The notes under the pieces: model-generated
Told to the model about the DNA's origin: nothing
Database searches by the model: none
Seen by the model: the letters and a program-made list of their open reading frames with translations, nothing else
Part shown: positions 1 through 50,964 of the stretch, piece after piece
Numbering within the stretch: position 1 is the stretch's first letter
Layout: the number at the start of each line of letters is the position of its first letter
Program-made: the position numbers and the translations under genes
NCBI GenBank assembly: GCA_903906315.1
Contig: CAIVJW010000320.1
Coordinates: 1-50,964 of the forward strand
DNA length: 50,964 bases
Direction: 5' to 3'
From: an uncultured delta proteobacterium
GTDB lineage: Bacteria; Myxococcota_A; Polyangia; Polyangiales; Polyangiaceae

Positions 1-3011
<3,011 letters not shown>

Positions 3012-3015
<4 letters not shown>

Positions 3016-3575
3016 GCGAGCGGGTCCCAGAGCGGCGCGAGCGCGAGGTCGATGGCGTCGAAGGGCTCGGCGCGCACGACCGCGTCGCCCTCGTGCGTCG
3101 TGACGAGCAGCCAGCTCGTGTCCTGGCGGCGGAAGACCTCGAGCGTCCGGTCCACCGGGTCGACGAGCCACACGTGCCCGACGCCGGCGCGGGCGTAGAT
3201 GGGCAGCTTGCGCACGCGGTCGGTGCGGCGCGTGCGGTCCGACAGCACCTCGCAGGCCCAGGCGGGGGCGACGTCCGTCCACGGCGCCGAGACGTCGGGG
3301 ACGCGATCGCGCCGCCAACCCGCGAGGTCCGGCACGAGGACGTCCGCGTCGAGGTGCAGCTCGGGCTCGAAGAGGAACACCCACCCGCCGGGGCCGCCGC
3401 GGCCGCGCTGGAAGGGGCTGCCGAGGTCGACGCCGAGCGCGGACGAGGCGTTCGCGTGGCGCAGCGCGGGGCGCGGCATGGTGACGAGCTCGCCGTCGAG
3501 GATCTCGGCGATGAGGTGCTCGGGCACGGCGAGGAGGTCTTCGTAGGTGGCGCGCTTGCGGGCGGGGTCGGCCAT
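3012..3575 (-). CDS. Uma2-family (DUF820) PD-(D/E)XK nuclease-like protein
   Basis: A 187-residue protein with the Uma2/DUF820 layout. The N-terminal segment contains EILDGELVTMPRP. A PDLAGW motif supplies the likely catalytic Asp, CEVLSDRT the Glu, and RKLPIYARAG the Lys and following helix, ending with GHVWLVDP and a short beta tail. The family has a restriction-endonuclease fold; many members are of unknown function and some are mobile or defence linked. The gene sits between the inserted ATPase/DUF4276 pair and pglX, and its TGA overlaps the pglX ATG by the ATGA arrangement, so it is part of the BREX transcript. Whether it cuts DNA with BREX or is a passenger cannot be told from sequence. 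All expected catalytic positions appear present. Confidence 0.85.
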
Positions 3576-3637
3576 ACGTGGATCCTAGCGTGGCGGAGGT
3601 GCGGGCTCGCCGGCGCGGGTGACGAGCGTGGAGGCCA

Positions 3638-4255
3638 TCACGGCGCCCCCGCGACGGCGAGATCGAGCGCACCGCGAAGCTCGACCGTGAACGCGCGGAA
3701 CGCGGCGAGCCCATCGAGCGCGCCAAAGTCCTCGATCGTGTCCGCGACGCGGTGAACCATGCTCGGGTAGTCGCGATCGAAGCGCTGGCGTCGCCGGGGC
3801 CCCGCCGCGTCGGCCGCCGTGAGCAGGAGGTCCTTGAGCACGTCCTTGGGGCTGGGGAGCGACTCGAGCGCCCTCAGGGACGGCATCGACAGCGGCGTCG
3901 TGCCGTTCGGGTTGTTCGCGGCTCGCCGGACCGCGTGCTCGTCGATGAGGAGCCATGCCTCGGTCATGCGCACCGGCACGACGGGAACGACCCCGCGTCG
4001 CTTTGGAATCTCGGCGAGCCGCTCGACAGGTGGCTGCCGCTCGGCGTCGCGGTGCACGAAGAGCAACGTCGGGCGGAAGCGAGCCATCGCGTCGTCGATG
4101 GCCTCCCCGACCGGACGCCCACCCCTCGCCGCGAAGCCCTGGAGCGCGAAGCTCGCAGCCGGCCGGTGCCGGCGCAGCGCCCACTTCAGGATGGGCAGGA
4201 GCGCGCGGTCGCTGCCGCCATCGCCGACGAGCGCGTAGTCGACGACCGCGGTCAC
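3638..4255 (-). CDS. DUF4276-like TOPRIM-fold protein, partner of the upstream ATPase
   Basis: A 205-residue protein starting at a GTG that overlaps the ATPase stop (GTGA), so the two are coupled. The N-terminus reads DYALVGDGGSDRALLP: this is the position of the TOPRIM acidic motif, but D12 replaces the usual Glu. A second motif, FVHRDAE at 67-72, matches the DxD-like position, and PVRMTEAWLL at 94-103 is a strong DUF4276-type block. DUF4276 proteins commonly pair with AAA/OLD-type ATPases; related pairs (AbiL, PARIS AriA/AriB) act in abortive infection. By analogy this would be the effector, probably a nuclease, held or triggered by the ATPase. Function is inferred; family resemblance is from recalled motifs. 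The 3' end is followed by about 60 bases before the Uma2 gene. Confidence 0.75.
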   Translation of the reverse strand: MTAVVDYALVGDGGSDRALLPILKWALRRHRPAASFALQGFAARGGRPVGEAIDDAMARFRPTLLFVHRDAERQPPVERLAEIPKRRGVVPVVPVRMTEAWLLIDEHAVRRAANNPNGTTPLSMPSLRALESLPSPKDVLKDLLLTAADAAGPRRRQRFDRDYPSMVHRVADTIEDFGALDGLAAFRAFTVELRGALDLAVAGAP

Positions 4256-5652
4256 TCCGCGGCTCCGTCGAGGTCGAACGGCAGGGTGATCTGCCCATGC
4301 GACCGGGCTCGTCGAAGCGCCGGCCCGAGCTGCGATCCACCGAGGAACTCGGCGAGCCGGTGGGGCGAGATGGCGCCGTCGTTGCCGCGCCAGGTGCCGG
4401 ACACAGGTCGGACGCGAGCGCACTGGCCCCCCGGCGAGTCGATGGAGTCGACGAAGAGCACCTCGTCGAGATCGAGCTGGCGCGCGACATCTGGCGAGTG
4501 CGTGTTGAGGACGACCTGTCGCAGCGGGTTGTCGGGCCCGGGGGCGAACGACGGGTCCACGGCGAAGTCGCGCAGGAGCTCGACCATCTTCGCGACGCGC
4601 GTCGGGTGCATGCCGTTCTCCGGCTCCTCCATGCACAGCACGCGCGCCGACGCTGCGTCGAGCTGCATCGTCACGAGCGCGAGGAAGCGCAGCGTCCCAT
4701 CGGAGAGCGACCGCGGTCCCAATGCGTGAGTGCAGCCGCGCAGCTTGGCGAGCAGCGATAGCTGCTGCCGCGCCTCGTCGCGATCGACCCACAGGCGTTC
4801 GACGTCCGGCACCAGCTCCGCCAGGCGGTTCGCGGCTTCGGCGAAGATCGTGCCCTCGGTGTGCTCGGAAGCCGCCAGGCGCGTCAGCGTGGCCGCCAGG
4901 TGACCACCGTGCTCATCGACGGATGCTGGGCCGCCGAACGGGTCGGGAGCCCGCATCGCGGAGGGTTCGAGCTGAAGGCCATGCCACGAGGCCATCTCTC
5001 GACGGGCGGCGAGCACCGTCGGGTACTCGGCCGCGTTCGTGCCGCCAACGACCGTCCGCGGCGACTTGCCCGCGGGGATGGGGCGGCCACGACTACCGCC
5101 ATCCTGGTGCAGCATGACCTCGACCGTGCCGTCGGCGGCGGTCCGGCTCGACACGAGCTTGCCGCCGCGCCGTGCGCGCCCCGCGGCCGCCTTCCGGAAG
5201 TCGTCCTTGGCAGGGAAGCCGATGATCTCCTTGGCTTCGGTCAGCTTGAGGTTGGTGAGCTCCTCGTTCGTCAGCTCGATGCGTGGCGTCGGTGCCTCCG
5301 CGTACCGGAACGCGACCTCGTACCGGAGGAACGTCGCCGTGGGGATCGCCGCGCGGCCGAAGTCGTCCACGACGTCGGCCGGCACGACCATGTCGGCCGC
5401 GAACGACATCTCCCCGGCCGCGTCGGCGCCGAAGAAGAGATCGCGCGGCCCGAACGCTCCCGAGAGCGGGCTGCGCACCGCGGCCGCCGCACGCGGGATC
5501 TCATGGTCGGCGAGCAGCCGCAGGAACTGGATCGCGTCGAAGAGGTTCGACTTGCCCACCCCGTTCTGACCGACGAAGCACGTGAGCGGCCCGAACCGGA
5601 CGTCGACGTCCCGCAGGTTCTTGAAGCCCTTCACTCGGAGCCGCAGCAGCAT
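4252..5652 (-). CDS. AAA15/21 (OLD/RecF-like) family ATPase, defence-associated
   Basis: A 466-residue ABC-type ATPase of the OLD/RecF/SMC-like group. It opens with LRVKGFKNLRDVDVRFGPL, then Walker A GQNGVGKSN (about residues 29-36), a long variable insert, the ABC signature LSDGT (316-320), Walker B VLCMEEPENGMHP (338-350) and the H-loop NTHSP (383-387). Such ATPases act as dimeric sensors or scaffolds in OLD, Gabija, AbiL and PARIS systems. No TOPRIM domain is fused at the C-terminus; instead that activity appears to be supplied by the overlapping downstream gene. It starts 49 bases after brxC and is likely co-transcribed with it. This gene pair is not part of the canonical BREX set and looks inserted. 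Confidence 0.9.
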   Translation of the reverse strand: MLLRLRVKGFKNLRDVDVRFGPLTCFVGQNGVGKSNLFDAIQFLRLLADHEIPRAAAAVRSPLSGAFGPRDLFFGADAAGEMSFAADMVVPADVVDDFGRAAIPTATFLRYEVAFRYAEAPTPRIELTNEELTNLKLTEAKEIIGFPAKDDFRKAAAGRARRGGKLVSSRTAADGTVEVMLHQDGGSRGRPIPAGKSPRTVVGGTNAAEYPTVLAARREMASWHGLQLEPSAMRAPDPFGGPASVDEHGGHLAATLTRLAASEHTEGTIFAEAANRLAELVPDVERLWVDRDEARQQLSLLAKLRGCTHALGPRSLSDGTLRFLALVTMQLDAASARVLCMEEPENGMHPTRVAKMVELLRDFAVDPSFAPGPDNPLRQVVLNTHSPDVARQLDLDEVLFVDSIDSPGGQCARVRPVSGTWRGNDGAISPHRLAEFLGGSQLGPALRRARSHGQITLPFDLDGAAE

Positions 5653-5701
5653 GGCCTAGTCGTACTCGGTTCCGTCGTCGGCGCGGAGAGTGGATGGCAC
5701 G

Positions 5702-8700
5702 TCAGACGATGCGAACGCGCGCGCCCTGGTCGAGCTGTGCGCCGACGCGCTGCTCGATCTCGGCGAGCAGGAGCCGGAGCTCCTCGCGCGTACGGACGTC
5801 GCGGTTCTTGAGCGAGAGGGCCACGCGCACGACGCGCTCGGGCTTCACCTCGAGGTCCGCGAGCTTGTCGTCGAGGCGGTCGGGGGCGCCGTCCTCCGCC
5901 TGGTGCAAGCGCACCGGGAACCGGTCGCGCAGGTCGACCAGCGGCGGCGCAATGGCGTCGGCCGTCGTGTCGATCATCGCCTCCGTGATCGGCCGCAGCA
6001 CGTGGTGCGAGGCGTCCGCGTCGAGGCGCTCGAAGCCGGCGCGACCGCGGATCCGCGCGCGCGCCGCCTCGGCGGCCTGCTGCTGCTGACCGAGGAGCGA
6101 GAGCCGCGCGGCCTTGTACGCCTCGCGTACCGTCTTCACCGCGGCCTCGATCGATCCGAGGTCGCGCCAGGGCCGCTCGGCGGCGAGCTGGTCGCGGAGC
6201 GCCTTCGCCTCGGCCGCGAGGTCGCCCGCGTCGCCGACGGCCTCGAGCTGCACGAGCTCGTGGTCGCGCGCGGAGGCCGCGTCGCGGACCGCGTCGATGG
6301 CGGCGTCGGTGAGCTCGACCCGGAGGACGTTGAGGAGCTGCAGGCCGTCGCGCAGCGTGTCGAGGTGCTCCTTCACGGCCGCAACCGTGGGGGCGACGTG
6401 CCTCGACCGCTGGCAGGCCTCGAGCGCGCGCACGAGCTTCTCGAGGGCCGGCGGCGTCGGCGGCCGGCCGGGCAGCCGCTCGAGCTTCGTCTCGACTTCG
6501 CGCAGGCGCTCGCGCTGCGGCGCGAGGTGGTCGTACACGGCGTTCGCGATCGGGTCGTCGTCGCGATCGATGTCGACCCCGAGGTAGTCCTTGAACAGGT
6601 TGCCAATGGCGATGCGGTCGCGCCCCGTGATGCCCGTGTCGCCCGCGGGGAACAGGTCCGCGTGCCGGAGCTCGCGGTCGCTGCGGAAGAAGTCCTTCGC
6701 GCCCGGGTCGCGGACGGAGGTGATCTTCGCGCCGCTCTGCGGGCGGACGTGGATCTTGCCGCCGCGCACGAGCCCGACGAGGCACGCCTTCACCACGTCG
6801 GCCGGGTAGCCGTACGGCGGCCGCGCGAACGTCGAGAGCAGCGTGCCGCCGGCCGATCCCTTGTTCTTCTCGATGAACGCGAGGATGCGGCTCGGCACCT
6901 GCCCCGAGCACGTCGCGACGTACTTGCCGGCGTCGAGCGAGAGCACGCCGAGGCCGGCCTCGAGGAACTTGGTCGACGGCCCCGAGAGCGTCGGCTCGAG
7001 CAGCTGCGCGAGCTCGCCTTCGGAGATCGCGATCTCGACGAAGTGCGGGTAGAGCTCGGGCAGGACCCGGTTGCCGATGCCCGTGGCCGCGCTGGCGAAC
7101 GCGGCGCCGTGGTCGCGCGGCTGGATCGACCTCCCACGGAAGTAGATCGTGCCGTCGACGAAGGCCGCGCCGATCGCGGCCTCGAGCTTCTTGTCGAGGT
7201 CCTCGGCGCGCGCCTCTTCCTCGATGAGGAGGCGCTGCTTCTCGCGCACGAGCGTCGCGCGGATGCCGTCGTTCCGCGTGATCATGCGCCGGCTCTTGCA
7301 GAGCTCGCGCGCGAGGCCGTCGACGGTCCCGTGATCGCCGACCACCCACACGACGCGATCGCGGAGCGCCTCCTCGCCGCTGCGCTTCACCCACGCGGGC
7401 GACCGGCGCTCTTCGGCGTTCACGAAGCGGAAGTCGAGCGTGACGGTCGCGTCGTCGCGCCCCTGCGAGAAGCGCACGTCGCTGGCCTGGCGGCCGTCGC
7501 TGTAGAAGGCCGTCCACGCGAACGGCCGCCCGCGGAGCTTCGCGCGCTCCGCGCCCACGAGCAGCTCGCCGAGCTTCTTCTGCACGAGCTCGCTCACCTG
7601 CTCGGGCGTGACGCCGACGTCGTCGCGGTCGCGCTGCCAGTCCTGGCCCGCGGACGACTGGATCTTGTAGCCCTGCTTCTCGGTGTACCCGCAGAGGTTC
7701 CGCTCGCGCAGCGCCTCGAGCGCCTCGCCGACGGCCTGCTCCTGGCTGCCGCGGCCGAGCCGGTCGTAGAGGCACGACGCGACGAGCTTGGGCGTCGTCG
7801 GCATCGTGTCCTGCAAGAGCTCGAGCAGCGCGACGGCCTTCGCGACGCGCCCCTGGAGCGTGTCGCGCCCGACCTCGGCGTGGATGCGGCCGAGCGTGGC
7901 CTGCACGTCGGAGTCGAGCGCCGTGTGCTGGACCTCGTAGATCGCGTCGAGCGTGACGAGCTCGCCGACGTCGCGGTCCGCGAGCGCCTGCTCGCGCCCG
8001 AGGTGCGGGGTGCCCCCGCCGCGAAAGAGCTCGCCGAGCAGCTGGAGGAGCCCGCGGATCGCGTGGTCGTCGCCCTGGATGCGCGTCGACCGCGTGCGCA
8101 GCGCCGAGGTGATCTGGAGCAGCAGGTCCACGTGCCCCGGCAGCATCGGGTAGACCTCGAGGAAGTCCTCCTCGGTGATCTCCTCGCACTTGAAGCCGTG
8201 GAGCTTGAGGTCGCTCCGGTGCTCCTCGAAGAGCGCGCGCAGCACGGCCTCCTTGCCCTGCGCCTTCTTGAGCAGGCGGCGGTGCACGACGTCGCGGATG
8301 TTGGTCGCCGCGAGGTGCACGCGCAGGCGCGCCGGGAAGCGCTCCTTCAGCTTGCCGATGGGCGTCGCCTCGCTGGCCTCCTCGAGCTTCTCCTGGCCCG
8401 TGGCGAGGAGCCACGCCGCGCCCTTCAGCCGCGTCCCGAGCGCCGAGACGAACGACTGGAGCTTGAGCATGCGGCTCTGGTCCTGGTGGACGTACTGGCT
8501 GACCTCGTCGACGACGAGGAAGAGCGTCTTGCCGGGCGCGCGCACGGCGAGCATCGCCTCGATCGCCTTCACCGCTTCCTCGGCCGAAGTGCCGATACCC
8601 GTCTGCTGCCCGGCGCGGCTGTCGAGCCAGGTCGTCGGCTCCGGGAACCGGTCGGGCCGCAGGACGTGCATCACGTGCGAGAAGTCGTCGTCGGCCTGCT

Positions 8701-9346
8701 GCCGGCCCTTCGCCTCGGACCACGGGCGCTCGAGCGTCGTCTGCGCGGCGGTGAGGAACTCGGGCCACTCCTCGTCGCGCTCGAGCTTGAGCTCGTGGTC
8801 GGCGACGAGGTTCGACGTGGAGCAGTAGTCGAGCCGGACCTGAAGCTGCCGCACGATCGCCGAGGGGATGTGCTCGTCGTCGCGCGCGACGCCGCCGATG
8901 TCGAACACGACCGCGATCGGATCGATCGGCCCGCGCATCGTCGTCCACGCCTCGCGGAGCTCGTGCGCGAGCGGCGAGTCATCGCGCCGGAGCAGCGCCT
9001 CGGCGAGCGGCGTCCCATTGGGCAGCGTCTTGCCGTCGAGCGCGAGGCCGAGGAGCTTCGCGAAGCTCGACTTGCCCGACCCGTAGAACCCCGAGATCCA
9101 CGACGCGGGCAACTCGGGCCCACCGGGCTTCGTGCGCTCCGCGTGAAGGGCGCGGCAGAAGTGGACGAGCTGCTCGTGGATGCCGTGCTTCAGGCGTTTC
9201 GACTGCGGGGAACCCTCGGGGTAGCCGCCCGTGATGATGTACTCGGAGACCTCGCTCTCGAGCTTCTTCGGGCTCTGCTCGTGGAAGTAGACGACGGGCG
9301 GGATGTCGCGCGTGACGTCGTGCTCGAACAGCTCGCGGATCTTCAT
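5702..9346 (-). CDS. brxC: BREX P-loop ATPase BrxC
   Basis: A 1214-residue protein, the length expected for BrxC. The N-terminus resembles known BrxC (MKIRELFEHDVTRDI, then a SEYIITGGY segment). Walker A GFYGSGKS lies at 86-93 and Walker B LFLVVDEVSQY at about 275-285. The middle resembles a winged-helix/AAA region and residues about 900-1150 are rich in predicted coiled coil. BrxC is a core BREX component, thought to be a large ATPase that works with PglX and BrxB. ATG at 9346 lies 12 bases after the brxB stop. A 1374-codon open frame on the opposite strand spans the whole gene and is an antisense artefact of GC bias. Confidence 0.94.
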   Translation of the reverse strand: MKIRELFEHDVTRDIPPVVYFHEQSPKKLESEVSEYIITGGYPEGSPQSKRLKHGIHEQLVHFCRALHAERTKPGGPELPASWISGFYGSGKSSFAKLLGLALDGKTLPNGTPLAEALLRRDDSPLAHELREAWTTMRGPIDPIAVVFDIGGVARDDEHIPSAIVRQLQVRLDYCSTSNLVADHELKLERDEEWPEFLTAAQTTLERPWSEAKGRQQADDDFSHVMHVLRPDRFPEPTTWLDSRAGQQTGIGTSAEEAVKAIEAMLAVRAPGKTLFLVVDEVSQYVHQDQSRMLKLQSFVSALGTRLKGAAWLLATGQEKLEEASEATPIGKLKERFPARLRVHLAATNIRDVVHRRLLKKAQGKEAVLRALFEEHRSDLKLHGFKCEEITEEDFLEVYPMLPGHVDLLLQITSALRTRSTRIQGDDHAIRGLLQLLGELFRGGGTPHLGREQALADRDVGELVTLDAIYEVQHTALDSDVQATLGRIHAEVGRDTLQGRVAKAVALLELLQDTMPTTPKLVASCLYDRLGRGSQEQAVGEALEALRERNLCGYTEKQGYKIQSSAGQDWQRDRDDVGVTPEQVSELVQKKLGELLVGAERAKLRGRPFAWTAFYSDGRQASDVRFSQGRDDATVTLDFRFVNAEERRSPAWVKRSGEEALRDRVVWVVGDHGTVDGLARELCKSRRMITRNDGIRATLVREKQRLLIEEEARAEDLDKKLEAAIGAAFVDGTIYFRGRSIQPRDHGAAFASAATGIGNRVLPELYPHFVEIAISEGELAQLLEPTLSGPSTKFLEAGLGVLSLDAGKYVATCSGQVPSRILAFIEKNKGSAGGTLLSTFARPPYGYPADVVKACLVGLVRGGKIHVRPQSGAKITSVRDPGAKDFFRSDRELRHADLFPAGDTGITGRDRIAIGNLFKDYLGVDIDRDDDPIANAVYDHLAPQRERLREVETKLERLPGRPPTPPALEKLVRALEACQRSRHVAPTVAAVKEHLDTLRDGLQLLNVLRVELTDAAIDAVRDAASARDHELVQLEAVGDAGDLAAEAKALRDQLAAERPWRDLGSIEAAVKTVREAYKAARLSLLGQQQQAAEAARARIRGRAGFERLDADASHHVLRPITEAMIDTTADAIAPPLVDLRDRFPVRLHQAEDGAPDRLDDKLADLEVKPERVVRVALSLKNRDVRTREELRLLLAEIEQRVGAQLDQGARVRIV

Positions 9347-9358
9347 CGTGGTCGCCTG

Positions 9359-9997
9359 TCAGGGGTAGATGCGAGGGCGGTAGTCGCGGTCGGGCGCGAG
9401 CTCGCCCATGAACGAGAGCTCCGTCGTGCCCGTGCGCTCGCCCGGGTAGAGCAGGACGACGGGCACGTTGCGGGTGTGTCCGTCGATGTGCTTGAGCAGG
9501 CCCGACGTGCGGTAGAACGGGTACAGCGCGCCGGCACGGCCGATGATCGCGAGGGTGCGGTCGCCCTCTGCGGGGTGCTTGTCGACGAAGTCGCCGATGA
9601 GCGCGGCGATGTCGGCCGCGATGCCGCTCGGCCCCTCGAGGTGCGGCGCGATCTTCTCTTTCAGGTGCGCGAGCGCGCGGGCCGGGTCCTTCGCGTAGAG
9701 GCGCCGCTCGCGCAGGGCGAGGTTCGAGACGAAGTCGTCGCCGGCGCGCCGGAGCCGATCGAGCAGGAGCTTCTGCAAGGAAATCGGCAGCACGACCCAC
9801 CCCGAAGCGCGTAGCTCGTCGGCGAGCCGCTGCACGTGCCGCCGCAGCTCGAGCTCCTCGCGCGGCTTGTAGGGCACGATCGCGAAGCGGTAGTTCCGCA
9901 TCGTCGAGATCTGCGGGCCGCCGTCGGCGAGCAGGTCGCGCTTGAGCGCGGCGATCGCGTCGGCGACGTTGCTCGGCGGAAACAGGGGGCTGGTCAT
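9359..9997 (-). CDS. brxB: BREX protein BrxB (DUF1788)
   Basis: A 212-residue DUF1788-type protein beginning MTSPLFPPSNVADAIAAL. It has typical BrxB features: an RFAIVPYKPREELELRRHV segment near the N-terminus, a GDFVDKHP helix, and the C-terminal VPVVLLYPGERTG block followed by FMGELAPDRDYRPRIYP, which closely matches the end of known BrxB proteins. BrxB is a core BREX component of unclear biochemical role, co-occurring with BrxA and BrxC. The ATG overlaps the brxA stop (ATGA). A longer in-frame extension upstream reaches into brxA but lacks family resemblance, so the internal ATG was chosen. Confidence 0.92.
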   Translation of the reverse strand: MTSPLFPPSNVADAIAALKRDLLADGGPQISTMRNYRFAIVPYKPREELELRRHVQRLADELRASGWVVLPISLQKLLLDRLRRAGDDFVSNLALRERRLYAKDPARALAHLKEKIAPHLEGPSGIAADIAALIGDFVDKHPAEGDRTLAIIGRAGALYPFYRTSGLLKHIDGHTRNVPVVLLYPGERTGTTELSFMGELAPDRDYRPRIYP

Positions 9998-10803
9998 CGC
10001 GTCACCTCGGCCCAGCTCGTGAGGTCGGGCGCGGCCCAGTCGGCCTCGTAGAGGTTGCCCATGCGGCGGTACGTGAGGCCGGGCAGCGCGCGCAGGCGCT
10101 GATCGAGCGCGCCGCCCTCGAGCCCGACGGACGCGAGGTAGGCGTTCTCGAACAGCGTGCCCTCGAGCTCGAGGCCGCGGAGCAGGTGCAGGAGGTAGCC
10201 GAGCGCGAGGTCCGTCACCTTCGGCAGCGGCAGCGTGCGTGGGTCGCGCTTGGGCGAGACGAGCCCCGCCTCGGACCCGGCCGACAGGAGCTTCGACGCG
10301 AACTGCACCGCCGTCGCGGGCGCCCAGCGGCTGCCCTCGGGCTGGCTCTGCACCCACTGCGTGACGACGTCGCGGTCGATGGTCGGGCGCGGGCCGCCGC
10401 GCCGGTCGACGAGGTAGCTGCCCGTGAAGCGGCGGTAGAGCGGGTCGGTCAGCTGCACGTGCCAGTGGACGACGACCTGCCGCGTGGCCGCGTCCATCGT
10501 GCGCCAGTGACGCAGCACCTCGAGCGCCTCGGGGTATGCGTCGTACCGGGCCGAGCAGTACGCGAGCAGTGACTTCACGCGCGCCGAGCTCTTCCCGCCG
10601 AACCAGCGCTGCTCGAACGCCAGCGCGTTGCGCTCGGCCGCGGGCACGCTCGGGTCGACGTTGGTGAAGTACGCGCGCGACTCCTCGATGCCGAGGGCGA
10701 GCCGAAGCAGGCGCGTGTGGACGACGGTCTCCTCCGACCTTCGCGGCGCGGGCTCGACCGACGCGGGCACGGCGGCGCCCACGGGCTCGGAAGGCGCGGC
10801 CAT
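9994..10803 (-). CDS. brxA: BREX protein BrxA (DUF1819)
   Basis: A 269-residue DUF1819/BrxA protein. Recognisable segments are ESRAYF near the N-terminus, ALAFEQRWFGGKSSARVKSL, a YPEALEVLRHW block, DPLYRRFTGSYL, and a C-terminal MGNLYEADWAAPDLTSW. BrxA is a small DNA-binding helical protein in E. coli-type BREX. The chosen ATG at 10803 overlaps the brxE stop by one base (TGATG). A start nine codons further upstream exists but would lie inside brxE. The first roughly 25 residues are low-complexity Ala/Pro and may not be folded. Confidence 0.9.
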   Translation of the reverse strand: MAAPSEPVGAAVPASVEPAPRRSEETVVHTRLLRLALGIEESRAYFTNVDPSVPAAERNALAFEQRWFGGKSSARVKSLLAYCSARYDAYPEALEVLRHWRTMDAATRQVVVHWHVQLTDPLYRRFTGSYLVDRRGGPRPTIDRDVVTQWVQSQPEGSRWAPATAVQFASKLLSAGSEAGLVSPKRDPRTLPLPKVTDLALGYLLHLLRGLELEGTLFENAYLASVGLEGGALDQRLRALPGLTYRRMGNLYEADWAAPDLTSWAEVTR

Positions 10804-11378
10804 CACGACGGCAGCCGAACGAACGGGCACGCGTACTGCTCAGACAGCGGCACCAGGGCGGCCGCAAGGCGGCGTACGAGCGCGTCGGGCGCAGCCGGCG
10901 GCGGGCCGAGCACCTCACGGCCGCCGGGCACGACCCGATGCTCGACGGGGCCGCCGTCGGGCAGCGCGAGGTACCGCTCGATCGCCCCGCGGTCGAAGGT
11001 GTCGAACGCAGGCAAGGCCGGGAGCGCCTCGTGGGGGCGGCGCTGCTCGCGGCGGTGCTGCGCGAGGCGCTCGTCGAGGCGCTCATCGAGCTCGAAGCCG
11101 AGGTGGAAGATCGTCCTGACCTGGTCGGCGTCCGTCATCCCGCGGCGCGCCCGGTCGTCGACCCGCCGCGCCGCCTCGCGCACAGCCACGAGCGAGGCCC
11201 ACGCGTGCGTCTGCGGCAGGAGCCGCTTCAGGAGATCGCCACCGCCGGCCTCGTCGACGAGGTCGGTCGCCCAGAACCCGAGCCGCGGGGGCTCCGACCG
11301 GCCTTCCCCGGCCCAGGCGACGGCGAGCTGGAGGGTGAGGATCGCGTCGAGCGTCGGGATGGGGATGGGCGTGGTCAT
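10803..11378 (-). CDS. brxE: BREX type 6 protein BrxE, first gene of the operon
   Basis: A 191-residue protein starting MTTPIPIPTLDAIL. Its sequence pattern (QLAVAWAGEGRSEPPRLGFW, TDLVDEAGGGDLL, FHLGFELDERL) matches what I recall of BrxE, the marker of BREX type 6. Its role is unknown. It heads the operon, and its stop overlaps brxA. An in-frame upstream ATG at 11438 would add 20 residues, but the ATG at 11378 gives the conserved N-terminus. The operon promoter should lie in the roughly 330 bases upstream; no clear consensus box stands out in this GC-rich stretch. Confidence 0.82.
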   Translation of the reverse strand: MTTPIPIPTLDAILTLQLAVAWAGEGRSEPPRLGFWATDLVDEAGGGDLLKRLLPQTHAWASLVAVREAARRVDDRARRGMTDADQVRTIFHLGFELDERLDERLAQHRREQRRPHEALPALPAFDTFDRGAIERYLALPDGGPVEHRVVPGGREVLGPPPAAPDALVRRLAAALVPLSEQYACPFVRLPS

Positions 11379-11707
11379 GCGCGGGCCGGCGGAGGGTATG
11401 CGAGCGAAGCCGGTTGCGTAAGTATGGAAAGTGCGCACCGAACCGTGGGCGGACGAACATCGACATTCCGCCGGGTGTTCAGCCCGTCCTGGGACCGAGG
11501 GCGCCCCTGCCGGCTGTCAGACCACGCACACCGGCTGGTGCGGCACGACGCGCTCGACGAGAGCCCTTGCAACCAGCTCGATCCCGGCCCCGACCTTCGC
11601 TTGGTCCTCGCCGCACGCGAGCACCCGCGACAGCGCGCCCCCATCGCTGCCCGGAGTGCGTTCGTGATCTGGTCGCGCCTACGTGGGTCCGTTTTCGTGT
11701 GCCATCC
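11379..11707. other. Intergenic region upstream of the BREX operon
   Basis: This stretch separates the BREX operon (leftward) from a rightward hypothetical gene and should contain both promoters. I see no convincing -35/-10 pair. A short minus-strand frame with good third-position GC (readable as ALVERVVPHQPVCVV before a stop near 11520) may be a fragment of a lost gene. Confidence 0.4.
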
Positions 11708-12243
11708 ATGCGGTACGCACGTCGAGACGCTCAGGTTCCCGTCGTCCTTGGCATCGAGCCAGATCCCGGCGAGAGCGCCTCGTTCTTCTCGCGCGTGCTC
11801 GACAACGACTCCGCCAAGAACGGCGCCGCCGCCGCACTCGCCGGCGTCGTCGTCGCGGTCGTGCAGGAGGTCTTCTGGCCGTCGAAGTAGCCGAGCTCTT
11901 CGGCGAAGCGCTGCTCGACGTCGCGCGGGACGTCTACGGCCGCATGTCCCCGAGGGCCCGTCAGGCGATCGAGTGGGTGCGCGATGCGGCCGAACCCCCG
12001 GCGGGCATCGAGCTCCGGTCGCCCGACGGCTCGACCTACACGGGCTTCGCGGTCCTCGACCACTCACGGGTCGTGGTGCTGCTCGCGGTTCGTCACGAGC
12101 CCGATCGCGCCGCGGTGAAGCCGCCCGTGATCACGCCGCCGCCGTCGCCCGTCTACCACCGGCCGCTGTTCGACCCCGAGCTCGACGGCCGCGTACTACC
12201 TGCCAACGGACGGCAGCGATTCCGAGCCGAGGCGCGTCAATAA
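11708..12243 (+). CDS. Hypothetical protein, split by a frameshift or encoded as two overlapping ORFs
   Basis: Two plus-strand frames meet here, both with strongly GC-biased third positions. The first runs from ATG 11708 to TAG 11890 (60 residues, ending in a hydrophobic ALAGVVVAVVQEVFW segment). The second becomes protein-like from about 11881 (VEVAELFGEALLDVARDVYG) and ends at TAA 12243, but has no good start before ATG 11944. The simplest reading is one gene of about 175 residues broken by a small indel near 11880; alternatively they are coupled genes, with a GGAGG at about 11866 and a rare CTG start. The tail is Pro-rich (PPVITPPPSP). I do not recognise a family. The 3' end overlaps the convergent TlpA-like gene by 48 bases. 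Confidence 0.45.
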
Positions 12244-12714
12244 GCGTGAGCGGTTACCGCGCACCACGCGGACGGCGCCGCGACGATCGAAGACGAACGT
12301 GGTCGGCAGCTCGGCGCCGACCCGCAGCGCGCCGCGCACCTGCCTCTCGGCGTCGACGACGTTGGGGTAGGTGACGCCGAGCTTCTTGACGAGGTCCTGG
12401 ACGAGACCGGGGTTGTCGTCGGCGGCGACGCCGATGGCGGACAGGCCGGCCGACTGCCTGTCTCGGAAGAGGGTCTGCAGGTGCGGCATCTCGGCGAGGC
12501 AGGGCTTGCAGCTCGACTGCCACACATCGACGACGGTGACCTTGCCGGGGGTCGGGAGGGACACGAGCGCGCCGTCGAGCGACATCTCCTTGCGGAGAGC
12601 GGGGGTCTGGGCGACGAGCGGGTGCGGCTCGGTAGAGAGGGCGGCGGCGCCGCACGCGGGGAGCGCGGGGGCGAGGGCCAGAGTCAAGGCGAGGGCGAGC
12701 GGGCGGGGCGGCAT
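12196..12714 (-). CDS. TlpA/ResA-like thiol-disulfide lipoprotein
   Basis: A 172-residue thioredoxin-fold protein. It has an N-terminal signal with lipobox LPAC (Cys21), so it is probably membrane anchored in the periplasm. The redox motif is CKPC (69-72) after VVDVWQSS, followed by LAEMPHLQTLF, and the cis-Pro region is ELPTTFVFDRRG. TlpA/ResA proteins reduce disulfides in exported proteins, often for cytochrome c maturation; no cytochrome genes are near, so the partner is unknown. The C-terminus is slightly extended and overlaps the opposing hypothetical gene. No operon partners are evident. Confidence 0.85.
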   Translation of the reverse strand: MPPRPLALALTLALAPALPACGAAALSTEPHPLVAQTPALRKEMSLDGALVSLPTPGKVTVVDVWQSSCKPCLAEMPHLQTLFRDRQSAGLSAIGVAADDNPGLVQDLVKKLGVTYPNVVDAERQVRGALRVGAELPTTFVFDRRGAVRVVRGNRSRLLTRLGSESLPSVGR

Positions 12715-12780
12715 CGGGGGGCGAGGGTGCGGGACGGCGCGGGGCGGTGTTTCGAGGGGCGCGCGCCCGAGGCGCGTGCG

Positions 12781-12950
12781 CTACGATCCGTGCGTCTCCC
12801 TGCGAATGGCCTCCCACGGGGCAGGTGCCTTGTCCCTGGCGGTTCCAGGAACGCCGTCTCGAGACGAAGGGCCCCCGCCTTGAGCTGGTCGATGGACCGC
12901 ACCAGCGTGTGGCCCTCGACGCGGTTCCTGACGGTATCGAGCGTGATCAC
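12781..12950 (-). pseudogene. Degraded small gene, possible DUF1828-like partner
   Basis: It begins at GTG 12950, overlapping the stop of the upstream frameshifted gene (GTGA). The first 40 residues read like a real protein (MITLDTVRNRVEGHTL, then LRLETAFLEP). After that the frame loses protein character, while another frame ends with WEAIRRETHGS at 12781, suggesting a small indel near 12840. The N-terminal pattern recalls DUF1828-type small proteins found next to toxin-like genes, but this is a weak resemblance. With its neighbour it looks like an inactivated two-gene module. Confidence 0.4.
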
Positions 12951-13403
12951 GAGCTCTCCTCCGCGGGCGGCTCGAACGTGCCCAGGTGCGTGATCTGGGC
13001 CATCTCACAGAACACGGCGAAGAGCTCGGCGAGTGATCGACCGGACAGGTCGGCGCGGTCGATGACGCCGTCAGGCAGGTTCCGGTCGGAACATCGCTCC
13101 GACTGCACGCTGTGCTTGTGGCTGCGCCCTGCCGGGCGGTGGGCCGTCCCGTCGACATCGAGGCGGCAGATGCGGCCGACGCCAGGCACGTGAAGTTTGA
13201 AGGTCTTCGCGCCGACCAGCGGGTTGTAGGTGATTGATGTTGAGGCGGAGCTGCATTCCCAGGTCGTTCTCGATGAAGATCCCCTCGGCGACGAGCGCGG
13301 GCAGCGTCGCCTGCCTGCGGGAGAAGGGGATGTCCGCCCGAATGACCTTGCCGGGAACATCACGCGCGGCCTCGAATTCCGCCCGGTTCACGAACACAAA
13401 CAT
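12947..13403 (-). pseudogene. Frameshifted DUF6978-like gene
   Basis: The protein starts MFVFVNRAEFEAARDVPG in one frame and continues from ITYNPLVGAKTFKLHVPG in another. The switch falls at about 13234, where a single extra A (AACATCAATCACC) explains the shift. The rejoined product would be about 150 residues, with a SHKHSVQSERCSDR segment and a C-terminal LAELFAVFCEMAQI helix. That arrangement resembles the DUF6978 group of small proteins, sometimes in toxin-antitoxin-like pairs; I am not sure of the family. A sequencing error could give the same picture. Confidence 0.5.
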
Positions 13404-13458
13404 AGCATGCCGAAGCTCTGGCGACGCGGGGCCATCGGGGACCAGCCCGCGGCGAAGG

Positions 13459-13859
13459 TCACGCGGCCTCGCCAGCGGCTCCTCGCGCGGCGCGGCCGGC
13501 GCGACCGCGTAGCACCCTGCCCATCGCCGCTAGCACGATCGGCTCCGCGCCATCCGTGAGGGCCACGAGATCGGCGGCGGCCATCGCCGCGCTTCCACGC
13601 CGCGGCGTGACCGAGCGTGCCCGGGCCCGTGATGTGCAGCGAGCTCGGCCGCCTGGGCGAGGTCGAGCCCGATGGCGGCGATCTTCGCGAGTGTCACCGC
13701 GCCGGCCCCTTCCGCAACACGAGCCGCGTACACGGCACGCACGAGCCCGAGCACCGTCGCGAGACCCGAGCCAAGACCGAACCTGCTGTTCAGCTTCATC
13801 GAAGTCCCCTTGAAGGCCTCGCGGGCAGCCCGTGCGTCGGGGTCGCGATAGGCCATCAT
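13459..13859 (-). pseudogene. Hypothetical small protein, probably frameshifted
   Basis: A frame from ATG 13859 (or ATG 13799, MKLNSRFGLGSGLATVL) codes a helical, Ala/Leu-rich stretch through DLAQAAELAAHHG with GC-biased third positions. After about 13610 that frame becomes Arg-rich noise, while another frame reads AAMAAADLVALTDGAEPIV and stops at 13459. One gene with an indel around 13600, or two tiny genes, would fit. No family recognised. Confidence 0.35.
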
Positions 13860-14059
13860 GCCAGGGGCTGTCAGGGCCTGCCTGACCTTGTCAACGAGGA
13901 CGCGCGTCGCGGGACGAGCGACAGCGCAGCCTCGCGAAGCGAGCGAGTGGCCACTTCGTCAGAGGCCGCCGCGTGCTCGCGCCCTCGGGCCGTCGCGGCC
14001 CACGGCGGCCTGAGCGACCGGGGATGACGGTCCCCGCGCGGCCGGGTTACCCTGGCCGG

Positions 14060-15172
14060 ATGCGCACGAAAGCAGCCATCGCGTACGAAGCCGGCAAGCC
14101 CCTCGTGGTCGAAGACGTCGAGCTCGAGGGCCCGAAGGCGGGCGAGGTGCTCGTCGAGATCAAGGCAACGGGCGTCTGCCACACCGACGAGTTCACGCGC
14201 AGCGGCGCCGACCCCGAGGGCCTCTTCCCCGTCATCTTCGGCCACGAGGGCGCGGGCGTCGTCGTCGACGTCGGCCCCGGCGTCGCGAGCGTGGCCAAGG
14301 GCGACCACGTCATCCCGCTCTACACGCCCGAGTGCCGCAGCTGCAAATCGTGCCTCTCGCGCAAGACGAACCTCTGCACGGCCATCCGCGCCACCCAGGG
14401 CAAGGGCGTCATGCCCGACGGCACGAGCCGCTTCTCGATCGGCAGGACGAAGATCCACCACTACATGGGGTGCTCGACCTTCGCGAACCACACGGTGCTG
14501 CCCGAGATCGCGCTCGCGAAGGTCCGCCCTGACGCGCCTTTCGACGCGATTTGCTACATCGGCTGCGGCGTCACGACGGGCATCGGCGCCGTGATCTACA
14601 CGGCGAAGGTCGAGGCCGGCGCGAACTGCGTGGTGTTCGGCCTCGGCGGCATCGGCCTCAACGTCGTGCAGGGCCTCCGGATGGTCGGCGCCGACAAGAT
14701 CATCGGCGTCGACGTGAACCCGAAGCGCGAGGCGCTCGCGCGGCAGCTCGGGCTCACGCACTTCGTGAACCCGAACGACGTGCAGGGCGACCTCGTCGCG
14801 CACCTCGTCGAGCTCACGGGCGGCGGCGCCGACTACAGCTTCGAGTGCGTCGGCAACGTGAAGCTCATGCGCCAGGCGCTCGAGTGCTGCCACCGCGGCT
14901 GGGGCACGAGCGTCGTCATCGGCGTCGCCGGCTCGGGCCAGGAGATCGCGACGCGCCCGTTCCAGCTCGTCACTGGGCGGGTGTGGAAGGGCTCGGCGTT
15001 CGGCGGCGCGCGCGGCCGCACCGACGTGCCGCGCATCGTCGACTGGTACATGGACAAGAAGATCGACATCGACACGCTCATCACGCACAAGCTGCCGCTC
15101 TCGCGCATCAACGAGGCCTTCGACCTCATGCACGCCAGCGAGTCGATCCGCACCGTGGTCGAGTTCGCGTGA
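14060..15172 (+). CDS. frmA: S-(hydroxymethyl)glutathione dehydrogenase / class III alcohol dehydrogenase
   Basis: A 370-residue zinc-dependent MDR enzyme that oxidises the glutathione-formaldehyde adduct to S-formylglutathione using NAD. Catalytic-zinc ligands are C40 (GVCHTDE) and H62 (GHEGAG) plus the CGVTTGIGA region; structural-zinc cysteines are C92, C95, C98 and C106. The Rossmann glycine motif GLGGIG follows. Residues such as KGVMPDGTSRFS and HYMGCSTF are characteristic of class III enzymes. ATG 14060 was chosen because the upstream extension lacks family similarity. Its stop overlaps the GTG start of the next gene, so the detoxification pair is translationally coupled. The symbol could equally be adhC. 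Confidence 0.95.
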   Translation: MRTKAAIAYEAGKPLVVEDVELEGPKAGEVLVEIKATGVCHTDEFTRSGADPEGLFPVIFGHEGAGVVVDVGPGVASVAKGDHVIPLYTPECRSCKSCLSRKTNLCTAIRATQGKGVMPDGTSRFSIGRTKIHHYMGCSTFANHTVLPEIALAKVRPDAPFDAICYIGCGVTTGIGAVIYTAKVEAGANCVVFGLGGIGLNVVQGLRMVGADKIIGVDVNPKREALARQLGLTHFVNPNDVQGDLVAHLVELTGGGADYSFECVGNVKLMRQALECCHRGWGTSVVIGVAGSGQEIATRPFQLVTGRVWKGSAFGGARGRTDVPRIVDWYMDKKIDIDTLITHKLPLSRINEAFDLMHASESIRTVVEFA

Positions 15173-16011
15173 CCGTCACGACGCGGAGCGAGCAGGCCGC
15201 CTTCGGCGGCGTGCAGGGCTTCTACGAACACGCGAGCGAGGAGTGCGGCGGGCCGATGCGCTTCGCCGTCTACCAGCCGCCGGCCGCGCTGCGCGGCGAG
15301 CGGGTACCCGTCCTCTACTACCTCGCCGGATTGACCTGCACCGAGGAGACGTTCGTCATCAAGGCGGGCGCGCAGCGCGTCGCGGCCGAGCTCGGCCTCG
15401 CGATCGTCACGATGGACACGAGCCCGCGCGCGGCGCGCCACCCGGGCGACGACGCCTCGTGGGACTTCGGGCAGGGCGCGGGCTTCTACCTCGACGCGAC
15501 CGAGGCGCCGTGGTCGGCGAGCTACCGGATGCACGCCTATGTCACGCGCGAGCTGCGCGAGCTCGTCGAGGCGCGCTTCCCGCTCGACGGCGCGCGCCGC
15601 GGCGTCTTCGGCCACTCGATGGGCGGGCACGGCGCGCTCGTGCTCGCCCTCCGCCACCCGGACCTCTACCGGAGCGTGTCGGCCTTCGCGCCGATCGTGG
15701 CGCCGAGCCGCGTGCCGTGGGGCGAGAAGGCCTTCACCGGCTACCTCGGCCCGGGTCGCGCGCGCTGGCGCGAGTGGGACGCGTGCGAGCTCGTCGCAAC
15801 GGCGCGCTTCGCGAGCGCGCCGCTCGTCGACCAGGGCCTCGCCGACAAGTTCCTCGAGCGCGAGCTCCGACCCGAGCTCTTCGAGGAGGCGTGTCGCGCG
15901 GCCGGCCAGCCGATCACCGTGCGACGGCACGAGGGCTACGACCACAGCTACTACTTCCTCGCGACGTTCGTGGAGGCGCACCTCCGCCACCACGACGCGG
16001 CGCTCGGCTGA
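15169..16011 (+). CDS. fghA: S-formylglutathione hydrolase
   Basis: A 280-residue alpha/beta hydrolase of the esterase D family, which releases formate and glutathione from S-formylglutathione. The conserved YLAGLTCTEE block, FIKAGAQR-like segment and DTSPRA stretch are present. The nucleophile is S150 in GHSMGGHGA; the catalytic His is in the late YDHSYYF motif. It starts at GTG 15169 inside the dehydrogenase stop (GTGA). The length is normal for the family (about 280). Together with the preceding gene it completes glutathione-dependent formaldehyde oxidation to formate. No regulator of the FrmR type is seen nearby. Confidence 0.95.
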   Translation: MTVTTRSEQAAFGGVQGFYEHASEECGGPMRFAVYQPPAALRGERVPVLYYLAGLTCTEETFVIKAGAQRVAAELGLAIVTMDTSPRAARHPGDDASWDFGQGAGFYLDATEAPWSASYRMHAYVTRELRELVEARFPLDGARRGVFGHSMGGHGALVLALRHPDLYRSVSAFAPIVAPSRVPWGEKAFTGYLGPGRARWREWDACELVATARFASAPLVDQGLADKFLERELRPELFEEACRAAGQPITVRRHEGYDHSYYFLATFVEAHLRHHDAALG

Positions 16012-16246
16012 CGCGGCCCGCGCACGCCCGCGCGCGGGGCGTGCCGCGCTCCCCGCTTCCCTCGACGCGCGCGGCGACGGCGATCCAAGCGACGCCCACG
16101 CGCCTTCGCGAACCGGGCGTCGGCGAGGTCGTCGCCGATCGTGAGCGCGCCGGTATGCGCGCGGATTCGTCTACGCGGTCGGCCTGCTCGCGCCCACGGA
16201 CATCGGGCGCTTCCTGCGCCTGTGCGTCGAGCACACGCGGCGCGTC

Positions 16247-16660
16247 GTGGCGCGCGGCGCGCTCGGGGACGCGTGGGCGTGGGTGTTCGTCGACTCGATC
16301 CAGCGGGTCGAGGGCAGGGTCAACGGGGACCGGTGGATCGACGCGCTCGGCCGGCTGGGCGACGTGGTCTGGGTCGAGTGGGCGGGAGCGCCGAGGGGGG
16401 AGCTCCGGTGTCGCTGGGAGGCGAAGGGGACGTCGCGCGACCTCGTGCCCGACGCGACGCCCGCACCACGCCACTTCGACTTCGGCGCGGAGGACGTCCG
16501 CGCGATGCGCGCGCTCCTCGCGAGCGGGCCGATGGGCGTGGACCCGGAGCGCCTGCCGGACTGGCTCGTTCGACGGTACGAGTCGGGAGAGGTGCAGATC
16601 CGGCTGGTGCCGATCGTGTTCGACGGGCGGGGGTGCTTCCCCGACCACGAGGACGCGTGA
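16247..16660 (+). CDS. Hypothetical protein, start uncertain
   Basis: A 137-residue frame from GTG 16247 with strong coding bias (VDSIQRVEGRVNGDRWIDAL, VRRYESGEVQIRLVPIVFDG). The same frame stays open and protein-like upstream to a TGA at about 16142 (FVYAVGLLAPTDIGRF), without a standard start there. Either it initiates at GTG 16247, or the 5' end of a longer gene has been lost. I do not recognise a domain. It stands alone between the fghA pair and an amidohydrolase gene. Confidence 0.55.
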   Translation: MARGALGDAWAWVFVDSIQRVEGRVNGDRWIDALGRLGDVVWVEWAGAPRGELRCRWEAKGTSRDLVPDATPAPRHFDFGAEDVRAMRALLASGPMGVDPERLPDWLVRRYESGEVQIRLVPIVFDGRGCFPDHEDA

Positions 16661-16673
16661 CGCGAGCGGGCTC

Positions 16674-16808
16674 GTGTCGCGCGAGCCCGCCGGGTGCAAG
16701 AACGGCGATGGCGCGCTCTTCGAGCGCTCGCGCGCGGGCGCGCGCCCCGTGCTCACGCGCGTGATGGGCGTGGGCGAGCTCGCGGCCGACGAGCCGCCGG
16801 CGGTCTAG
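16674..16808 (+). CDS. Possible 44-residue ORF
   Basis: GTG 16674 opens a frame with nearly all-GC third positions to TAG 16808 (ends MGVGELAADEPPAV). No clear ribosome binding site. It could be a small gene or the displaced tail of the preceding hypothetical gene. No family recognised. Confidence 0.25.
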   Translation: MSREPAGCKNGDGALFERSRAGARPVLTRVMGVGELAADEPPAV

Positions 16809-16849
16809 CTCGCGCGACGCGCGCGTCGACCCGGCCCACCGCGAGTACG

Positions 16850-18520
16850 ATGGGCCACGTGACCGCCACGGTGCTGATCGGCAAGGTGCGCACGATGGAC
16901 CTCGCGCGGCCGAGCGCGGAGGCCGTCGCTCTCGAGGGCGGGCGCATCACGGCGATCGGCCCGCGCGCCGAGGTGCTCGCCGCGGCGAAGGGCGCCGAGA
17001 TCGTCGACGTCGGCGACGCGGCCGTGCTGCCGGGGTTCGTCGACGCGCACCACCACGTCGCGATCGCCGCGCTCTACGACGGCGCCGTCAGGCTCGTCGG
17101 GCCGCGCGTCCACGACGTCGCGTCGATGCAGGCCGCGCTCCGCGAGGCCGCCTCGAGGGCGCCCTCCGGTCGCTGGCTCGTCGCCACGCACTGGGACGAG
17201 GCGCGCCTCGCCGAGCGGCGCGCGCCCACGCGCGAGGAGCTCGACGCCGCGGTCCCCGATCGCCCGCTCTTCGCGCTCCACCAGACGTGCCACCGCGCCG
17301 TCGCCAACACGCGCGCGCTCGACCTCGCCGGCCTCGGTCGCCACACGCCCGACCCGTCGGGCGGCCTCCTCGCGCGCGGCAAGGGCGGCGCGCCGAACGG
17401 TCTGCTGATCGAGCGCGGGATGAGCCGCGTCGAGGCGCTCGCCCGCGCCGATCGCCTGCAGGTCGACGCAGAGGGCGCGCTCGATCGCATGGCCGCGCAC
17501 CTCCGCGCCCTCGCGCGCGCCGGCATCACGCGGGTCTGCGACGCCGCCGTCCCGCGCGACCTCGTCCCGCTCTTCCGAGCGCTCGCCGCGCGCGGCGACC
17601 TCGTCGTCCCCACGCACGTCTGCCCCGTCTCGATCCGCGGCTGGCTCGAGGAGCCCCTCGACGCGCTCGACGGCCTCGTCGCCGGCGAGCAGCTCGCCGA
17701 GGACCTCGTCGTCGGCCCCGTGAAGCTCATCTTCGACGGCGCGCCCGGCTGCTCGCTGTGCCTCTCGTGGGGGCAATCGCTCGTGTCGTTCGCGCGATCG
17801 CTCGAGCTCACGCTGCGCAGGCGGAGCCTCGACGCGCTGCGGACCACGTTCTCGATCACCCCGCGCGTCGGCCGCGACGTGCGCTCGGGCGTCGCCATCT
17901 ACGCGCCGGAGGACGCCGCGCGCGTCGTGCACGCGCTCCTCGATCGAGGTTCATCCGTCGCGACGCACGCGCTCGGCAACGCCGCCATCGAGGTCGCGCT
18001 CGGCGCCTACGCGGCCGCCGGCGCAGCGCTCCACCGCGGAGGCGCGGCGCGCCTCGAGCATGCCGCGTTCGCCGAGCTCGAGCAGGCGCGCCGCATGGCG
18101 GGCCTCGGCGTCGCGGCCGTCGTGCAGCCGGCGATGCTCGAGATGGCCATGCTCGAGAGCGCGCCGACGATCCCGGGGCTGCCGTTCATGCCGCTCCGGC
18201 GCCTCCGCGACGCGGGCGTGCGCGTCGCAGGCAGCTCGGACTACCCCGTGCACACCTTCGATCCGCTCGTCGCGATCCGGGCGGCCATCTCGCGCACCAC
18301 CGCCCGCGGCGAGGTCGTCGACGAGGCTCAGCGGATCGACCTCGACGAGGCGCTCGCGATGTACACGCGCGACGCGGCGGCCGTGCTCGGGTGCGACGGC
18401 GAGACGGGCACGCTCGAGGTCGGCAAGCGCGCCGACGTGGTCGTGGTCGACGACCTCGGCGGCGCGTCGGCGGCGGTGCGCGCGACGTGGATCGCGGGCG
18501 CGCGCGTCGGCCCCGCGTAG
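16850..18520 (+). CDS. Amidohydrolase family protein (YtcJ/amidohydrolase_3-like)
   Basis: A 556-residue metal-dependent hydrolase. The N-terminal beta sandwich (VLIGKVRTMD) leads to the metal motif DAHHH at 65-69. Later segments include THWDEARL, a FDGAPGCSLCLSW block at the metal-bridging Lys/Glu region, THALGNAAI and AGSSDYPVHTFDPL with the conserved Asp. The C-terminus ends in GTLEVGKRADVVVVD, the usual amidohydrolase closing strand. Members of this group hydrolyse varied amides and cyclic imides; the substrate cannot be read from sequence. It is 44 bases before the SDR gene on the same strand and may share a transcript with it. Confidence 0.9.
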   Translation: MGHVTATVLIGKVRTMDLARPSAEAVALEGGRITAIGPRAEVLAAAKGAEIVDVGDAAVLPGFVDAHHHVAIAALYDGAVRLVGPRVHDVASMQAALREAASRAPSGRWLVATHWDEARLAERRAPTREELDAAVPDRPLFALHQTCHRAVANTRALDLAGLGRHTPDPSGGLLARGKGGAPNGLLIERGMSRVEALARADRLQVDAEGALDRMAAHLRALARAGITRVCDAAVPRDLVPLFRALAARGDLVVPTHVCPVSIRGWLEEPLDALDGLVAGEQLAEDLVVGPVKLIFDGAPGCSLCLSWGQSLVSFARSLELTLRRRSLDALRTTFSITPRVGRDVRSGVAIYAPEDAARVVHALLDRGSSVATHALGNAAIEVALGAYAAAGAALHRGGAARLEHAAFAELEQARRMAGLGVAAVVQPAMLEMAMLESAPTIPGLPFMPLRRLRDAGVRVAGSSDYPVHTFDPLVAIRAAISRTTARGEVVDEAQRIDLDEALAMYTRDAAAVLGCDGETGTLEVGKRADVVVVDDLGGASAAVRATWIAGARVGPA

Positions 18521-18564
18521 CTCGTGGGGCCCGCCTGCGCGCGCGTGCTAAGGAGCCGCCCACC

Positions 18565-19308
18565 ATGGTAGAGCACACCCTCCTCGTCACGGGCGGCGCG
18601 ACCGGCATCGGCCTCGCGTTCGCCGAGCGCTTCCTCGCCGCGGGCCACACGGTCGCGATCTGCGGCCGCCGCGAAGACAAGCTCGCCGCCGCGAAGGCGA
18701 AGCACCCCGCCCTCGTCACGTTCCGCGCCGACGTCGCCTCGGCCGCGGACCGCGTGCGCCTGCGTGACGAGGCGCTCGCCGCGCTACCCGAGCTCGACAC
18801 GCTCGTGAACAACGCGGGCGTCCAGCGCCGCGACCGCTTCCGCGGTGCGACGCCCTCGTGGGACGAGCGCGAGGGCGAGATCGCGACGAACTTCGACGCG
18901 CCCGTGCACCTCGCGGACCTCTTCCTGCCGCACCTGCTCGGTCGCCCGTCGGCCACGCTCGTGAACGTGACGAGCGGCCTCGCGTTCGTGCCCGCGCCCT
19001 TCGCGCCCGTCTACGGCGCGACGAAGGCCGCGCTCCACTCGTTCACGATGGCGCTCCGTCACCACCTGGCGAACACCGCCGTCCGCGTCGTCGAGATCGT
19101 CCCGCCGATGGTGAACACCGACCTCGGCGGCGTCGGGCTCCACGACGCCGGCGTTCCGCTCGCCGAGTTCGCCGACGCCGTGATGGCCCGCTACGAGGCC
19201 GGCGAGCTCGAGATTGGCTATCAGTTCGCCGAGACGGCCCGGAAGGCCTCGCGCGAGGAGTCGGACGCGGCATTCGCGCGCTTCTGCAAGATGATGCCGG
19301 TCGACTGA
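18565..19308 (+). CDS. SDR family oxidoreductase (DltE-like)
   Basis: A 247-residue short-chain dehydrogenase. The cofactor motif TGGATGIG is at 9-16, NNAG at 82-85, and the catalytic Ser (VTSG), Tyr150 and Lys154 in the YGATK motif are all present. Arg35-Arg36 after strand 2 suggests NADP preference. An AAGGAG ribosome binding site at 18550-18555 sits nine bases before ATG. The overall pattern, including PPMVNTDLGG, resembles DltE-type oxidoreductases of unknown substrate. It follows the amidohydrolase gene closely. Confidence 0.92.
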   Translation: MVEHTLLVTGGATGIGLAFAERFLAAGHTVAICGRREDKLAAAKAKHPALVTFRADVASAADRVRLRDEALAALPELDTLVNNAGVQRRDRFRGATPSWDEREGEIATNFDAPVHLADLFLPHLLGRPSATLVNVTSGLAFVPAPFAPVYGATKAALHSFTMALRHHLANTAVRVVEIVPPMVNTDLGGVGLHDAGVPLAEFADAVMARYEAGELEIGYQFAETARKASREESDAAFARFCKMMPVD

Positions 19309-19858
19309 CGGCGTGCCGTGCGCGAGGGCGGCGCCACCGGCGGGCGCGCTCGCGCCCGTCAGCGCCGCGCCGCGTCCGGCCGCGGCACGGTCTCCTCGAG
19401 CGGCCCCTCGCGCCGGAGCGCCCAGTAGTCCGGCAACGGCACGAGCAGCGAGCCGAGCTTCACAACCTCCAGCCTTGCTCTGTGGACCGATTTCCTTCAA
19501 GATCGCGCGGTCTTGGGCCTCGCGCCGAGGAGGCTGGACGTGACGTCGCGGAAGACGTCTTATGTATTCTGAGCGCACTTCCGGGGAGGTTCGGCGGGCT
19601 TGAAGAGGGGGCTACCCGGCCGGATCGCGTTTTGGAGCGCCTACCCGCCCTTCGAACGGCGCGAGCGGCAAATCGAGGTCGATCCACGTGGCCGTGTCGG
19701 GCGCCGGGCGGCGCTTCCTCCGCTCACAGAGGTTGGCGTAGTCGACGGGGCGGAGGCCTCCGAAGGTCGGCGTGGCGTCGTCGTCGGCCGTGGTCATCGT
19801 GCGCTCGCCGGTACGGTAGCCAACGGGCGCTGCGGGTGTCCACGCCCCGCCGGGCGAC
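19309..19858. other. Intergenic region with probable gene remnants
   Basis: No intact gene. Two minus-strand fragments show coding bias: 19359-19463 (from GTG, reading VKLGSLLVPLPDYWALRREG) and 19612-19797 (61 codons, with DYANLCERRKRRPAPDTATW). Both look like pieces of decayed genes. The stretch around 19470-19600 is less GC-rich than its surroundings and may hold a terminator or promoter, but I cannot define one. Confidence 0.4.
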
Positions 19859-20270
19859 TTACTTGCCGCTCCAGTGGAAGACGACGTCGCCCACGGCCCA
19901 GACGTCGTTGGCGGAGCTGCCCCAGACCGCCTTCAGGTTCTCCGACTTCCCGCTCGGCACGGTCGACCACCCGGAGCCATCCCAGTGCTCGATCAAGCCG
20001 AACTGGCCGACGGCCCAGACGTCGTTCGCGGAGCTGCCCCACAGCCCGTACACGTACGGGCCCATGGTGTCGGCCAAGGTGTCCCAGGTCGCGCCACTCC
20101 AGTGCACGATGACGCTGCCGCCGCCGGCGGCCCAGACGTCGTTCGCGCTGCTGCCCAGATCGCCATCAGCGAGACCATCGGCTGCCCCGTGGGGACGCTC
20201 GTCCAGGTCGCCCCGTCCCCGCAGCTCGCGAGACGGTTCGTCGTCGGGAACGGCCGCACCCGCGCAGTCG
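19859..20270 (-). pseudogene. Truncated, frameshifted WGSSANDVWAVG-repeat propeller protein
   Basis: The minus strand encodes three copies of a repeat built around WGSSANDVW(A)VG, each followed by a HWDGSGW- or HWSG-type strand, ending at 19859. Such repeats are common in myxobacterial secreted or lipid-anchored beta-propeller proteins. The first copy is broken: the frame shifts at about 20155, where one base of a GGGG run appears missing (ATCTGGGCAGCAGC instead of ATCTGGGGCAGC). No N-terminal signal remains. Upstream similarity fades by about 20270, close to a palindrome at 20286-20301. It is therefore a 3' fragment of a formerly longer gene. Confidence 0.7.
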
Positions 20271-20504
20271 AGCCGACGCGCCGGGGGGGGGCGCGCCCCC
20301 CGCCCGACGAGCCCGCCCCCGCGACGCGCCTCCTGCGCCTGCTCGCGGAGGGGGCGCCGAAGCGCACCGGCTGGGTCGTGCCCGAGCTGTCGATCCGCTT
20401 CGGCGAGAAGGGCGCGCGGCTCGCGGCGCGGCGCCGATGCCGCGGGCCGGCGTGGCTCGCGCTCGCGAGCCGGCGCTAGCCCGCGGCGCGCGCCTCGCGG
20501 CGCG
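20271..20504 (+). other. Gap with palindrome and coding-like remnant
   Basis: It contains a perfect 16-base palindrome (GGGGGGCGCGCCCCCC, 20286-20301) and, on the plus strand, a coding-biased tail reading RLLRLLAEGAPKRTGWVV to a TAG at 20479 with no start. This is probably the 3' remnant of another gene; the palindrome could act as a hairpin terminator. Confidence 0.35.
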
Positions 20505-21686
20505 TCACTTCACCTCTTCGACGCACGTGTACGAGCTCACGTCCGCGGGCACCGCACCGAGGCTGATCTCGCCCGAGTCGAGGCGCACGGTGAAGGCCGC
20601 GCCCGGGATCGAGCAGTCCGTCTCCCCGCTGGCGAGCTTCGTCTTCGCGTCGGCGCACGTCGCCGTCCAGAGCCGGTTGCCGGTGGCGAGGAGGCTCCCG
20701 GCGAGGTGCGTGCACGCCCCCGCGGTGTCCCCGAACGTCGGCCCCGGCGAGTACACCGCTCCCTTGCAGAGCACCTCGAGCTCGGCGGCCGTCGGGTATC
20801 GCTTGCCCTGCCCGCTGCAGACGCTCGGCGTGAAGGGCCCGGGCTGGTTGAAGCCGGTCGTCGTCCACTTCAGGCACTTGCTCGAGGGGGCGTCGCACGC
20901 GAAGCCGTCGTCGAGCTTGCCGCATACGGCCGCCTCGTCCGCGATCGTGCACCCGGTGCACGTGCCGGAGGTGCACGTCCCGCTCGCGCAATCGCCGTCC
21001 TTCGCGCAGGCCCTGGCGTACGCGCACTTCTTCGCGCAGCTCCCGCCGCAGTCGACGTCGGTCTCGTCGCCGCTCTTCGCGCCGTCGGAGCACGCATCGC
21101 TGCTCGAGCACACGCCCCCCTTGCAGGAGCCGCCCGTGCAGTCGCCGTCGACCCCGCACGCCTTGCCGTCGGCGCACGTCGAGGGCGGCGCCCCCGCGGC
21201 GCAGCCGCCGCCGCAGTCCACGTCGGTCTCGTCGCCGTCCTTCTGCCCGTTCCCGCACGTCGAGGGCGGCGCATCGCACACGCCCTTCACCGAGCAGAAC
21301 TGCGTGACGCAGTCCGTGGCCGCCTTGCACGTCGCGCCTTGCGCGCACGGCGCGCACCGGGTCGCCCCGTCGCACGTGCCCGAGGCGAGGTCGCACCCGC
21401 CGCAGTCCACGTCCGTCTCCGCGCCGTTCTTCTGACCGTCTCCGCAGCTCGCGGCCTGGCCGCCACCGCCTCCGCCACCCGCGCCCCCGGTCGCGCCGGT
21501 GGTGGTGGTCGTGCCGCCGCCCGCGCCGGTCGTGGCGCCGGCACCGCCGCTCGAGGCGGCGCCACCGTCGTCCGACGAGCAGCCCGGCGCGAACGCAAGA
21601 AGAGAACCGACGAGGAAGCCGGCGACGAGGACGGTCGGGAGGGAGGCCGCGCGAGGGCGCGACGGGAGGTACGGCATCGAGGGCAT
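20505..21686 (-). CDS. Cys-rich lipoprotein with CGDGxKNGxETDVDCGG repeats
   Basis: A 393-residue exported protein. The signal sequence ends in a lipobox FAPGC (Cys36), followed by a Gly/Thr linker (GGAGATTGAGGG). There are then three or four Cys-rich modules, each with the core GDETDVDCGG or AETDVDCGG and several CxxxxDC pairs, a style common in Polyangiales surface lipoproteins. The last 150 residues form a separate domain (YPTAAELEVLCKG, LWTATCADA, SYTCVEEVK) resembling a DUF1566-like/C-type lectin-like fold, which is inference. Probably surface or periplasmic; role unknown. It lies within decayed mobile DNA but is itself intact. Confidence 0.82.
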   Translation of the reverse strand: MPSMPYLPSRPRAASLPTVLVAGFLVGSLLAFAPGCSSDDGGAASSGGAGATTGAGGGTTTTTGATGGAGGGGGGGQAASCGDGQKNGAETDVDCGGCDLASGTCDGATRCAPCAQGATCKAATDCVTQFCSVKGVCDAPPSTCGNGQKDGDETDVDCGGGCAAGAPPSTCADGKACGVDGDCTGGSCKGGVCSSSDACSDGAKSGDETDVDCGGSCAKKCAYARACAKDGDCASGTCTSGTCTGCTIADEAAVCGKLDDGFACDAPSSKCLKWTTTGFNQPGPFTPSVCSGQGKRYPTAAELEVLCKGAVYSPGPTFGDTAGACTHLAGSLLATGNRLWTATCADAKTKLASGETDCSIPGAAFTVRLDSGEISLGAVPADVSSYTCVEEVK

Positions 21687-21725
21687 CGGGGAGCTCCGGT
21701 GGCCGGCGCCTGCGCGCCGGGTAGG

Positions 21726-22130
21726 TCAATGGTCCACCATGCACGAGTCGGGCGCCTCGAGGCAACTGGAGCGCGCGGCCCGCGCGCGGTCGAGCTCCAG
21801 GAGGCGATTGCGCGATCGCGCGCGAGACGCGGCGGGCTCCCCGACGCCCGTGCGCGGTCGCGTAAGCGTCCCTTTGGACGGAGCCGATGCGCGGCAGCGG
21901 CGCGGCGAGCTCGGCCGGCTCCATGGGGACGTTGCCAGCTTGCGCCCCCGCCAGCAGGGAAGAGCGCGCCGAGGACCTGGACGGGGAAGAGGTACCGACC
22001 ACACGCCGGGACCCAGCGTGCGCCGCCCCGCGAGAGCCCGCCGCCGGGCACGATCGCGTGGACATGCGAGTGGAACGCGACGTCGCGCGCCCAGGTGTGC
22101 AGCACCATCGTGACGCCGAGCTCGGCGCCG
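21726..22130 (-). pseudogene. IS91-family transposase remnant
   Basis: One minus-strand frame reads RRRFGAELGVTMVLHTWARD then FHSHVHAIVPGGGLS, which is the HxH-containing core of IS91/ISCR-type HUH transposases. The N-terminal zinc finger and the C-terminal tyrosine-bearing half are gone. Downstream the frame is lost and the protein-like signal moves between frames (NVPMEPAELAAPLPRIGSVQ), so several indels have occurred. Its 5' side abuts the truncated ParB-like gene. Confidence 0.75.
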
Positions 22131-22586
22131 AACCTCCTTCGGCAACGCCGTCGCAAAGCCGAAGCGCCGCGACACCCAGCTCTTGCTCCGACCGAGCGCG
22201 ATTCCGACCTGCCCGACCGTGCGTTCGATCCCCTCGCACAGCTCACGCACCAGCCAGCCCTCCTCGAGCGCGCTGCGCCGCCGGCCCGTCGCGAGGCGAT
22301 GGCAGTGCGCGAGCGCGTCGGCCTCGCTCGTTCCGATCACGAGGACGACGACGGTCTCCCGGCCGAGCTTGCGGAGCGCGCGCACGCGCCGATAGCCGTC
22401 GATCACGACGCGCTGGCCGTCCTCGCGCACGACGACGAGCACGGGGTGCTGCTGCCCGACGGCGCCGATCGACGTCATCAGGCTGGCCTCGGCCGTCGCG
22501 TCGCGTGCACGCAGGTGGGCGAAATCGAGCGCGAGCAGGCGCAGCTCCACCTCCGTCGTCCCGATCGCCAGCGCCGCGTCCCTCAC
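22125..22586 (-). pseudogene. ParB/Spo0J-like gene, 3'-truncated at the IS91 fragment
   Basis: From GTG 22586 about 150 codons encode a ParB N-terminal nuclease/CTPase-like domain (VVREDGQRVVIDGYRRVRAL, THE GYRR motif intact) and an HTH segment (VGQVGIALGRSKSWVSRRFG, then LPKEVRR). The sequence then leaves ParB pattern at about 22125, exactly where the transposase frame becomes recognisable. The open frame continues by chance to 21726. It is likely a mobile-element regulator or partition-like gene rather than the chromosomal parB, since no parA or parS is evident. Confidence 0.7.
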
Positions 22587-22624
22587 GCGCCGAGACAAAC
22601 CACACGGCGACACGCCGAGGCCAT

Positions 22625-22885
22625 CTCGGCGCGTGACACCTCGCCCCGACCTCGCCCAAGAAATGCGCACTTCGCAGCCCAATTCGGCTCGTTCGTGGCT
22701 CCCTCTCGGCGCGTGACAGGGCGCCCGTCACGCGCAGGCCCTGCCCAGATCGTGCACGACCTCCTTCACGATTCGAGCCACTTCGCGCCGGAGCTCGGCG
22801 CGTGACAGGCCCGCGGCTCTGTCCACGTTTGCGACGATTACCAACGCGATCGCGCGCACTTGCACGACGAGCTCGGCGCGTGACA
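22625..22885. repeat. Four copies of a 14-base repeat, CTCGGCGCGTGACA
   Basis: Exact copies lie at 22625-22638, 22705-22718, 22794-22807 and 22872-22885, spaced 80, 89 and 78 bases. The last two share a longer 17-base core. In the minus-strand zinc-finger gene two copies code SRAEL in the same frame; the other two fall downstream of its stop. Confidence 0.75.
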
Positions 22886-23129
22886 CCGCCTGCGCGGGCG
22901 CCTCCGGCGCGCGCCCGGCGGCCTCGCGACGACGTCGGCGACACGCCCGCTGACGCTCGAGCTCGGCCTCGCGGTACCCCTCGAGGTCCGCGTCCCGCCG
23001 CGCCTTCGCCTGCGTCCGCCGACGAAGCGCACCGCACGTGCGCTTGCACATCGTCTGCCGCGTCGCCGTCCGGCGATCCGGCGTGAACCACTTCCGACAC
23101 CCCGAGCAACGAGCCTTCGCGCACGCCAT
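22728..23129 (-). CDS. Small zinc-finger-like basic protein of a mobile element
   Basis: A 133-residue protein with C8-x2-C11 and C28-x3-C32, suggesting a zinc ribbon, followed by a highly basic helix (RRRTQAKARRDADLEGYREA, then ERQRACRRRRR). The C-terminal half carries two copies of a SRAEL-containing helix that correspond to the repeated DNA 14-mer. Similar short Cys2-Cys2 and Arg-rich proteins accompany ParB-like and transposase genes in myxobacterial mobile DNA (recalled pattern). The tail may be truncated, as further repeat copies continue out of frame beyond the stop. Role probably nucleic-acid binding. Confidence 0.55.
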   Translation of the reverse strand: MACAKARCSGCRKWFTPDRRTATRQTMCKRTCGALRRRTQAKARRDADLEGYREAELERQRACRRRRREAAGRAPEAPAQAVSRAELVVQVRAIALVIVANVDRAAGLSRAELRREVARIVKEVVHDLGRACA

Positions 23130-23257
23130 CGCCGGTCAGCCTCGCGGCATCGCGCCGCCCCGCGCGCTCGGCCTGCTACCGCGAAGCCGCGCGATCGAGC
23201 CTCGTCACGCTGGCGGGGTCACGAAGGCGCCCCGCGGCGACCCGGGGTGGGTCCCTC

Positions 23258-23872
23258 TTGGCGAGCAGAGGCGGGTCCCTTCTCGCGAGCGTCCAAGGCC
23301 GCGTGCATCGTGACCGAGACGAAGCGCAGGTCTACGTCAAGGAGGACAACATCCTCGACCAGCTCGGGGGCGTGCTCGACGGCTTCACGCTGACGGCCGA
23401 GGTCGTGGAAGCGATCGTCCGGGGCCTCAACGAGACCCACCGGAAGGCGATGACGGCCAAGGAACGGGCAGCGGAGGGCTTCCGGGCCGAAGCGAAGGAA
23501 CTCGAAGCGAAAGAGGACCGGCTCTTCGACCGCTTCGACGCGAACGAGATCGACCGGACCACCTACGACCGGCAGCTCCTACGCCTGCGCGACCAGAAGG
23601 CCGAGACGTTCGAGCAGCTCCGCCAGATCGATCGGGCCGAGGACGAGAAGTACCTCGTCACGGCCGAGCGGGTGTTGGAACTCGCCAAGAACGCGAAATC
23701 GCTCTGGGAAGCCCGTTCCCCCTCGGAGCGGAGGGACTTCCTCGAACGGCTGGTTTGTAACCCGCGTCTGGAGGGCCGAACCGTACGATATGACGTACGA
23801 AAACCGTTCGACGTGATCCTGAAGATGGCAGGATCTGAAGGTTGGCGTCCCCAGCGGACCGCGATGGCTTGA
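23258..23872 (+). pseudogene. C-terminal remnant of a large serine recombinase
   Basis: About 180 residues match the coiled-coil end of large serine recombinases: YVKEDNILDQLGGVLDGFTL, a charged coiled coil (RAEAKELEAKEDRLFDRFDA), RTTYDRQLLRLRDQ, then a SEGWRPQ end. The catalytic domain and recombinase domain are missing. Similarity starts at about 23330; the upstream TTG at 23258 is only the first possible start. The last codons coincide with 13 bases of the tRNA-Glu 3' end, so the intact enzyme probably once sat against that tRNA. Confidence 0.75.
23845..23857. repeat. 13-base partial copy of the tRNA-Glu 3' end (candidate att site)
   Basis: GCGTCCCCAGCGG matches the tRNA-Glu 3' end at 34286-34298. 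It lies at the 3' end of the truncated serine recombinase. Beyond it the sequences diverge. It may mark the left end of the element. Confidence 0.5.
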
Positions 23873-23962
23873 GCCGGGTCGAAATCGCCGCGGAAATCTA
23901 CGATCTCTTCGCGCGCGAGGGCGAGCCGCGGCGGCTCGATCGCAGGGTGGCGTGAGGCGAGG

Positions 23963-25618
23963 ATGTCCCACGACCTCTGCGCTCGGCTCGGCTGCACGCG
24001 CGAGCGCGCTGCCCACCGGCGGGGCACGCGCCCGCTCTACTGCTCGAAGGACTGCTCGACGGCGGCGAAGCACGCGCGCGACCGGCGCCAGTCCGACCCC
24101 AACCAGAGCGCCTTCATGCTCGCCCTCGTCGACGCCGCACGCGAGCACCTGACCGGCCAGACCGCCGAGGCGCTCGCGGCTCACCACGGTCGCAGCGCCG
24201 ACGAGCTCCGAACGATGCTCGCCGAACTCTGCGAGGAGGACTTCCTCATCGCGACGCCCCACGGCTGGTCGCAGCACCCCAGCGCGGCCGGGCTGCCGCG
24301 CATCCCGAGACGTCGCCGAAAGGGTGGCCGACGCTCACGGCCGCTGGTGGCAAAGCCCGGCCGAGACCCCGCGCGGAGCGCGGCGGCACCTTCGCCCGCC
24401 ACGGACGTTCCGATGGAATTGCGGGCTCTTCCGTCTGCGACCGACGCCGGCGGCCCATCGCCCACGCCCGACGCTGCCGTAAGAGGGGGGTGCGCGGCAG
24501 GCGCACCCCCCTCCCAAGCCAAAGGCGCCGCGATTGCTTGCCCATGCGACGAGCGCGTGACGCCCCCCCGCGCCAGCAATGAGGAGTCACCGCGAGTGCT
24601 GGGCGACAAGATCGACGGGGGAACGACGCTCGTCCTCCCGGTGCCAGAACGGCCTCCACTCGCGAAGCAGTTCGCGCCCGGTACCAGCGTGACGATCGAG
24701 GGCGAGTCCTTCGACGTCGTGTCGCGCGGTCCCGCAGGGGTCGGTCTCGTCCACCGCGAAGCGGCGATCTACCTCTTCGGTCGCAGCGTTCACCTCGAAG
24801 CTGACAAGCGTGGCCTTCGCGAGCTCACCGAGCGCGGGTGGCTTGTTCGGTGGCTCGAACTTGCAACGCGGATCGTCATCGGCGCGCCCTGCCCGTCGCT
24901 CGACGAAGCCGCTCGCTTCGGGTGGCAATGCGGCGCGGTCGAACTCGCCCTTGACGTCGTCGGCTTCGCGCCGCCGCACGACGTCCAGAACTTCTCGACC
25001 GTCACGAAGGACAGGCACGGCAGGTTGCACGTCGCGGAGGACGGCCGGCCTTCGTGGGTGTGCCCCACCAGGAACCCGCGCCCACGCGACGCGCTCGGGC
25101 TCACGATCCAAGACAAGAGCCAGTGGGCTCGATCGCGCAAGGGCGGCGGGCTTGATGACCTGCTCGACCACCCCGCCGAAGGTCCGCTGCTCGGCGCGCA
25201 AGGCCTGCTGCGAGGTGAGCGCGTGACCCGCATCGAGGCGCATGTCGCCGGCCGAGCGCTCTCCATGAGCACGAAGAAGACCGGCGAGGTCCTCTACGAT
25301 CTGCGGTCCCCGGGCGCACTCCTCGACCCTGTCGAGCGCTCGCGGCTGTGGGCGTTCGCGCTCGCGAAGGTGCGCTACGTGCACGGCGGCGACGGTCCAG
25401 CGGCGCAGCGCGGCACGCGCGCCGAGTGGCTCGGGATCACGCAGCAGGCCGCCGCGCCAAACGGTCCCCGGCCGGCCGCGCTGGCGCGCGCCGCGCGTAC
25501 CGCGCGTGAGCGATCACTCGCCGCCGAGGAGCGCAACCTCGTGGCGCAGGCGGAGCGCGTCGCGCAGCGGCTCGCCGTCGTGCGCGCCGCCGCAGGCGAG
25601 CCGCCATCACGCGCGTGA
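23963..25618 (+). CDS. Mobile-element protein with zinc finger, possible Rep-type initiator
   Basis: A 551-residue protein. Residues 6-31 carry four cysteines (C6, C11, C27, C31) in a zinc-finger-like array, followed by a winged-helix-like stretch (LCEEDFLIATPHGW). Residues 110-230 are low complexity and include a strong DNA hairpin. The C-terminal part has an ALDVVGF strand (326-335) and RGERVTRIEAHVAGRAL (418-433), which recall the strand pairs of Rep_trans-type replication initiators; this resemblance is weak. ATG 23963 follows a GAGGCGAGG site. It is the first gene inside the tRNA-linked element. Could equally be an unknown regulator. Confidence 0.6.
   Translation: MSHDLCARLGCTRERAAHRRGTRPLYCSKDCSTAAKHARDRRQSDPNQSAFMLALVDAAREHLTGQTAEALAAHHGRSADELRTMLAELCEEDFLIATPHGWSQHPSAAGLPRIPRRRRKGGRRSRPLVAKPGRDPARSAAAPSPATDVPMELRALPSATDAGGPSPTPDAAVRGGCAAGAPPSQAKGAAIACPCDERVTPPRASNEESPRVLGDKIDGGTTLVLPVPERPPLAKQFAPGTSVTIEGESFDVVSRGPAGVGLVHREAAIYLFGRSVHLEADKRGLRELTERGWLVRWLELATRIVIGAPCPSLDEAARFGWQCGAVELALDVVGFAPPHDVQNFSTVTKDRHGRLHVAEDGRPSWVCPTRNPRPRDALGLTIQDKSQWARSRKGGGLDDLLDHPAEGPLLGAQGLLRGERVTRIEAHVAGRALSMSTKKTGEVLYDLRSPGALLDPVERSRLWAFALAKVRYVHGGDGPAAQRGTRAEWLGITQQAAAPNGPRPAALARAARTARERSLAAEERNLVAQAERVAQRLAVVRAAAGEPPSRA
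24483..24513. repeat. Perfect inverted repeat, 13-base stem and 5-base loop
   Basis: GAGGGGGGTGCGC (24483-24495) and its reverse complement (24501-24513) flank the loop GGCAG. It lies inside the low-complexity linker of the Rep-like gene and would form a very stable hairpin on either strand. Confidence 0.85.
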
Positions 25619-25619
25619 A

Positions 25620-26672
25620 CTACTCGACGACCAGCGCCTCGCGCACGGTCCAGAACGCCGCGACCGCTCCGCGCTTCCGCACCTGCACGCGGCTCGCAAG
25701 CAGCCCCTCGACCTCGACCAAGCTGACGACCTCATCGCCGCGCAGCAGGAACACGCCAGGCTCGGTCCTGATGTAGAGGTCGAAGGCCTCGCGGTCGCCG
25801 GCCACGACGAACTCCATTGCCTTGTCGAGCTTCTCGCGCGTCGACGCGCCCACGTAGTCGGCACGCGTGCGGAAGGTGCCCGGCGGGAGGTCGGCCTTCG
25901 GGTCGGCCTTCGGCGGCGCCTTCTTGTCGCACACGCCGGTCGCCGCGCCGGTCGGTCCGACCTGCTCGACGTACTCGAGGCCGACGGCAGCGCAGTCGTC
26001 GCGCACGAGGGGGCCGAGCAGCGCGAGCCTCGTGAGCGCCGCCCCCGGTTGGCTCAACCACGGCCGAAGCGGCGGCTCCTTCGTGCCGATGGGCGACCAC
26101 CCGATCGGCCCCGCCTTCTTCGCAGCAAGGCGCTCGCGAAGGTAGCCCGGCTGGCCTGGGCGGAGCCAGGCGGCGAGCGCGGTGAAGTCGTGCGCGGGCT
26201 GGCCCTTCTTCGGCGGCGACCAGACCCCGAGGTGGGGCTCGCCCTTGATTACCTCGAGGTGGGCGAGCACGCGCCTCGTCAACTCATCGGGCAGGCGCCC
26301 GACCCGGGCGACGATCAGGAAGATGGTCACGCCCGCGTCACCCACTTTCCTCGCCCGAGCGGCAGCGGCGACGTCCCCGGGCGAGCCGCCCTCGGCGATC
26401 AGCTCCGAGACGTAGGTCAGGAAGGCGTTGAGGTCGGGCCGCGGCGCCTTCCACACCCCTTGGTAGCCCTTGTCGGCTGCGAGCTTCGCTTCGAGCGCTG
26501 GGACCTCGGCCGCCCGTTGGGCGACCGGCGGGGCCGGCTCCGGCGGCAGCTCGACCGCTACGCGAACCGACCCCGCGGCGGCCATCGCCGAAGCCCGCGG
26601 CTCCGACCTGTCCCTACAGCCCGCCGAGATGGCGAGCAGCGCAACCAGTGCGAGCATTGAGCGGGCGTCCAT
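25620..26672 (-). CDS. Hypothetical lipoprotein
   Basis: A 350-residue exported protein starting MDARSMLALVALLAISAGC, with a clear signal and lipobox ISAGC. An upstream in-frame GTG (26690) would add six residues. The mature part is mostly globular, with KGYQGVWKAPRPDLNAFLTY, a repeat-like HLGVWSPPKKGQPAHDFTAL block, and a C-terminal region ending RKRGAVAAFWTVREALVVE. No family recognised. It is oriented against its neighbours, convergent with the Rep-like gene (stops about 1 base apart) and divergent from the XRE gene. Unusual cargo for a mobile element unless it predates or interrupts it. Confidence 0.7.
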   Translation of the reverse strand: MDARSMLALVALLAISAGCRDRSEPRASAMAAAGSVRVAVELPPEPAPPVAQRAAEVPALEAKLAADKGYQGVWKAPRPDLNAFLTYVSELIAEGGSPGDVAAAARARKVGDAGVTIFLIVARVGRLPDELTRRVLAHLEVIKGEPHLGVWSPPKKGQPAHDFTALAAWLRPGQPGYLRERLAAKKAGPIGWSPIGTKEPPLRPWLSQPGAALTRLALLGPLVRDDCAAVGLEYVEQVGPTGAATGVCDKKAPPKADPKADLPPGTFRTRADYVGASTREKLDKAMEFVVAGDREAFDLYIRTEPGVFLLRGDEVVSLVEVEGLLASRVQVRKRGAVAAFWTVREALVVE

Positions 26673-26728
26673 AAAGCCAGCATAGAGCACAATTTTATGG
26701 GAAGGCCCGCCGCACGACGGTCGCGCCG
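26673..26728. promoter_or_regulatory. Short divergent promoter region
   Basis: 56 bases between the lipoprotein and XRE genes, including an AT-rich patch (ACAATTTTATGG) unlike the surrounding GC-rich DNA. It probably holds promoters for both genes and may be the operator of the XRE regulator. Confidence 0.35.
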
Positions 26729-27010
26729 GTGCGAAAGCAGGATGGCGACCGGATCGTGCGTGACGTCGGCCGACGGGTCGCCGAGCTCCGATGCGACCTC
26801 GGGCTCACGCAAGCCGAGTTCGCCGAAGCGCTGGGCATCGCGACCAACACGTTGCAGCGCATCGAGATCGGCCGGCAGAACCTGACCATCCGCACGCTCG
26901 TGCGCCTGTCCGACCAGCTCGGCGCGCCCGTGGCCGCGCTCTTCGAGGCGCCGCGGAGCCGCGAGGTTCGCAAGGGCCGCCCGCCGCGAGCCACTTCGCC
27001 CGCGGGATAG
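26729..27010 (+). CDS. XRE-family HTH regulator, controller-like
   Basis: A 93-residue single-domain repressor from GTG 26729. The HTH is canonical: LGLTQAEFAEALGIATNTLQ followed by RIEIGRQNLTIRTLVRLSDQ and the FEAP end. Size and position, just upstream of a restriction-modification gene on the same strand, resemble controller (C) proteins that delay restriction while methylation is established. The C-terminal tail is basic (KGRPPRATSPAG). A 316-base gap separates it from the enzyme gene, longer than typical for C proteins, so it may instead control the element. Confidence 0.8.
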   Translation: MRKQDGDRIVRDVGRRVAELRCDLGLTQAEFAEALGIATNTLQRIEIGRQNLTIRTLVRLSDQLGAPVAALFEAPRSREVRKGRPPRATSPAG

Positions 27011-27326
27011 GCAGGCCGGCGCCGGCCACCTGACCTTTCCCCACGACCCGCGCGCCCCCTCGTGCCCTTTGCGGCGCCGAGAACGGCCAAGGCGGTTGCC
27101 GCGCTGGACCTATCCGGCCCCCCGTGCCGCGCGAGCGTCGCCACCCGCTGCCGCGCCTTCGGACGCGCCTCGCCTGGCACAAGACATGCTTCGCGAGCGA
27201 GAGCGTTGCCGCGAGGTCAACCGGGTCCGGGCGGCAGCACCGGGCGCGCCCCTTCGAGCGCACGCGCCACGCCCCGAGCAGCAGCCTGGCGGTCGCCGGC
27301 AAGCCCAGGCACTCTGTCCGGCCACG
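27011..27326. other. Leader region upstream of the restriction-modification gene
   Basis: No supported gene. Frames are open by base composition only. It may contain the promoter of the downstream enzyme; no consensus is visible. Confidence 0.4.
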
Positions 27327-30300
27327 ATGCAGCCCAACGCGACGGGATTCGACTCGGCGGCCGCCAGCGCGGCTCTCTCCCGCGTGGCGGAGCGGTGGTC
27401 GGGCGCGAAGGCCCGCGAGCGCGCGAACTACCAGCTCTACATCGGCGACCTCTGCGAGGCGCTCGGCGTCGAGCGCCCGCGGCCGGCAGGCTCCGGGTAC
27501 GAGTTCGAGTTCCCGGTGAGGGTCATCGAGCGCAGCGGCGTCGAGTCGTCGAACTTCGTCGACCTTTTCAAGCGCGACCACTTCGTCCTCGAAGCCAAGG
27601 ACGGCGAGGCCGGCCGGCCCGATGACGTGCTGCTGCGCAAGGCCTACGGCCAGGCCCGCAGCTACGTGACGCACCTCCCGGGCAAGACACCGCCCTATGT
27701 GCTCGTCCTCGACGTCGGCAAGACCATGACGGTCTGGGATCGGTGGGCCGGCGGGTTCGGCGGGTTCGCCGCCGGCAAGCGGATCGACCTTCCCAGCCTC
27801 GGCACGCGCCCCGCCGACATCGAGCTCCTGCGCGACATCTGGCGGCAGCCCGACGCCCGCGACCCGCGCGCGAAGTCGCAGGCGGTGACGGAGGCGATCG
27901 CCGCCAAGCTCGCGCGCCTCGCCGCCGCGCTCGAAGGCCGCGGGCATGGGCAGGAGGCAGTGAGCCGCTTCCTCATGCGCTGCGTCTTCACGATGTTCGC
28001 GGAGGACGTGCGCCTGCTCCACGACGAGCCCTTCCGTCGACTGATCGACGAGGTGGCGCTGCCGAACCCTGACGAGTTCGTCGCGGCCGCCGAGGACCTC
28101 TGGCGCGCGATGGACCGCGGCGAGCGCTTCGGGTTCCGCAAGCTCCTCCGCTTCAACGGCCACTTCTTCAAAGACGCGACGGCGCTCGCGCTCACGAAGG
28201 AGGACCTGAGGACCCTCTCCGAGGCGGCGCAGGCCGACTGGTCGGACGTGCAGCCGGCCATCTTTGGAACGTTGCTCACGCGCGCCCTGGACCCCGCCGA
28301 GCGGCACCGCCTCGGGGCCGAGTACACGCCGCCGGAGTTCATCGAGCGGGTCGTCCGCCCGGCCGTCGAGGAGCCCCTTCGCGAGCGGTGGACCGCGGTG
28401 CAGACCGAAGTGCTCCAGCTCCGCGAAGCGGCCGCAGGCAAAGGGCGAAAGGCCGCCGAGCAGCGCAAGGTCGCCGAACAGCGGCTCCGCGAGTTCCACG
28501 ACTGGCTGCGGTCGCTGCGCTTCCTCGACCCCGCCTGCGGCTCCGGCAACTTCCTCTACGTCACGATGCAGATGGTCAAGCGCATCGAGGTCGAGGTGCT
28601 GAACGAGCTCGCCGAGATCACGGGCTCGCGCGAGCTGCGCTTCCAAGAGGTCGACCCGAGCCAGTTCCACGGCATCGAGGTGAAGCCGTGGGCCCGCGAG
28701 ATCGCGGAGCTGACGCTGTGGATCGGCTTCCATCAGTTCTGGCGCAACACCCACGGCGACGTGCAGCCCGACGAGCCGATCCTCCGCGACACCGGCACGC
28801 TCGAAAACCGCGACGCGGTCCTCGCGAGCGACGGCGAGCGCCGCGACCGAAAGCGCGACCGGCAAGACCCCACCCCGCGGATCAAGCACCCAGTGACGGG
28901 CGAGCTCGTGCCCGACCCCAAGGCGATGCTCGAGTACCGCGAGGTGATCCATCCGCGCGAGGCCGAGTGGCCCCGGGCCGACTTCATCATCGGCAACCCG
29001 CCGTTCATGGGCAAACTCAAGCAGCGCGACGCGCTGGGCGACGGCTACGTCGACGCGTTGCGCGCGGCATACCCGGAGCTCCCCGACGCCGCCGACCTGG
29101 TGATGTACTGGTGGAACAAGGCGGCGAAGGAGGTTGCCGAGGGGCGCACCATCCGGGCAGGCCTGATCACGACGAAGTCGATCACCCACGCGACAAACCG
29201 CGCGATCGTGGCGAAGGCGGCGGAGGGCGGGGCGCGCGTCGTGTGGGCGATCGGCGACCACTACTGGAACGACGGGGGAGACGACGCACGCGTTCGCGTG
29301 GCGATGACGGTCATCGCTGGCGACGTGAAGGGGGTGACGCTCGTGGAGGTCGATGGCGACGCGAAGGTCATCGCTGTCCACCACGGCCCGCGCCTCAACT
29401 TCGACCTCTCGATCCTCGCGGACGTCGCCGGCGCCGGCCAACCTCTGCTCGCGGCGAAGGGCGTCTCGTCGCTCGGCTTCATGCTCGGTGGCGCCGGCTT
29501 CCAACTCGACCGCGACGAGGCGGCCCGCGTGCTCGCTGCGGATGCGCGGCATTCGTCGGTGGTGCGGCCACTGATGAGCGGGCGCGACCTCACGGAACGC
29601 CCGAGACCGATCTGGGTCATCGACCTGGGGGTTCGGACCGAGGCCGAGGCACGCGACTGCCCGATGCTCTATGACATCGTCCGCGACCGCGTTCGGCCTG
29701 AGCGCGCCGCGAACAAGCGCGCGAGCTACGCGAACTACTGGTGGCGCTTCGCGGAACCGCGGAAGGAATGGCGCGCCGCGAGCGCGGGTCTTCGGCGCTA
29801 TCTCGTCACGCCCGAGACCTCGAAGCACCGGATCTTCACGATCGTCGATGCCGCCGTCGCCGCGAGCCACTCGCTGGTGTGCGTTGGCCTTGACGATGGG
29901 TTCGCGCTCGGCGTGCTTTCGTCGGCGATCCACGCGGCGTGGGCGCTCGCCGCTGGCAGCCGCCTCGGCATCGACGGGACCCCTCGCTACAACAAGAGCA
30001 CGTGCTTCGAGGCTTTCCCGTTCCCCGACCCGCCCGCCGAGGCGCGCCGCAAGATCGCGGACGTCGCCGAGCGCATCGACGCTCACCGGAAGGCCGCGCT
30101 CGCGCGCGGCGACAAGGTCGGCATGACGGTCATGTACAACGTCGTCGAAAAGCTGCGCTTGCACGCCTACCTCACAGGGCCCGAGCGCGCCGTGCACGAA
30201 CTCGCCGCCTGCGGCACGCTGCGCGACCTGCACGACGAGCTCGACCGCCTCGTCGCCGAGGCCTACGGCTGGCCCGCGGGCGAGGCCGCGGCGGCGAGGC

Positions 30301-30665
30301 TCGACCGGCTCGTGGCGCTGCACGACGAGCGCATCGCCGAGGAGCGCGGGGGCAAGGTCCGTTGGCTGCGCCCCGAGTACCAGGTGCCCCGCTTCGCAAG
30401 AGATGGCGTGGCGGTCGCGGCGACCGAGGAAGAGGCCGCGCCGGAAGCGGCATCGACGCCGGCGCGGAGCCCCTGGCCCGCGGACGCCATCGGGCAGATC
30501 ACGGCCCTGCGCGCGCTCGCCGTGACGGCCCCCATCACCGTCGACGGCGCCGTGCTCCGCTTCGAGGGGGCGCGGCGAGAACTGGTTGCGCGGCACCTCG
30601 AGACGCTGGCGATCCTCGGCGAGCTTCGCACCGGGCAGGCCGGCGCCTACTTCGCGCCCGTCTGA
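27327..30665 (+). CDS. MmeI-like single-chain restriction-modification enzyme (type IIG/IIL)
   Basis: A 1112-residue protein with restriction and methylation domains in one chain. The N-terminal nuclease-like domain shows D79 and the E89-x-K91 pair (FVLEAKD), the PD-ExK layout of MmeI-type enzymes. A helical spacer with RRLIDEVALPNPDEF follows, then RLGAEYTPPEFIERVV at the methyltransferase entry. SAM motif I LDPACGSGNFLY starts at residue 400, and the catalytic NPPF is at 557-560. Target recognition and C-terminal helical regions follow (GTPRYNKSTCFEAFPFP is the usual MmeI-family block). It would methylate adenine and cut nearby DNA lacking the mark. The ATG at 27327 fits the MmeI N-terminus; a longer frame upstream is Arg-rich noise. 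Confidence 0.9.
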   Translation: MQPNATGFDSAAASAALSRVAERWSGAKARERANYQLYIGDLCEALGVERPRPAGSGYEFEFPVRVIERSGVESSNFVDLFKRDHFVLEAKDGEAGRPDDVLLRKAYGQARSYVTHLPGKTPPYVLVLDVGKTMTVWDRWAGGFGGFAAGKRIDLPSLGTRPADIELLRDIWRQPDARDPRAKSQAVTEAIAAKLARLAAALEGRGHGQEAVSRFLMRCVFTMFAEDVRLLHDEPFRRLIDEVALPNPDEFVAAAEDLWRAMDRGERFGFRKLLRFNGHFFKDATALALTKEDLRTLSEAAQADWSDVQPAIFGTLLTRALDPAERHRLGAEYTPPEFIERVVRPAVEEPLRERWTAVQTEVLQLREAAAGKGRKAAEQRKVAEQRLREFHDWLRSLRFLDPACGSGNFLYVTMQMVKRIEVEVLNELAEITGSRELRFQEVDPSQFHGIEVKPWAREIAELTLWIGFHQFWRNTHGDVQPDEPILRDTGTLENRDAVLASDGERRDRKRDRQDPTPRIKHPVTGELVPDPKAMLEYREVIHPREAEWPRADFIIGNPPFMGKLKQRDALGDGYVDALRAAYPELPDAADLVMYWWNKAAKEVAEGRTIRAGLITTKSITHATNRAIVAKAAEGGARVVWAIGDHYWNDGGDDARVRVAMTVIAGDVKGVTLVEVDGDAKVIAVHHGPRLNFDLSILADVAGAGQPLLAAKGVSSLGFMLGGAGFQLDRDEAARVLAADARHSSVVRPLMSGRDLTERPRPIWVIDLGVRTEAEARDCPMLYDIVRDRVRPERAANKRASYANYWWRFAEPRKEWRAASAGLRRYLVTPETSKHRIFTIVDAAVAASHSLVCVGLDDGFALGVLSSAIHAAWALAAGSRLGIDGTPRYNKSTCFEAFPFPDPPAEARRKIADVAERIDAHRKAALARGDKVGMTVMYNVVEKLRLHAYLTGPERAVHELAACGTLRDLHDELDRLVAEAYGWPAGEAAAARLDRLVALHDERIAEERGGKVRWLRPEYQVPRFARDGVAVAATEEEAAPEAASTPARSPWPADAIGQITALRALAVTAPITVDGAVLRFEGARRELVARHLETLAILGELRTGQAGAYFAPV

Positions 30666-31029
30666 CCTCGCGCCCCAGCGCGCCTCCCACCGATCGCGCC
30701 GGCCGACCGCTGGCCCCCGCCGCGCCCTGTCTCATGGCATCGGGGGCGCGGCCCGCGCGGTCCGGCCCGTGCTCGCGGCCCCCGAGCTGGTCCCTTCGCG
30801 CGCGGCAGCGCCGACGGGCGTGCCGGCCTCGGGCGCGCCGTTTCCTGCCGCGCGGCGGCCCGCTGCACGCGCCGGCCAGGCCCGCCGGCCTTGGACCACG
30901 GCGCGGGAGACGACGACGCCGGCGCCCTTCCGCGGCCCCGCCCCGGGCGCGTCGCGTTCGCCCGAGCAGCGACCCGACGGCCTGCCCGGGGGGCGCCCGA
31001 ACGCGCCCGCACCTACATGGTGCCCTGGC
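30666..31029. other. Intergenic region, no gene seen
   Basis: About 360 bases of extremely GC-rich DNA between the restriction-modification gene and the tyrosine recombinase gene. Open frames here are all low-complexity Ala/Arg/Pro. No RNA gene or repeat is evident. Confidence 0.45.
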
Positions 31030-31056
31030 TTATGAGAATGCATATTATCGCTATCT
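31030..31056 (+). promoter_or_regulatory. AT-rich promoter-like segment before the tyrosine recombinase
   Basis: TTATGAGAATGCATATTATC immediately precedes ATG 31057, the most AT-rich patch in this part of the window. TATTAT at about 31043 could be a -10 element, giving a very short leader or leaderless message. Confidence 0.35.
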
Positions 31057-32049
31057 ATGGCCGCCCACCTCGCCCTCCCCGCCGCCGCCTCGCCCGCCCC
31101 CCTCGCCCCGCTCGGTAGCGCCGAAGCCCTGCCGGCCGCCCTGCACCCGGTGGCCGTCTACCTCGCCGGCCTCGCCCCGGGCTCGCGCCGCTCGATGCGC
31201 CAGGCCCTCGACCTGCTCGCCGACGAGCTCGGCTTCGCCGGCGCCGAAGCGGTGCCCTGGTGGCACCTCGGCTACCAGCACGCCCAAGCGCTCCGCGCGC
31301 GGCTGGCGGCCCGGCTGGCGCCCGCCTCTGTGAACAAGACCCTCTCCGCCCTGCGAGGCGTGCTCCGCGAGGCGATGCGCCTCGGCTTGATGGACGGCGA
31401 CCAGTGCGCGCGTGCCGTCGAGGTGAAGAGCGTCAAGGGGTCGCGCGAGCCGCGAGGCCGCGCCCTCGACGCGGGCGAGCTTCGGGCGCTCTTCAAAATG
31501 CCCGATCCCGCCGCCCCTCAAGGGGCTCGCGATGTCGCTCTCCTCTCTGCGCTCTATGGGGGGGGCCTACGGCGGGCGGAAATCGTGTCCCTGGACCTCG
31601 ACAGCTTCAACCCGGCGACCGGCGCGCTCGTCGTCCGCGGCAAGGGCAACAAGGAGCGCACCGTCTACGCGACCAACGGCGCCGCGAAGGCCCTCGCGGC
31701 GTGGCTCGCCGTCCGCGGTGGCGAGCCCGGCCCGCTCTTCTTCCCGGTGAACCGAGGCGGCCGCATCGAGCGCCGCCGCATGACCGCGCAGGCGGTCTAC
31801 GTCATCCTCAAGCGCCTCGCCGAGCAGGCGGGCATCGAGGCGTTCTCGCCGCACGACATGCGGCGGACCTTCATCAGCGACCTGCTCGACGCCGGCGCCG
31901 ACATCTCCACGGTCGCGAAGATGGCGGGGCACGCGCAGGTCGTGACGACCGCGCGCTATGACCGGCGCGGCGAACGAGCGAAGGTCCGCGCCGCCGAGCT
32001 GCTGCACATCCCCTTCTGCCCCGCGAAGAGCAAGCCGGCGGCGGCGTGA
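31057..32049 (+). CDS. Tyrosine recombinase (XerC/D-like integrase)
   Basis: A 330-residue site-specific recombinase. The N-terminal SAM-like core-binding domain spans about 30-125. The catalytic set is complete: R172 (GGGLRRAE), K196/K198 region (GKGNKER), H266 and R269 (HDMRRTF), H292 (MAGHAQV) and Tyr301 (TARYDRRG). It is typical of element integrases and small tyrosine recombinases. Its stop overlaps the start of the next small ORF (GTGA), suggesting an operon running into the serine recombinase. No lambda-type arm-binding domain is present. Which of the two recombinases moves the element is unknown, but the serine enzyme abuts the tRNA. Confidence 0.93.
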   Translation: MAAHLALPAAASPAPLAPLGSAEALPAALHPVAVYLAGLAPGSRRSMRQALDLLADELGFAGAEAVPWWHLGYQHAQALRARLAARLAPASVNKTLSALRGVLREAMRLGLMDGDQCARAVEVKSVKGSREPRGRALDAGELRALFKMPDPAAPQGARDVALLSALYGGGLRRAEIVSLDLDSFNPATGALVVRGKGNKERTVYATNGAAKALAAWLAVRGGEPGPLFFPVNRGGRIERRRMTAQAVYVILKRLAEQAGIEAFSPHDMRRTFISDLLDAGADISTVAKMAGHAQVVTTARYDRRGERAKVRAAELLHIPFCPAKSKPAAA

Positions 32050-32363
32050 CGACCGCCATCGCTCGCGCCCGCCTGAGCACGCGGCCCCGACGTGAGGGGT
32101 TGCGCGTACCCCCGACGCTGACGAACTGCGCGCGGCCGGCGAGGACTCGCGCTGCCGTCGAGGCATACGCCCGAGGCGCGCGAGCGCTCGCGCTGCCGCC
32201 AGCGGTCGCCCACGCAGAGAGCGCGCCACGAAAACGCGCGATCCCGCGCAAGCCCGCCCCGACAGGCGCTCATGTCGGCCCCCGCCACAGGGCTCGACCC
32301 GCCGCCCGCAGAAAAGAAGAGCCCCGACGGCGCGCCAACGCCCCGAGGCCCGGCCGAGCCTGA
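32046..32363 (+). CDS. Hypothetical basic protein between recombinase genes
   Basis: A 105-codon frame from GTG 32046, overlapping the integrase stop. It is rich in Ala, Arg and Pro (EAYARGARALALPPAV) and has weaker third-position bias than its neighbours, so it may be non-coding. It ends at TGA 32361-32363, three bases before the ribosome binding site of the next small gene. No family recognised. Confidence 0.35.
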   Translation: MTTAIARARLSTRPRREGLRVPPTLTNCARPARTRAAVEAYARGARALALPPAVAHAESAPRKRAIPRKPAPTGAHVGPRHRARPAARRKEEPRRRANAPRPGRA

Positions 32364-32378
32364 GTAAGGAGGATCGAC

Positions 32379-32567
32379 ATGCAGAAGAGAGCACCGCATC
32401 CGCGCCGAGTCGAGGCGCCGCTGACCGAAGGCTTCCACCACCTGCCGCCCCCCGAGGACGACGCGCCGCGACCGCCGACAGGCGGACCGCCGCGCGCTCT
32501 CGTCGAGGCGCTGGCCACGCTCGTCCTGGTCGAGCTCGAGCGCTGCGACCGCGGGAGGCCATCGTGA
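32379..32567 (+). CDS. Small protein upstream of the serine recombinase
   Basis: A 62-residue ORF with an ideal AAGGAGG at 32366-32372, six bases before ATG. Its stop overlaps the GTG of the recombinase gene (GTGA), so translation is coupled. The sequence has a Pro-rich half (HHLPPPEDDAPRPPTGG) and a short C-terminal helix (RALVEALATLVLVELER). No family recognised. Its place next to a large serine recombinase makes a recombination-direction factor or translational enhancer possible, but there is no direct evidence. Confidence 0.65.
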   Translation: MQKRAPHPRRVEAPLTEGFHHLPPPEDDAPRPPTGGPPRALVEALATLVLVELERCDRGRPS

Positions 32568-34315
32568 GGGCCGCGCTCTACCTCCGCATGTCGACCGACC
32601 ACCAGGACGACAGCATCGCGACCCAGCGCGAGAACGCGACTCGGTGGTGCACGACGAAGAATCACGCCGTGGTGGGCGAGTTCCGGGACGAAGGGCGCAG
32701 CCGCACCGACTTCTCCCGGCCGGGTCTCGCGCAGTTGCTGGAAGCGGCGCAGCGAAGCGAAATTGACCTCGTCGTCATCCGCGAGCTCGCCCGCCTCGGA
32801 GGCGAGATCTTTCAGGGCGGGGCGCTGGTGCGCACCCTGAACCTCGCCGGCGTCCGGGTGTTCCAGTACGCCGACGGCCAAGAGATCGCCGCGAACAACG
32901 CGAACGAGGCGCTCATGACGGCCGTGCGGCTTCACGGCGCGCAGGACTATGTCGAGAAGGTCCGCACGAACACCCGTGAGGCGTTCGTCACGCGCGCCCG
33001 CGCCGGGAAGGTCACCGGAAAGCTGCCCTACGGCTACCGAGGCCGGCCGGCCCCGACCCTCAACCGGCACGGCCGCCCGACGCACGTCGATCCCGTCATC
33101 GATGCCGAGCGCCAGGCGACGGTGCTCGACATCTTCGAGCGCTACGCGCGCGGCGAGGGCCTGAACACGATCGCGCGAGCGCTGAACGAGCAAGGCGTCG
33201 CCGGTCCGCGCAACCGCGCATGGGCGGCGAGCTCGATCCGCGAGATGCTGCGCAACGAGATCTACGTCGGGGTCCTCGTGAGAGGGGTGTGGCGCAACCT
33301 TCCGGGCGTCCGCGGGCCGCGGACGGGCAACAAGGCACGCGTCCGCGCCGACCCGAGCGCCGTGATCCGAGTCGATGCGCCCGCCCTCCGCATCGTTGCG
33401 CCCGAGCTTTGGGCTGCTGCGCGCGCGAGGATGGGGTCCCACGCCGACGGTCGACCGCGCGCGCCGAAGACTGTCGTCGGCAGGCCCCCGGTGAACCTGC
33501 TCTCGCACATCCTGAAGTGCGGCGTGTGCAACTCGAGCATGCGCGTCGTCAACACGAAGGTCTCTTACGAATCCGAGCCCGCCTACATGTGCACGGCGTT
33601 CCACGCGCGGAAGCACGTGCCCTTCCTCGGCGGTCGCTGCACGAACAGCCTGCGGCGGCCCGTCGCGGAGGTGAACGGGGCGGTGCTCTCGTGGCTCGAC
33701 GCAGAGCTACTTCGTGAGCAGCTCGTCCGAGACACGATCGACGAGGTCCGCAGGCGCATCGAGGCTCGCTTGCGCGAGCGAGCCACCGACGCCACCCGCG
33801 CGCGCCAGCGGGCGGCCAAGCTGCGAGCGGAGTGCGCGCGGCTGGCCGAACTCGCGATGGGTGCGCCGCCGGGCGCGGAGAGCGTCTTCTACGACCAGAT
33901 CGGCGAGCGCAAGCGGGAGCTAGACGGCCGCGACGCCCGCCTGCGAGCGATGGCCGTGGCGCCGAGCGCGGTCGACCTGGAGCTCCGGCGCCTCATGGGC
34001 GAGGCGAGCCGCAGGATCGCGTCGATGCGGGACGTCCTCGCGCACGCGGCACCGCAGGCGGCACGCGCGCTGCTCACGCAGCTCTTCCCGCAGGGCATCA
34101 CCGCCGACCCAGTCGTCATCCCCAACCCGGAAGGCAAGGGACGGCGGGAGCAGAAGCGGCTCGCCCTGAGCGGCGAGTCGACGGGCGCGTGGCCGCTGCT
34201 GCTGGTCGCCGAAGGACCCGCAACGCACGCGCTCCTCGCCGCGGGCAACGCCGCCGGCGGCGGCGAAGTTACCCGGTCTAAGGTAGCGTCCCCAGCGGGA
34301 TTCGAACCCGCGTAG
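32564..34315 (+). CDS. Large serine recombinase, integrase of the tRNA-Glu element
   Basis: A 583-residue serine integrase. The resolvase domain begins RAALYLRMSTDHQDDS with the nucleophile Ser10 and Arg8, followed by DEGRSRTDFSRPGL and VVIRELARLGGE. The recombinase domain is at about 160-260 (KLPYGYRGRPAP, NTIARALNEQGVAGPRNRAW). A zinc-ribbon segment has C325-type CGVCNSSM and a later CTNSLRRP, followed by a coiled coil (about 385-430). The last codons, VASPAGFEPA, are encoded by the 3' end of the tRNA-Glu gene lying antisense, so stop 34315 is inside the tRNA. That is a hallmark of integrases at their own attachment site. Confidence 0.95.
   Translation: MRAALYLRMSTDHQDDSIATQRENATRWCTTKNHAVVGEFRDEGRSRTDFSRPGLAQLLEAAQRSEIDLVVIRELARLGGEIFQGGALVRTLNLAGVRVFQYADGQEIAANNANEALMTAVRLHGAQDYVEKVRTNTREAFVTRARAGKVTGKLPYGYRGRPAPTLNRHGRPTHVDPVIDAERQATVLDIFERYARGEGLNTIARALNEQGVAGPRNRAWAASSIREMLRNEIYVGVLVRGVWRNLPGVRGPRTGNKARVRADPSAVIRVDAPALRIVAPELWAAARARMGSHADGRPRAPKTVVGRPPVNLLSHILKCGVCNSSMRVVNTKVSYESEPAYMCTAFHARKHVPFLGGRCTNSLRRPVAEVNGAVLSWLDAELLREQLVRDTIDEVRRRIEARLRERATDATRARQRAAKLRAECARLAELAMGAPPGAESVFYDQIGERKRELDGRDARLRAMAVAPSAVDLELRRLMGEASRRIASMRDVLAHAAPQAARALLTQLFPQGITADPVVIPNPEGKGRREQKRLALSGESTGAWPLLLVAEGPATHALLAAGNAAGGGEVTRSKVASPAGFEPA
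34286..34298. repeat. Candidate att core at the tRNA-Glu 3' end
   Basis: GCGTCCCCAGCGG, shared with 23845-23857. It covers the acceptor-stem side of the tRNA 3' end and one flanking base. It lies inside the final codons of the serine recombinase. Confidence 0.5.
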
Positions 34316-34361
34316 CAGCCTTGAAAGGGCTGAGTCCTGGGCCGGGCTAGACGATGGGGAC
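34287..34361 (-). tRNA. tRNA-Glu (UUC)
   Basis: Read on the minus strand, the sequence folds as a complete tRNA: acceptor GTCCCCA paired to TGGGGAC with G73, D arm from CGTCTAGCCCGG, anticodon stem CAGCC/GGCTG with loop CTTTCAA (anticodon UUC, glutamate), and T arm GCGGGTTCGAATCCCGC. CCA is not encoded. The gene is intact, so the integrated recombinase gene has restored the tRNA 3' end. Confidence 0.95.
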
Positions 34362-34548
34362 CGGCACTGCGAAAGCGGCGCGCAACCTAGCGGGGCGCCT
34401 CGCCCGGCGCAAGATCCTCTGCACATCTTCTGAAGACGCCGCCGCGGGGACGCGGGGACAGGCAGCGCGCGCGTGGCGCCCGGGGTGGCCGCGGGGCGGT
34501 TGCGCTGGCACGGGCCCGGCACGATCGCGTAGCCTTGGCGGGATCGCC

Positions 34549-37500
34549 GTGCTGCCCGAAGTCTCCGATTCCGAGCGTTTCGCCGTCGAAGGTCGCGTCG
34601 GCGGCGGCGGGATGGGGGACATCTACAAGGCCGTCGATCGCCTCACGAACGAGGTCGTCGCGATCAAGCTGCTCCGCGGAACGGCGTCGGGACACGAGCA
34701 GGCGCGGTTCGCTCGCGAGATCGCCATTTTGGCCGATCTGCGGCACCCAAACATCGTGCAGTACGTCGGCCACGGCACCTGGCCGGACGGGCGCATGTAC
34801 TTCGCGATGGAGTGGCTCGACGGCGAGGATCTCGGGCAGCGGCAGAGGCGCGCGCCGCTCGGCATGCGGGACGCCGTCGAGATCGTGCGCCGCTCGGCCG
34901 CCGCGATGGCCGCCGTGCACGCGCGGGGCGTCGTGCACCGCGACCTCAAGCTGTCGAACATCTTCCTCGTCCGAGGGCGCGGCACCGCGATCAAGCTGAT
35001 CGATTTCGGCGTGGTGAAGCCCGCCGTGCCGGACGAATACCCCACCGAGCGGGGCGCGATCATCGGCACGCCGCACTTCATGGCGCCGGAGCAGGCGCGC
35101 GGCGAGCCGATCGACGCGCGCGCGGACGTCTACTCGCTGGGCGCGGTCCTGTTCCGGCTCCTCACCGGCCGAAATGTCTTCGAAACGGACCACATCGTCG
35201 CGCTCCTCGGGCGGCTGGTGCTCGAGGATCCGCCGGCGCCGTCCGCCGTGCGCTTCGACGTCCCCGCACAGCTCGACGAGGTCGTCTCGCGGTCCATCGC
35301 GCGGAGCCGCGACGAGCGCTTCGACAACGGCGGCGATCTCGCGCGTGCGCTCGCCCGCGTCGGCGCGCTCAACAACGACCCGCCGGGCACCGACCGGTCG
35401 GCGTCCGCGGTGCGCAAAGCCCCGGATCCGAAGCGAACGACGATCACGGGGACCGGCAGCGGGCCGACCCAGACGCCGCGCCCCGGCGCGAGCGAGCGAC
35501 GCGTGGTCGCGTGCGTGCTGTGGGACCTCGGCGGCGCGCCGCTGCCCGAGTCGGTCGAGGCGGCCGTCCGTCAGGTGCTCGGCGACGACTCGCGCCTCGA
35601 GCCGCTCGCGGGCGGTCGCCTCGTGACGGTGCTCGGCGTCGAGCGCTCGCGGGGCGACGAGGCGCTCCGCGCAGCGCGCGCGGGCCTCGTGGTCACGCAG
35701 GCGCTCCCCGGAGCGCGTGCGGCGGTCGCCGCCGGGCACGCCATCAAGGGCCGGGACAACCTCGCCGGCGAGGCGCTCGAGCGCGCGGCGCGCCAGATCG
35801 AGCGGGCCGCGCCCGGGTCGGTGCGCGTCGACGCCTCCACGCAGAGCGCGATCGCGGGCCGCTTCGTGATCCAGGAGGACGCCGAGGGCGGCGTGCTCCT
35901 GCGCGAGGACGCGAGCGGGTTCGGGGCGCGGCAGCTCCTCGGCCGGCCCACGCCGACCGTCGGCCGCGAGAAGGAGGTCGCCCTCCTCGCCGGCATCTAC
36001 GCCGAGGTCGTCGACGACGGCGTGCCGCGCGCGGCGATCATCCAGGGGCCCGCGGGCATCGGCAAGAGCCGCGTGCGCGCCGAGCTCACGCAGCGGCTCG
36101 AGACGCACGCGCGCCCCCCGGACATCGTGATGTGCCGCGGCGACTCGATGAGCCAGGGCGGGAGCCTATCGGCGCTCGGGCGCGCGCTCCGGGCGCACAT
36201 GGGCGTGCTCGACGGCGAGCCGCCCGAAGAGCAGGTGCACAAGGTCCGGCACCATGTCGCGGGCCACCTCCCTCGCACGCTGCGGTTCCTCGCGGCGTTC
36301 CTCGGCGAGCTCGTCGGCGTCCCCTTCCCCGACGAGCACGACGAGCCGCTGCGCACCGCGCGCGCGAGCGCCCAGCTGATGCACTCGCGCCTGCGCATGG
36401 CGCTCGAGGCGTACCTCCGCGCGAAGGCCGAAACGACGCCGCAGATCCTGTTCCTCGAGGACATGCACTGGGCGGATGACACCACGCTCGACCTCGTCGA
36501 CTGGCTGCTTGGCTGTCAGGACCTGCGCTTCGGCGTGTTCGCTTTCGCGCGGCCGGAGGTCTCCGCCCGCCTGCCGACGCTGTGGGATCGTCGGCACGTC
36601 ACGCGGCTCGCGCTGCCGCCGCTCTCGCCGCTCGCCGCCGACCGGCTCGTGTCCGTCGCCCTGCCCTCCGCGGACGCGACCCTCCGCGCGAACCTCGTGC
36701 GGCGCGCAGGCGGCAACGCACTCTTCCTCGAGGAGCTCGTGCGCTGCGCGGCCGACGGACGCGAGGAGCTGCCGCTCACGGTGCAGGCGCTCGTGCAGAT
36801 GCGCCTCGACCGGCTCTCGGGCGACGTGCGGGAGGTGCTGCGCGCCGCGGCCGTGTTCGGGCCGTCGTTCTGGACCGCGGGCGTCGTCTCGCTGGTCGAT
36901 CGGCCCGTGAGCCTCGAGCTCCAGGATCTCGCGAAGGCCGAGCTGGTCACGCACCACGACGACTCGCGCATCGCCGGCCACGAGGAGTGGAGCTTCCGCC
37001 AGGCGCTGGTGCGCGACGCCGCGTACGCCTCGATCGTCGAGGAGGACCGCGCCGCGCTGCACCTCGCCGCGGGCGCGTGGCTCGAGTCCGCCGGCGACGT
37101 CGACGCCGGCCTCGTCGCGCGCCACGCCGACGCGGGAGGCGACTACGAGCGCGCCGCGGCGCTCTACGCGCGGGCGACGCGGCAGGCGTACACGAACGGC
37201 GCGCAGCTCGAGACCGCGCTCGAGCTCGCGGAGCGCGGGCTCACGATCGGGGCCCAGGGCGGCGTGCGCGCTCAGCTCCTGCTCGCGAAGGCGCAGGTGG
37301 CGAGCTTCATGGGTCGGCTCGCCGACGGCCTCGCGGCGGCGGACGAGGCCTGCCACCTCGCGCCACCCGGATCCGACCTCTGGGGCGAAGCGCACCGCAT
37401 CGCCGCCGCGGCGCTCATCGAGTCGGGCCGCAGCGAAGAGGGCGACGCGCGCGCCGCCTACGCGCTGCTCGACGACGCGGCCGTGCACCTCTCGCCCCCG

Positions 37501-38451
37501 ATCCGCGCCACGCTCCTCTCGGCCCGCGTCCGCGGCCTGACCGACCGCAACCTGCAGGCCGACGCGCTGCGCGTCGCGGACGAGGCCGTCTCCGTGGCCC
37601 GGGCCTCGGGCTCGCCGGACGCGCTCGCGCGCACCCTTGATGCGCGCCTGTTCGCGCTCATGCAGGTGCGCGACGTGTCCGAAGCCGTCGTCGCCGGCGC
37701 CGAGCTCGTCGAGGCGGCCGAGACGACGGGCGACATGATCCTCGCCACGCGCGGACGCTTGAACACCGCCTCCACGCTCAACGGCCTCGGCATGTTCGAG
37801 GAGGCCGAGCAGATGCTCGAGCGCGCGCTCTCCGACGCGCGCACCCGACGCATGCGCATCCTCGAGGCGTTCGCGCTGCAGAACCTCGGGATGAGCCAGG
37901 CGCGCCTCGGCCAGCTCGATCGCGGCATCGACCTCGCGCGGCAGGCGACGCGCATCGCCGACGAGACGAACGCCGCGCGCCTGCGCGTCTTCGCGCGCAT
38001 CTACGAGGCCGTCTTCCTCTGCTGGCGCGGCGCGCCCGGCGACCACGGCGTCGCGCTCAGCGTCGCGAAGTTCGCGGTCGACGAGGCGCGCCCGCACGTC
38101 GCCATGCAGCCGCAGGCCCGGTTCGCCCTCGCCCGCGTGCAGCTCGCCCGGCGCGCGATCGACGCCGCCGTCGAGACCGCGCGCGAGGCTGCCCACCAGC
38201 TCGAGGCCGCGCCCGTCGAGGAGTGGGAGGAGGCCATCCGCCTCACGCTGGTCGAGGCGCTCCTCGCCGCGGGCGAGGTCGAGGAGGCCGATCACGCGCT
38301 CGACATGGCCTTCCGCGCGGTCATCGCGCGCGGGCACGCGATCCGGCGACCCGAGCACCGCGCGGCGTTTCTGCGACGGATCGCCGAGACGGCCCGCATC
38401 GTCGAGCTCGCCCGCGAGCGCCTCGGCCGACAGCTGCCGGCCTTCGCCTGA
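34549..38451 (+). CDS. Ser/Thr protein kinase fused to AAA ATPase and TPR regulator (PknK-like)
   Basis: A 1300-residue cytoplasmic signalling protein from GTG 34549. The kinase domain has GGGGMGDIY, K40, HRDLKLSN at 130-137, DFG at 152-154 and APE at 179-181, so it looks active. A linker of about 270-320 leads to a domain (about 325-470) resembling a degenerate adenylate-cyclase-type fold. The STAND-type ATPase follows with Walker A GPAGIGKS near 500 and Walker B ILFLEDMHWADD near 633. The rest, to 1300, is helical TPR-like repeat (ELAERGLTI, TASTLNGLGMFEEAEQML). Such proteins are common in myxobacteria and sense or integrate signals. A longer upstream start would run through the tRNA-Glu gene and was rejected. 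Confidence 0.9.
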   Translation: MLPEVSDSERFAVEGRVGGGGMGDIYKAVDRLTNEVVAIKLLRGTASGHEQARFAREIAILADLRHPNIVQYVGHGTWPDGRMYFAMEWLDGEDLGQRQRRAPLGMRDAVEIVRRSAAAMAAVHARGVVHRDLKLSNIFLVRGRGTAIKLIDFGVVKPAVPDEYPTERGAIIGTPHFMAPEQARGEPIDARADVYSLGAVLFRLLTGRNVFETDHIVALLGRLVLEDPPAPSAVRFDVPAQLDEVVSRSIARSRDERFDNGGDLARALARVGALNNDPPGTDRSASAVRKAPDPKRTTITGTGSGPTQTPRPGASERRVVACVLWDLGGAPLPESVEAAVRQVLGDDSRLEPLAGGRLVTVLGVERSRGDEALRAARAGLVVTQALPGARAAVAAGHAIKGRDNLAGEALERAARQIERAAPGSVRVDASTQSAIAGRFVIQEDAEGGVLLREDASGFGARQLLGRPTPTVGREKEVALLAGIYAEVVDDGVPRAAIIQGPAGIGKSRVRAELTQRLETHARPPDIVMCRGDSMSQGGSLSALGRALRAHMGVLDGEPPEEQVHKVRHHVAGHLPRTLRFLAAFLGELVGVPFPDEHDEPLRTARASAQLMHSRLRMALEAYLRAKAETTPQILFLEDMHWADDTTLDLVDWLLGCQDLRFGVFAFARPEVSARLPTLWDRRHVTRLALPPLSPLAADRLVSVALPSADATLRANLVRRAGGNALFLEELVRCAADGREELPLTVQALVQMRLDRLSGDVREVLRAAAVFGPSFWTAGVVSLVDRPVSLELQDLAKAELVTHHDDSRIAGHEEWSFRQALVRDAAYASIVEEDRAALHLAAGAWLESAGDVDAGLVARHADAGGDYERAAALYARATRQAYTNGAQLETALELAERGLTIGAQGGVRAQLLLAKAQVASFMGRLADGLAAADEACHLAPPGSDLWGEAHRIAAAALIESGRSEEGDARAAYALLDDAAVHLSPPIRATLLSARVRGLTDRNLQADALRVADEAVSVARASGSPDALARTLDARLFALMQVRDVSEAVVAGAELVEAAETTGDMILATRGRLNTASTLNGLGMFEEAEQMLERALSDARTRRMRILEAFALQNLGMSQARLGQLDRGIDLARQATRIADETNAARLRVFARIYEAVFLCWRGAPGDHGVALSVAKFAVDEARPHVAMQPQARFALARVQLARRAIDAAVETAREAAHQLEAAPVEEWEEAIRLTLVEALLAAGEVEEADHALDMAFRAVIARGHAIRRPEHRAAFLRRIAETARIVELARERLGRQLPAFA

Positions 38452-38530
38452 GGCGCGCGCACGTTCGCCGCGCCCCGGGGCGCCGTGGGCTTCTTGACGG
38501 TCCCTCCCGTGGTCGCTATGGGCGAGGGAC

Positions 38531-39346
38531 ATGCGACAGCACGACCGTCCCGCCCAGGCCCCCGTCCACGCCGCAGCGCGCCCCACCTCCTCGGTCACCG
38601 CGGCTGCGCGGCGCTGGCTGCACGCCCCGGCCCTCGTGGCCGCGACGCTGGGCGCGGCGGCGCTGCTCGCCCCCGCCCCCGCGGCGGCCCAGACCCCCGC
38701 GAAGATCGCCGTCATCGACGTGCGTCGCGCGGTCCTCGAGACGGAGGAAGGGCTGCGCGTCCAGGCGACGCTGAAGAAGCTCTTCGACAGCCGCCAGGTC
38801 GAGCTCGACCAGAAGCAGACGACGCTCCAGCGCGACAAGGAAGAGCTCGAGAAGGACGCCCAGGCCGGCAAGGTCGCCAAAGAGGCACTCCAGAAGCGCT
38901 ACGAGTCGCTCCAGCGGCAGTTCGCCGAGCTCCAGACGGTCTCCGTCGAGTACCAGCGCGAAATGCAGCGCAAAGAAGGCGAGCTCACGAACCCGATCGT
39001 GGGCAAGGTGATGGGCATCGTGCGCCGCATCGCCGCGCAGGACGGCTACGAGATGATCCTCGACAAGTCCGCCGTGCCCTACTTCCGATCCGATCTCGAG
39101 CTCACCGACCGCGCCATCCAGATGGTCAACAGCGGCCAGGCCGGCGAGCCCGGGGCGGCGCCGGCCAAGGGCGCCACGCCGCCCGCCGCAGGCCCCGGCA
39201 AGCCCGCCGCGGCGGCCCCGGCGGCGGCCCCGGCGAAGCCCGCCCCCGCCCCCGCGCAGAAGCCCGGACCCCACCGCCGCCCGCCGCCCCACCTCGCCTC
39301 GGACCGAAAGACCGGGCGCGGGAGGAGCGGCCTCACGGGCGCCTGA
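38531..39346 (+). CDS. OmpH/Skp-family periplasmic chaperone
   Basis: A 271-residue protein with a signal peptide (APALVAATLGAAALL then PAAAQTPA) and the OmpH/Skp start KIAVIDVRRAVLETEEG. A long charged coiled coil (ELDQKQTTLQRDKEELEKDA onward) forms the tentacles, followed by NPIVGKVMGIVRRIAAQDGY, the conserved second half. The last 70 residues are an Ala/Pro tail not found in E. coli Skp. It would hold unfolded outer-membrane proteins in the periplasm. The gene is not next to bamA here. Its 3' end overlaps the convergent gene by 14 bases. Confidence 0.9.
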   Translation: MRQHDRPAQAPVHAAARPTSSVTAAARRWLHAPALVAATLGAAALLAPAPAAAQTPAKIAVIDVRRAVLETEEGLRVQATLKKLFDSRQVELDQKQTTLQRDKEELEKDAQAGKVAKEALQKRYESLQRQFAELQTVSVEYQREMQRKEGELTNPIVGKVMGIVRRIAAQDGYEMILDKSAVPYFRSDLELTDRAIQMVNSGQAGEPGAAPAKGATPPAAGPGKPAAAAPAAAPAKPAPAPAQKPGPHRRPPPHLASDRKTGRGRSGLTGA

Positions 39347-40310
39347 GCGCCGCGAGCACGCGCGCGAGCTGCGCGGCGGCGCCGACCGCGAGGTCCGCGC
39401 GAAGCGTGACCGGCGGCGGGCCGGCGAGCGGCTCCTCGTCCACACCCACGAACGCGTCGAGCCACGCCTCGGCGGGGGGCCGCGACAGCACCCCGCCGAG
39501 GTCGAGGAGCGTCAAGGCGTCGATCCCCGCGGCGCGCGCGGCGCGCACGTCCTCACGCAGCTCCTCGGGAGAGCGGAGCCGGGGCTCGTCGCCGAACGCG
39601 CCCACGCCGACCGCGCCGAGCGAGGCGCCCGATCGGTCGCCGAATCGCAGGGCGACCTCGCGCGCGCCCGCGGCGACCACGGCGACCGCGTCCCGCCGGG
39701 CGAGCAGGCCGCGTGACCAGCCCTCCAGGATCGACGAGTAGAGCATGGCGCTCACGTGGTCCCACGCGACCCCGCTCACGGGCGTGCCCAGGGCGGCCTC
39801 CCAGGCGCCCGCGGGGCCGATGGCGACGAGCGGGACGACCGCGCACGACATCGCGATGCGCCGGTCGCGCAGCGCGCCGCCGAGATCGTCGAACCGAGCA
39901 GCGGCGCCGAGCAGGCGCGCACCGCGACGCGCGACGAGGTCGATCGCGGCGAGCGGTCCGTCTACCGCCGCGCGCACCGCCTCGAACGGCGGCTCGAGGT
40001 CGACGACGACCTCCGCCGGCGCGACCCCCTCGCTGGCGAGCCCGTCACACAGCCCTCGCGCGTAATCGACGAACGCCGCCGCGTTGCCCGCGCACGCCCA
40101 GCGCCCGTCGCGGTCCGCGAGCATCGGCCAGAGCGCGACCCGCACGCCCGCCTCGGCGCACGCGCCGACCGTCGCCGCGAGGCCGGCCTCGCCCCCGGGG
40201 CGCACCGCGAGGCACAGCTCGACGCCCCGCGACGCGAGCAGGCCGATCACGCGGGCCGAACGGACCGTCGCGAAGGGCACGTCCTCGCTCCAGATCCGCC
40301 TTCGCCGCAT
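39333..40310 (-). CDS. Hypothetical protein, possible TIM-barrel fold
   Basis: A 325-residue protein starting at ATG 40310 with strong coding bias. Alternating segments (RGVELCLAVRPGG, GVRVALWPML, AEVVVDLEPPFEAV, AAGIDALTLLDLGGVL) look like the strands and loops of an alpha/beta barrel, with an acidic DLEPPFE motif at a strand end. No signal peptide. I do not recognise a family; a glycoside-hydrolase-like or polysaccharide-related barrel is conceivable but unproven. It is divergent from the glycosyltransferase gene with about 100 bases between. Confidence 0.75.
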   Translation of the reverse strand: MRRRRIWSEDVPFATVRSARVIGLLASRGVELCLAVRPGGEAGLAATVGACAEAGVRVALWPMLADRDGRWACAGNAAAFVDYARGLCDGLASEGVAPAEVVVDLEPPFEAVRAAVDGPLAAIDLVARRGARLLGAAARFDDLGGALRDRRIAMSCAVVPLVAIGPAGAWEAALGTPVSGVAWDHVSAMLYSSILEGWSRGLLARRDAVAVVAAGAREVALRFGDRSGASLGAVGVGAFGDEPRLRSPEELREDVRAARAAGIDALTLLDLGGVLSRPPAEAWLDAFVGVDEEPLAGPPPVTLRADLAVGAAAQLARVLAALRRP

Positions 40311-40414
40311 CGACCGAACGTACCCGCTCGGCGCCGCGCGGCGAAGCGCCCCGGACCGCGTCCGGCCTCGCGAACGCGCCTCGCCGCGCGCCGATGGCGG
40401 CCTATGATGCGGGC

Positions 40415-41491
40415 ATGAAGATCCTCTACGGAGTCGTGGGAGAGGGCATGGGGCACGCGATGCGATCGCGCGTGGTGCTCGAGCACCTCGTGGCCGAGGG
40501 GCACGAGCTCGAGATCATGGCGTCCGGGCGCGCGACCGACTTCCTCGCGAAGCGCTTCGCCGGCGTGAACCGGATCCACGGCCTTCACATGATCTACGAC
40601 GAGAACCGCGTGCGGCGCGGCAAGACCCTGTGGTCGAACGTGCTCACCGGCGCGACGGGCGTGCCGCGCAACATCGCGGCATATTTCGACCTCATCAAGG
40701 ACTTCCGCCCCGACGTCGTCATCAGCGACTTCGAGTCGTGGACGTACCTATTCGCCAAGACGCACGGACTGCCGATCATCTCGATCGACAACATGCAGAT
40801 CATCAACCGCTGCGCCCACTCGCCCGAGATCCGCGATCACTACCGGGCCGACTTCGAGATCGCGCGCGCCTTCGTGAAGGGCAAACTGCCATTTTGCGAT
40901 CACTACGTCGTCACGACGTTCTTCTTCCCCCCGGTGCGCAAGCCCTCGACGACGCTCGTGCCCCCCATCCTCCGGCCGGAGATCCTCGCCGCGCAGCGAC
41001 GCGCCGGCGACCACCTGCTCGTCTACCAGACCGGCGAGGGCAACTCCGCGCTGGCCGACACGCTCTCCAAGACGGGCCTCGAGTGCCGAATCTACGGCAT
41101 GCGGCGCGGGATCACCGAGGAGCAGGTCGAGGGCAACCTCCGCTACCGCCCGTTCAGCGAAGAGGTGTTCATCGACGATCTCGCCTCGTCGAAGGCGGTC
41201 ATCGCCGGGGGCGGCTTCACCCTCATGGGCGAGGCCGTCTACCTGCACAAGCCGATGCTCGCGCTGCCGCTCGGCGGCCAGTTCGAGCAGGTGCTGAACG
41301 CTCGCTACCTCGAGCAGGAGGGCTTCGGGAAGGCGGCCACGGCGCTCGAGGATCCCGCCGAGGTGCGGACGTTCCTCGAGGCTGTGCCGCGCTGCGAGGA
41401 GGCGCTCGCGCGGTACGCGCAGGACGGCAATCGGCTGCTCTTCGCGGCCGTCGACGGCCTCCTCGACCGCGCGGCGGCCGGCGTGGCGTGA
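40415..41491 (+). CDS. MJ1255/UDP-GlcNAc-type glycosyltransferase
   Basis: A 358-residue GT-B fold protein. It starts MKILYGVVGEGMGHAMRSRV, the standard N-terminal motif of MJ1255/TIGR00661-type glycosyltransferases. DVVISDFESWTYLFAKTHGL and SIDNMQIINRC follow in the first Rossmann half, and HLLVYQTGEGN and AGGGFTLMGEAVYLHKPML in the nucleotide-sugar binding half. The substrate and acceptor are unknown. Internal ATG 40415 was chosen because upstream residues have no family pattern. The C-terminal DGLLDRAAAGVA is short and variable. Confidence 0.88.
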   Translation: MKILYGVVGEGMGHAMRSRVVLEHLVAEGHELEIMASGRATDFLAKRFAGVNRIHGLHMIYDENRVRRGKTLWSNVLTGATGVPRNIAAYFDLIKDFRPDVVISDFESWTYLFAKTHGLPIISIDNMQIINRCAHSPEIRDHYRADFEIARAFVKGKLPFCDHYVVTTFFFPPVRKPSTTLVPPILRPEILAAQRRAGDHLLVYQTGEGNSALADTLSKTGLECRIYGMRRGITEEQVEGNLRYRPFSEEVFIDDLASSKAVIAGGGFTLMGEAVYLHKPMLALPLGGQFEQVLNARYLEQEGFGKAATALEDPAEVRTFLEAVPRCEEALARYAQDGNRLLFAAVDGLLDRAAAGVA

Positions 41492-41545
41492 CGGCCAGTC
41501 GGCGCGGCGACCCCCGACCCGGGGCGCCGCGCCGTGGCCCGCCAG

Positions 41546-42931
41546 TCAGAAGAAGTACCGCATCTCGAACTGGCCCGTCAGGATGGCGCGCCCGGGCTCG
41601 TCGGCCGGCGTGTTGCTGTCGGCCAGCGTGCTCTTGGTGAAGATACCGGCAACGAACCAGCCGAGCTGCAGGTCGCGTCGCCCCGTGTAGTAGATGCCCG
41701 CGGCGACCGCGTGGTCCGTCTGCACGCGGCTCAGCGCCGTGTCCGCCCCGTTGATCTTGAACGACTCGCTCGTCCGCATGAACTGGTACTCGGCCTTCAG
41801 GCCGAGGGGCACCGACGGCGCGAAGTTGAGCGTGCCCGCGAGCCCGAGGTGGAGCTCCCACGGCATCGAGGAGAGCTCGTAGTCGGCGAGCGTGATCGCG
41901 GTGCGATCGAGCGCCTTCAGCTTGAGCGTCGAGCTGCCGACCGACGCGCCGCCCGAGAACTGGGCGCCCGCGTAGCGGCCGAGCGCCTGCGCCAGGTTCA
42001 GCGCGCCGCCGCCGCCGTACGTCGCGTCGGTGCGCGTCATGGACCCGAGCGGGTCCGACACGCTCGGCAGCGCGCAGCCGAAATTGCCGGCCGCGAGGCA
42101 GGCCGCTGCCTTCGACTGCGCGGCCGGGTCGGTCTTCAGCGCCTCGACCTGCGCGGCCAAGGCCTCGAGCAGCCCCGCGGGCCGGAGCTGAATGCCACCC
42201 TCGATGCGGCCATAGGCGTGCAGCGTGAGCTGGGTGCCGCTCTCCTTGCCGCGCCACAGGCGCACGCGGAGCCCGGGCTGGAAGCCGTAGGACGTCTTGC
42301 CGCCAAAGAGCAGGATGCCCTGCTCGTTGCCGCCGACGATCGCGACGTAGCGCGAATCGAGGTGGATCTGCACCTGCTCGACCGGGGCCCAACCGAACGC
42401 GAAGCGCTCGTCGATGAAGCCCATGTTGACGTCGTAGGTGAACGACTTGCCCGTCGCCGGGTCGATGCCGGAGTTGTTGGGCTGCGAGTACAGGCCGAGC
42501 CCGGTGCCGACCGAGAAGACCGTCGTCGTGAAGGCGTGGTCGATGAACGTCGGCACGAGGAACGTGTGACCGACGAGCGTGCGGCCGCCCGTTTCGGCGT
42601 CCTCGCCCGGCACCTGGCCCTTGATCTCCTCGGCTGGCGGCGGAGGCGCGGCCGGCGCGGCAACCGGCGCCGCGGCGGAGACCGATGCCGCCGGCTCCGC
42701 GGGCTGCGTCGGCGGAGGGAGGTAGGCCGGAGGCGGCGCGACGACGGGTGGGGGCGGCGGCTGCGGAGGCGGCAGCGGGGGCTGCGACGGGGCACCCGGC
42801 GGCGAGAAGCCGCCTTGCGAAGGAGCGCCCGGCGGCGAGAACCCCTGCGCGCGCGCGAGGCCCGCGGGCGAGGCGAGAAGGACCGCGAACCCCACCGCGA
42901 AGCGTCGGATCATCGTCGAGATCATCGTCAT
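41546..42931 (-). CDS. Outer-membrane beta-barrel-like protein with Pro-rich N-terminus
   Basis: A 461-residue exported protein. ATG 42931 follows an AAGGAA site and gives a good signal peptide (IRRFAVGFAVLLASPAGLA then RAQG). Residues about 30-120 are Pro/Gln/Ala-rich with two copies of GFSPPGAPSQ. The remainder has alternating strand pattern (FAFGWAPVEQVQIHLDSRYV, HAYGRIEGGIQLRP) and ends in an aromatic residue (MRYFF), the usual signal for outer-membrane insertion. A 24-codon upstream extension has no signal and was excluded. Role unknown. Confidence 0.8.
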   Translation of the reverse strand: MTMISTMIRRFAVGFAVLLASPAGLARAQGFSPPGAPSQGGFSPPGAPSQPPLPPPQPPPPPVVAPPPAYLPPPTQPAEPAASVSAAAPVAAPAAPPPPAEEIKGQVPGEDAETGGRTLVGHTFLVPTFIDHAFTTTVFSVGTGLGLYSQPNNSGIDPATGKSFTYDVNMGFIDERFAFGWAPVEQVQIHLDSRYVAIVGGNEQGILLFGGKTSYGFQPGLRVRLWRGKESGTQLTLHAYGRIEGGIQLRPAGLLEALAAQVEALKTDPAAQSKAAACLAAGNFGCALPSVSDPLGSMTRTDATYGGGGALNLAQALGRYAGAQFSGGASVGSSTLKLKALDRTAITLADYELSSMPWELHLGLAGTLNFAPSVPLGLKAEYQFMRTSESFKINGADTALSRVQTDHAVAAGIYYTGRRDLQLGWFVAGIFTKSTLADSNTPADEPGRAILTGQFEMRYFF

Positions 42932-43245
42932 CGGCGTACGTTCCTTGAGGCCGAGCGCGGAGCCGCGCGGCTCGAGACGGACCATACCGCAACGAGCGGC
43001 CACGGCGCACCCGGCGTCCCCGCACCGACATGCCGCGCGGAGCCGACCCGGGCGTCCTCACCGTCCGATGCGAGCCGACCGCCCGTCATTCGCCGCCCGG
43101 TGGTGACCTGAAACACCGGCCTCCCGCGCGGGCTCAGCGATCGGTCCGAGCGACGCGCCCCAGCGATCGCGCGCCGGTCCCGCCCGGCGCGGCGGCGCAT
43201 CGTCATCGCCGTGCGTCCTGCCGGGCGCCGCGGCAAGCGCCCGGG

Positions 43246-44028
43246 TCACCGCGGCGGGATCGCGGAGGGCGAGCGCCGGCTCCACGGCTCGTCCTCGGCC
43301 TCGATGCGCACGATGACGACCGTGATGTTGTCCTTGCCACCGGCCTCGTTGGCGCGCTTGACCAGCCGCGCGCACGCCTCGGTGAGCACGCCCTCCTCAC
43401 GCAGGACGGCGATGATCTCCTCATCGGGCACGAGCCCGTGGAGGCCGTCCGAGCACAGCAGGAAGACGTCGCCGACCCGCGCGTCCTCCGAGCGCACGTC
43501 GATCTCGACGTTCGGCGTGATGCCGAGCGCCCGCGTGATCACGTTCTTCGGCAGGTAGGCGAGGTCGGCCTCGGAGAGGTCCGGCCGTTCGGCGAGCGCC
43601 TCCGCGTAGAGCGAGTGATCCCGCGTCATCTGCTCGAGCACTCCGCCGCGGACGCGGTAGCAGCGACTGTCGCCCGCGTGCGCGACGGCGACCTTGCGCT
43701 CCGCCGGCGCGTACGACATCGCGACGGCCGTCGTGCCCATGCCGCGATGGCCTCGCGCCCCGCCGCCGCTCCGCGCGTGGATCTTCGCGTTGGCCTCGCC
43801 GAGCGCGGCGCGCAGCCGGGCCGATCCCACCTCGCCCACGCCGTCGCCGCGCCGGAAATACCCCGAGATCGTGCTCGTCGCGAGGCGGCTCGCGACCTCC
43901 CCGGACTGGTGCCCGCCCATGCCGTCGGCGACGACGAACACGCTGTGTTCCGGGAGGATGACGAAGCGGTCCTCGTTGTGGTTGCGCTCCACCCCGACGT
44001 CCGTGAGCCCTGCTGCGATCGCCCGCAT
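43246..44028 (-). CDS. PP2C-family Ser/Thr protein phosphatase
   Basis: A 260-residue PPM/PP2C phosphatase from ATG 44028. All metal-binding motifs are visible: NEDRFV, VADGMGGHQSGEVAS, HAGDSRCYRV, LLCSDGLHG and GKDNITVVIV. It would reverse phosphorylation by eukaryote-like kinases such as the one at 34549, though the two are 5 kb apart and not co-operonic. No regulatory or transmembrane domain is fused. It is followed on the same strand by the OMP gene after a 314-base gap. Confidence 0.93.
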   Translation of the reverse strand: MRAIAAGLTDVGVERNHNEDRFVILPEHSVFVVADGMGGHQSGEVASRLATSTISGYFRRGDGVGEVGSARLRAALGEANAKIHARSGGGARGHRGMGTTAVAMSYAPAERKVAVAHAGDSRCYRVRGGVLEQMTRDHSLYAEALAERPDLSEADLAYLPKNVITRALGITPNVEIDVRSEDARVGDVFLLCSDGLHGLVPDEEIIAVLREEGVLTEACARLVKRANEAGGKDNITVVIVRIEAEDEPWSRRSPSAIPPR

Positions 44029-44083
44029 GTCGGCGGAGGATAGACCGTCGCAGCCCGGGACGAGGACGGAAAAGCGTCCTCGG

Positions 44084-44608
44084 CTAGCCGTCGCGCCCGA
44101 GGAGCAGCCCGACGCCCTTGGCGACCTCGACCAGGTTCGGGGCGATGGCGCCGACCAGCACCTTCTCGACCGCGGCCCCGATCGCCTTGGCGAAGACCCG
44201 CGGCACGCCGGGCACCTTGCCCGCGTCGACCGTGAGATCGCCCCGGATCTCGAGGCGCGAGCCGCCCGGTGTGACGAGGTAGCGGTTCTGGCCCGAGCAG
44301 CGGACGGCGCCCGGGAACGCGTGCACCTCGGTGCGCCAGTCGCACGTGAGCGGAGCCTCGTTCCACGTCGCGAAGTCCGTCCAGCAGAGCATCGACTCGG
44401 ACACCACGGCGCGGGCGACGGCCGGGATGTCGCCCCCGCCGACCCACTCGTTGACGAGCTCGACGCGCCCCTCGAGATCCTTGCGATCGCGGACCTCGAT
44501 GCGCCGAATGTTCGGCAGGTACTCGAGCAGCTCGGGGAGGCGGTCACGGTAGGCCGCGAACACGCGCTCGCGCGGGAACGGGAGCTCGACGTCGGCGCGG
44601 ATCTCCAT
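44084..44608 (-). CDS. SRPBCC/START-like lipid-binding-fold protein
   Basis: A 174-residue protein starting MEIRADVELPFPRERVFAAY, the standard SRPBCC N-terminus (DUF2505/polyketide-cyclase-like). The helix-grip pattern continues with LPELLEYLPNIRRIEV, EWVGGGDIP and a C-terminal helix (LVEVAKGVGLLLG). It lies 55 bases before the PP2C gene on the same strand and divergently from the propeller lipoprotein. Ligand unknown. Confidence 0.8.
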   Translation of the reverse strand: MEIRADVELPFPRERVFAAYRDRLPELLEYLPNIRRIEVRDRKDLEGRVELVNEWVGGGDIPAVARAVVSESMLCWTDFATWNEAPLTCDWRTEVHAFPGAVRCSGQNRYLVTPGGSRLEIRGDLTVDAGKVPGVPRVFAKAIGAAVEKVLVGAIAPNLVEVAKGVGLLLGRDG

Positions 44609-44671
44609 CGCCCGGAAGCTACCACGCTCGTGGTGAATGGCCTCGCGGCAGGCGCACCCAACACCTCGCCC

Positions 44672-45841
44672 ATGCGACGACGCACGCCCGGCTGCGCGAT
44701 CCTCGTCGCCGTGATCGGCGCCCTGGTCGGCGGCTGCTCGCCCCCCGTGCGCACGACGTGCACGCCCGCGGGGACGGCCTGCGCGCCCGACGAGCGGCGC
44801 GTCGCCTCCGCCCGCGCAACCCACTGGCCGATGTTCCGGCACGACGCCGGCCACACGGGCGGCAGCCCGGCGAGCCAGCCGACCACCGGCGCGCTCGCGT
44901 GGGCGTTCGACACGAAGAGCGAGATCTGGTCGTCCCCGGCGATCGACCGCGAGGGCCGGATCTACTTCGGAACGATCGATCGGCGCCTCTACGCCCTGTC
45001 GCCCGAGGGCAAGGTCGACTGGAGCTTCGAGCTCGAGGGCAGCGTGGGCTCCTCGCCCGCCGTGTCCGACGCGGGCGTGGTCTACGTGGGATCGTTCGAC
45101 GGCCACCTCTACGCGATCGAGGCCGGGCGCCTGCTGTGGCGGGTCCCGGTGAAGAACTGCGCGTTCTCGTCGCCCACGCTTTCGCCGGACGGCACCGTCT
45201 ACGTGGGGTCGAACGCATGGCGCGTGTTCGCGGTAGGCCCCGACGGCGTCATCCGCTGGCAGCGCCCGACGGGCGCCGACGTCGCCACGTCCCCGGCGGT
45301 CCTCGACGACGGAGCTCTCGTCGTCGGATCGGACGACGCCTTCGTGTACTTCCTCGGTCGGGACGGCTCGCTGCGACGCCGGTTCCAGACTCGGGGGCCG
45401 GTCCGCTCCTCGGCCGCCGTGGCGGCGGACGGGACGGTCTACGTGGGATCCGACGACGGCAGGCTGTACGCGATCGCCCGCGACGGCGAGGTCCGCTGGT
45501 CGTTCGAGGCCAAGGCCCCGATCCAGTCCTCCCCCGCCATCGCGCCCGACGGGACCGTCGTGTTCGGCTCGGCGGACAAGGCCGTCTATGCGCTTTTCCC
45601 CGACGGCCGCCTGCGCTGGCTCGTGGTGACCGGAGGCGCGGTGTCGTCGTCCCCCGCGATCGCGGCCGACGGCACGGTCTATGTGGGATCCGACGACGGA
45701 TCGGTCCACGCGATTGGCATGGACGGCCGGGTCCGCTGGGCGCGCCGGACGGGAGGCGCGGTGTTCTCGTCCCCCGCAATCGCGCCCAATGGCATGGTCA
45801 TCGTCGGATCGACCGACGGCCGACTCTACGCCTTCCGCTGA
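44672..45841 (+). CDS. PQQ-like beta-propeller lipoprotein
   Basis: A 389-residue exported protein with lipobox LVGGC (Cys22). It holds about eight blades of the form SSPAI..DGTVYVGSDDG.LYAI, each with a WxF-type outer strand (for example DVRWSF), characteristic of PQQ/YWTD-type propellers of the BamB-like group. No PQQ-binding or dehydrogenase residues are evident, so it is probably a binding or scaffold protein at the cell surface. The repeats are near-identical in DNA as well as protein (ACGGTCTACGTGGGATCC), suggesting recent repeat exchange. The start follows the TlpA-like style of signal (MRRRTPGCAILVAV). Confidence 0.88.
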   Translation: MRRRTPGCAILVAVIGALVGGCSPPVRTTCTPAGTACAPDERRVASARATHWPMFRHDAGHTGGSPASQPTTGALAWAFDTKSEIWSSPAIDREGRIYFGTIDRRLYALSPEGKVDWSFELEGSVGSSPAVSDAGVVYVGSFDGHLYAIEAGRLLWRVPVKNCAFSSPTLSPDGTVYVGSNAWRVFAVGPDGVIRWQRPTGADVATSPAVLDDGALVVGSDDAFVYFLGRDGSLRRRFQTRGPVRSSAAVAADGTVYVGSDDGRLYAIARDGEVRWSFEAKAPIQSSPAIAPDGTVVFGSADKAVYALFPDGRLRWLVVTGGAVSSSPAIAADGTVYVGSDDGSVHAIGMDGRVRWARRTGGAVFSSPAIAPNGMVIVGSTDGRLYAFR

Positions 45842-45972
45842 ACGGCGCAGCCTGCTACGCGCAAAAAGTGCGCGAGCAAATTGCCGTGTTCCTCGGACGA
45901 AGGCAGCGCGCGTCGATGGCGCTCTGGTAGCCTCGGACGCGGGACAACCTCAACCAAGGCAGGGTATCGCTC

Positions 45973-48366
45973 ATGCGCGTCCACCTCATCGGGGCCGATC
46001 TGGAGGAGAACCTGGCGCTCGGGATCCTCGCGGCGGTCGTCGAGCGGCTCGGGCACACCGCCCGCATCCTCGCGTTCAACGACGACTCCATGATCGACGC
46101 CGTCGCGCGCCGCGCCCTTGCCGGGGCGCCCGACGTCATCGGGCTCTCCATGCAGTTCCAGCACCGCGCGGCCGAGTTCCAGGCCCTCGCGCGGCGGCTG
46201 CGCGCGCTCGGCTTCCGCGGGCACCTCACCGCGGGCGGGCAGCTCGCGACGCTCGCGTGGCGCGAGACGCTCGATCCGGCGCACGGGGTCGACACCATCG
46301 TGCTCCACGACGGCGAAGAGACCCTCGCCGAGCTGCTGGGCGCGATCGAGCGGGGGGCGCGCCTCGCGGACGTGCCGGGGCTCGCGCTGCGCGCCGACGA
46401 CGGCGCCCCGATCCGCACCGCCGCGCGACGGCTACTCGACGACCTCGACGCCGTGCCGTTCCCTCGACGCTACCGGCCGCACAGCCTCCACCTCGGGGTG
46501 CCGTTCATCCCGATCATGGGGGGCCGCGGCTGCTGGGGCCACTGCAGCTACTGCTCGATCGTCGCGTTCTATCGCGACGCGATCGACGCGGGCGGCGGCC
46601 GCGCTGTGCGCGTGCGCAGCCCGGAGAACGTCGCGGCCGAGATGGCGCTGCTGCTCGAGAACGCCGGCGGACGCGCGATCTTCTGCTTCCACGACGACAA
46701 CTTCGTCTTCCCGAGCGAGAAGCGGTCGCTCGACCGCCTGCGGGCGATCCGCGCCGCGCTCGATGCGTACGGCGTCGGCGAGGTCGCGCTCGTCGGCAAG
46801 GCCCGGCCCGACTGCGTGACCGCGTCGCTCGCGCGCGCGCTCGCCGACCTCGGCGTGGTGCGCCTCTACCTCGGCGTCGAGAACGGGTCGACGACCGGGG
46901 GCGAGCACCTCGGCCGCGGCAGGCAGCAGGCGCGCGTCGGCGAGGCGCTGGCCGCGTGCCGCGAGGCGGGCATCTTCGTCTGCTACAACCTGCTCGTCTT
47001 CGAGCCCGACGCGACGATCGACGACCTCCGGCAGAACGCGCGCTTCATCCGCGACCACGCCGACTCGCCCGTCAATTTCTGCCGCGCGGAGCCGTATTTT
47101 GGGACGATTCTGCACCGGGCGACCGCCGCCCGGCAGGAGCTCGGCGGCGGCGCGCTCGGCTTCAACTACCGCATCGCCGACGACCGGGTCGAGCTCTGCT
47201 TCCGCATCTGCTCGGCCGCGTTCCGCGAGCGCAACTTCGCCCCGAACGGCGTCGCGAACCGCGCGATGGGCCTCGGCTACGCGGCGAAGATCTTCGAGCG
47301 ATTCCACGGCGGGCCGAGCGCCAGGGAGCTCACGCGGCGCGCCTGCGCGCTGACGCGGCGGATCTCGCTCGACACCGCGGCGCACCTCGAGCGTGCGATC
47401 GCGCTGGCCGAGCAGGTCGCCCTCGAGGACCGCGACACGGTCGAGCGCGAGACGGCGCTCCTCGGCCTCGCGATCGCGACCGCCGACCGCCGCCACCACG
47501 AGGAGCTCGACGAGCTCCTGGGGGACCTGGACGCCCGGGCGACGCGCGTGCGCGAGCGGCCCACGCCGGCGCGCCGGCCGAGCCCCAGCTTCCAGGAGCT
47601 CAAGGCGAGCCTCGCGCTCGGCGTCACGCTCGCGTTCGCGCTCGGCGCGGCGGAGGGCTGCGGGAAGGTGCAGACGGTCGACCCCGCCCCGGGCGACACG
47701 ATCGGCGACGCCGGTACGGTCGTCGATCCGGCCCCGTGCGACACCATGCCGTGCGACCCGCCGCCACCGGACGCGGGCGCGGGCGGGATGACCGGGATCG
47801 ACCCGGCGCCCTACGACGCAGGCGGAGCCGGCGGAGCGGGCGGCATGACGACGACGGTGGTCGACCCTCCGCCGCCGGACGCGGGCACGGGCGGCAGCGG
47901 CGCGGGCGGGGGGATCGGCGGCAGCGGCGGCGCGGGCGGCAGCGGCGGCGCGGGCGGGATGATCGTGGATCCTCCTCCGCCCGACGGCGGCATGAGCGCC
48001 GTCGACCGCGACGACCCCGACCGCCTGGCGGCAATCGCGGCGCCCGCCGTCCGCCTGCGGCTCGTGGACCAGTGGACGGACACCTCGACGACCGCGGCGG
48101 CGCGCACCGAGGATCTGGCCCTCTACGCGCCCCCGAGGCCGCGCCTCGAGGCGCGTCACGAGGGCGCGCGCGTCCGGGTGAGGGTCCACGGCACGCCCGC
48201 AGCCGTATCGACGCGCTGGGAGGCCGAGGGCGACCTCGAGGGCGACGGTCTCGAGGTGCTCTGGCGGCCGGACGGGCCGCACGACCGCGTGCGCGTCGCG
48301 GTCCGGACGCGCGGGGGCGTCGCGGTGCTCTCGATCGGCTCGGCCGACGCGACCACCGAGGCGTGA
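45973..48366 (+). CDS. B12-binding radical SAM protein with lipobox-like segment and repeat tail
   Basis: A 797-residue fusion. Residues 1-160 form a cobalamin-binding-like domain (VHLIGADLEENLALGILA, DVIGLSM, GLALRADDG). The radical SAM cluster is C187-x3-C191-x2-C194 (GRGCWGHCSYC), followed by FCFHDDNFVFP and GVENGSTTGG, which is normal for this group. Residues 538-563 (PSFQELKASLALGVTLAFAL then GAAEGC) resemble a signal or lipobox region. Residues 565-675 are repeats of VDPAPxDxxPCD and VDPPPPDAG with GGxGG spacers, and 680-797 is a beta-rich domain. rSAM enzymes modify peptides or cofactors; the tail looks extracytoplasmic and could be a fused substrate. An unnoticed gene boundary is possible, but no stop separates the parts. 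Confidence 0.8.
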   Translation: MRVHLIGADLEENLALGILAAVVERLGHTARILAFNDDSMIDAVARRALAGAPDVIGLSMQFQHRAAEFQALARRLRALGFRGHLTAGGQLATLAWRETLDPAHGVDTIVLHDGEETLAELLGAIERGARLADVPGLALRADDGAPIRTAARRLLDDLDAVPFPRRYRPHSLHLGVPFIPIMGGRGCWGHCSYCSIVAFYRDAIDAGGGRAVRVRSPENVAAEMALLLENAGGRAIFCFHDDNFVFPSEKRSLDRLRAIRAALDAYGVGEVALVGKARPDCVTASLARALADLGVVRLYLGVENGSTTGGEHLGRGRQQARVGEALAACREAGIFVCYNLLVFEPDATIDDLRQNARFIRDHADSPVNFCRAEPYFGTILHRATAARQELGGGALGFNYRIADDRVELCFRICSAAFRERNFAPNGVANRAMGLGYAAKIFERFHGGPSARELTRRACALTRRISLDTAAHLERAIALAEQVALEDRDTVERETALLGLAIATADRRHHEELDELLGDLDARATRVRERPTPARRPSPSFQELKASLALGVTLAFALGAAEGCGKVQTVDPAPGDTIGDAGTVVDPAPCDTMPCDPPPPDAGAGGMTGIDPAPYDAGGAGGAGGMTTTVVDPPPPDAGTGGSGAGGGIGGSGGAGGSGGAGGMIVDPPPPDGGMSAVDRDDPDRLAAIAAPAVRLRLVDQWTDTSTTAAARTEDLALYAPPRPRLEARHEGARVRVRVHGTPAAVSTRWEAEGDLEGDGLEVLWRPDGPHDRVRVAVRTRGGVAVLSIGSADATTEA

Positions 48367-48370
48367 GCCG

Positions 48371-49180
48371 CTACCGATCGAACTGGTAGCGAGCGCGCTC
48401 CGCGCCCGCGATCTCGACGAGGACCCGACGCGGCCCGAGCCTCACCACGGCATGGGCCGCGGCCGGGCGGCCGGGGGCGTCCTCGTCGAGGTTCTCGACC
48501 AGGCTCTGGAGCGTGACGAACGGCAGGCCGTCGACGACGTCGACGTGATTCCAGTGCAAGTGGCCGTTGAAGACGGCCACGACGCGCCCGTGTCGCGCGA
48601 AGACCTCGCGCAGGCGGCGCCGCTCCTTCACGAGGCAGAGGTGGGGGCTGCCCTCGAACCAGCGGTTGCCGCGGAGGTCCTGATCCGCCGCGCTGTGGTG
48701 CATCAGGACGACCGTGGGCAGCGAGCTCGCGGCCAGGTCCGCCTCGAGCCAGGCGAGCTGGTCCGGGCCGACGGAGACGTCGAGGTCCTTGCGCTCGCGC
48801 GTGTGGAGCACGACGAAGTGGAACCCCCCGCGATCGAAGGCGTAGTGAAGCTCGCCCTCGCGGCCCCACGCGGCGAGGAGGTCGGTCGCGCCGAGGTGGA
48901 TGACGTCGTGGTTGCCGGCGACGTTGACGACGTCGGCGCGCGCGCCGCGCAGGATCGACTGGCACTCTCGGTAGCGCGCGAGATCGACCGCGGGGCTCTC
49001 GTCCTCGATGTCGTCACCGAGGTTCACGACGAGGTCGGGGCGCACGACCTCGTTCATCCGATCGACGAAGCCGCGCGCGAGAAAGCCAGCGTGGGCGGTG
49101 AGCTTGCGGAGCTTGCCCGCGAAGCGCGCCTCGGGGCCGAAGTGCAGGTCGCTGACGATTGCGAGGGTGAGCTCGGCCAT
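48371..49180 (-). CDS. Calcineurin-like metallophosphoesterase
   Basis: A 269-residue metal-dependent phosphoesterase. The motif set is complete: SDLHFG at 10-15, GDDIED, AGNHD, a MHHSA block and NGHLHWNH. The length fits cytoplasmic phosphodiesterase-like members with unknown substrate. It is transcribed convergently with the radical SAM gene, with stops about 4 bases apart. ATG 49180 gives the standard N-terminal strand AELTLAIVSDLH. Confidence 0.9.
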   Translation of the reverse strand: MAELTLAIVSDLHFGPEARFAGKLRKLTAHAGFLARGFVDRMNEVVRPDLVVNLGDDIEDESPAVDLARYRECQSILRGARADVVNVAGNHDVIHLGATDLLAAWGREGELHYAFDRGGFHFVVLHTRERKDLDVSVGPDQLAWLEADLAASSLPTVVLMHHSAADQDLRGNRWFEGSPHLCLVKERRRLREVFARHGRVVAVFNGHLHWNHVDVVDGLPFVTLQSLVENLDEDAPGRPAAAHAVVRLGPRRVLVEIAGAERARYQFDR

Positions 49181-49184
49181 GAGC

Positions 49185-49520
49185 TCAGCCCCCCTTGGAT
49201 CCGCCCGCGCACGGGGGAGATCGGAAGGGCGTCGTCGAGGCCTGCCACTGGGCGGGCGTCAGGGTGCGGAGCGAGATCGCGTGCAGCCCGGCGGCGAGCT
49301 CCTCGGCGAGCAGCGCGTGGACGCGGCGGTGACGGTCGACGGGGCCGAGGCCCTCGAAGGCGTCGCTGACGACGAGCACCTTGAAGTGCGTCTCGGCGCC
49401 GGCGGGCACGGAGTGCATGCGACTCTCGTCGTCGACCTCGAGGTGCACGGGCGCGAGCGCGGCCGTGAGCTTGGTCTCGATGCTGCTGCGAACGGGGCGC
49501 TGGACGACGGGAATGGTCAC
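49185..49520 (-). CDS. BolA family protein
   Basis: A 111-residue BolA-type protein from GTG 49520 (VTIPVVQRPVRSSIETKLTA). It has the family core DESRMHSVPAGAETHFKVLV and the helix RHRRVHALLAEEL followed by GLHAISLRTLTPAQW. BolA proteins bind iron-sulfur glutaredoxins and influence envelope and stress responses. The C-terminal tail (PFRSPPCAGGSKGG) is longer than usual. It lies four bases before the metallophosphoesterase start, so the two are probably co-transcribed. Confidence 0.85.
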   Translation of the reverse strand: MTIPVVQRPVRSSIETKLTAALAPVHLEVDDESRMHSVPAGAETHFKVLVVSDAFEGLGPVDRHRRVHALLAEELAAGLHAISLRTLTPAQWQASTTPFRSPPCAGGSKGG

Positions 49521-49617
49521 GGTGCCGACTCTAGCACCCGCCCGGCGGTCGACCGAACGAGCCGGGGACCAGCCGACGGAGCTTGACGAAGGCTCGGCTC
49601 CTCGCGACGCTCGTCGG

Positions 49618-50235
49618 ATGACGAAGCTCCTGCCCGTGATCCTCTCGGCCCTCGCGTGCGGCTGCTCATCGTCCCCGGACGACCTGTTCGGGGCCCAAGG
49701 CGACGGCGCCACCGGCGCGAGCGCCGACGCCGGAGGGGCCGCGGACGGCGGAGGGTCGAACGGACCCCGCGGGGCGGTAAACCTCGAGATCTATGCCCAG
49801 CCGGAGCGCGATTGCCCCGCCGGCAACGTACACGTCGACGTCGGCAACGCGACGGCGAGCCCGCCCGTTCTGGTCGCGGACGGAGAAGGAGGCGCCCACG
49901 TCGCGTGCACGATCGCCGTCGACGGCGACAAGTACTCCGTGACCGGCAAGATCGTTGACGGTCCGCGATCGTTCGAGGTCGACCAGCTCGTGACCGACGG
50001 ATCCGGGGCGGTCGGGCGCGTGCGCGTCGCCGACCCGGCCTCGGAGACCCCGTACGAGAGCACCAAGGATCACACGTGCCTGTTCCAGTTCGCCGCCGGC
50101 GACGGCCAGGGGGTGGACGCGAAGCAGATCTACGTCGGGTTCGACTGCAGCGAGCTCCAGAGCACCGAGGACCACAAGAAGGCCTGCTCGTCGCGCTACG
50201 GCAAGCTCCGGTTCGAGGGCTGCACGCCGCGCTGA
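49618..50235 (+). CDS. Hypothetical lipoprotein
   Basis: A 205-residue protein with signal and lipobox ALACGC (MTKLLPVILSALACGCSSSP) and a Gly/Ala-rich linker (DAGGAADGGGSN). The mature domain has several Cys (ERDCPAGNVHVDVG, HVACTIAVDGDKYSVTGKIV, HTCLFQFAAGDG, DCSELQS), suggesting disulfides and a beta fold. Family not recognised; this style is abundant in Polyangiales. It is divergent from bolA, with 97 bases between. Confidence 0.8.
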   Translation: MTKLLPVILSALACGCSSSPDDLFGAQGDGATGASADAGGAADGGGSNGPRGAVNLEIYAQPERDCPAGNVHVDVGNATASPPVLVADGEGGAHVACTIAVDGDKYSVTGKIVDGPRSFEVDQLVTDGSGAVGRVRVADPASETPYESTKDHTCLFQFAAGDGQGVDAKQIYVGFDCSELQSTEDHKKACSSRYGKLRFEGCTPR

Positions 50236-50315
50236 GCCCGCCCGGACGCGACCTCCCTCGCCCGGCCGGCCGCTCGGGGCGCCCCGGAGCAGGGACTCGT
50301 GCTAGAAGGCGGGCC

Positions 50316-50964
50316 ATGCTTGGGCGACCCCTTCGAGCGGCTTCACGCGTGGGGCTCGGCGCGGCCTTCGCGCTCGTGGCGGGCGCCCTCGGCGGCGCGG
50401 CCCTGGGCGCGTGCTCGACCGACGAGACGACGGTCGCGGACGTCGGGCCTACGGGCGAACCGTCCCTCGTCATCCTGTCGCCGACGAACGGCACGTGCGT
50501 GGAGATCGGGTCCGACCCCGACGCAACCGTGCCGGTCGAGACCGCGGTGCAGAGCGTGCTGCTGCGGCCGCCGGGGACGTGCGCGAGCATCGCGCAGTGC
50601 GGGCGGCTGGCGGTGACGGTGAACGGCGTCGCCAACAACGAGGGCGCGAGCACGACCGTGGAGGTGCTGCTGCGCAAGCTCGCGAACCGCACGACGGACC
50701 TCACGATCGAGCTCACGCTCGTCGACGACGCGGGCGAGCCGCTGCTCGACCACTCCGACACGCCGAAGCCGGTGCGCGCGACGGTGCTGGTGACGACGAA
50801 GGCCTCGTGCGCCCAGCCGGACGCAGGCGGCGCAGGCAGCGGCGGCACGGGCAACGGCGGCGCAGGCGGCGGCGCAGGCGGCAGCGGCGGCACGGGCAAC
50901 GGCGGCGCAGGCGGCAGCGGCGGCATGGGCAACGGCGGCGCAGGCGGCAGCGCAGGCGGCAGCG
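50316..50964 (+). CDS. Glycine-repeat lipoprotein, cut by the right window edge
   Basis: An exported protein starting MLGRPLRAASRVGLGAAFAL with lipobox LGAC (Cys33). The mature N-terminal domain (SLVILSPTNGTCVEI, AVTVNGVANNEG) looks like a beta-sandwich. From about residue 168 it becomes a Gly-rich tract of GGAGG, SGG, TGNGG units that continues past the edge. This is a common myxobacterial lipoprotein linker preceding a further domain. No stop in the window. Confidence 0.82.
   Translation, partial: MLGRPLRAASRVGLGAAFALVAGALGGAALGACSTDETTVADVGPTGEPSLVILSPTNGTCVEIGSDPDATVPVETAVQSVLLRPPGTCASIAQCGRLAVTVNGVANNEGASTTVEVLLRKLANRTTDLTIELTLVDDAGEPLLDHSDTPKPVRATVLVTTKASCAQPDAGGAGSGGTGNGGAGGGAGGSGGTGNGGAGGSGGMGNGGAGGSAGGS
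50819..50964 (+). repeat. Tandem GGCGGC-type repeat coding Gly-rich linker
   Basis: An imperfect repeat of short units such as GGCGGCGCAGGC and AGCGGCGGCACG, coding Gly/Ala/Ser/Thr/Asn. It runs through the window edge, so copy number is unknown. Confidence 0.75.

What the first reader, a model, noticed from the sequence alone, without database searches (positions are those of the whole stretch)
45973..48366. Radical SAM enzyme fused to a membrane-anchor-like segment and a 'VDPPPPDAG' repeat domain
Seen: one open frame joins a B12-binding radical SAM enzyme (C187, C191, C194) to a hydrophobic, lipobox-like segment ending in GC (about 540-563), Asp/Pro repeats with GlyGly spacers, and a beta-rich end domain. 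Known: radical SAM enzymes often modify ribosomal peptides, and repeat-bearing precursors with N-terminal leader helices are common. Inference: the tail (FQELKASLALG onward) looks like a leader plus repetitive core peptide, so the enzyme may carry its own substrate, or a precursor gene has fused to it. A cytosolic enzyme with an exported-looking tail is otherwise hard to explain.
Basis: partly seen in the sequence, partly recalled or inferred. Interest (0 to 1): 0.75.

Follow-up and report, generated by a model that had tools for sequence, protein, structure and literature searches.

The report
Enzyme fused to its own substrate
One myxobacterial gene encodes a vitamin-B12-dependent radical enzyme joined to a secreted-looking repetitive tail; in related bacteria the same kind of tail is a separate protein encoded next to the enzyme, so the enzyme probably carries, and chemically modifies, its own built-in substrate.

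Summary
One 797-aa frame (45973-48366 +) holds a B12-binding and radical SAM enzyme (1-527), an export-signal-like segment ending in GC563, six DPxPxD repeats (570-673) and a folded Ig-like domain (703-793). It is not an assembly error. The whole architecture recurs in about 30 enzymes at 42-61% identity, with dN/dS well below 1 across the repeats.

The tail motif is specific to this family. DNA coding DPPPPD[AS]G occurs 13 times in 60 genomes, always inside tails of this enzyme and nowhere else. Of 100 sampled relatives, 62 carry such a tail in cis, with motif flavours tracking enzyme clades (VDPPPPDAG, DPLPPP, EMAPxP). Most tail-less relatives outside one deep clade have a stand-alone gene of the same design nearby (signal-like leader, Cys, VDPxPPPxxC or EMAPTP, often an Ig-like domain): 17 of 22 loci, against 0 of 96 other loci.

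The simplest reading is a modifying enzyme and its exported protein substrate, separate in some lineages and fused in others. The modification itself is inferred: most likely C-methylation in the [D/E]xxP motif. I found no named family or paper for it.

The parts
45973..48366 (+). whole gene: B12-dependent radical SAM enzyme fused to an export-like, repeat-bearing tail (797 aa)
   Evidence: orthologues 42-61% identical over the full length
46006..46338 (+). B12 (cobalamin)-binding domain, residues 12-122
   Evidence: Pfam PF02310, E 9.6e-15
46522..47046 (+). radical SAM domain, residues 184-358
   Evidence: Pfam PF04055, E 1.6e-14
46531..46554 (+). CxxxCxxC (C187, C191, C194), [4Fe-4S] ligands
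   Evidence: invariant columns
47170..47553 (+). helical C-terminal part of the enzyme (about residues 400-527), also present in tail-less relatives
   Evidence: AlphaFold2 helices with pLDDT mostly 86-98; tail-less homologues end shortly after it
47584..47661 (+). export-signal-like leader (residues 538-563): basic stretch before it, hydrophobic stretch, conserved [A/G]-Cys (C563)
   Evidence: matching leaders in stand-alone partner genes
47680..47991 (+). repeat region with six DPxPxD copies (residues 570-673), proposed modification sites; Gly/Ala spacers
   Evidence: shuffle test; genome-wide specificity; pLDDT below 50, i.e. disordered
48079..48351 (+). C-terminal Ig-like beta domain (about residues 703-793), related to the end domain of stand-alone partners of clade D
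   Evidence: AlphaFold2; hhalign against trans-partner domain E 1.6e-5, probability 79%

Best explanation
The gene encodes a cobalamin-dependent radical SAM enzyme fused to its own substrate, an envelope lipoprotein-like protein. Shown by sequence comparison: one family of B12-radical SAM enzymes is paired with proteins built as [basic + hydrophobic leader]-[A/G]C-[linker with [D/E]xxP motifs]-[often an Ig-like or other folded domain]; the partner is either a nearby gene or, as here, fused to the enzyme's C terminus with the motif multiplied. Inferred: the flexible tail folds back into the enzyme's open active-site cleft, and SAM plus cobalamin chemistry modifies each DPxPxD repeat, most likely by methylating an unactivated carbon of the Asp or a Pro. 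Inferred: the internal export-like segment then sends the modified tail across the inner membrane, where it is released or lipidated at C563, so the enzyme half stays in the cytosol and makes one or a few products per molecule. Fusion would also ensure modification before export.
For: Fusion conserved full length across some 30 enzymes, within and beyond the window's order; purifying selection on repeats and end domain (dN/dS 0.05-0.50). The motif is exclusive to the family: 13 of 13 DPPPPD[AS]G hits in 60 genomes lie in these tails, with none in reversed controls. Tail-less members have stand-alone partners: 17 of 22 loci, against 0 of 81 cis and 0 of 15 PIPY loci (sequences). CDPMP[AP]P occurs in exactly the three genomes, of 60, that hold that enzyme subclade, in one of them away from the enzyme gene. 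The clade-D partner domain is found strongly in only five of 60 genomes, each time beside the enzyme. The cis and trans end domains are related. Motif flavour follows the enzyme tree; the cis/trans state is clustered and needs at least two changes. Fused members have no conserved neighbour gene. Nearest solved structures include MgmA, a B12-rSAM that C-methylates a glutamine in a protein, which has a wide cleft for an extended peptide.
Against: No modification, export or cleavage has been observed. The leader sits in mid-protein and its lipobox is imperfect (AAEGC). Three cis relatives (L118, L125, L150) lack the Cys; three window-clade members (L024, L095, L099) have no strict DPxPxD copy. 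One deep clade of 15 (Geobacter-like, C-terminal PIPY motif) has no leader and no partner found. AlphaFold2 leaves the repeats unplaced, so docking is not shown. The link between the window's end domain and the Gemmatimonadota-type partners' domain is only indirect (hhalign 5% direct).
Confidence: 0.75

Rival explanations
1. The tail is only a membrane or cell-wall anchor: it tethers the radical SAM enzyme to the envelope through a hydrophobic segment and a Pro/Asp/Gly linker, and the substrate is some other molecule.
For: Hydrophobic segment with upstream positive charge (net positive in 51 of 57), Pro- and Gly-rich low-complexity linker and a folded end domain are typical of envelope proteins; the 15-member PIPY clade works without such a tail.
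Against: Does not explain why the same leader-motif-domain unit is a separate gene near tail-less enzymes, why the motif is repeated and occurs nowhere else in 60 genomes, or why motif type follows enzyme clade.
Confidence: 0.12
2. The tail is a cis-acting functional part of the enzyme (a pseudosubstrate, metal- or substrate-binding arm), like the conserved C-terminal tails of CUAEP-tail or RCCLKC-tail radical SAM proteins, and is not itself modified.
For: Conserved tails exist in other radical SAM families named in NCBIfam (NF040546, NF040542; weak hits); the Geobacter-like clade and four Gemmatimonadota-type members end in short conserved motifs (PIPYxVFK, STELLPxP).
Against: Export-like leader, variable copy number (0-10 copies), folded Ig-like end domain and stand-alone versions do not suit an enzyme arm.
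Confidence: 0.08
3. Two proteins are made from one frame: the tail is translated separately from an internal start as an ordinary lipoprotein, and its link to the enzyme is just gene overlap.
For: Some orthologues have Met just before the hydrophobic stretch (e.g. L009 'MTMSAALSATLALSATAC', L031), so the tail alone would look like a lipoprotein.
Against: In the window the only nearby start upstream of the leader is GTG at residue 526 without a Shine-Dalgarno sequence. It would still leave a dedicated enzyme-substrate pair.
Confidence: 0.05

Closest known systems
MgmA (methyl-coenzyme M reductase glutamine C-methyltransferase; PDB 9ccb, PMC11796369)
   Same: B12-binding plus radical SAM architecture; modifies a residue inside a protein; Foldseek E 6e-19, TM-score 0.71 by target length
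   Different: About 18% identity; no tail; substrate is McrA, a separate unrelated protein
ApyD (RiPP B12-radical SAM beta-C-methyltransferase of aminopyruvatide, NF050148; PMC11117315)
   Same: Best NCBIfam hit (97.5 bits, residues 9-398); B12-rSAM acting on a ribosomal peptide (beta-methyl-Tyr)
   Different: Far below the family cut-off of 750 bits; ApyD carries an RRE, works in a multi-enzyme cluster on a precursor with a GYLYD motif, and is not fused to it
Borosins such as OphMA (fused precursor-methyltransferase; PMC11285071)
   Same: Modifying enzyme and substrate in one chain, auto-modification of the core; split versions exist too (type IV)
   Different: Alpha-N-methyltransferase, not radical SAM; to my knowledge no export-like segment and no folded envelope domain
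Bufferins / MNIO-modified RiPPs with Sec signal peptides (PMC12452194)
   Same: Metalloenzyme-modified substrates that carry export signals, some lipoprotein-type, and can be whole proteins
   Different: MNIO (DUF692) enzyme with partner protein; Cys motifs; substrates encoded separately
OxsB (PDB 5ul2-4)
   Same: Closest solved relative by profile (E 7e-21) and fold
   Different: Ring contraction in oxetanocin biosynthesis (from general knowledge), small-molecule substrate

Membership tests
Cobalamin-dependent (class B) radical SAM enzymes | N-terminal B12-binding domain and radical SAM domain with CxxxCxxC | tested here: met
   Pfam; invariant cysteines; fold
Cobalamin-dependent (class B) radical SAM enzymes | cobalamin- and SAM-dependent catalysis (usually methyl transfer) | not testable with these tools
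   needs enzyme assay
ApyD, HpnR, BchE, MgmA, rSAM_ocin_1 or any other named NCBIfam radical SAM family | score above the curated family cut-off | tested here: not met
   best 97.5 bits against 750 for ApyD; all others also below cut-off; the same for four other family members
RiPP (ribosomally synthesized, post-translationally modified peptide) | dedicated substrate encoded with, or next to, the modifying enzyme | tested here: met
   cis tails in 62 of 100 members; trans partners in 17 of 22 tail-less loci, 0 of 96 others
RiPP (ribosomally synthesized, post-translationally modified peptide) | covalent modification of a core and proteolytic release of a peptide product | not testable with these tools
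   no mass data; several substrates have large folded domains, so the product may be a modified protein
Borosin | SAM-dependent alpha-N-methyltransferase domain fused to the precursor | tested here: not met
   catalytic part is B12/radical SAM
Bacterial lipoprotein | N-terminal signal peptide with lipobox [LVI][ASTVI][GAS]C | tested here: not met
   window: internal, AAEGC; -1 is A/G in 56 of 57 cis tails but -3 is usually A, P or V. Trans partners do start with such leaders, e.g. L062 '..ALAGC'

The most novel reading that the evidence does not exclude
A previously undescribed, widespread radical SAM system in which a B12-dependent enzyme modifies an exported envelope protein at repeated [D/E]xxP motifs, and in which enzyme and substrate are fused in some lineages into one polypeptide that must modify its tail and then export it through an internal signal: a radical SAM counterpart of fused borosins, acting on a cell-envelope protein.
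Probability: 0.6. Interest if true: 0.87.

Novelty: new variant of a known kind. Interest (0 to 1): 0.76.

Why it matters
If right, this is a self-contained enzyme-substrate unit for a new protein modification. Close relatives of the enzyme are in about 9% of sampled species of the window's phylum (26 of 284), and others occur in further phyla. It gives a directly testable pairing (cis and trans versions of the same motif) for finding out what the chemistry is, and a natural case of an enzyme that must finish modifying its tail before exporting it. It also predicts a new class of modified surface proteins in bacteria with large secretomes.

Tried and rejected
Assembly error or missed stop: rejected, since the fusion is conserved in many genomes and under purifying selection. 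Random Pro/Asp linker common to myxobacterial lipoproteins: rejected by the 60-genome pattern controls and shuffles. DUF4440 hit of the end domain (E 0.0055, below cut-off): treated as chance; AlphaFold2 shows an Ig-like beta domain and the Foldseek matches are weak Ig domains with E above 0.01. Operon partners for the window gene: none conserved. Plasmid search: only generic B12-rSAM hits at 30% identity or less among those listed. Stand-alone partners in Pfam and NCBIfam: nothing above cut-off. Eight literature searches for a radical SAM enzyme fused to its precursor or for this family: no match. AlphaFold2 of the full chain did not place the repeats in the active site.

Full report
What is there. 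The frame 45973-48366 (+) encodes 797 residues. Residues 12-122 match the B12-binding domain and 184-358 the radical SAM domain; C187, C191 and C194 are invariant. A helical region closes the enzyme at about residue 527. Then come a basic stretch, a hydrophobic segment ending in C563, a disordered repeat region with six DPxPxD copies, and a confident seven-strand domain that alone also folds well (pLDDT 85) and resembles Ig domains weakly. No named radical SAM family reaches its cut-off. The closest solved relatives are OxsB by profile, and OxsB and MgmA by fold.

The fusion is real and old. Among 59 related genomes, 18 hold close relatives (E at most 1e-60); several share the whole architecture at 54-59% identity. 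A scan of genome contigs gave 80 loci, most of the best with the full tail. In the tree of 100 enzymes the window's clade is 30 rows, all fused (support 100). Between close pairs dN/dS is 0.10-0.50 in the linker and 0.05-0.48 in the end part (in one pair, L013/L086, the boundary was placed early, so its end part includes repeats), against 0.11-0.34 in the enzyme, so the tail is translated and constrained. Only one possible internal start lies close upstream of the leader, without a ribosome site.

The motif is not a generic linker. In 30 window-clade linkers D[PM]xPx[DG] occurs 123 times, against 5.7 expected from shuffles; DPLP in another fused clade 43 times against 1.3; E[MA][AVMI] in a third set 33 times against 6.2. 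The DNA pattern for DPPPPD[AS]G occurs twice in the window's own 8.79-Mb genome, both in this tail, and 13 times in all 60 genomes, every time inside a tail of this family, with none in the reversed control.

The tail also exists on its own. Twenty-two sampled loci have enzymes without a leader-bearing tail and without the Geobacter-like C terminus. Seventeen of them hold a separate ORF with a hydrophobic leader ending in Cys followed by the motif; none of 81 cis loci and none of 15 PIPY-type loci do. L117 is an eighteenth that the strict pattern missed. Examples: L059:8790-9128(-), 113 aa, 12 bases after the enzyme gene, with CDPMPPP and CDPMPAP; L145:3787-4401(+) with YGVVDPMPTP and YGVVDPMPPP; L140:5042-5755(+) with VDPVPPPLQC and an end domain; L055:11112-12122(-) with AEMAPTPI and a related end domain. 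CDPMP[AP]P occurs in exactly the three genomes, of 60, that hold that enzyme subclade; in one of them it is unlinked to the enzyme, so the association is not just proximity. The clade-D partner domain is found strongly in five of 60 genomes, each time beside the clade-D enzyme. The cis end domain of the window's clade is related to it (hhalign E 1.6e-5), and it to the Gemmatimonadota-type partners (E 7e-12); the direct link between the outer two is weak.

Fused genes stand alone. In 38 neighbourhoods the fused genes have no conserved neighbour, whereas tail-less clade D has its partner directly upstream. A single gene with everything in it is what an enzyme-substrate fusion predicts. The window's genome holds two further fused paralogues with different tails (L002: DPPPPP/DPLPPP repeats; L003: Thr-rich, ending CPEFAIAE).

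How it probably works. Shown: pairing of enzyme and motif-bearing protein, in cis or trans, with motif flavour tracking enzyme clade. Inferred: the [D/E]xxP motif is the modification site. B12-radical SAM enzymes most often methylate unactivated carbons, as MgmA does on a protein glutamine (PMC11796369) and ApyD on a peptide tyrosine (PMC11117315), so C-methylation of the Asp/Glu or a Pro is my first guess (about 50%). Inferred: the leader exports the modified tail, since the region before the hydrophobic stretch is net positive in 51 of 57 cis tails and position -1 of the Cys is A or G in 56 of 57, while trans partners carry the same kind of leader near their N terminus. The MNIO literature points out that signal-bearing substrates must be kept from premature export until modified (PMC12452194); fusion behind the enzyme would do this.

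Limits. Chemistry, export and cleavage are untested. Four members remain unpaired (L066 is cut by its contig end; L113, L131 and L151 are long or isolated branches), and one case (L068) relies on a partner on another contig. The PIPY clade may have a different, minimal tail. Labels were read from sequence by rule and by eye; the tree is a quick search with 35 weakly supported branches, and two rows it labelled 'none found' (L126, L033/L056) were later found to have partners.

Noticed in passing
L112, L114, L115, L119, L123, L128, L130, L133, L137-L139, L143, L146-L148: A deep clade of the same enzyme family (Geobacter relatives, Nitrospinae, Methanoperedens, Brocadia, Acidobacteria and others) lacks the leader and repeats but ends in a conserved 'DLFGxxPxPIPYxVFKxRLAExK'-like C terminus; no partner gene was found.
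   Followed up: partly
L117, L126, L127, L140 (enzyme C termini): These tail-less enzymes end in '[ST]E[LIR]LPxP', while several trans partners (L058, L060, L061, L062) begin with 'L[ML]PEVLPxP': possibly a shared recognition sequence.
   Followed up: no
L129, L132, L124, L125, L141: Planctomycete, Verrucomicrobia and other relatives have cis tails with HMCEMMMEP, HMCEMAPFP or HMCEAAPPP motifs, rich in Met, Cys and His and reminiscent of metal-binding sites; some tails look by eye to hold a TonB-C/AgmX-like domain (not confirmed by Pfam).
   Followed up: no
L003:1114-3387 (-) and L095 frame starting at 2380: A distant paralogue type (28-32% identical to the window) with a Cys-ending leader, Thr- or Gly-rich linker, another domain and the C-terminal motif CPE[FM]xIxE.
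   Followed up: no
L007 / L097: A close orthologue in one genome has an in-frame TGA inside the radical SAM part: pseudogene or sequencing error.
   Followed up: no
window 44758-45841 (+): Gene just upstream looks like a PQQ-type beta-propeller lipoprotein (MRRRTPGCAILVAVIGALVGGC..., repeated 'GTVYVGSDDG'); it is not a conserved neighbour of the enzyme.
   Followed up: no
L061:7984-8505 (-) and the end of L061:8513-10960 (-): One locus carries two different stand-alone VDPMPPP partner proteins side by side downstream of a single enzyme.
   Followed up: partly
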